Position numbers and translations under genes: made by a program
The notes under the pieces: generated by a model
The model's database searches: none
The model's input: only the letters and a program-made list of their open reading frames with translations
What the model was told of the DNA's origin: nothing
Shown here: positions 1 through 28,472 of the stretch, piece by piece
Layout: each line of letters opens with the position of its first letter
Numbering within the stretch: position 1 is the first letter of the stretch
Virus record (IMG/VR): IMGVR_UViG_3300017743_000084
Coordinates: 1 to 28,472 of that record
Direction: 5' to 3' (one strand)
Origin: a virus
DNA: 28,472 bases

Positions 1-1973
1 CCAGTTTCTAATATTGCTTGATAACCAGATAATACTGCTCCTGCACTTGATTTATAAAAAACTGCTTCGCCACCTGTTGGTGTTGTTGTATTTGTATCAC
101 ATAAAACTTGCCCAGACAAAGTTACATTACCTGCAAAAGTTGCGTTTTGTGAAGAGTCTATGGTTAAAGCAAGTGTTTGAGATGATATATCAGCATTTCC
201 AGTTGTAAAGGTAATACCATCATAACCTCCTATGTTTAAGAAGTTACCTGCTGAACCATAAGCACCTGCAGCACCTCTCCAAATACCTGCATTTGCACCT
301 GTTGAAGCTATATCTCCTAAAGATAATAGACCTCTATCATTTGCATCACCTAATTTAGCATTTCCATTTACTTGTAAAGTTGTTGCAGATTTTAAAGTTA
401 CAGGGCTACTGTTTCCAATACCCAAATTTCCTGCAGAATCAAGTCTCATTTTTTCTGCTCCACTAGTTTGAAAAGATAAACTATAGTTTGATGTATTTGT
501 TCCAAAATAAACATAAGAATTACCAGCGTCTACTCCAAAATAACCAAGACTTGAACCTGTGTAAACTCTTGCTTCACCTGTTACAGAAACTCCTGTGCTT
601 GTAGTTTCAAACTTTTTAATATCATTATGATATAACTCTGCTACATCTCCATTAACTCTGAAAATAGAATCATTAGCAGCATTTGTTAGTCTTACATCAT
701 CGCCTCTTAAAAATCCAACTGCACTATCTGTATAAATTCTTAAAGCACTACTTGTTCCAAGATATATTGATTTTAAATTTGCTAAACTTATATCACCTGC
801 AAAAGTCGCATTGTTACCAGAAATAGCAATAGGTGCATCTGTTAGTGTATTAGCATCAGACCACATAACAACATCATTAGCTGTTCCACTTCCATCTACA
901 ACACCACCATCTGTTTCAATAATATTACCACTAGAATCAACAGCTAGGTTTTTTGCAACTGTTCCTGTTTTATTTCCAGAACCATAAGCATTTAATTTTA
1001 TACCACCACCACCAATAACTGTAAAATAGTCTGCAACTAAACTTTCAGAATGTATAACAAATTGATTTGCACTATCGCTAATATTTATTCTCCAGTTTCC
1101 CTGACCACCTATAAATTGTATCTTATTACTTGTTCCATCTCCTAATCCGAAAATAGGTGAAGTAATTTTTGTAGTAATCGCTACTGTACTTGGTAAACCT
1201 ATTGTAACTGTTGCTGTTTCAGAGCCAGAACCAGATACTTCTATTTCATTAGTAGTACCAGAAATAGTAGATACATAATTACCTGTTGTATCTGTACCTA
1301 ATGAAACTGAATTAGCTTGTATTGTAGTAGAAATATTTATATCTGCTGTACCATCAAAACTAGCACTTCCTGCAACATCTCCACTTACTTGAATTGTTCT
1401 TGCTGTTTCTAAAGCTGTAGCTGTATCTGCATTACCAGTTATATCTCCAGTAACATTACCTTCTAAATTACCAACTAAAGTAGCTACTGTATATCCTGTG
1501 CCACTTGTATTTACTGTTGTAGTAGGTTCTTGTTCTAGGTCTCTAAATATTTTAAATTTATTGTCTCCTGTATCTCTAAATAAACCCGCATATAATGTTG
1601 TTCCACTAGGTGCGTACTTACCATAAAATCCTATATCTACTGAATCTGCACTTGTGTTATTATTAGCTAATACTATTAATGGGTCTTTTACAGATAGTGT
1701 ATCTGTTCCTACAGTTGTTGTTGTTCCGTTTACTGTTAAATCTCCTGTTATTGTTAAATTACCTCCTACTTTAGCATTTTGGTAAACGTGTAAGTCAAAA
1801 GTAGCTTCTGGCGTTACTCCTATACCTATTTGAGTTGTAGAGATATATAATGGAGTACCGTTTCCTAAACCATCTGTGATCTGTTTCGCTGAACTTCCTA
1901 TAGCATCGTTATCACTAGCTTTTAGAAGTGCATCGTATGTGTTTTTTATTTTCGTGCTTGTTAATGTTGCCAT
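1..1973 (-). CDS. Tail fiber / receptor-binding protein, N-terminal part (runs off window start)
   Basis: Open frame on the minus strand starting at ATG 1973-1971 and running without a stop to base 1 (657 codons plus 2 bases). The N-terminus is followed by glycine-, threonine- and asparagine-rich repetitive beta sequence, with phrases such as TVGTDTLSVKDPLIVLANN and SVDIGFYGKY that are typical of trimeric fibers of marine phages. No membrane or enzymatic motif is visible in this part. The stretch GNLEGNVTGDITGNADTATA resembles the shaft repeats of S74-type fibers. The gene almost certainly continues at the other window end (28472-27865), because the shared CCAG closes the frame. The joined product would be 858 residues. 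It lies directly downstream of the connector gene (2531-2031), so it is the last gene of the late structural transcript before the lysis genes. Role: adsorption and host recognition (inferred). Confidence 0.85.
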   Translation of the reverse strand, partial: MATLTSTKIKNTYDALLKASDNDAIGSSAKQITDGLGNGTPLYISTTQIGIGVTPEATFDLHVYQNAKVGGNLTITGDLTVNGTTTTVGTDTLSVKDPLIVLANNNTSADSVDIGFYGKYAPSGTTLYAGLFRDTGDNKFKIFRDLEQEPTTTVNTSGTGYTVATLVGNLEGNVTGDITGNADTATALETARTIQVSGDVAGSASFDGTADINISTTIQANSVSLGTDTTGNYVSTISGTTNEIEVSGSGSETATVTIGLPSTVAITTKITSPIFGLGDGTSNKIQFIGGQGNWRINISDSANQFVIHSESLVADYFTVIGGGGIKLNAYGSGNKTGTVAKNLAVDSSGNIIETDGGVVDGSGTANDVVMWSDANTLTDAPIAISGNNATFAGDISLANLKSIYLGTSSALRIYTDSAVGFLRGDDVRLTNAANDSIFRVNGDVAELYHNDIKKFETTSTGVSVTGEARVYTGSSLGYFGVDAGNSYVYFGTNTSNYSLSFQTSGAEKMRLDSAGNLGIGNSSPVTLKSATTLQVNGNAKLGDANDRGLLSLGDIASTGANAGIWRGAAGAYGSAGNFLNIGGYDGITFTTGNADISSQTLALTIDSSQNATFAGNVTLSGQVLCDTNTTTPTGGEAVFYKSSAGAVLSGYQAILET

Positions 1974-2034
1974 TATGCTTTTTTAAAAACGTTAATAATC
2001 TTTTTATGTTTATTTGCTTCGGTTTATACCTCAT
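1915..2034 (-). CDS. Possible short basic ORF coupled to connector gene
   Basis: A 39-codon frame begins at ATG 2034-2032, overlapping the TGA of the connector gene in an ATGA arrangement, and ends at a TAG inside the start of the tail-fiber gene (59-base overlap). The product is very basic at its N-terminus (MRYKPKQINIKRLLTFLKKH) and has no recognisable domain. The ATGA junction recurs at many true gene boundaries in this genome and is the only positive evidence. It could instead serve translational coupling of the fiber gene. Uncertain. Confidence 0.3.
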   Translation of the reverse strand: MRYKPKQINIKRLLTFLKKHNGNINKHENKKHIRCTSKS

Positions 2035-2531
2035 AATACCCATCCATTAAATAAAGAATCTTTATTTGGACTTATTTCATCATTTGAATTGCTAGTATAT
2101 TCAGGATAGCTCGACTGATTAAATGCCATATAATCAATAAATCTTCTTGTATAATATTCTGCAAATTCTCTTTCTTTACCAACTAAATAATCTACTTCAC
2201 TTTTTGCTACTGTTTCTGCTGTTTCGCTAGTATGTTTAAATATACCTCCATTCTTTATTTGATAAGCTGCAAAAGGTAAATAATCTACCATAGCATAATG
2301 TATAAGCATTGGTTGTATATAAGTATTCACTAGCGTTAAATAATCGCCTGACAAACTATCAGCTATTATATCGTTACTGATCTTATTGTATAAATCAGTT
2401 CCTAGATAGTTTTTAATGTGTATTTCCTGCGCTATTTTGATAAATTGTATAAACTTATCTACATCTACATTTCCGTCTATTATAGAGTTTCTTTTAAGCG
2501 TAACTGGTTTTATAAATAATGCTGTTGCCAT
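2031..2531 (-). CDS. Head-tail connector / adaptor protein (DUF6712-like)
   Basis: A 166-residue, mostly helical protein that lies directly after the portal gene (3-base gap). Sequence such as VDVDKFIQFIKIAQEIHIKNYLG and a C-terminal segment with EFAEYYTRRFIDYM resembles the DUF6712 family that Bacteroidota phages carry next to portal or capsid genes, where it probably forms the ring between portal and tail. The assignment rests on sequence feel and position, not on a catalytic motif. The gene ends in an ATGA overlap with a tiny basic ORF and is followed by the tail fiber. Confidence 0.6.
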   Translation of the reverse strand: MATALFIKPVTLKRNSIIDGNVDVDKFIQFIKIAQEIHIKNYLGTDLYNKISNDIIADSLSGDYLTLVNTYIQPMLIHYAMVDYLPFAAYQIKNGGIFKHTSETAETVAKSEVDYLVGKEREFAEYYTRRFIDYMAFNQSSYPEYTSNSNDEISPNKDSLFNGWVL

Positions 2532-2534
2532 ATC

Positions 2535-4358
2535 TTAATTTTTAAATCCCATTTTTTTCCAATATGCTGCAGTATATCCTTTATATGGCATATCTACTGG
2601 AGCTACAGGTACTTTTTGTGCATTAGGTTTTAATTTCGCACCCCTTGACCTTGCTTTTGTTGTACTAATTTGGTTTCCCATTTTATCACCTTCTTTTTTT
2701 GCATATATTTTTCTAAACCATTTATGGTGACATCTTGCTCCACCTTTATAAAGCCATATTGAATAGGTTGTTTTACCTGCACCTGCAAAATCAGGATTAA
2801 CAGCTTTATTACCCATAGCTACTATATCTTCCTTTCTATAAACTTTTTTAGCTTTCATCATTTGATAACAAAACTCTCTTGATTTATTTTTTCTTGTTTT
2901 ATAAGAAGGAACTCTTGTTGTGTAAACATATCTTACTAAAAAAGTAACATCTTTATAATCTTCTTGTTTACTTTTAACATCTTGCTCACTCTTTTTTGTT
3001 TTGTTAGCACGACCAGTAGAAACTAATTCAGTCTTTTCATTTAATTCTTTTATTTTATTATCTAATTCATCTTCAAGATCATAATCTACTTCAAATTCAT
3101 CTATTAAGTCATAATCATTTAATATATCTTTTTCAGTTTCACCTAATGATATAAACTCTTGTAAATTTTTATTAATTTCTTCTTTAGATAAATATACCTC
3201 TGGTGCTTTTTGTTCATACAACTTCACACCTGTTTCTTCTTCTCTTGTTTCTTGATCTTGAACATTGTCAAGGTCTGTAAATTCAAGCGGTTGAAGCGTT
3301 TTGAAGTATAAATTAAGCGAGATATTATTAAAAGATAGTATGTGGTCAAATGCGTCAATTAAAAGCGTCTGAAACGGTCTTATAACCGTGTTATCCATTA
3401 ATAGAGTAGCTGTCTTTAATTCATCTGCATTGTTTCCTAATCCTGATTGATCTTTAATACCTAATAGCATTGGAGAAACAACTCGATGAGCTACCATTAT
3501 TTTTTTAGTACTTTCTTCACTTAAGAATTGGTATTGTTGATGTGCGTCTGATAACTGTACAGGTTCTATGGATGCAGCACTTTCTGCATTATCATTAAAA
3601 ACTAATATAAACTTACCCGCATTACTTGACCCACTAAATTTTTGGTATATTCTTTGCTCAATAAGTTGTCTTTCCTCTGCATTAGGCGTTCCATTGTTAA
3701 AATTAATTAACATTGAAGGCGACATACCGTTCATTATGTTATTCAAATGGAAATTACTTATTTCTTCTTCTAGTTCTGCATATTGTAAACCTCCTTGATA
3801 ATCTACAGGACTATAATAGTAAAATCCTGCTTTGTAAGGTTTAACATATAATATCTCTATACTTTCTTTGCTTGTACCAAATGCAGGTATTCTTAAAGGT
3901 TTATCGTTAGGTTTGTATTTTGACCAGTCCTTAAAATAATAGTATGCGTCTATTTCGCCTTTGTCATTTGCTTTTTCAGCTCTTAATGTCTCTACAGGCA
4001 TATGTTCTACTTGTGCAATTTTACTTCTATCTTTAGAATAAATTACTTGTATAGCACACCCACCCATTAACTTTAAATCATAACAAAGTTTTCTAACGCA
4101 GTCATTATTAAAAAGAGAAATCATTTGCGCATATTGGTCAGGTTTTTTATTAGAGTTTGTAGCATCTAAACCTTTACCAAATATCATAGCAGATATACCG
4201 TTTATAACTGCATTGTTTGTAGGAGAACCATTGTATCTGTCAATTAAATATTGAAAGTAGTTGTTATCATCTCCGTAAGACACCCAGTCCTTATTATTAA
4301 TTTCCTTTATTTTAGGACTTGTATAGGTACTTAAATTAACTATTCTTAAATCATTCAT
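2535..4358 (-). CDS. Portal protein with a C-terminal extension
   Basis: This 607-residue protein forms the dodecameric DNA gate at the capsid vertex. The first ~370 residues read as an SPP1/PBSX-type portal: the N-terminal SYGDDNNYFQYLIDRYNGSP segment, a long helical and beta wing region, and HRVVSPMLLGIKDQSGLGNNADEL, a stretch typical of the portal crown and stem in Bacteroidota phages. Residues ~370-450 are charged and linker-like. The last ~135 residues (FLVRYVYTTRVPSYKTR..., CHHKWFRKIYAKKE, YKGYTAAYWKKMGFKN) form a separate Cys/His- and Lys-rich module that I take to be a fused minor-head (MuF-like) domain. The gene overlaps the upstream 121-residue gene by 4 bases (ATGA). Unusually, it lies downstream of the major capsid gene. 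Confidence 0.8.
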   Translation of the reverse strand: MNDLRIVNLSTYTSPKIKEINNKDWVSYGDDNNYFQYLIDRYNGSPTNNAVINGISAMIFGKGLDATNSNKKPDQYAQMISLFNNDCVRKLCYDLKLMGGCAIQVIYSKDRSKIAQVEHMPVETLRAEKANDKGEIDAYYYFKDWSKYKPNDKPLRIPAFGTSKESIEILYVKPYKAGFYYYSPVDYQGGLQYAELEEEISNFHLNNIMNGMSPSMLINFNNGTPNAEERQLIEQRIYQKFSGSSNAGKFILVFNDNAESAASIEPVQLSDAHQQYQFLSEESTKKIMVAHRVVSPMLLGIKDQSGLGNNADELKTATLLMDNTVIRPFQTLLIDAFDHILSFNNISLNLYFKTLQPLEFTDLDNVQDQETREEETGVKLYEQKAPEVYLSKEEINKNLQEFISLGETEKDILNDYDLIDEFEVDYDLEDELDNKIKELNEKTELVSTGRANKTKKSEQDVKSKQEDYKDVTFLVRYVYTTRVPSYKTRKNKSREFCYQMMKAKKVYRKEDIVAMGNKAVNPDFAGAGKTTYSIWLYKGGARCHHKWFRKIYAKKEGDKMGNQISTTKARSRGAKLKPNAQKVPVAPVDMPYKGYTAAYWKKMGFKN

Positions 4359-4720
4359 AGTATTATATAATCGTTATCGTGTGAAGCAGAAGTATCATCA
4401 AAATCATATTGACCACTATTAATATCATAGTAGTTGTTATTGTCTTGATTAATTGTCTGATCTGTACAAAATATTTTGTCTTTATATACTATATCGCTTC
4501 CTGACAATAGTGTCATTATATAATTTCTACCCTCTTTCAATACAGGGTTAAATGTTACTGATATAGTTCTAAAATTATCGCTTGTGCTTGCTGAAACATT
4601 ACTATTAAATATTTCATCATTTGCAGCTTCGTCGTGTACTTTTAAAGTATAAGAAGAAGTAAAAGCTCTAGGTATAACACTAATGTTTTGAGCTAAAGCA
4701 CTTGTCGTTAATATCTTCAT
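4355..4720 (-). CDS. Unknown structural protein, first gene after a late promoter-like element
   Basis: A 121-residue product with a beta-rich middle (SYTLKVHDEAANDEIFNSN..., FRTISVTFNPVLKEGRNYIMTL) and an acidic, Asn/Asp-rich tail. No family is recognised with certainty. Position between the tail-tube gene and the portal, and the ATGA coupling to the portal, suggest a small virion or head-vertex component. The middle looks like an immunoglobulin-like or fibronectin-like beta sandwich, such as those found in accessory virion proteins (inference). The start is fixed by the CGATATATA element that ends 3 bases before ATG 4720-4718. Confidence 0.6.
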   Translation of the reverse strand: MKILTTSALAQNISVIPRAFTSSYTLKVHDEAANDEIFNSNVSASTSDNFRTISVTFNPVLKEGRNYIMTLLSGSDIVYKDKIFCTDQTINQDNNNYYDINSGQYDFDDTSASHDNDYIIL

Positions 4721-4723
4721 ATT

Positions 4724-4753
4724 TATATATCGAAATAATAACGCTATTTTGTA
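4724..4753 (-). promoter_or_regulatory. Late-gene bipartite element, copy 5
   Basis: On the minus strand this reads TACAAAAT, 13 bases, CGATATATA, 3 bases, then the ATG at 4720. The same two boxes with identical spacing occur before four other structural genes. This copy sits immediately downstream of the terminator at 4762-4787, so it would restart transcription for the unknown gene, the portal, the connector and the fiber. A promoter function is inferred. Confidence 0.65.
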
Positions 4754-4761
4754 TGATAAAC

Positions 4762-4787
4762 AAAAAAAAAGAGGTCATAAGACCCCT
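4762..4787 (-). terminator. Intrinsic terminator after tail-tube gene
   Basis: On the minus strand: AGGGGTC, loop TTAT, GACCTCT (7 bp with one G-T pair), followed by a run of T. It lies 24 bases after the stop of the tail-tube gene at 4811 and just before the late element at 4724-4753. Confidence 0.85.
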
Positions 4788-4810
4788 TTCTTCTATTTAT
4801 ATACTACCTA

Positions 4811-5335
4811 TTAAGCGTCTGGGTCAATAGGAGTTGTAGCACTTACATCTGGTGCAGTTGCAAAGAATGGTGGTGCTGTTTCTTGCGCTGATACTACAAG
4901 AGTAAATCCTGAAAGGTCTCCCATAGCTGCACCTGTTACAACAGTTCCGCCTGTTACTTCTGCTCCGTGATCTTTTCCAATTAAGAAATAATTTCCATTA
5001 TAATCTTCTACTACATAATGCGCCCTACCTGCATTTAATAGTTTAATTTCTTCTTGAGTTGCTACATCAAGATATGTGAACGTCATATTTAAAGTAGTTT
5101 CATAAAAAGTTGTTCCGTTTTCTCTTGATGATGTTACAGATGTTTCTAAACTTGAGTTTCCTTTAATCTCAAATTTAAAAAACTCTGCTGTATCGTCTGT
5201 TGGTAATGTTACCGTACCTGCACTTGGACTTAAAGCAGATATTACAGTCGAATAATCAAGAATATAAACGTTTTTTAATCCACCTACTGAATTTTTACAA
5301 GGTAACGTTCTTCCTTTAGTTATTGCACAAGCCAT
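4811..5335 (-). CDS. Probable major tail protein (tail tube)
   Basis: A 174-residue, beta-rich protein with a Thr/Ser/Gly-rich composition. Segments such as FFKFEIKGNSSLETSVTSSR, TTFYETTLNMTFTYLD and NYFLIGKDHGAEVTGGTVVTG match what is seen in tail-tube monomers of siphophages and of Bacteroidota phage sets. The gene is isolated between two intrinsic terminators (5352-5385 and 4762-4787), immediately after the major capsid gene, as expected for a highly expressed single structural gene. Its leader is A/T-only (AATAATATAATATGG) and lacks a Shine-Dalgarno site. Alternative: a head decoration protein. I prefer the tail tube because no other candidate exists in the genome. Confidence 0.65.
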   Translation of the reverse strand: MACAITKGRTLPCKNSVGGLKNVYILDYSTVISALSPSAGTVTLPTDDTAEFFKFEIKGNSSLETSVTSSRENGTTFYETTLNMTFTYLDVATQEEIKLLNAGRAHYVVEDYNGNYFLIGKDHGAEVTGGTVVTGAAMGDLSGFTLVVSAQETAPPFFATAPDVSATTPIDPDA

Positions 5336-5351
5336 ATTATATTATTTTTTT

Positions 5352-5385
5352 AAAAAAAAAGGTAGGTAGTTAAGTCCCACCTACC
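5352..5385 (-). terminator. Intrinsic terminator after major capsid gene
   Basis: On the minus strand: GGTAGGT, 11-base loop, ACCTACC, then nine T. It lies 28 bases after the capsid stop. No late element or host-type promoter is visible between it and the tail-tube ATG at 5335, so the tail-tube gene probably depends on read-through. Confidence 0.85.
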
Positions 5386-5412
5386 CTTCTTTTAGTTATA
5401 CTTATTTATTTA

Positions 5413-6363
5413 TTATGCTAGAGTTAATAAAGCTAGGTCTGAACCGATACCATATTGTACTCCTGCTGTAAATCTCATAATAACTCTTACGTTTTGAGAC
5501 CCATCTAAATCAGCCATATCTAACAATTTAACTTCGTTATGGTCAGAAATTAATCCTGTACCAAAGTATAAGTTAGATTTTTGTCCTGCAACAATATGAT
5601 TTGAAGGCATACCTTGAGCTAAAACAACCTCAATACCGTCAAACGATAATGCGCTTCCTTTATCATACCATAATGAACCTCTGTTGTCAATACCTTGCGC
5701 ACCAACTCCATTAGCAGCGTATCCGCCTAAATGTCTAATGTAAGACTGAAATGCTATTGTAGGAACGTAGATTTTTACATCTTCTTTTCCGTAAACTGCT
5801 GAAGGTAATGAATCTACTACGTTTGTTAATAATGTAACAATATTAGTTGAACTAAATGCAGTTTCTCCACCATTTGAAGCATCGTTAACGTCTCCGTCAG
5901 CAGCCATTAAGACTGAAAATCCGTCAAATTCTCCTGCGTTTCCGTTTACACCTCCCCAGATGTTTTGCTCATTCTTTTCTGCTACTAAACCTGCAACGTG
6001 TCCGATAATAAAATCAGAAAACTTTGGAGGTAAATTTTGATTTAAAGAACTATATCCCATAGAAATTGCTTCCCAATCAGATACAAAATCTTTTTTACAA
6101 AGCTCAAGGTTTACTTGAAATTCCTCTGGTTGTAGGATTCTTTCAGTCAATGTTACTGTAGCTGTATCTGTAAAATCACAAGTAGCATCTTTGATTACAT
6201 TTGAATCCGTTGCTACCTTTTTGATTACATCCTTAAACTTTACATTTGGTTTAATTTCGATGTTACCATTGTCTAATGTAGGAGAACTTAAAAGGGCAGC
6301 AGAAATATACTTCCCTGAAAACTCACCTGCATATGTACTTGTTATACTTACTGTAGTCGCCAT
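5413..6363 (-). CDS. Major capsid protein
   Basis: A 316-residue protein that forms the icosahedral shell. It follows a scaffold-like gene and precedes a strong terminator, which is the usual place for the capsid gene. Recognisable stretches include ILQPEEFQVNLELCKKDFVSDWEA, an AENIWGG-like turn (KNEQNIWGGVNGNAGEFDGF), and VRVIMRFTAGVQYGIGSDLA at the C-terminus, which resemble capsid proteins of marine Bacteroidota phages (HK97 fold expected). The leader is a clean A/T repeat (AAATAAATAAATAAATAATT before ATG), the kind of A-rich leader that boosts translation in Bacteroidota, which lack strong Shine-Dalgarno use. No late element of its own; it is transcribed with the scaffold gene 20 bases upstream. 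Confidence 0.85.
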   Translation of the reverse strand: MATTVSITSTYAGEFSGKYISAALLSSPTLDNGNIEIKPNVKFKDVIKKVATDSNVIKDATCDFTDTATVTLTERILQPEEFQVNLELCKKDFVSDWEAISMGYSSLNQNLPPKFSDFIIGHVAGLVAEKNEQNIWGGVNGNAGEFDGFSVLMAADGDVNDASNGGETAFSSTNIVTLLTNVVDSLPSAVYGKEDVKIYVPTIAFQSYIRHLGGYAANGVGAQGIDNRGSLWYDKGSALSFDGIEVVLAQGMPSNHIVAGQKSNLYFGTGLISDHNEVKLLDMADLDGSQNVRVIMRFTAGVQYGIGSDLALLTLA

Positions 6364-6383
6364 AATTATTTATTTATTTATTT

Positions 6384-6983
6384 TTAAAAATTTACTATTC
6401 TTTCTAATACACGGTCTTTTGTAGTTTTTCTTCTGTTTTGTGCGTACAAATAACCGTCTTTTTTTACTTCCCCTTCTGGGTTATGTTTTATAGGTTCAGC
6501 AGCAGGTTTAGATAATTCTTCTTTTACTGCTTCATCTATTTTTTCTTGTTCTGATAACATAGTAGTCATCGCAAGTCCGATTTCTTCTGCTTGTTCTTGA
6601 TCTTTTAATTCAAGTTTAGCTTTTAAATCTTCAATGATAGCTTTTAATTCAGATACTTCGTCTTTTGAAGCATAAACTTCTTCTTTCATTTCTTCTTCTT
6701 CTGAAGTAGCTTCTTCTTCTTCTACTTCTTCTTCCATTTCTTTAATGTCAGAAATTAGTCCTTCTTCAACGACAAGAATTCTACCATCTTCCATTGTATA
6801 TTCACCATTTGGAACTGGTACTTTATCTTCTTCTGTAACTATAAAAACTTCTTTATCTTTTTCAAACGATTCTGCTTCTAAAACAGTTCCGTTGTCTAAT
6901 TTCATTTGCTCTAGTTTAACTTCTTCTGAAAGTTGTACTCCTAGCAAATCTTTTACTTTGTTTAACATTTCTGTAGCTTTCAT
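6384..6983 (-). CDS. Scaffolding protein-like acidic coiled-coil protein
   Basis: A 199-residue, very acidic protein. An N-terminal part (~1-80, MKATEMLNKVKDLLGVQ... NGEYTMEDGRILVVEEG) is followed by a Glu-rich stretch (residues ~82-105), a heptad-like coiled coil (~105-160) and a basic C-terminus (QNRRKTTKDRVLERIVNF). Acidic coiled coil plus a basic tail directly upstream of the major capsid gene is the hallmark of capsid scaffolding proteins, whose basic tail contacts the capsid N-arm. The start is set by the late element that ends 3 bases before ATG 6983-6981. The large Glu-rich block means many frameshifted shadow frames; none is supported. Confidence 0.75.
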   Translation of the reverse strand: MKATEMLNKVKDLLGVQLSEEVKLEQMKLDNGTVLEAESFEKDKEVFIVTEEDKVPVPNGEYTMEDGRILVVEEGLISDIKEMEEEVEEEEATSEEEEMKEEVYASKDEVSELKAIIEDLKAKLELKDQEQAEEIGLAMTTMLSEQEKIDEAVKEELSKPAAEPIKHNPEGEVKKDGYLYAQNRRKTTKDRVLERIVNF

Positions 6984-6986
6984 ATA

Positions 6987-7016
6987 TATATATCGTTTAA
7001 GGTTATTTATTTTGCA
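6987..7016 (-). promoter_or_regulatory. Late-gene bipartite element, copy 4
   Basis: Minus strand: TGCAAAAT, 13 bases, CGATATATA, 3 bases, ATG of the scaffold gene. It shares the 11-mer AAATGCAAAAT with copy 3 at the same distance from the CGATATATA box. Would drive scaffold and capsid expression (inferred). Confidence 0.65.
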
Positions 7017-7024
7017 TTTTTAGA

Positions 7025-7399
7025 TTATCTTACTTTAAATTGAGAAAACAAAGATGTCATCATATTCAAATCTTTTTCTGCTTCTGCAAGAGCAGCTTTT
7101 GGAGTTTGTTTTTTTAATTCACTTGGCACATCCATACCCAATTCTTTAAATTTAGATTCTGCATTCTCATATAAGTTGACAGATTCTTTTAATAATTGTA
7201 CTGCTTTTGTGGCTTTTCTTTTTGCTTGTGATAAATATCCTTTAGACGTATCCATATCATCAATATAATCTACATATGCTTTAGTTGATTCTTTTTGTAT
7301 TTGTTTCAAGTCATCTATTAATGCCAACTCAATTTTTTCAGATTTTAATTCTTCTTTATTTATTTGTTTATAAACTGATTTTAATGTTTTTGGATTCAT
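7025..7399 (-). CDS. Small helical head-module protein, paralog of upstream gene
   Basis: A 124-residue, Lys/Glu-rich, all-helical protein. Its N-terminus (MNPKTLKSVYKQINKEELKS) matches that of the gene immediately upstream (MNPRTLKKIYNKLSQQDKVE), and both continue with an ELKSEK(I/V)ELA phrase, so the two arose by tandem duplication. Similar small coiled-coil proteins sit between protease and scaffold in related phages. A scaffold-like or capsid-assembly role is inferred from position only. It is followed 42 bases later by the scaffold gene, with a late element in between. Confidence 0.6.
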   Translation of the reverse strand: MNPKTLKSVYKQINKEELKSEKIELALIDDLKQIQKESTKAYVDYIDDMDTSKGYLSQAKRKATKAVQLLKESVNLYENAESKFKELGMDVPSELKKQTPKAALAEAEKDLNMMTSLFSQFKVR

Positions 7400-7403
7400 A
7401 ATT

Positions 7404-7775
7404 TTATTTTAAATATTTTTTTGCCTTTGCTTCTTGTTTAAATCCTAATTTTGCTGCTTGTATAGCTTTATTATAATTTGGTATTTCACTAACTGACATA
7501 CCTAATAATTTAGCAGCAGTATCAGCAGAATTTATACCTTTAGCAAGTTTTTCCATATCTGACATTAAATCTTTTAAATCTACTTCTAAACTATTTTTTG
7601 CTGAATCAATTTCCTTTATATCTATATTAATGTTTTCTGAAAATATTTCTACGCCTTTATGATATTTAAGTAATTGTATTACGCTTTCAGCTAATTCTAC
7701 TTTTTCTGACTTTAGTTCTACCTTATCTTGTTGAGATAATTTGTTGTAGATTTTTTTTAATGTTCTTGGATTCAT
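7404..7775 (-). CDS. Small helical head-module protein, paralog of downstream gene
   Basis: A 123-residue helical protein beginning MNPRTLKKIYNKLSQQDK, related at the N-terminus to the next gene (7399-7025). The first ~30 residues are conserved between the pair while the rest has diverged: this copy has LLGMSVSEIPNYNKAI near the C-terminus, and the other has ELGMDVPSELKKQ, a similar Gly-Met turn. I do not recognise a named family. Spacing of 4 bases to the next gene indicates one transcript and coordinated expression. Confidence 0.6.
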   Translation of the reverse strand: MNPRTLKKIYNKLSQQDKVELKSEKVELAESVIQLLKYHKGVEIFSENINIDIKEIDSAKNSLEVDLKDLMSDMEKLAKGINSADTAAKLLGMSVSEIPNYNKAIQAAKLGFKQEAKAKKYLK

Positions 7776-7787
7776 TTTTATTTAATT

Positions 7788-7955
7788 TTAAGATGTTCTA
7801 TATATTGAACCTATGCCCTGCGATCTTAAACTACCATCGCAACATTTAATACTATATGTATTTGTATCCCAACATAAACAAGCTCTATTTCCGCCTTTAG
7901 GACTTGTATAGCTAGGTATGTAATTTTCTCTAGATGTATTTGTTTTCCAATTCAT
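7788..7955 (-). CDS. Cysteine-rich 55-residue protein between protease and helical paralogs
   Basis: Short gene missed by length cut-offs. ATG 7955-7953 overlaps the TAA of the protease gene (TAATG), and the frame stays open for 55 codons to TAA 7790-7788. The product contains PKGGNRACLCWDTNTYSIKC followed by CDGSLRSQGIGSI, with four cysteines as CxC and CC. The CLC...YS..CC.GS..QGIG pattern looks like a conserved small motif that I associate with marine Bacteroidota phages, which would make it a real structural or accessory protein. Metal binding by the four Cys is possible but not shown. Confidence 0.65.
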   Translation of the reverse strand: MNWKTNTSRENYIPSYTSPKGGNRACLCWDTNTYSIKCCDGSLRSQGIGSIYRTS

Positions 7956-9151
7956 TATTGTATAGGTATGCAGTTAGGTACTAATCTTCCGTTCTTTCTT
8001 TTCATTCCGTATTGTTCGTACCCTGCTTGACAAGGTTCTTTTAATTCGTGATACTCACAAGGCATATACCAAATCTGTCCTTCAAATTCGTGTTCGTGTG
8101 TTCCTTCGCATCCTAAATCTTCAGCTATTTCTTCTGCTTTCTCTTTTGATGAATATGCTAATCTATCATCTATAACCGCATAATCATCGTTTACTTTCAT
8201 TGATGCTAATTCTAGTTCCCCTAGTTCTTTTAGTTTAGATGCACTCCATCTTAAACCTGCTTTACCTCCCCATAATAAATATGAGATAGTTCCACACGCT
8301 TCATTGTCTCCTTCTTTATAATATTCTTCTGCTCTTGATAAATAAGAGTACATTCTTTTAATTGTTTCTTTGCTTATTGGTTTACCTTGTGCTAATTGTT
8401 GCGCCCTAATTTTGCCAACATCAGTAGCGCATTTATTCTTTACTTTCTTATTTAGATCGATACCTCTTTTCGCATTGTTCTTTACTCCACTAGGATAATC
8501 TCTATAAGATTCCATTATCGTTTTTTTTCCGCTTTTATATCTTTTGTCGTTTCTTATAATACCTTTTACTTCTGACAATAATTCTTCTGCTTCAGCTTCT
8601 ACATCTGCAAAGTCATTTATTTGTTCTTTAGGTCTTTCCATTTTATCAGCAAAGTAACCTTCTATGCTAAATCCTTTTACCTTTCCTGTCTTTACATACT
8701 CATTCCATATATCTTCATTGTTTACTTTTACCGCACCCATCCAAGTACCAACTGGTAAATCCATATCATACTTTCTTGACTTATCGTGTACTTCATCTTC
8801 AATAATCCAAGATTCTACTAAAGACAAACCTTGTATAGAATGTTGATGTTCTAAAGTTGAATTGTTTTGGTTGCCTTTTTGTAAATAAAGTTGGGATGCT
8901 TTTAATACTGTATTTTTAGAAAAGTATATATAATATTCATCTTCTCCGTTTTTTCGATATATCGGCTTGTTAGGTATTAATAAAGCTCCCAATAGAATAC
9001 GCTTCTCTTTGTCTATTTCAGCTAGTTTTATTTCTTGTTGATTTTTTAAAGCGACAAAATCTTCTTCTATTGCAGGATTCTCTACTATACTAATCGCTTC
9101 TATTCCTGAAATCTCTTGATCTTCGTCTAAAATTAATTCGACTATTCTCAT
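7955..9151 (-). CDS. Prohead maturation protease (XkdF-like, S78_2 family) with two C-terminal modules
   Basis: A 398-residue protein. Residues ~1-170 form the protease: IEAISIVENPAIEEDFVALK near the N-terminus is the XkdF signature, EHQH at 101-104 supplies the candidate catalytic His, and SWIIEDE at 114-120 followed by LPVGTWMGAVKV and GFSIEGYF is the conserved core containing the candidate nucleophile. Residues ~215-315 (DYPSGVKNNAKRGIDLN..., KCATDVGKIRAQQLAQGKPI, CGTISYLLWGGKAGLRWS) form a separate helical module seen in several phage proteins. The last ~25 residues (GYEQYGMKRKNGRLVPNCIP) are another recurrent tail. Role: cleavage of scaffold and capsid during maturation. It starts 3 bases after a late element and lies downstream of the tape measure, an unusual place. 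Confidence 0.8.
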   Translation of the reverse strand: MRIVELILDEDQEISGIEAISIVENPAIEEDFVALKNQQEIKLAEIDKEKRILLGALLIPNKPIYRKNGEDEYYIYFSKNTVLKASQLYLQKGNQNNSTLEHQHSIQGLSLVESWIIEDEVHDKSRKYDMDLPVGTWMGAVKVNNEDIWNEYVKTGKVKGFSIEGYFADKMERPKEQINDFADVEAEAEELLSEVKGIIRNDKRYKSGKKTIMESYRDYPSGVKNNAKRGIDLNKKVKNKCATDVGKIRAQQLAQGKPISKETIKRMYSYLSRAEEYYKEGDNEACGTISYLLWGGKAGLRWSASKLKELGELELASMKVNDDYAVIDDRLAYSSKEKAEEIAEDLGCEGTHEHEFEGQIWYMPCEYHELKEPCQAGYEQYGMKRKNGRLVPNCIPIQ

Positions 9152-9154
9152 AAT

Positions 9155-9184
9155 TATATATCGTTTATTAAATTAAATTTTGCA
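9155..9184 (-). promoter_or_regulatory. Late-gene bipartite element, copy 3
   Basis: Minus strand: TGCAAAAT, 13 bases, CGATATATA, 3 bases, ATG of the protease gene. It fills the whole 34-base gap between the tape-measure stop and the protease start. Extended box AAATGCAAAAT is identical to copy 4. Confidence 0.65.
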
Positions 9185-9185
9185 T

Positions 9186-11045
9186 TTATCCTATCGCTGC
9201 ACCTTTTACTATATTTCTATCTAATTCTTGAGCAGTTGAAACATCATTACTCACTACAAATGCTTTTACTGGTTGTTGTTGTTGTTCACCTATTGCTGTA
9301 GCTAATTGGTTTATTCCACCTGCTCCTACTACATTAAATGCAGGAGGAAGTGAACCTCCAGAAGGAGTTGCAACTTGCGGAACTTCTGCTGATGCACCAC
9401 CTATAGGAACTTTTGTTTTACTTACTGCTTTTTTAACGCTTCTAATAATTCCAATACCTTGAGCTATTGCTGCTGCTATTGTAATAATGTTTTGCGGAAA
9501 ACCAATTTTACTACTTTCTGATACGTTTTGTGCAGCATCAACACCTGCTTCTGCTACAGCTTTTGTTCCTTTAAAAGTTATTCTTTTAACATCTAATAAA
9601 GTTTCCTGTAATGCTAATGCTTGTTTTGCTATTAATAATGCTTTACCAACTCCTGATTCTGCATCTGCAAATTGACTAATAGCATCAAGTACCATTTGTT
9701 TATCTGTTATTTTTTGTTTCTCTATATTTCTTTCTTCTTCTGCTTGTATCTTTTTTGCTTCAATTAATTCATTACCAAGTTCTGTTTCTCTATTGTTTGC
9801 TTCTTGTATAAAGGCTAATCTTTCATTTTCTGCATCTGCAAACGCTTGTGTTCCTAAAGTATAAGCATCTCTTTTTGCTATTAACCTATCAAGTTCTTCT
9901 TGTTTTTCTATTTTTAAATTTTCTTGTTGTTTCTGTATTCTTAATACATCGTTTTCTATTTGTTCCGCATTGAAATCTCTTTCTACTTTTGCTCTTTCAG
10001 TTGCAGCATCTGTATTTGATTGCTCTAACTCTAGTTTTTCTCTTAATAAAGCATTTCTATTAGAATCTTGTTCTGACATAAATCCTGTAATCTGTGCTTC
10101 TATAGCTGCTTTTTCGTTTTTAGCTTCTTGTAAAGCTATCGCATTTGCATCATTACCATTCTTATCAAATTGCGCTTGAGCTGCTGTTAAAATAGCGGCT
10201 GCGTTTGCAAGCATCGCTTCTTTTTGTTGGTCTAATACAGCTTTTAAATCATTATTAGCTTGTATTCTTTCATCTATAGTTTTAAATTCATCGTCTCTTG
10301 TTTGTCTTAATAATTCAGCTTGTCTATCATAATCTTCTATAATACCTTGATTTAATACTCTTGCCTTTTCAGCTTCTTTATTTAATTTGACGTTTTCTTT
10401 ACCTGCTTTTATAGTTTCTTTTACATAGTTTCCTATAGTAGATGTAACTTCTTCAAAACTTTCATCTTGACCTGTAATTATATCAATACTTTCTCGACCT
10501 GCTTGTTTAAAATTTTCTACAGCATCTTTAAAATTACCTGTAAATAAATCTCCTATACCTTTTGCTACAAAACCTAATGTTTCAACTAATTGTTCAAATC
10601 TAACTACAACTCCATCCACTAAAGCATTACCAAAATCTTTAATAGTTTGTACTGGGTCTGTAAATAATGATTTAAATGCATTTACTATTCCTCCAACATT
10701 GTCAAATATAAAATTAAAGAAGTCATTGAAAGCTAAAGATAATACTTCAAATGTAGTAGAAAATATATCTGCTACTTTTTGATTTTGATTTAATACTTCT
10801 GTAAACTTTGCAAATGCAGCAACTATTAGTCCTATACCTAGAGCTTTTAATCCAGTACCTATTTTCTTAACCCCACCTGCGGTTTTATCAGATGCTTTTT
10901 CTACATCCTGTAAACCTTGTTTAGTGTCTTTGTTACCTTCAGCAACTTCTTTGTTTAGCTTTTGTATTTCTTTTTTTAGATCAGCTATTTCTTTTACTGC
11001 TTTGTCAGTTTTAGCTTCTAAATCTACTACTATTTTCTTTGCCAT
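9186..11045 (-). CDS. Tail tape-measure protein
   Basis: A 619-residue protein. Layout: an N-terminal coiled coil (residues ~1-55, DLKKEIQKLNKEVAEGNKD), a hydrophobic Gly/Ala-rich stretch (KKIGTGLKALGIGLIVAAFA), an amphipathic FNDFFNFIFDNVGG region, then a long Glu/Ala/Gln/Lys-rich coiled coil (~225-450), further hydrophobic helices (FPQNIITIAAAIAQGIGII) and a disordered C-terminus with QQQQ. This composition and position inside the tail module fit a tape measure that sets tail length and is threaded through the tube. At ~1.5 A per residue in helix, it suggests a siphophage tail of about 90 nm (rough inference). The gene start overlaps the 48-codon gene upstream by 16 bases. Confidence 0.85.
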   Translation of the reverse strand: MAKKIVVDLEAKTDKAVKEIADLKKEIQKLNKEVAEGNKDTKQGLQDVEKASDKTAGGVKKIGTGLKALGIGLIVAAFAKFTEVLNQNQKVADIFSTTFEVLSLAFNDFFNFIFDNVGGIVNAFKSLFTDPVQTIKDFGNALVDGVVVRFEQLVETLGFVAKGIGDLFTGNFKDAVENFKQAGRESIDIITGQDESFEEVTSTIGNYVKETIKAGKENVKLNKEAEKARVLNQGIIEDYDRQAELLRQTRDDEFKTIDERIQANNDLKAVLDQQKEAMLANAAAILTAAQAQFDKNGNDANAIALQEAKNEKAAIEAQITGFMSEQDSNRNALLREKLELEQSNTDAATERAKVERDFNAEQIENDVLRIQKQQENLKIEKQEELDRLIAKRDAYTLGTQAFADAENERLAFIQEANNRETELGNELIEAKKIQAEEERNIEKQKITDKQMVLDAISQFADAESGVGKALLIAKQALALQETLLDVKRITFKGTKAVAEAGVDAAQNVSESSKIGFPQNIITIAAAIAQGIGIIRSVKKAVSKTKVPIGGASAEVPQVATPSGGSLPPAFNVVGAGGINQLATAIGEQQQQPVKAFVVSNDVSTAQELDRNIVKGAAIG

Positions 11046-11176
11046 TTTACTTCGTTTTTAATTTGTTTAACACCTTCTGTAAATGTTTCTGGTAATTTAT
11101 ATTTACCCTGCGCTATTTTAATTCTTTCAGTTTCGCCATTCGCTACTTGTAATAATTCTATTATATTTTGTAACAT
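11030..11176 (-). CDS. 48-residue protein between tail protein and tape measure
   Basis: Too short for the usual cut-off. ATG 11176-11174 overlaps the TAA of the 685-residue tail gene (TAATG) and the frame ends at TAG 11032-11030, 16 bases inside the tape-measure gene. The product (MLQNIIELLQVANGETERIK..., ending EVKWQRK) has no recognised domain. The restart-type overlap on one side and overlap with the tape measure on the other argue that it is translated. It may help couple or dose tape-measure expression, or be a small tail component. Confidence 0.55.
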   Translation of the reverse strand: MLQNIIELLQVANGETERIKIAQGKYKLPETFTEGVKQIKNEVKWQRK

Positions 11177-13233
11177 TATACTATATTTAATAATTCAATA
11201 TCAGATTCTCCTGTACCTAAATTTGTTGTTATACTATTTATTCTATATTCTTGATTACCTAATACAAACTTGTCTGCTAGCGTATAAGTTCTTAATATCT
11301 TTAATGGCAAAAATGCTTTTAACTTTATTAATCTTCTTTTAGAATTAAATACATCTTGTATATAGTTCTTATATAAATCATCAAACAAAGTACCATCGAA
11401 GTTTTCACTAGGCGACCATTCATTAGTTTCTAATCCAAAATGTAAAACTGTATCGTCTGTACTTGCGCTTAATGATACTGAATTACTAGGTATATAATAT
11501 CCTGTATATCCTGTTTCTGGTATTTCTACTTTATTTGATGCGTCTGTTAAAAATGATATACTTCTAGGACTCGAGTTATTATATATAGAATAAAATAATA
11601 ATGGTTCGCCTTTTATAGGTTGTTCATTTTCATCTATCATATAACCTACTTGTACATTTTGTGGTGTCCCACCTGTTCCGTCTGGTAATCTCTCAAATTG
11701 CATATGTTCAAAAGGTACTTCTACTTTATATGTACCTCCATCTAATGCTTCATTATTATTATACTCTATTGAACCCCATTCTCTATTTGTTAATTGATTA
11801 AATACTGATGCTAATAATGATTTTGTGCCTTTAAACTTAAAAGATATTTCTTTATATGGTAATGCTACATTTACTTGTTTCTCGGACATATCTACATATT
11901 CGTCTATTGTAAAGTTTGTACCGCTTGCATAAAAATTATCTAATGTTTGTACTTTTATTGTACCATCATCTTCTGTAAATGCAGTTAAATTGAATAACTT
12001 AAATAGACCAGTTAAAAAATCTATAACTTTTATTTCTGGTACATTTTTAGTAGGGTTGAATTGTATAACCTCTGTTATTTCTGCTATGGCTGCATCAATA
12101 GTTTGTTCTGTAGGAGAGCTAGGTGTTATATCTACAAAACCTAAAGTAAATGTATTGAATGTTACTGATTCTGTACCTCTTACAAATACAGTTAAATCTC
12201 CATCTTCTATTGACCCTGTAAAAGTTATATCTAAAGAACTTTGGTCTCCACTTATACCTACTATAGATGTCAATAAAGCACCATCTCTATAAATTAATAC
12301 ATCATACAAAATAGATGCATCACTCATAACTGTTGTTAAAGATATATTTGTAATTTTTCTTTCAACAACAATAACATTATTAATAGGTGTAGTAGATACA
12401 TATACAGGACTAATTGTTATTGAAAAATCTGTTACTTGTGATGTAAATTCTTGATCATCTTGTATTAAATTGCCTTTTTTTCTTTGCATCCATAAATATA
12501 AATTATGATACCTAGTATTAGATGTATTAAAAAAATCTGTACTAAAAGATAAACTTGGGTATGTGGCTTCTATTGCTTTTATTATAACGTGAACTCTTAT
12601 AGCATATTTTAAATCACTCCACAAAACTCCGTGATGATGCGTGCCACTTCCTGTATGATAAGCTAAATTAGGTGTGTTTGCAACGTGAGTAGATGAATCG
12701 TAATATAATCTTTGTGAATGTGATATTAAAGGTGTTATAATTGAATCTGTATATGTTATGCTATCTACTGTTTTATCATATCCGTTTTGTAATCTTAATC
12801 TGACTTCTGTATTAGAATAATCTATAGTAAAATTATCATCTAACCAAGATAGTGCGTCTAACTTATCTTCTCCAATAACATCTTTTAAATCTACTGTATT
12901 ACCAAAGAAAGTAACTCTATATGCGTAAGGTTTATTGTCACGCATATCTACTCCTTCTAACTTGATCTTGCCTTTCTCAAATGGTAAATAATTAAGCTCA
13001 ATAGTTGCAGATTTTTTTGTTCTAGCGTCAAACCCAGTAGTTATGTTAAAGTCGTAGTAATGTTTAAATATTTTATTGTTGTCTTTAGATGCAGGTAATG
13101 AGAACGTCTTTGTAAAATTTGTAAAGATTTTACCTATGTCTCTTACATTTTGTATTGTTTGTGTAAGCGAAACAGATTCGTCTTTGAACATATCCATTCT
13201 TTGATTCTCTATGTAGAGTTGTATATTCTGCAT
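11176..13233 (-). CDS. Large tail protein (baseplate/tail-tip region, unknown)
   Basis: A 685-residue, beta-rich protein with mixed aromatic and Thr/Ser content. The N-terminus (DESVSLTQTIQNVRDIGKIFTNFTKTFSLPASKDNNKIF) has an LxxTIxNxxD and TNFTKTFSLPAS signature seen in large proteins of Bacteroidota phages. The middle carries immunoglobulin-like beta repeats (ISLTTVMSDASILYDVLIY, SLDITFTGSIEDGDLTVFV). The C-terminus (LRTYTLADKFVLGNQEYRIN, TTNLGTGESDIELLNIV) is like the wedge of distal-tail or tail-hub proteins. It shares its first base with the next upstream stop (TAATG) and is followed by the tape measure. Distal tail or tail-tip function is inferred from size and position. Confidence 0.6.
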   Translation of the reverse strand: MQNIQLYIENQRMDMFKDESVSLTQTIQNVRDIGKIFTNFTKTFSLPASKDNNKIFKHYYDFNITTGFDARTKKSATIELNYLPFEKGKIKLEGVDMRDNKPYAYRVTFFGNTVDLKDVIGEDKLDALSWLDDNFTIDYSNTEVRLRLQNGYDKTVDSITYTDSIITPLISHSQRLYYDSSTHVANTPNLAYHTGSGTHHHGVLWSDLKYAIRVHVIIKAIEATYPSLSFSTDFFNTSNTRYHNLYLWMQRKKGNLIQDDQEFTSQVTDFSITISPVYVSTTPINNVIVVERKITNISLTTVMSDASILYDVLIYRDGALLTSIVGISGDQSSLDITFTGSIEDGDLTVFVRGTESVTFNTFTLGFVDITPSSPTEQTIDAAIAEITEVIQFNPTKNVPEIKVIDFLTGLFKLFNLTAFTEDDGTIKVQTLDNFYASGTNFTIDEYVDMSEKQVNVALPYKEISFKFKGTKSLLASVFNQLTNREWGSIEYNNNEALDGGTYKVEVPFEHMQFERLPDGTGGTPQNVQVGYMIDENEQPIKGEPLLFYSIYNNSSPRSISFLTDASNKVEIPETGYTGYYIPSNSVSLSASTDDTVLHFGLETNEWSPSENFDGTLFDDLYKNYIQDVFNSKRRLIKLKAFLPLKILRTYTLADKFVLGNQEYRINSITTNLGTGESDIELLNIV

Positions 13234-14597
13234 TATCTAATGTCGTTTACTTTATTAAAAGCATAGCTAAAGTCAAATGTATAGTTTATGAGTTTGTCGT
13301 TTAATGATGTTTTAAACTGTAATGATTTTGTGTCTAGTATAATTGGTTTAACTTCTGTTCCATCATATACCCATACTTGTTCACTCAACATTAATTGTTT
13401 TATTACTTCGTTAAATGATTCATCTATAAAACCTGTATTCATCTGTATCTTTTCTTTGCCTGTAACTTGAAACTGTCTTACTGAATGTTTTTCTTTATTA
13501 TATGTAGGGTCATTTACAAAATCCATTAGATTACGCTTATAGCTTTCAGAATTGCTATCCATACTAATCATTGACTTTTTATGAAAAGGCATTATTTGTA
13601 AAGCACCAAACTTGTTATAAAATACTACATCTAGAAAATCATATTTAGGTTCGCATACTTCTTCTAATGTTATTGTAACACTTTGTGTATAGTTAGATTT
13701 AGTTGTTGATATTGTTATTACATCTCCTGTATTAAGATCAGTAGTAGGCGTTAATCTAATGTAAACTATTTTATCTTCTGAAACATTTGTGTCGCCTATT
13801 GTTATAGGAGTTAATACATTAGACCAATTAACATCATACAAGTTCCAAAACTCGTCTACTTGATTCCAGAATACATCTGCATCTCCGCCTGTTGTAAATG
13901 CAACAGTACCTTCTGCTTCTGCAAATACTGGAAATACTATATCTCTACCTTTCTTAAAATATATCTTTGTATTTGATTGTAAATATTGAGGTGTGTAGTT
14001 TCCTGTATCTGCAATAGTATAACTATCTCCTGATTCTATAAAGTTTGTAGCTCTTACTGCTAGTTGTGTATCGCTATCTATTCCTGTTACTATTGTAGTT
14101 GTTGTATCAGTTGTATTTGTTATTGTATCTCCTACACTTACTGTCTTTGTAAATGTTTGAGTTGAATCTATAAGTTTGTAAGCTGTCGTTCCTGTAGCTG
14201 TTGAGCTTATTTTTGTTACAGCAGGATTTGTACTTGTTCTAGGATTTACTCCATCTTCGAAATATCCATATCCATCAAATGCTAAAAAATCATAGTTCTG
14301 CGTTTCACTTCCACTTGTTTTAGTAAGTGTTATATCTGCTTCTACCCACACTCCATCAATAGAGTATGCGCCATATTCTGTTATAAGATAATCTCTAATT
14401 AATTCTGTTACTTCATATATTACATAATTGTTTGTTCCTATAACATCTTTGCTTATTGTATAAGTTGCTGATGCAGGTTTGTCTGTTGTAAATGTTCCTG
14501 AATATATATACAAGCTCATTGATGCAGAACTTAATGTACCTGATACAGGTTCTACTTTTATGTAATATGGACTTCTTGCGTTTATTATTGTACTCAT
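13233..14597 (-). CDS. Tail structural protein, unknown family
   Basis: A 454-residue beta-rich protein. The N-terminal ~120 residues (INARSPYYIKVEPVSGTLSSASMSLYIYSGTF, NNYVIYEVTELIRDYL) look like a beta-sandwich module, followed by Thr-rich linkers (TNTTDTTTTIVTGIDSDTQL) and a C-terminal globular part (RRNLMDFVNDPTYNKEKHSVRQF in essence, VWVYDGTEVKPIILDTKSLQ). No catalytic motif. The ending NYTFDFSYAFNKVNDIR suggests a ring-forming or interface strand. It overlaps its neighbours by 1-4 bases and lies between the tail-completion gene and the larger tail-tip gene, so a tail tip or adsorption-apparatus role is likely. Confidence 0.55.
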   Translation of the reverse strand: MSTIINARSPYYIKVEPVSGTLSSASMSLYIYSGTFTTDKPASATYTISKDVIGTNNYVIYEVTELIRDYLITEYGAYSIDGVWVEADITLTKTSGSETQNYDFLAFDGYGYFEDGVNPRTSTNPAVTKISSTATGTTAYKLIDSTQTFTKTVSVGDTITNTTDTTTTIVTGIDSDTQLAVRATNFIESGDSYTIADTGNYTPQYLQSNTKIYFKKGRDIVFPVFAEAEGTVAFTTGGDADVFWNQVDEFWNLYDVNWSNVLTPITIGDTNVSEDKIVYIRLTPTTDLNTGDVITISTTKSNYTQSVTITLEEVCEPKYDFLDVVFYNKFGALQIMPFHKKSMISMDSNSESYKRNLMDFVNDPTYNKEKHSVRQFQVTGKEKIQMNTGFIDESFNEVIKQLMLSEQVWVYDGTEVKPIILDTKSLQFKTSLNDKLINYTFDFSYAFNKVNDIR

Positions 14598-15127
14598 TCT
14601 ATATTATTTTCTATGTCTTTTACAAATCCTATTCTTAATTCTGGAGGTAAATCGTTAAATGCTTTTTCAAAAGGTTTAGTAAAAAACATACTTGCTCTAA
14701 TACCTTTACTATAAATACTTCTTGTTATTAAGTATGCTAAACTTTTTCTAGGTATAAACCTACCTTTCTTATCTCTTATGCTTTTATTAAACACATTCTT
14801 TTTAACCATCCATTTATCTATGCTCTTTCTAAATTTATCTCCCTGTCCTGCAAAACTTCCTGTACCAAATTTATAAGGACTTTCTGCTGTAGCTTCATCT
14901 GCATAATAAGAGTTTTTACCTCTAACACCTTTATCTTGGAATTCTCCATAATCAAGCATCTCAAACAATATTCTTAATCCATCATCTTTTGGAACATACT
15001 TGATAGAGTTATATAATTTTTTTGATGTATTCTTGCCTTTCTTTGTTAAGTTAGTACGAGATTGTTTTACTACATACTTTGCAAATTTTTCTAATATGTC
15101 TCTAGTTTCTTTTAAATTCATTAACAA
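14594..15127 (-). CDS. Tail-completion protein (HK97 gp10-like)
   Basis: A 177-residue basic protein. The N-terminal helix (ETRDILEKFAKYVVKQSRTNL) followed by LYNSIKYVPKDDGLRILFEM, YGEFQDKGVRG and, near the end, SMFFTKPFEKAFNDL is the layout of HK97 gp10-like proteins, which sit at the head-tail junction or help tail completion. The phrase YGEFQDKGVRGK (a Y..F...G.RG turn) is the part I find most diagnostic. It overlaps both the upstream tail-terminator gene (7 bases) and the downstream tail gene (ATGA). The first Met (MLMNLKE) has an alternative at residue 3; the upstream one is given. Confidence 0.65.
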   Translation of the reverse strand: MLMNLKETRDILEKFAKYVVKQSRTNLTKKGKNTSKKLYNSIKYVPKDDGLRILFEMLDYGEFQDKGVRGKNSYYADEATAESPYKFGTGSFAGQGDKFRKSIDKWMVKKNVFNKSIRDKKGRFIPRKSLAYLITRSIYSKGIRASMFFTKPFEKAFNDLPPELRIGFVKDIENNIE

Positions 15128-15591
15128 ACGCTTATATCATTTTCTATTAGTATATCCATTGTACAAGCCCATCCTGCTAATTGATTTTCAAATCTTTCAT
15201 AAAAAGGTTCACAAGTAGGGTCTCCTTCCATTTGATATTTGTCTCTATATAAATTACCTCTTTTAAGTAATTGTATTAATCTGTTCTGTACAGCTAATTG
15301 AGAATTAAGTATATCTTGCTCATTGTCGTTACCTACAAATATGTCTGTAGTTGCTTCTTTGTCTATATCAACTATATCCATTGACATAACAGTTATGTTA
15401 AAACTTAATACTTGCTCTTGAGCTGTAACACTATTTACGATTATATGCGATAAAGGAAATATAGTTTGTTTAGATAAATCTACTTTAGTAATATCTCCTG
15501 TTGTTACCGTATTGACATTTATGTCGTTTAGTAACTGGTCTTTTATTGTTTCAGTTAGTTGATAAAACCCTCTTATTCCTTGATTGCTCAT
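15121..15591 (-). CDS. Tail terminator-like protein
   Basis: A 156-residue protein with an N-terminal amphipathic helix (GFYQLTETIKDQLLNDINVN), a central beta sheet (IFPLSHIIVNSVTAQEQVLSFNITVMSMDIVD) and a helical C-terminal half (QLAVQNRLIQLLKRGNLYRD) ending in a strand with ACTMDILIENDISVC. This alpha/beta layout, and position directly before an HK97 gp10-like gene, matches the tail terminator that caps the tube after tape-measure-set elongation. Its ATG overlaps the TGA of the -1 frame of the upstream chaperone gene (ATGA at 15591-15588), which is independent support for that -1 frame being translated. Confidence 0.6.
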   Translation of the reverse strand: MSNQGIRGFYQLTETIKDQLLNDINVNTVTTGDITKVDLSKQTIFPLSHIIVNSVTAQEQVLSFNITVMSMDIVDIDKEATTDIFVGNDNEQDILNSQLAVQNRLIQLLKRGNLYRDKYQMEGDPTCEPFYERFENQLAGWACTMDILIENDISVC

Positions 15592-16324
15592 TTAATTTTA
15601 TTTTTTATTTGTCTTGCTTCTGTGTCTGCTTTATCTTTCATAAACGATAGCATATATAAACATTCGTGTAAATTTAATTTAGTGATATGTTTAACTCTTG
15701 TAATATCCCCTTGAGAGAGTGCGTAAATTGATTGATACCAACCCCACTTTGTCGCAAACTGTCCTGTAGATGTGAGTTCGTTACCTCCTCCTGCTCCAAA
15801 TAATTCATCATAACTTTCGACAAGTCGATTCCTAAACGGTAAAAAAAAAGCATACTACTTAATACTGCATCCATTGGCATATCCTTCATTATGTCTTGAT
15901 CTTTTGCCTTATACTCCTCTATTGTATATTTGTCTTTTAGTTTGTTTGTAATAGGTCGATATAGAACAGCCATAGCATATTCCATAGATTCCCATTTAGA
16001 CAAATAGTTATCTAAATCGACATACTCTCCTAAACTCATATTGTCTAGGTTAGGTATAAAACCATATTCTATTCCATTCATTTTAAACTTCTGTACTAGG
16101 TTTGGTTTCTTCTCAAACATATCTGCAAGTATAGATGTTATTCTATTTACATCAGTAGCTCTCATTTTCATAGCATCTCCTAACTTTATACCACAAAATA
16201 TCTCCATCATTTTAGAAGCTAAAAAAGATTCATTCTCGTTCTGTTCTTGTATTTTTAAGAACTTCTGATATTGCCTTAAAGTGATTTCTGACAAATAATT
16301 AGGTATCGTAACTTTAACTCTCAT
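15588..16324 (-). CDS. Tail assembly chaperone, -1 frameshift product (gpGT-like, 245 residues)
   Basis: Predicted fusion made when ribosomes slip back one base at T_TTT_TTT (15848-15842) in a run of nine T. Frame 0 supplies 161 residues and the -1 frame (15842 to TGA 15590-15588) supplies 84 more, including LFGAGGGNELTSTGQFATKW, GWYQSIYALSQGDITRVKHI and a helical end (FMKDKADTEARQIKNKIK). The -1 frame has no ATG between its upstream in-frame TAG and the first Met deep inside the domain, so it can be reached only by frameshifting. It ends exactly at the next gene with an ATGA overlap. This is the architecture of lambda gpG/gpGT and of many siphophages, where the T part binds the tape measure. 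Alternative: a sequencing indel in the homopolymer, which would make the fusion the only product. Confidence 0.75.
15674..16324 (-). CDS. Tail assembly chaperone, short form (gpG-like, 216 residues)
   Basis: Frame-0 product. The start is ATG 16324-16322 (MRVKVTIPNYLSEITLRQYQ), not the upstream ATG at 16405: the longer frame would translate the terminator hairpin at 16364-16396 and the late element, whereas ATG 16324 lies exactly 3 bases after CGATATATA. The protein is helical, with MMEIFCGIKLGDAMKMRATD and WESMEYAMAVLYRPIT. The last ~57 residues after the T run (YRLGIDLSKVMMNYLEQ...) use frame 0 and end at TAA 15676-15674. In siphophages the short form is made in excess over the frameshifted form. 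It is the first gene of the tail module. Confidence 0.7.
   Translation of the reverse strand: MRVKVTIPNYLSEITLRQYQKFLKIQEQNENESFLASKMMEIFCGIKLGDAMKMRATDVNRITSILADMFEKKPNLVQKFKMNGIEYGFIPNLDNMSLGEYVDLDNYLSKWESMEYAMAVLYRPITNKLKDKYTIEEYKAKDQDIMKDMPMDAVLSSMLFFYRLGIDLSKVMMNYLEQEEVTNSHLQDSLRQSGVGINQFTHSLKGILQELNISLN
15841..15849 (-). promoter_or_regulatory. Slippery sequence for programmed -1 frameshift
   Basis: Nine T on the minus strand. In frame 0 the codons are CTT TTT TTT TAC, so the classic X_XXY_YYZ heptamer T_TTT_TTT occupies 15848-15842. Slipping by -1 makes the next codon TTA and opens the conserved chaperone C-terminus. Confidence 0.75.
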
Positions 16325-16327
16325 ATA

Positions 16328-16357
16328 TATATATCGAAAATTAAAAGCGATTTTAGA
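16328..16357 (-). promoter_or_regulatory. Late-gene bipartite element, copy 2
   Basis: Minus strand: TCTAAAAT, 13 bases, CGATATATA, 3 bases, ATG of the tail chaperone. It lies just after the terminator at 16364-16396, so it would be the first late signal for the tail module. Confidence 0.65.
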
Positions 16358-16363
16358 ATAATA

Positions 16364-16396
16364 CAAAAAAAAAGGAGATCCCTTTCGAGACCTCCT
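16364..16396 (-). terminator. Intrinsic terminator closing the small-gene cassette
   Basis: Minus strand: AGGAGGTCTC, GAAA tetraloop, GGGATCTCCT (10 bp with two G-T pairs), then a run of nine T ending in TTTG. Separates the tiny-gene cassette from the tail module. Confidence 0.9.
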
Positions 16397-16428
16397 ATCA
16401 ACCAACTAATAACAACTAACCTAAAAAA

Positions 16429-16536
16429 CTAAACGAGTTGGATTGTAAATATTAAAGTGAACACTATAGCACAAAGATAAATAAATGTCTTTACAAATGC
16501 ATCACTTAATATAATTTTTTCTATAAACTTTTTCAT
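16429..16536 (-). CDS. 35-residue single-pass membrane peptide
   Basis: Short gene starting at ATG 16536-16534, overlapping the TGA of the 77-residue gene (ATGA), and ending at TAG 16431-16429, 33 bases before the terminator. A charged N-terminus (MKKFIEKIILSD) is followed by one hydrophobic segment of ~20 residues (FVKTFIYLCAIVFTLIFTIQ). Function unknown. In a cassette of early tiny genes such a peptide could act on the host membrane (superinfection exclusion or similar), but there is no direct evidence. Confidence 0.55.
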   Translation of the reverse strand: MKKFIEKIILSDAFVKTFIYLCAIVFTLIFTIQLV

Positions 16537-16766
16537 ACGTATTCTTTTAGTATTTGTTCTTCCCATTCTTCTACTATATCTTGATCTATTAAATCAATTA
16601 TATCTTCTTTGTTTTTTATTCCAACATAAACAGCTGAAATCGTAACTCTTGATTCTGTAGGTGGTGTGAAGTAATCTCCTTTACAACCTTCTTCTAAATA
16701 GTAATCTACTGATAATTCGATACTATCACTTAAACCTTTGTAACTAACTGTAGTATTTCTTTTCAT
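16533..16766 (-). CDS. 77-residue acidic protein of the small-gene cassette
   Basis: A 77-residue protein with a beta-strand-rich N-terminus (TTVSYKGLSDSIELSVDYYL), a short loop with one Cys, a second strand pair (SRVTISAVYVGI) and an acidic C-terminal helix (IIDLIDQDIVEEWEEQILKE). No family recognised with confidence. Similar small acidic proteins occur in early regions of many phages, where acidic DNA-mimic or inhibitor roles are possible. It starts 10 bases after the previous gene and is coupled to the membrane peptide by ATGA. Confidence 0.6.
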   Translation of the reverse strand: MKRNTTVSYKGLSDSIELSVDYYLEEGCKGDYFTPPTESRVTISAVYVGIKNKEDIIDLIDQDIVEEWEEQILKEYV

Positions 16767-16776
16767 TGTTTTGTTT

Positions 16777-16944
16777 CTAAAGTCGTTGTATTGACCTAAC
16801 GTCTATTCCTTGAGATTCTAACAACTCTTTAGCTTTTTGTACTGTCCAAGCGTCTAGCACAACTATAAGATCAGCTCTATCCTTTAAGAAAAAACCTTCT
16901 CCAAAGCTTTTAGGGTTAAATGTAATTCTAAATTTTGTTTCCAT
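16777..16944 (-). CDS. 55-residue small protein of the cassette
   Basis: ATG 16944-16942 to TAG 16779-16777. Product METKFRITFNPKSFGEGFFL followed by LIVVLDAWTVQKAKELLESQ and an end in GIDVRSIQRL: a compact beta-beta-alpha-beta-like pattern. Not recognised. A host-type promoter (16965-16995) sits 20 bases upstream and would give a 10-20 base leader, which supports the start. Confidence 0.6.
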   Translation of the reverse strand: METKFRITFNPKSFGEGFFLKDRADLIVVLDAWTVQKAKELLESQGIDVRSIQRL

Positions 16945-16964
16945 AATGTTTTGTTTTATTACTG

Positions 16965-16995
16965 CTAATATACAACTTTTTTAGTTATACACAAA
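16965..16995 (-). promoter_or_regulatory. Host-type (Bacteroidota) promoter, near-consensus
   Basis: Minus strand: TTTG at 16995-16992, 19 bases, TATATTAG at 16972-16965. The consensus for the main Bacteroidota sigma is TTTG, ~19-21 bases, TAnnTTTG; one base differs (A for T). It lies just before the 55-residue gene. Confidence 0.55.
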
Positions 16996-17011
16996 TTTTA
17001 ATAACTTTTTT

Positions 17012-17141
17012 TTAAAGTTTTTTTTGGAACTCTAATGCTTCCTGTTTTGTCTTGAAGTAATAAGAGTTATAATTACCCTTGTTTACTACATCTAATCTAA
17101 AAGAGTTCCTTTGTTTGTTTGTAAGTAATCTTGTTTTCATA
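17012..17141 (-). pseudogene. Broken small gene at the head of the cassette (single-base frameshift)
   Basis: ATG 17141-17139 opens MKTRLLTNKQRNSF and then hits TAG in a run of five T (17103-17099). Removing one T continues it as RLDVVNKGNYNSYYFKTKQE, ALEFQKKL and TAA at 17014-17012, a compact basic protein of ~42 residues whose second half (the NKGNYN.YYFKTK.EAL pattern) looks clearly protein-like. The second half has no ATG of its own in frame. So this is a one-base insertion, a programmed shift or an assembly error. A host-type promoter lies directly upstream. Confidence 0.5.
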
Positions 17142-17145
17142 TACC

Positions 17146-17175
17146 AAAGATATTAAAATATGTTAATAAAACAAA
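17146..17175 (-). promoter_or_regulatory. Host-type (Bacteroidota) promoter after terL
   Basis: Minus strand: TTTG at 17175-17172, 18 bases, TATCTTTG at 17153-17146, a full match to TAnnTTTG. It starts 6 bases after the large terminase stop, and transcription would begin at or within a few bases of ATG 17141. Confidence 0.6.
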
Positions 17176-17180
17176 TCTAA

Positions 17181-18335
17181 TTATTGTATCGTGTATTTAC
17201 CGAAGTTAGGTCTAGATAGTATAGCTGAAGTTATATATCTCAAAGCATCGCAAATATGATTATGCGCATCTACTGGTATGTTAGTTAGCTTACCACTTTT
17301 ATCCTCTTTCCATTTATAATTTCTAAACTCTTGTATAGCATTATTACTATCTTTTGTTATATGTAGCTTATATCGTTTCAATAAATCAATTCCTGCGTTT
17401 ATACTATTATGTCCTTTTATACTAGGTCTTATATTCCATCCAGAACGTCTTAAGAAGTCATTTAAGCGAGGTTCTGCTGAATCTGCATAAATTATGTCTT
17501 TTCCAATTTTAAGTTGCTTAAAATGATTATGTATATCTTCTGCGGTCATTAGTGTTTTATATAGATGCTCTTTTATGTATAAACTATGATCTTTCTTATA
17601 TACTGAAACGTGAGCTGTAACATCATTTACATAGCCATAATCTACCCCACGTCCTATAAACTGTGCTTCTAATGGTATCTTATCTACTTCAATGTAATTA
17701 AATATTAGTGATTTACTTAATGCTCTTTCGCCTAATCCGTATATTCTCCAGTATTCTTCATCTGTTTCTTTTAATCGCTCTATTTCTGTTTTAATACTTT
17801 CTTCTAAAAAAGGATTATCTAAATAAGATGTTTGAAAGAAATCGCAGTCATCTCTAGGTATTATGTCATCGTAAATAAAATGAAAGCTGTCTGAAGGATT
17901 AAAATCCCCTATTACTTTTTCTTCTGTTCTAAATAATATTTGATTCCATTCTTCTTTTGATATTTCATTTATCTCATTAAAAAAACATAAGTGTCTTTTT
18001 CGACCTCTTAACTTTTGCGGTTGATCTAAACTTACAAACTCTATTAAATTACTGTCTAATCTATATTCAGAATTTGTCTTATTATGATTTGCTTCACTAT
18101 ACATATCTACAGCTTGTAATATGTCCAGAAAGTCCCTCATTACTGTAGCTCTTAATGCAGGGTATGATTTTCTACAGATTGTTATTATCTTATTGGAGTT
18201 GTTTGCACAGTAGTTAAAGATTATCCATAATAGAATGTTATATGTTTTACCGCTTCTAGTACCGCCCTGCTCTATTATTATTTTCTTGTCTGATTGTAAT
18301 AGATGCTTGTAAACTATATTAGTTTTTATCTGCAT
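17181..18335 (-). CDS. terL: Terminase large subunit (PBSX/Terminase_3 family)
   Basis: A 384-residue packaging motor. Walker A is GGTRSGKT at 24-31, Walker B is LCFFNE at 116-121, and the coupling segment lies near 145 (IGDFNPSDSFHFIYDD). The C-terminal RNase H-like nuclease has VDYGYVNDVTAH (Asp 232), IIYADSAEPRL (Asp 285) and PVDAHNHICDALRY (Asp 356 and Asp 363) as metal ligands. Length is slightly short compared with ~420-residue relatives but all motifs are present. It overlaps the small subunit by 17 bases. Packaging type (cos or pac) cannot be told from the sequence alone; the apparent circular closure would fit a permuted, headful genome or simply a circular assembly. Confidence 0.92.
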   Translation of the reverse strand: MQIKTNIVYKHLLQSDKKIIIEQGGTRSGKTYNILLWIIFNYCANNSNKIITICRKSYPALRATVMRDFLDILQAVDMYSEANHNKTNSEYRLDSNLIEFVSLDQPQKLRGRKRHLCFFNEINEISKEEWNQILFRTEEKVIGDFNPSDSFHFIYDDIIPRDDCDFFQTSYLDNPFLEESIKTEIERLKETDEEYWRIYGLGERALSKSLIFNYIEVDKIPLEAQFIGRGVDYGYVNDVTAHVSVYKKDHSLYIKEHLYKTLMTAEDIHNHFKQLKIGKDIIYADSAEPRLNDFLRRSGWNIRPSIKGHNSINAGIDLLKRYKLHITKDSNNAIQEFRNYKWKEDKSGKLTNIPVDAHNHICDALRYITSAILSRPNFGKYTIQ

Positions 18336-18681
18336 TGACTATTTTAACTTCAAAAGATTTCTTTTTGTTATCGTGCTTAATCTCTTGCTTTGTACCATTT
18401 AATCTATGAGCTTCTTCATCGCTACTAATCATTTTCATCGCTGCTATTTGTAAAACAGGAGAAGCATCTTGATTTATCCAGTTATTTAGTAGCTGTACTT
18501 TTTTACTTGTTCTGTTTTCTTCTATTCCCTTTTTTATAGCGTTCGATTCGTTCAGTTTTAGTTCATAAAAAGTAGTTTTGCCACAAGGTAAATATGCTAC
18601 TAAATGTTCTATAAACATTATATTATGTTTCTTTATTGCTTCAATAGATTGTTTTTCAAGTTCTTTTATATCGTATGCCAT
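18319..18681 (-). CDS. Terminase small subunit-like protein
   Basis: A 120-residue helical protein. The N-terminal half contains a helix-turn-helix (HLVAYLPCGKTTFYELKLNE), followed by helical LLNNWINQDASPVLQIAAMKM (oligomerisation) and a Lys-rich tail (DNKKKSFEVKIVNADKN). It lies immediately upstream of terL with a 17-base overlap, as small subunits do; they bind the packaging site and feed DNA to the large subunit. The start ATG 18681-18679 follows the late element by 3 bases. Assignment by HTH plus position. Confidence 0.75.
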   Translation of the reverse strand: MAYDIKELEKQSIEAIKKHNIMFIEHLVAYLPCGKTTFYELKLNESNAIKKGIEENRTSKKVQLLNNWINQDASPVLQIAAMKMISSDEEAHRLNGTKQEIKHDNKKKSFEVKIVNADKN

Positions 18682-18684
18682 ATC

Positions 18685-18714
18685 TATATATCGAAAAATA
18701 AATTAAATTTTTGA
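18685..18714 (-). promoter_or_regulatory. Late-gene bipartite element, copy 1
   Basis: Minus strand: TCAAAAAT, 13 bases, CGATATATA, 3 bases, ATG of the terminase small subunit. It occupies the entire gap after the SET-domain gene and marks the early/late boundary of the genome. Confidence 0.65.
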
Positions 18715-19029
18715 CTAAACGCTATACATTCTATATGTTACTAATATTTCTTCTCCTATTGCAATATCTTTTATTGTTTGTAGCATCAGCGTTCCACATT
18801 CTATTTTTCTACTTTCTGCGCAGCTTATAAGTTTAGCGTTTGGTGTTTTGCTATGATTTATAAATCCGCCTAGTGGAGTTCTTATAAAACCATTGTCAAA
18901 TTTACTATTAGATATATGCGTTATGCCTAGTATCGTATCTTTGTCTATATGTGATATAGCAAATAAACCTAGTCCGTCTATATTAGATTTTTTTATTGTT
19001 ACTTGTTTCGGTAAAGGTCTATACTTCAC
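18715..19029 (-). CDS. SET-domain protein (putative protein lysine methyltransferase)
   Basis: A 104-residue minimal SET domain. Visible motifs in order: N-terminal IDGLGLFA at 17-24 (the G-x-G strand that contacts S-adenosylmethionine), NHSKTPN at 58-64 (the NHS/C..PN motif), and GEEILVTY at 92-99 (the GEE...Y motif with the catalytic Tyr). Length is at the short end; pre- and post-SET cysteine clusters are absent, as in viral vSET-like proteins. It is the last early gene, overlapping the DnaA-like gene by 11 bases. Targets are unknown; host ribosomal or nucleoid proteins or a phage protein are possibilities. Confidence 0.75.
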   Translation of the reverse strand: MKYRPLPKQVTIKKSNIDGLGLFAISHIDKDTILGITHISNSKFDNGFIRTPLGGFINHSKTPNAKLISCAESRKIECGTLMLQTIKDIAIGEEILVTYRMYSV

Positions 19030-19429
19030 TTAATTCTTTTTTAGCCATCAAATCAACTATAGTAGCTATTTCATCTACATCTTCATTTGATATGTAGTTA
19101 ACTTTAAGTTTTATAAGTTCTCGTTTCGCTTCATTGTTTGCTTTGCCCATATCTGTAGTTATACAAGTAAGCCAGTCAATAAGTGTATTATTATAGTGTC
19201 TATACATATCCCAGTTCTTTATACTATGTAGAACTGTAGTATGGTCTGAAGATTTACCATTTTCTATGTAGAAGTTTTTAATTTCGTGTAAGTTCATCTT
19301 CTCATATTTGTATAGTACCATTGATAATAATGATCTTGCTTCTATGTATTCTCTTTTTCGTGTATTCTTAAATACATCTAGTTTTGCAAGTTTGTTTACT
19401 TGTTTTGCTATTTTCTTTGCTTTATTCAT
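19019..19429 (-). CDS. DnaA domain IV-like DNA-binding protein
   Basis: A 136-residue protein whose residues ~28-72 read like the DNA-binding domain IV of DnaA: an EARSLLSMVLYKYEKMNLHE helix pair, then IKNFYIENGKSSDHTTVLHS. The DHTTVLHSIKN stretch corresponds to the DnaA signature RDHSTVIHAxxK, whose Asp/His/Thr residues contact the DnaA box. There is no AAA+ ATPase domain, so it is not a full initiator. It may bind DnaA-box-like sites at the phage origin or compete with host DnaA. The gene shares ATGA with the upstream exonuclease-like gene and lies at the end of the replication operon. Confidence 0.65.
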   Translation of the reverse strand: MNKAKKIAKQVNKLAKLDVFKNTRKREYIEARSLLSMVLYKYEKMNLHEIKNFYIENGKSSDHTTVLHSIKNWDMYRHYNNTLIDWLTCITTDMGKANNEAKRELIKLKVNYISNEDVDEIATIVDLMAKKELSEV

Positions 19430-20196
19430 AATATTCCTGTTATAATGTAATCGTCTAGGTCTGCACCATTGACAAAAAATGTTTCGTATATGTCTACTGC
19501 TTTTTTAGTTAGTTCCTCTCCGTCTTTATAAAACTCCTCACTACATTCAAAGATACCTATATCTAAACTACCTTTGTCTATTACTAAAAATCTAAATTCT
19601 GTATAGTTTACATCAAAGAGCTGACAATATAAATAGCATTGTACACTATATAAATATTTCTTTGCGCTATGATAAAAGTTCTTTATACCTCCTGAAGTTG
19701 TTTTAAGGTCTACTATACCTTTCTTACTTAATACATCTGCTTTACCTCTAAATGGGTATCCGTATATGTCGCCTATTGCAGGTACTTCAAACTCGCAGTC
19801 AGTTATTAGTTTCAATGCTTGTTCGTTCCTGAATATTGCATCTGCTATCTTTTCTGCTTTTTGTCTTTCTACTCTTGTATATACTTCGCCATACTTTGAC
19901 AACGCTTCTTTATAGGTTTTAGTATTCTTACTTGCAACATCTACATATATCTGTTCTTGAAATTTGTCTGGTTCTAGTATAGCCATATGTATTAATCTAC
20001 CATCTCTTAATGGTTGCGTTTCAGGACTTCCGTACTGACTTACATAAGCATACTTTTTAGGACTGTCTAATAAGAGTTTTAATGAACTGCTACTTAATGC
20101 AAGTTTGCCTAGTGTACCATAATAGTAACTATCATCATACATTTGTTTTAGTACATCTTGTTTCTTATAATCCTTTTGGTCTAATAGTTTTATCAT
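19426..20196 (-). CDS. PD-(D/E)XK exonuclease (RecE / exonuclease VIII-like)
   Basis: A 256-residue nuclease. SSSSLKLLLDSPKKYAY (35-51) is the opening helix, RDGRLIHMAILEP (64-76) carries the conserved G and H, GKADVLSKKGIVDLKTT (151-167) is the catalytic core with Asp 154 and DLK 163-165, and YSVQCYLYCQ (183-192) holds the conserved Q-x-x-x-Y. This is the layout of the RecE/ExoVIII-type PDDEXK family, which degrades one DNA strand in recombination. No annealing partner of the RecT type is recognised in the window. It overlaps the upstream 96-residue gene by 32 bases and the downstream DnaA-like gene by 4. Confidence 0.75.
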   Translation of the reverse strand: MIKLLDQKDYKKQDVLKQMYDDSYYYGTLGKLALSSSSLKLLLDSPKKYAYVSQYGSPETQPLRDGRLIHMAILEPDKFQEQIYVDVASKNTKTYKEALSKYGEVYTRVERQKAEKIADAIFRNEQALKLITDCEFEVPAIGDIYGYPFRGKADVLSKKGIVDLKTTSGGIKNFYHSAKKYLYSVQCYLYCQLFDVNYTEFRFLVIDKGSLDIGIFECSEEFYKDGEELTKKAVDIYETFFVNGADLDDYIITGIL

Positions 20197-20455
20197 TTTT
20201 AAATATTACTTCTTCTGCTATTCTTGCTCGTTCCGCCCACTTGATCTTCTGATCGTTTACTTCATCTTCACGAGACTTCAGTATATGGTTTTCAGTTTCT
20301 AGCATATTGGCATACATATACATTTTATTTATGCAACCTATAAGCTCACCTATTTGTTTTTTTTTATCTCCTTTAGTTTTTTCGTAAGCGTCCTTTAGAA
20401 AGTATCCAATCATATTAAAATTACTTTCAAAGATTTGTTTTTGTATTAAATCCAT
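20165..20455 (-). CDS. 96-residue helical protein upstream of the exonuclease
   Basis: Start chosen at ATG 20455-20453 (MDLIQKQIFESNFNM), which overlaps the TGA of the preceding membrane peptide (TGATG); a longer frame from 20473 would overlap that gene by 19 bases. The product is helical with a coiled-coil half (IGCINKMYMYANMLETENHI, DEVNDQKIKWAERARIAEEV). No family recognised. It overlaps the exonuclease start by 32 bases, suggesting coupled expression and possibly a partner role. Confidence 0.55.
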   Translation of the reverse strand: MDLIQKQIFESNFNMIGYFLKDAYEKTKGDKKKQIGELIGCINKMYMYANMLETENHILKSREDEVNDQKIKWAERARIAEEVIFKNDKTIRPKGL

Positions 20456-20583
20456 CAAGCTATAATTATACAAGATATAACACTAACAGCAAATACTATA
20501 AACGCCATCTTTATTATACTATATATTTCTTCTTGTTTTTTAGGACTTCTTCCTTGATTACTTCGATACTGTCTTTGTTTCAT
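20455..20583 (-). CDS. 42-residue membrane peptide
   Basis: ATG 20583-20581 to TGA 20457-20455. A basic, Gln-rich N-terminus (MKQRQYRSNQGRSPKKQEE) is followed by one hydrophobic segment (IIKMAFIVFAVSVISCIIIA). The charge rule predicts N-in orientation. TGATG coupling to the next gene supports translation. Function unknown. Confidence 0.55.
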   Translation of the reverse strand: MKQRQYRSNQGRSPKKQEEIYSIIKMAFIVFAVSVISCIIIA

Positions 20584-20611
20584 AATTAACAATTTTTAAT
20601 AAATATACAAA

Positions 20612-21025
20612 TTATTCTGGAACTACAATACTTGCCATATTTTCTGTAAGTAAATAAACTTTCTTTAGTACTTTCTTTTTAGTCCAAAATGTCGTATCAG
20701 GACAGTAAAGTTCTTTAACTTCAGGCATCTCTAAATAGTTTAACCAGAACAAATAAGTTCCTTTAGGGTCTGATACTAAATACAGCTTTACTATTTCACT
20801 ATCCATACTCATTAAAGTATCGTATTTAAACTTTTCTAATAGTTTGTCAGGATAGTATTTGTTTCTAAACTTCATCTCCATTACGCACTCGTGTCCTTTA
20901 GGTGTTTTACCTTTAGCGTCATAGTGATCGTATCCACCTCCAGACCAGTCTAGTTGCCATCCCTGAAACTCATTCATAAATGTAACTACTGTTTGTTCAA
21001 ACTTATGTATTGTTTCTATATCCAA
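20612..21025 (-). CDS. PD-(D/E)XK nuclease-like protein (second)
   Basis: A 137-residue protein. SGGGYDHYDAKGKTPKGHEC followed by VMEMKFR places candidate catalytic residues Asp 33/Asp 36, Glu 50 and Lys 52 in the D-x(n)-E-x-K order of small restriction- or resolvase-type nucleases. The rest is helix-strand (KLLEKFKYDTLMSMDSEIVK, YLVSDPKGTYLFWLNYL) with a C-terminal basic part (FWTKKKVLKKVYLL). A DNA-processing role in replication or recombination is likely. It overlaps the upstream 79-residue gene by 23 bases. Confidence 0.6.
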   Translation of the reverse strand: MDIETIHKFEQTVVTFMNEFQGWQLDWSGGGYDHYDAKGKTPKGHECVMEMKFRNKYYPDKLLEKFKYDTLMSMDSEIVKLYLVSDPKGTYLFWLNYLEMPEVKELYCPDTTFWTKKKVLKKVYLLTENMASIVVPE

Positions 21026-21242
21026 GCTCGTACACTTCGTTTATTTGTTTAATCCATTTGTTCCACTCTTTAGGACTGCATCCGCAAGGTAAATAAAATT
21101 TATGAGCAAAGTATTTAGCGTGTATAGTAGCTATAAGCTCTTGTTCTTTATTGGTTATCTTGTTGTTTTGTACTGATCTAAATGCAGTCCATTTATTATA
21201 TTCTTCTTTATTTAGTTTCTGTTCCATCTCTTGTAATTCCAT
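21003..21242 (-). CDS. 79-residue conserved small phage protein
   Basis: A helical protein with a central loop YLPCGCSPKEWNKWIKQIN. The CGC pair and the Trp-rich helix suggest a small metal-binding or DNA-binding fold, but I recognise no named family. It overlaps the 55-residue Cys-containing gene by 35 bases and the nuclease by 23, so it belongs to the early transcript. Confidence 0.55.
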   Translation of the reverse strand: MELQEMEQKLNKEEYNKWTAFRSVQNNKITNKEQELIATIHAKYFAHKFYLPCGCSPKEWNKWIKQINEVYELGYRNNT

Positions 21243-21375
21243 TTAAATAATTTTTCCGCCTGTTACATCCGCAATCTTCATAGCCAAGTTTGTTAGCTAT
21301 CCACATAGCTATTGCCTTACCTTTACCAAAGGTTATAATATTTATTATTGTTTCTAATTTATCTCCTAGTTTCAT
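21208..21375 (-). CDS. 55-residue protein with CGC motif
   Basis: Short gene with ATG 21375-21373 in ATGA overlap with the upstream nuclease-like gene, ending at TAA 21210-21208. Sequence KLGDKLETIINIITFGKGKA, then MWIANKLGYEDCGCNRRKNY. The phrases ITFGKGK and GxEDCGCxxRK are, in my memory, recurrent in small proteins of Bacteroidota phages. Like its neighbour it has a CGC motif; the two could form a zinc-binding pair (speculative). Confidence 0.6.
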   Translation of the reverse strand: MKLGDKLETIINIITFGKGKAIAMWIANKLGYEDCGCNRRKNYLNGITRDGTETK

Positions 21376-21878
21376 AATAATTTTTTTATATCTGTTAATA
21401 AATCATTTCTGATTTCATAGCTATTAGTTTTCATTTTAAAAGAAGTATTATTGCTTCTTTTTCTTACTGTACCTTTTTTATAAAAAATAGCATTTTTAAA
21501 AAGTTCTGCTTTTGTTATCCATCCACAAATATTAAGTTGATTAGTTTTTTTGTTTAAACTGTTGAATATATAAATATCACAGTTATAAGTTTCTTGAAAA
21601 GCTATAAAATTATGTACAAAATAATCTTTTACATCTACTGTCCTACCCATTGTTTTTACATCTACTTTTTTTGTTCTATGTATAAAATCATATCCGCCAT
21701 CAAATCCATTCTCAAAATAATGTTTTTTCTTAAATAACTTTTTTGTCAATATCTCTCCTATTAGTCCTACAAACTGTTCTTCTTTATTTCCATTAGCACT
21801 ATGTCGGTTGCCCATATTATTTTCTTCTAGATACTCCCAACATTGTTTCTTTATCTTTTCTGGTATGTTAACAATCAT
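21372..21878 (-). CDS. PD-(D/E)XK endonuclease-like protein (third)
   Basis: A 168-residue protein. FVGLIGEILTKKLF (36-49) gives Glu 42, NGFDGGYDFI (57-66) gives Asp 64, and KKVDVKTMGRT (70-80) gives Asp 73 and Lys 75: the E, then D-x(n)-D-x-K order of Mrr/restriction-like PD-(D/E)XK enzymes. The C-terminal part (CGWITKAELFKNAIFYKKGT) resembles the end of small phage endonucleases. It may act in host DNA degradation, replication or self-protection. It starts 7 bases after the upstream 53-residue gene. Confidence 0.6.
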   Translation of the reverse strand: MIVNIPEKIKKQCWEYLEENNMGNRHSANGNKEEQFVGLIGEILTKKLFKKKHYFENGFDGGYDFIHRTKKVDVKTMGRTVDVKDYFVHNFIAFQETYNCDIYIFNSLNKKTNQLNICGWITKAELFKNAIFYKKGTVRKRSNNTSFKMKTNSYEIRNDLLTDIKKLL

Positions 21879-21885
21879 ATTTGTC

Positions 21886-22047
21886 TTATATTTTTATTTT
21901 CGGAACTCTATTGTATGCTATATTATGTTTATTTTTATCATCAATATTCCATTTATTTATAATATTGTCCTCTAAATCTATTATAACAAACCCGTGTACA
22001 GCCAAAAGTTTAATTGCTTTTTTTATTTCTTCAACCTTTTCTAACAT
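21886..22047 (-). CDS. 53-residue small protein
   Basis: ATG 22047-22045 overlaps the TAA of the 43-residue gene (TAATG) and the frame ends at TAA 21888-21886. The product begins MLEKVEEIKKAIKLLAVHGF and continues VIIDLEDNIINKW. No family recognised; the helix-strand start could be a small DNA- or protein-binding module. Translation is supported by the coupled start. Confidence 0.5.
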   Translation of the reverse strand: MLEKVEEIKKAIKLLAVHGFVIIDLEDNIINKWNIDDKNKHNIAYNRVPKIKI

Positions 22048-22178
22048 TATAATTCTTTTTTTTCGTAAACTGTATAACCATTTTTTTTCAAAAAAGTTAT
22101 ATATTTTTTAATCTTTTTTTCTCGTTTTCTAAAAGCATCAAAAATTTGGTTTTCAAATGCGTGGTGGTGTTTTTTCAT
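22047..22178 (-). CDS. 43-residue basic protein
   Basis: ATG 22178-22176 overlaps the TGA of the sigma-like gene (ATGA), and its TAA overlaps the next ATG (TAATG). Very basic: MKKHHHAFENQIFDAFRKRE, then KKIKKYITFLKKNGYTVY. Being coupled directly to the sigma-like gene, it could modulate it (speculation from position). No family recognised. Confidence 0.5.
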   Translation of the reverse strand: MKKHHHAFENQIFDAFRKREKKIKKYITFLKKNGYTVYEKKEL

Positions 22179-22660
22179 ACGTTTATATATTTTGTTAATA
22201 TTTTTTTTACCTTTTTGTAAGTATTATATAGTGAATAATAACTTATATTACTTTTTCTTGATAATTCGCTTATGTTCGTTCCTTCTTCTATTATTTCATA
22301 TACTTTTCTATCGTACCAGTACATATCTTTTAAAACGCTTTGGATTTTTTCATATACCATTTGATAGTTGTTGTGATCTTCTTCGCTAATCTCTATATCT
22401 TCAAATTCAATTAATTTTACTTTTGCTTTTTTTCTAATCAAATCTACATACAAACCTCTTAAAATTCTGTAGACATACCAATAATTAACTTCTGTATCAT
22501 TGTACATATAATCAACCCCCTTTTGTGAATTTTGTATTAATAACATATACATAGTTTGTACTAAATCTTCTACTTCTGTTTGTTTTAATCCACCAAAAGT
22601 TTTTACTATGTCTATCCATTTATTGTGTTTTTGATATGCTATTTCAACTGGTGTTTTCAA
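22175..22660 (-). CDS. Sigma-70 family-like protein (phage sigma factor candidate)
   Basis: A 161-residue protein with the outline of a short ECF-like sigma factor. Residues ~30-80 read as region 2: VEDLVQTMYMLL resembles the core-binding helix and NYWYVYRILRGLYVDLIRKK (59-78) resembles the -10-recognising helix (compare the Y..RI..N...D..RK pattern). An acidic linker (~85-97) follows. Residues ~118-158 read as region 4, a helix-turn-helix (NISELSRKSNISYYSLYNTY) for the -35 box. It lies in the early operon after the helicase. The five CGATATATA elements before late genes are its obvious candidate targets. Alternative: an HTH regulator without sigma activity. Confidence 0.6.
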   Translation of the reverse strand: MKTPVEIAYQKHNKWIDIVKTFGGLKQTEVEDLVQTMYMLLIQNSQKGVDYMYNDTEVNYWYVYRILRGLYVDLIRKKAKVKLIEFEDIEISEEDHNNYQMVYEKIQSVLKDMYWYDRKVYEIIEEGTNISELSRKSNISYYSLYNTYKKVKKILTKYINV

Positions 22661-23571
22661 AATGGTAGTTTTATTTGTTCAACCATTGTACTGTTTACAG
22701 CTTGACTATCTCCTATATTAAAACCTACATTATTAACTATACTTTTTACTCGTATAGGCGTGTCAATACCTGTTGGTCGCCCACCTGTATCAATATCTTT
22801 AACCTTTCTAATATGTATCATCGAATACATCCAATCAGTTGGGTGCTGAATATATCTGTGTATAACCATAAAATCATCAGCACGGTTCACGAATTTACCG
22901 CCACCTTCAACATCACTAGCCATAGGAGGTATAGGATGCCCTGCATATTCTTCATTTTGATTATGTTTTTTTCTTAATGCTTCTGTAGCTGCGTGAGTAC
23001 ATAGCCATATAGATACATTATGTGTTTTGCAGAATACTCTAAATTCACTTGTAGCTTGATAATCGTAATCGTGACCAGATATTCCTTTAAGCGTATCACG
23101 ATCTTTGACTAAAGAATTATATGGGTCTATAAGAAAACCTTGATAATCCCAAGCATTTTTAATAACAGTAGCCAAGTCAATAAGCGACTTATAAGTATGT
23201 AACTCATTAATATCAATAAACTTGAAATGCTCATATATAAAATCCTTGTGTTTATTAAATTCATCTTCTTTAATTTTGTTTATAGGTTTGACAGATAAAA
23301 ACTCAATTAGTTTCTTAATGATACTGTAAGGTTCGTTTTCACTAGAATATACTAACCATTTTATATTATGCTTAATTGAATATAGTAACATAAAAAATAA
23401 TGTTAGCGTTGTCTTTCCTGAATTTGCGTGTCCTAGCACTATATTAAAATTCCCATACTTAAAACGCAAATGCTCGTCTATAGTTGGGAATCCTAATTTT
23501 AAACCTTCTTTAACTTTACCAGTCCTAATATCTTGTAGTTTATTTATCTGGTCGTCAAAGTTTATTAACAT
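22657..23571 (-). CDS. DnaB-type replicative helicase (C-terminal domain only)
   Basis: A 304-residue RecA-fold helicase. Walker A GHANSGKTT at 47-55, SSENEP (76-81) as the glutamate-bearing H1a motif, Walker B FLIDPYNS (146-153), and H3-like IWLCTHAATEAL (188-199), with an RKVKDIDTG arginine segment near 255. The DnaB N-terminal collar is absent and the length fits a stand-alone motor domain such as that of T7 gp4 without primase. No separate primase gene is recognised, so the host primase may be used. It overlaps the sigma-like gene by 4 bases and follows the dATP/dGTP diphosphohydrolase-like gene by 1. Confidence 0.85.
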   Translation of the reverse strand: MLINFDDQINKLQDIRTGKVKEGLKLGFPTIDEHLRFKYGNFNIVLGHANSGKTTLTLFFMLLYSIKHNIKWLVYSSENEPYSIIKKLIEFLSVKPINKIKEDEFNKHKDFIYEHFKFIDINELHTYKSLIDLATVIKNAWDYQGFLIDPYNSLVKDRDTLKGISGHDYDYQATSEFRVFCKTHNVSIWLCTHAATEALRKKHNQNEEYAGHPIPPMASDVEGGGKFVNRADDFMVIHRYIQHPTDWMYSMIHIRKVKDIDTGGRPTGIDTPIRVKSIVNNVGFNIGDSQAVNSTMVEQIKLPF

Positions 23572-23572
23572 T

Positions 23573-23863
23573 TTAATTGTTATTATCTAATTCTATTTCT
23601 TTTTGTAAGTTAGCTAATGCCCTCCAAGCAACTTTTGCACTATGTCTCATACCATCCGTATCTATTTTACCTGCTTCAATTAGATGTCTAGTAAGCGCAT
23701 CAAGCTCGTCTGTACTCTTGCTTCTATCCCAATGTAATGGCGAACCTTTATGATGTTGGTTATTTCCAATATACGAAACTTTTGCAATTTCCATAATAGC
23801 GTCAGGAAAGTATTTTAAAACCCCAGAATAAACAGGGGTCTTTTTTCTTTCTTTTGCTGTCAT
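23573..23863 (-). CDS. dATP/dGTP diphosphohydrolase-like protein (DUF5664)
   Basis: A 96-residue helical protein with a very recognisable body: VYSGVLKYFPDAIMEIAKVS, then GSPLHWDRSKSTDELDALTR and RHSAKVAWRALANLQKEIEL. This matches the family whose characterised members hydrolyse dATP/dGTP to the monophosphates, including those used by phages that replace adenine with 2-aminoadenine. The acidic and His residues around YIGNNQHHKG...DELDALTRHL are candidate metal ligands. No PurZ-like gene accompanies it, so pool adjustment rather than a modified genome is the safer reading. It shares one base with the SSB-like gene upstream. Confidence 0.75.
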   Translation of the reverse strand: MTAKERKKTPVYSGVLKYFPDAIMEIAKVSYIGNNQHHKGSPLHWDRSKSTDELDALTRHLIEAGKIDTDGMRHSAKVAWRALANLQKEIELDNNN

Positions 23864-24231
23864 TAGAACGGTAAATCATCTGCTACTTCTGCAGGTTCTC
23901 TGTCAGGGTTATGTTGAGCATTTGTAACTGCTTCTGTTGCTTCTTGCATTATAGACGAATTAGATTCTATTTTCCAACCTTGAATACTATTGAAGAACTT
24001 TTTTTGGTTATGATCGTTTGTCCACTCTCTACCCTTTATATTAATTCCTATTTTTACTTGATCATCTTTTTTGTATCTGTCTAGTATTTGACATTTGTCT
24101 TGCACAAACTCTATCAAAACCTTTTGTGGATATTGTTCTGATGTTTGTATAACCACATCTCTTTTTTTGAAACCTTTTGTACCAAACTCTTTTGTAGTTC
24201 CTATTTGTAATATTTTTCCTGTTAATTCCAT
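23863..24231 (-). CDS. Single-stranded DNA-binding protein-like (DUF3127, OB fold)
   Basis: A 122-residue protein. The N-terminus MELTGKILQIGTTKEFGTKG is a typical first strand of an OB fold; the strand pair VVIQTSEQYPQKVLIEFVQD and the DQVKIGINIKGREWTND segment match DUF3127-type proteins. The C-terminus is a flexible stretch ending in an acidic DDLPF tip, the hallmark of SSB tails that recruit partner proteins. Role: coating single-stranded DNA during replication, with the tip contacting helicase or nuclease partners (inferred from the family). It overlaps the previous gene by 10 bases. Confidence 0.7.
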   Translation of the reverse strand: MELTGKILQIGTTKEFGTKGFKKRDVVIQTSEQYPQKVLIEFVQDKCQILDRYKKDDQVKIGINIKGREWTNDHNQKKFFNSIQGWKIESNSSIMQEATEAVTNAQHNPDREPAEVADDLPF

Positions 24232-24581
24232 TTTAATATTTTATTAAATTGATTTGTAAATTCTTCTAGTTCATCTATTTTTATTTTGCCAGATGTTGCA
24301 AGTTCTATAGCTCCTTTAAATGCTACTTGTCTTAATATACTGTTATGAGTATCGTTGTCTCTAGTATATGTTTTTTCTTGTATGTAAACAAGTTTTGCTG
24401 TTCCGTATTCTTCGTTTGTAACTTCGTATTCTATAGCATCTCCTACATTCTTTTTAAACTCTCCTTTGCTTAAGAATGTGTAAGAGTTGCCATTTGATAA
24501 AAATACTTCACTTTTGTTAAATGTACCGTGCTTTAGTTGTGCAGTACCTTTTTCTCTAATTTCTGTAATTTTACTTTTCAT
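24222..24581 (-). CDS. Small DNA-metabolism protein, possible OB-fold protein
   Basis: A 119-residue protein with a beta-rich first half (KGTAQLKHGTFNKSEVFLSN, EYEVTNEEYGTAKLVYIQEK) and a helical second half (DTHNSILRQVAFKGAIELAT, EEFTNQFNKILKW). The RDNDTHNSILRQVAFKGA helix is a phrase I associate with small early proteins of Bacteroidota phages, often beside the SSB. OB-fold-like N-terminus is inferred. It overlaps the SSB-like gene by 10 bases. Confidence 0.55.
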   Translation of the reverse strand: MKSKITEIREKGTAQLKHGTFNKSEVFLSNGNSYTFLSKGEFKKNVGDAIEYEVTNEEYGTAKLVYIQEKTYTRDNDTHNSILRQVAFKGAIELATSGKIKIDELEEFTNQFNKILKWN

Positions 24582-24594
24582 AATATAAATATAA

Positions 24595-24792
24595 CTAATT
24601 TTTGTTTTGTAAGTAATTTTCTAATTGTCTGTCTGTATATACCTCATTTTTTGCCTTTAGTAACCTGTTTGTAATTTTTAGGTTCTCTATTTCTTCGTTT
24701 TGTTTTGAAACGTGCTTTGTTAAAAGATTTATTCTATAATGTAATCTTTGTATCTCTTTATTAAATTCTTCTTTTGGTAAATGTAATGTCAT
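24595..24792 (-). CDS. 65-residue coiled-coil protein
   Basis: ATG 24792-24790 overlaps the stop of the first early gene (ATGA). The product has a continuous heptad pattern (EIQRLHYRINLLTKHVSKQN, EIENLKITNRLLKAKNEVYT). No enzymatic motif. It may act as an assembly or regulatory partner in the early complex. Confidence 0.55.
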   Translation of the reverse strand: MTLHLPKEEFNKEIQRLHYRINLLTKHVSKQNEEIENLKITNRLLKAKNEVYTDRQLENYLQNKN

Positions 24793-24938
24793 AATGTTTT
24801 TAAATGTGTTTGTTCTATCATAGTAGCAATAGTATCTAAATAAGTTTTTTCCGATACTTCTCCTAACTTGTACAATCTAGTTACTGTAACTAATAAATCG
24901 TAGTCAGTTTGTTTTAGTAATTTTTGTAATGTATTCAT
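24789..24938 (-). CDS. 49-residue first gene of the early operon
   Basis: ATG 24938-24936 to TGA 24791-24789, coupled to the next gene by ATGA. Product MNTLQKLLKQTDYDLLVTVT followed by RLYKLGEVSEKTYLDTIATM is helical. It begins about 20 bases after the -7 box of the early promoter, which supports both the start and early timing. Function unknown. Confidence 0.6.
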   Translation of the reverse strand: MNTLQKLLKQTDYDLLVTVTRLYKLGEVSEKTYLDTIATMIEQTHLKTL

Positions 24939-24957
24939 ATAAGCATTTTGTTTACAT

Positions 24958-24988
24958 CAAAAGTAATTAAAAAAAGTTAATAAACAAA
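24958..24988 (-). promoter_or_regulatory. Main early promoter, host (Bacteroidota) type
   Basis: Minus strand: TTTG at 24988-24985, exactly 19 bases, TACTTTTG at 24965-24958, a full match to the TTTG ... TAnnTTTG consensus. The TTTG is the end of the T-tract of the terminator at 24986-25014, so the two signals overlap. It would drive the whole early operon. Confidence 0.7.
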
Positions 24989-25014
24989 AAAAAAGGGAGA
25001 AAATTAATTCTCCC
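24986..25014 (-). terminator. Strong intrinsic terminator after the ninG-like gene
   Basis: Minus strand: GGGAGAA, loop TTAATT, TTCTCCC, then nine T (24994-24986). Ends the fiber/lysis/ninG transcript and insulates it from the early operon. Confidence 0.93.
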
Positions 25015-25052
25015 CTTAATAAAACAAAACGCTTACCGAAGTAGGTAAGAAC

Positions 25053-25457
25053 TTATAAAGATAGTCGTTTATTTTCTATATCCAATAAATTTTTATAATA
25101 TTCTACTAAATTATGTAGATCATCCATAGAGTGTTTTACTATGATTTTAGATTCTTTATACAGAATTTTAGATAGACCTTCTTGTTTTTTATCCAATGCT
25201 AAACTAAATACATATTGTCTACCATATCTAAATCTATTACAGTATGCGCATTGAGCAGCTACATTTCTTTCATCCCATCTAGTATTCATTTCTTTACGAG
25301 ATATAAAATGTCCTGCATCTATATTATTCCAAGCAAATTCTTTAGAACAAGTTATGCACTTACACATACCTTTTTTATTTGCGTCTCTTTTGCGAATGTA
25401 TTCACTAAATATTCTATCTAGTTTGTTTATTAGACCTTTACGAGATATTTTTCTCAT
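25053..25457 (-). CDS. NinG/Rap-like recombination nuclease
   Basis: A 134-residue basic protein. Cys 32, 34 and 37 (CKCITC) and Cys 70 and 73 (CAYC) form a zinc site; the DAGHFISRKEMNTRWDERNV core with QCAYCNRFRYG is the NinG signature, an HNH-like fold. In lambda, NinG (Rap) targets Holliday junctions. It would resolve replication or recombination intermediates before packaging. Its leader (25458-25631) holds a striking homopurine/homopyrimidine mirror repeat. The gene ends 39 bases before the terminator. Confidence 0.8.
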   Translation of the reverse strand: MRKISRKGLINKLDRIFSEYIRKRDANKKGMCKCITCSKEFAWNNIDAGHFISRKEMNTRWDERNVAAQCAYCNRFRYGRQYVFSLALDKKQEGLSKILYKESKIIVKHSMDDLHNLVEYYKNLLDIENKRLSL

Positions 25458-25482
25458 CTATTTAAGAGTTGTATAAATATAT

Positions 25483-25528
25483 AAAAAAGAAAAGAAAGAA
25501 AAAGAGTAAAAAGAAAGAAAAGAAAAAA
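25483..25528. repeat. Perfect homopurine mirror repeat (21 + 21 bases, 4-base spacer)
   Basis: On the plus strand the left arm is A6 G A4 G A3 G A5 (25483-25503), the spacer is GAGT and the right arm is A5 G A3 G A4 G A6 (25508-25528), an exact mirror image. Such tracts can fold into intramolecular triplex (H-DNA). On the coding strand it is a pyrimidine tract in the ninG-like leader. The remaining bases of the 174-base gap hold only a lone TATATTTG box (25614-25621) and no gene I can support. Confidence 0.85.
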
Positions 25529-25631
25529 CCCTACAAAAAAGAAACTAAAATATTATCTGAACCAAGCATCGTCCATCTTTATTAGGTTATGCAAGTTTAG
25601 CTATAAGCGAAAGCAAATATATAAAAAAAAT

Positions 25632-25763
25632 TTATCTACCTTGACCTTTATATCTTTTTAAATAATTCTTGCTTGTCTTTACTTTACTTGACTTACTTTT
25701 AGCGTGTATTCCCTTTCTCTTACGAGATCGGCTTTTGTATATGTTTACTACTGCTTTAGGCAT
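25632..25763 (-). CDS. 43-residue highly basic protein
   Basis: ATG 25763-25761 overlaps the TAA of the holin (TAATG); the frame ends at TAA 25634-25632. The product is Lys/Arg/Ser-rich (IYKSRSRKRKGIHAKSKSSK, then KNYLKRYKGQGR) with no acidic residue. The basic middle and a closing NY.K.YKGQGR resemble small basic proteins I associate with phages of marine bacteria. Plausibly nucleic-acid binding, perhaps packaged with the genome. Missed by ordinary length cut-offs. Confidence 0.65.
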   Translation of the reverse strand: MPKAVVNIYKSRSRKRKGIHAKSKSSKVKTSKNYLKRYKGQGR

Positions 25764-26161
25764 TATCTCTTTCTTACCTTTTCAATTGACCTTCCACCAA
25801 AATATGCACCAATAACAGTTATAAGTGTGAGCTGCAGAAGTTCCGTCCATTTTTCTTCTACATTAAAGTTTAAAGAACCAGAATCTATAAATACCATTAA
25901 TACTGTAGTAAATATTAAAAACACTAATACCAAAGGTCGTACTGATCTTGTAAGCCAATTACCGTGTTCTAAATCTGCTTTCCATCTTTCAGTAACATTT
26001 TTTTGCATATCAGATTCAGCTTTTATAAATACTTCTGTCATTTCTTTTTCAAACCTTGCTTTTTCTTCTTTACTAAAAGTATGTTTGTCAATTATACCAG
26101 ATATTTTTTCTGCTACACCTCCTGCAGCACCTCCAAAAATTTTAGCTAATATTTGTTTCAT
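25763..26161 (-). CDS. Holin (three-segment, GTA_holin_3TM-like)
   Basis: A 132-residue membrane protein. A glycine-rich N-terminal segment (IFGGAAGGVAEKI, ~8-20), a charged helix (KEEKARFEKEMTEVFIKAES), the conserved RSVRPLVLVFLIFTTVLMVF membrane segment (~72-91) and a second membrane helix (ELLQLTLITVIGAYFGGRSI, ~107-126) with a basic end. The W-L-T-R-S-x-R-P phrase is typical of this holin family. Role: timed permeabilisation that releases the signal-less endolysin. It shares one base with the endolysin stop. Confidence 0.8.
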   Translation of the reverse strand: MKQILAKIFGGAAGGVAEKISGIIDKHTFSKEEKARFEKEMTEVFIKAESDMQKNVTERWKADLEHGNWLTRSVRPLVLVFLIFTTVLMVFIDSGSLNFNVEEKWTELLQLTLITVIGAYFGGRSIEKVRKR

Positions 26162-26637
26162 TATGTTATGTCTATGTATTTAGTTTTACCTTCGTCTCTA
26201 ACAGCTTTTAATATTCTGTTTCTGTTTTTATCTTCACTTACATATGAGAAATGTACCCAAGATGGATTGTCGTCTGTACCAAATTCGTATATAAGTTGGT
26301 CAAAGTCAAGATTTTCTTTTATGTAATTAAACATCTCTTTGTTAGTTTTGTGTCCGTATATATCATCTATGTCTATTGCTTGACCTTTACAGTGCTGACT
26401 TGTCTGTCGCCCAGATTTGTCAGAAGCTCCACCTATAGCTTCATTTAAAGCAGGTGATCTATAAAAGCTATTTATCTTAATTGCACCCCCTACCCATTCT
26501 CTTAATGGTTCAAATACTTTTTCTGCAACTAATTTCATATTATTAAGTGTGTCTCCGTCAGGTGTGTTATCTATGCCTAATCTTAATGCAGTAATAGATT
26601 TAGTTGCTTCCTTTTCTGATATATGTTTGCTAATCAT
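26161..26637 (-). CDS. Endolysin, peptidase M15 family (D-Ala-D-Ala carboxypeptidase-like)
   Basis: A 158-residue zinc peptidase. NSFYRSPALNEAIGGA (56-71) is the substrate-binding region, SQHCKGQAIDID (80-91) is the HxxxxxxD zinc motif with His 82 and Asp 89, YEFG (117-120) offers the catalytic Glu 118, and WVHFSY (127-132) supplies zinc ligand His 129. It cleaves peptide bonds in peptidoglycan stems. No signal peptide is present, so release depends on the holin encoded next. It overlaps the secreted thioredoxin-like gene by 8 bases. Confidence 0.9.
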   Translation of the reverse strand: MISKHISEKEATKSITALRLGIDNTPDGDTLNNMKLVAEKVFEPLREWVGGAIKINSFYRSPALNEAIGGASDKSGRQTSQHCKGQAIDIDDIYGHKTNKEMFNYIKENLDFDQLIYEFGTDDNPSWVHFSYVSEDKNRNRILKAVRDEGKTKYIDIT

Positions 26638-26968
26638 AACTTGTTACCCTTCTATATCTATTTCTGTTTACTACATTTTGTAATTCTTCAACAGGTACTT
26701 TTATCGTTAAAGATATATCTGCGTCCCACCTACCAATTAAACTTCTGTCTCTATATATAAATATAACAGGTACAGACTTAATTTGACTTTTAACAACAGA
26801 AGACTGTTCTTCTAGTAATGCTGTAATTACTTTAGCACCTCTTATTTCATTAAGGTCTTTATAATCATTTCTACTATTCCAAGAACTATTGATATGTAAT
26901 ACAGTAAACTCTTGTGAGTTACTGATTGCAAAAACAAATAGAGCAATTAGGACAACTAACTTTTTCAT
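26630..26968 (-). CDS. Secreted thioredoxin-fold-like protein in the lysis cassette
   Basis: A 112-residue protein with a clear signal peptide (MKKLVVLIALFVFAISNS, cleavage near residue 18). The mature part reads like a reduced thioredoxin fold: first strand FTVLHINSSWN (Trp 30 where thioredoxin has W-C), a helix, then SQIKSVPVIFIYRDRSLIGR with Pro 67 at the cis-Pro position and the following strand-turn-strand. There is no cysteine at all, so it cannot be a redox enzyme; a binding or chaperone role in the periplasm is more likely. Coupled by ATGA to the upstream membrane gene. Confidence 0.55.
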   Translation of the reverse strand: MKKLVVLIALFVFAISNSQEFTVLHINSSWNSRNDYKDLNEIRGAKVITALLEEQSSVVKSQIKSVPVIFIYRDRSLIGRWDADISLTIKVPVEELQNVVNRNRYRRVTSYD

Positions 26969-27246
26969 TTCTGTATAATTTCATATAATTTTTCATCTAT
27001 TTTATCTAGTTTATTGCTGTTTTCTTCAACTTGCTTTGCTGTATTTTCGATTGTTTCACGTATTAACTGATCTTTCAAATCGTATTCAGTTCGTGATATG
27101 CTAGGTTCTGGAAGTAGCTTTGCTTCTTCTATACCTGCGTTTAGGTCGGTGTACATTAAAGCAAATGAAACAGCTCCTGCAATTACTATACCTATTGTTC
27201 GTAGGTCTAGTGTCAATTTTGTGTTTTCACTTACTTCGTTTTTCAT
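26965..27246 (-). CDS. Small membrane-anchored protein of the lysis cassette
   Basis: A 93-residue protein. An N-terminal charged part is followed by one membrane segment (TIGIVIAGAVSFALMY, ~17-32) and a periplasmic-looking helical C-terminus (IRETIENTAKQVEENSNKLD, then KIDEKLYEIIQK) with coiled-coil character. This is the topology of an inner-membrane spanin or an accessory holin. Position directly before the secreted protein and endolysin supports a lysis role, but neither is proven. Confidence 0.55.
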   Translation of the reverse strand: MKNEVSENTKLTLDLRTIGIVIAGAVSFALMYTDLNAGIEEAKLLPEPSISRTEYDLKDQLIRETIENTAKQVEENSNKLDKIDEKLYEIIQK

Positions 27247-27250
27247 ATTA

Positions 27251-27505
27251 TTAACTTTTTTCTTGTTCTTCTTTTATTTCCTCATAAGAACCATCTTCCA
27301 AGTTGATGTTTATTTTACCATACTTGTCTTCTAGTTCCTTTTTGAATTTATTATCTTCTTCTTGAATAGCAGCGTACGCGTGTAATAATCCGTGTTTCTG
27401 TACTTCAAGTTGTCCCAAGTCGTGCTTAATAGCAGCATACTTCTTTTGTGACTCTGTTAGTTTTTCAAGTTCTGCTTTTTCGATTATATTTTTTATTTCA
27501 CTCAT
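27251..27505 (-). CDS. 84-residue charged helical protein
   Basis: A Lys/Glu-rich helical protein (IIEKAELEKLTESQKKYAAI, then LGQLEVQKHGLLHAYAAIQE) with an acidic end (YEEIKEEQEKS). No domain recognised. It follows the 107-residue gene after 30 bases, a gap in which a TATATTTG box (27523-27530) without a matching TTTG is a weak promoter candidate. It is followed by the lysis membrane gene 4 bases later, so it belongs to the same transcript. Confidence 0.55.
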   Translation of the reverse strand: MSEIKNIIEKAELEKLTESQKKYAAIKHDLGQLEVQKHGLLHAYAAIQEEDNKFKKELEDKYGKININLEDGSYEEIKEEQEKS

Positions 27506-27535
27506 AGTATTAAATTTATATTCAAATATATTAAA

Positions 27536-27859
27536 TTAATCCCAGTCTGGTCTTAATGTTTCGTCAACTGGATTTATTTTTAACTCTATTTGTTTATCTA
27601 AACTTTCTTTCATTGAATCTATATCTAATCCTTCTTCTAACCATTCAACTACATCGTCTTTAGTTAAGTCATCATATTCAATAAAAGGTTCTTCAGGATT
27701 ATATTCAACACCCATAGTACCTATTGAACTTGCTGAATAATCTCCTGTCTCATCAGTAGCTATAAAGCTCCAATGTACAGTATAGATAACATTATCGTTA
27801 TCTCCTTCGTGGATTTTTGCATCTAATGCGTTAATTCTCCAATTATAAGTATTTGCCAT
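27536..27859 (-). CDS. 107-residue protein following the tail fiber
   Basis: An acidic protein beginning MANTYNWRINALDAKIHEGD, then VIYTVHWSFIATDETGDYSA, FIEYDDLTKDDVVEWLEEGL and a C-terminal ETLRPDWD. I associate this NTYxWxIxxLD...VxxVHW layout with a family of small proteins (DUF7936-like) placed right after tail fibers in many marine phages, where it may be a virion accessory or fiber-assembly protein. Starts 5 bases after the fiber stop. Confidence 0.6.
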   Translation of the reverse strand: MANTYNWRINALDAKIHEGDNDNVIYTVHWSFIATDETGDYSASSIGTMGVEYNPEEPFIEYDDLTKDDVVEWLEEGLDIDSMKESLDKQIELKINPVDETLRPDWD

Positions 27860-27864
27860 TTTAA

Positions 27865-28472
27865 TTATTTATTTTTAAGTATTTCAATTTCTTTTTTAAG
27901 CTCTTGTATTGCACCAACTAATAATGGTACTAATTTAGACTGGTCAATTCCTTGATACTTTTCATTACCATCTTGATCCACTTCATCTTTATCTCCACTT
28001 ATAGCTTCTGGCACTACATCTTGTACTTCGTGTGCTAAAAAGCCATCGTATGTTTTATCAGGATTTGCAATAAAATTAAATCGACTAGGTTTTAATTGAC
28101 TTACTCTATCTAAAGCATCAGTCATTTCAACTACATTTTCTTTTAATCTATAATCGGAAGATGTAACAAAACTTGTAGTAGAACCATCAGTTTGTAGCTC
28201 ACCAACAACACCATTTGGATTTCTAAAGTTTACTAATGTTTGTTGACTTGTTGATGAACTTCCTAAATTTAAAACTCTTCTGTTATTACTTTCTGCATCA
28301 AAATATGCAAAATCATTACCCATTGAAGTAGTACCAAATAAAATATCACCATTTGATGATATGCGCATTCTTTCAGTATTACTTGTAGAAATTGCAACTG
28401 ATGCTGCTTCTCTATTGTTTATTTGTAAATCAGATGTACCTGTAAAAACCCCAATATCCGTTCCACTTCCAG
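27865..28472 (-). CDS. Tail fiber C-terminal part with S74 intramolecular chaperone domain (runs off window end)
   Basis: Frame open from the window end to the TAA at 27867-27865, with no stop and no obvious own start. An internal ATG at 28368 exists, but coding sequence continues upstream of it. The last ~100 residues carry the Peptidase_S74 chaperone signature SDYRLKENV, followed by RVSQLKPSRFNF, a GFLAHEVQDVVPEAI segment and a final coiled coil (LLVGAIQELKKEIEILKNK). In this family the Ser and the Lys five residues later (S-D-Y-R-L-K here) perform autocleavage after the domain has trimerised the fiber. The reading frame matches that of the 1-1973 segment once the 4-base terminal overlap is collapsed, so I treat both as one gene. 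It is followed 5 bases later by the small gene at 27859. Confidence 0.9.
   Translation of the reverse strand, partial: GSGTDIGVFTGTSDLQINNREAASVAISTSNTERMRISSNGDILFGTTSMGNDFAYFDAESNNRRVLNLGSSSTSQQTLVNFRNPNGVVGELQTDGSTTSFVTSSDYRLKENVVEMTDALDRVSQLKPSRFNFIANPDKTYDGFLAHEVQDVVPEAISGDKDEVDQDGNEKYQGIDQSKLVPLLVGAIQELKKEIEILKNK

Follow-up and report, generated by a model that had tools for sequence, protein, structure and literature searches.

The window analyzed here is a virus record of 28,472 bp in which almost every gene is located on the minus strand. It contains an open reading frame encoding 161 residues at the positions given in the original prediction (22175–22660), on the minus strand. Its TTG start codon, at position 22660, and the stop codon of a DnaB-like helicase gene overlap (TTGA), and this TTG is kept in close relatives. 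The conserved overlap suggests that translation of the two genes is coupled and that the downstream product is expressed at a low level. The features of the locus are as follows.

22175..22660, minus strand: gene of a very probable ECF-like sigma factor, 161 aa (open reading frame, TIGR02937 profile, predicted fold)
22424..22660, minus strand: sigma-2-like domain, residues 1–79 (region 2.2-like EDLVQTMY and region 2.3/2.4-like helix 60–78)
22454..22456, minus strand: codon of Gly69, equivalent of the ECF Asn, N88 in sigma-H (alignment, covariation; PMC6411747)
22178..22372, minus strand: sigma-4-like domain, residues 97–161 (HTH, near-invariant recognition helix ISYYSLYNTYKKVK)
22657..23571, minus strand: DnaB-like helicase gene, constant neighbor of the sigma gene (gene call, helicase-seeded loci)

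Residues 22–158 of the protein were aligned to positions 21–164 of the 165-position sigma70-ECF model TIGR02937 (NCBIfam) with an E value of 2.3e-6. The score (27.3 bits) is below the curated cutoff of the model (42.9). The same model was matched by 20 of 21 diverse members of the family, with a best E value of 5.6e-9. The window protein alone matched Pfam Sigma70_r2 weakly (E value of 0.025, below the curated cutoff), and a phmmer search of the PDB with this single sequence retrieved only unrelated proteins (E value of 0.1). Signatures typical of ECF factors, AEDLVQEMY and NYYYIFKTLRxLFLDLKRK, are found in the relatives. The region-2-like helix quoted in the original prediction, NYWYVYRILRGLYVDLIRKK, corresponds to residues 59–78.

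The AF2 model of the protein (mean pLDDT 83.6, pTM 0.51) contains two four-helix domains, sigma-2-like and sigma-4-like, joined by a disordered, low-confidence linker (residues 83–96). How the two domains are placed relative to each other is not reliably modeled, as follows from the pTM value. The top solved structures retrieved by Foldseek with this model were ECF sigma factors (E value of 1.7e-5). Comparison of residues 1–76 with SigR (1h3l) led to a Z score of 8.3 and an rmsd of 2.4 over 70 residues, and comparison of residues 97–161 with region 4 of sigmaE on -35 DNA (2h27) led to a Z score of 9.4 and an rmsd of 1.9 over 65 residues. The Z score obtained with sigmaE 1or7 was 9.8. The limitation of the structural aligner is that Z scores below about 13 can be common among helical bundles. 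The protein is nonetheless assigned to ECF-like sigma factors because profile, motif, and fold agree, rather than on the basis of Z scores alone. We consider this assignment, which relies on the profile and the predicted fold, as very likely, binding to core RNA polymerase and initiation of transcription being inferred. Both regions announced from the sequence alone, the region-2-like helix and the region-4-like HTH, are real, and the predicted fold is that of sigma factors, not the unrelated fold that would have refuted the proposal.

The original prediction also comprised a two-box element preceding late genes, and this claim held. The window contains five exact copies of AAAAT-N13-CGATATATA, all on the minus (coding) strand, with a layout close to that of ECF promoters. 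In 1000 dinucleotide shuffles, the element was detected 0.002 times on average and once at most. Unbiased counting of dyads composed of a 5-mer, a gap, and a 9-mer identified AAAAT-N13-CGATATATA as the most repeated dyad in the window. By itself, CGATATATA was rejected as a motif since 17 occurrences, with one mismatch allowed, are not clearly above the 11.4 expected by chance. The signal is therefore carried by the two-box form. Every one of the five copies, designated below as late promoters although promoter activity is inferred, precedes a packaging or structural gene.

18685..18711, minus strand: late promoter 1, AAAAT-N13-CGATATATA, preceding the gene of the putative terminase small subunit (exact match)
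18319..18681, minus strand: gene assigned to a putative terminase small subunit because it precedes that of the large subunit; its ATG lies 12 nt away from the C of CGATATATA
16328..16354, minus strand: late promoter 2, preceding tail gene 15674–16324 (exact match)
15674..16324, minus strand: tail gene (phrog_166 tail, 5e-4)
16373..16396, minus strand: intrinsic terminator immediately upstream of late promoter 2
9155..9181, minus strand: late promoter 3, preceding the gene of the XkdF/S78-like head maturation protease (exact match)
7955..9151, minus strand: head maturation protease gene (Pfam Peptidase_S78_2, 4.5e-13)
6987..7013, minus strand: late promoter 4, before the scaffold-like and capsid genes (exact match)
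6384..6983, minus strand: scaffold-like gene (position before the putative capsid gene 5413–6363; phrog_24921)
4724..4750, minus strand: late promoter 5, before gene 4355–4720 and the portal gene (exact match)
4355..4720, minus strand: small late gene immediately preceding the portal gene 2535–4358
4763..4794, minus strand: intrinsic terminator immediately upstream of late promoter 5

The family search performed with the putative terminase small subunit (18319..18681) returned no match. The start of the tail gene is the ATG at position 16324, not that of a longer open reading frame initiated by TTG, and this start is conserved among relatives. A small SET-domain protein (Pfam SET, 1.7e-8) is encoded directly upstream of late promoter 1 (18715–19029, minus strand).

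The sigma-like protein is encoded in more than 200 contigs. Records of the close clade harbor up to five or six sites each, all on one strand. In clades displaying about 45–50% identity in the sigma protein, the same late genes are preceded by CGTTATA, and additional variants of the -10 box (TGTTATA, TATTATA, and TTATATA) were detected in other relatives. The unbiased dyad count, applied to one genome of a CGTTATA clade, ranked AAAAT-N13-CGTTAT first. Across the late genes of the family, the two-box form is AAA[A/T]-N13/14-CG[A/T]TATA. In the L404 clade (G055–G059 and G063–G067), the A-rich box and CGnT of the late promoters are separated by one base fewer, and this change in spacer length is also concerted.

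A search seeded with the helicase, and thus independent of the sigma protein, revealed the presence of the latter in 78 of the 78 loci that contained enough sequence to be testable. Relatives harboring the element but lacking the protein would have argued against the original prediction. The records that were opened and that contained several elements without the sigma gene are fragments cut before the early region encoding the helicase and the sigma protein; G001, G003, G008, G009, and G013 lack the sigma gene but are fragments that also lack the helicase gene. The sigma gene is also absent from G004, G006, G011, G019, G022, and G025, which were not opened in full. The remaining candidates were sigma-less phages (G007/G024 and related records), which were rejected as counterexamples since each record has one conserved site and no late genes, helicase, or sigma. 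We take this lone site to be a single chance match kept by descent, and the single-site records L087 and L178, which also lack the sigma gene, were read in the same way. Thus, the element-bearing records devoid of the sigma gene that were opened were fragments or unrelated single-site records, and the predicted co-occurrence was not refuted. In the unrelated phage group (G007, with L219 and L220; G024, with L227 and L228; L113, L150, L174, and L177), the lone AAAAT-N13-CGATATATA precedes the MAKDYEIFEG gene.

Scanning GTDB genomes with the family alignment did not identify any host or prophage copy of the sigma gene, and tblastn searches of cultured phages with the window protein and the L068 protein did not return any match. 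The portal protein encoded by the window is 37% identical to that of the Nonlabens phages P12024L/S, a similarity that indicates flavobacterial hosts. P12024L was found only through this portal protein, and not by tblastn with the sigma protein.

All three to four late promoters of any one genome carry the same variant of the -10 box. Among contigs with at least two typed late promoters, 38 had CGAT only, 15 had CGTT only, one combined CGTT and CGCT, and none mixed A and T at the third position. The identity of this base was associated with that of residue 69 of the sigma protein: CGAT was found with Gly (40 contigs), CGTT with Ser, Thr, or Asn (116 contigs), and TGTT with His (7 contigs). CGAT was never found with a residue other than Gly, nor Gly with a base other than A. 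No sigma column other than residue 69 was free of overlap between the A and T groups in the first tree set. The fallback register used for odd sites mis-typed a few contigs (L411, L412, L451, and L527). On inspection, the apparent exceptions, including those found in the strict register, corresponded to shifted ATGs or unusable sites and not to mismatched pairs.

The contigs are mostly fragments and are not independent samples. According to the tree, the pairing of Gly with A arose about three times, in the clade of the window, in the L404 clade, and in L491; the independent switches between A and T comprise two with starred support and a weak one. An independent-pairs sign test included too few switches to reach significance. 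Owing to this small number of independent events, the argument draws its weight from the concerted change of sites that are unlinked and from the position of the residue, rather than from a large p-value. In the neighborhood of L404, two to four late promoters with CGTTATA were found in each of nine records with Ser69 or Thr69, and G055, which has Gly69, has CGATATA at all four of its late promoters. TTATATA is present at four sites in G060 (L491, Gly69), and TGTTATA at three sites each in G061 and G062 (His69).

A second, longer sigma-like protein is encoded downstream of the first in the TGTTATA/His69 clade (L410:10544–11092; also L529, L533, L534, and L535). It has Gly at the residue-69 position and no Pfam match.

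In the alignment with Mtb SigE, residue 69 falls on the Asn of RITTNLFLD, and Y62, I66, and residue 69 are spaced exactly like W81, I85, and N88 of Mtb sigma-H. N88 of sigma-H opens a base pair of the -10 element and has been proposed to help set specificity at this position (PMC6411747). In CG[A/T]T, the position opened by N88 is that of the third base. It could be argued that the covariation results from inherited linkage rather than from contact, the base having changed in response to other substitutions in sigma-2. This alternative is supported by the occurrence of only two to three independent switches and by the fact that residues 40, 44, and 75 also distinguish the A group strongly from the T group. 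For the latter reason, the causality of residue 69 is only inferred. Conversely, no other column separates the two groups without overlap in the first tree set, separate lineages that have Gly69 in common are not alike at residues 40, 44, and 75, and residue 69 occupies the position structurally predicted for the third base (PMC6411747). Linkage alone is therefore an unlikely explanation.

Another possibility is that some other regulator of phage or host origin (an activator, a repressor, or a further sigma factor of the host) binds the element, with which the sigma protein would be associated by shared ancestry only. The compared genomes do share most of their genes, and the window encodes a protein (19019–19429, minus strand) with a weak HTH of the DnaA C-terminal type (Bac_DnaA_C, 2.5e-5, below the cutoff). 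Against this possibility, the variants change together with residue 69 at several unlinked sites in about three lineages, this residue occupies the place at which the -10 element is opened in solved ECF complexes, and the layout (CGnT preceded at about 15 nt by an A-rich box) resembles that of ECF promoters. We regard binding by another regulator as very unlikely. Rather, the covariation indicates that the sigma protein and the late promoters very likely recognize each other, in the absence of any transcription data. The proposal that the sigma protein is the reader of the late element is thus supported beyond co-occurrence, by variants that are uniform within a genome and change with residue 69.

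At 362 of the 381 late starts, the distance from the beginning of the NNNTA[TC] core to the ATG is exactly 12 nt. This spacing is fixed across unrelated genes and diverged clades, and the intervening bases vary. According to the sigma-H numbering (G at -11 and C at -12), the A of the ATG is at +1, and most late mRNAs should therefore be leaderless or nearly so. This conclusion is likely, although the start site is inferred and the prediction derives from ECF geometry. At the promoter of the terminase small subunit gene (TerS) in most relatives, there is no ATG at 12 nt and the start is located further downstream. The late transcripts could alternatively start elsewhere and have leaders, the 12-nt spacing reflecting compact packing or an A-rich translation context. 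In agreement with this alternative, leaders of more than 10 nt are present in 87% of the predicted transcripts of Flavobacterium johnsoniae (PMC6847099), a leader is tolerated at the TerS site of most relatives, and distances to the start site vary among promoters. Against it, the spacing is kept at nearly all of the starts enumerated above, in unrelated genes and diverged clades, and recurs at six of the seven sites of P12024L. We lean slightly against this alternative without excluding it, and retain leaderless or nearly leaderless late mRNAs as the preferred reading.

Early genes had been predicted to rely on host-consensus promoters, which is only weakly supported. The host-type element TAnnTTTG is present at the chance rate in the window (47 copies for 47.7 expected), with few well-placed copies.

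27523..27530, minus strand: candidate host-type -7 element TATATTTG, before the early gene 27251–27505 (weak)
25614..25621, minus strand: candidate host-type -7 element TATATTTG, preceding the NinG-like gene (weak)

Regarding the early-to-late switch of the original prediction, the data support the existence of a second class of promoters that has a sigma factor of its own, the early timing of the sigma gene being inferred. Replacement of the host sigma factor, by displacement or inhibition, is beyond the data, which show only the second promoter class and the phage sigma.

The best explanation for these observations is that a phage ECF-type sigma factor directs the host core RNA polymerase to the five late promoters, with residue 69 setting the third base and mRNAs being nearly leaderless. 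We consider this explanation as very likely, although there are no transcription data for any member of the family. The sigma factor would be made from the replication cluster and would join the core RNA polymerase of the flavobacterial host; homology to sigma factors and the predicted fold are shown, and polymerase binding is inferred. The polymerase would then be directed to the five late promoters, the sigma-4 HTH reading the upstream A-rich box ([c]AAA[A/T]) and sigma-2 reading CG[A/T]TATA. For this step, the element and its co-occurrence with the sigma gene are shown, promoter activity and timing are inferred. Residue 69, at the -10 wedge position, would set the third base, Gly leading to A and Ser, Thr, Asn, or His leading to T; here, concerted covariation is shown and causality is inferred. 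Finally, the start codon, 12 nt after the C, would be at +1 by ECF geometry, and most late mRNAs would begin at the AUG or within a few nucleotides of it, from a start site that is inferred. A bolder reading, which we favor by a small margin only, is that of a large marine flavophage family with a natural code (Gly with A, Ser/Thr/Asn with T, and His with TGTT), in which all late promoters are rewritten together and leaderless mRNAs result from an AUG at +1.

Phages phiEco32 and 7-11 are lytic phages that encode their own sigma factor, and the motif tAATGTAtA of phiEco32 marks late/middle promoters located before structural genes (PMC4331800). By analogy, the window family appears to work in the same way; it combines a phage sigma with its own promoters before the terminase, tail, protease, scaffold/capsid, and portal genes. 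The motif, the host, and the sequence differ, and tblastn of the window protein against the phage collection did not detect phiEco32, 7-11, or any other match at an E value of 1. The phages of the phiEco32/7-11 type carry an anti-sigma protein. Neither a residue-base code nor a fixed 12-nt spacing to the ATG is described for these phages in the relevant sections of PMC4331800.

Cellular ECF sigma factors, such as Mtb sigma-H and E. coli sigma-E, share with the window protein the two-domain architecture, the fold, and the -35/-10 layout with CGnT (GTT for sigma-H). An aromatic residue and Ile are found in the -10 pocket, Y62 and I66 replacing W81 and I85 of Mtb sigma-H. In contrast, the -35 box of the window family is A-rich and not of the GGAAC type, the spacer is about 1–2 bp shorter, CGnT is followed by an extended TATA, and Gly, Ser, or Thr replaces the usual Asn. 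The window protein thus has the domain content of group 4 (ECF) factors (sigma-2 and sigma-4 only, plus a linker), their fold in comparison to solved structures, and a two-box promoter with a near-fixed spacer, which is cognate according to covariation, without any assay. It does not have Asn at the -10 opening position, which is occupied by Gly69 in the window and by Ser, Thr, Asn, or His in relatives. This Asn is the commonest residue in ECF factors but is not strictly required, and other cellular ECF factors deviate too.

The closest comparison is provided by the cultured phage P12024L. Its gp35 protein, which bears the annotation 'containing Sigma-70 region 2', is a distant homologue of the window sigma and was recognized, as a single sequence, by the family profile (E value of 2.6e-13). 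A link between gp35 and promoters was not found in the literature searched. As in the window, two-box late promoters are present in P12024L, where they have CGTT and precede seven genes, and the ATG is 12 nt from the C in six of them. P12024L differs from the window by Asn at the residue-69 position, where the window has Gly, with T as the promoter base, by an AAACAAA box 1, and by a CGTTAAT-like second box, the tail of the -10 box being mostly TAAT and not TATA.

Phage late sigma factors are already known (phiEco32), and the specificity code and the leaderless layout are likely to be new. The analysis identifies a putative late-gene switch in an abundant and almost uncultured group of marine phages, which provides a natural data set of sigma-promoter pairs. 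These pairs point to one residue that perhaps sets one promoter base, a position for which structural work had proposed, but not established, a role in specificity. The placement of the AUG predicts leaderless late mRNAs in hosts whose mRNAs mostly have leaders and lack Shine-Dalgarno sites. Since P12024L is a cultured relative harboring the same pair, the predictions on specificity and on leaderless mRNAs are directly testable.
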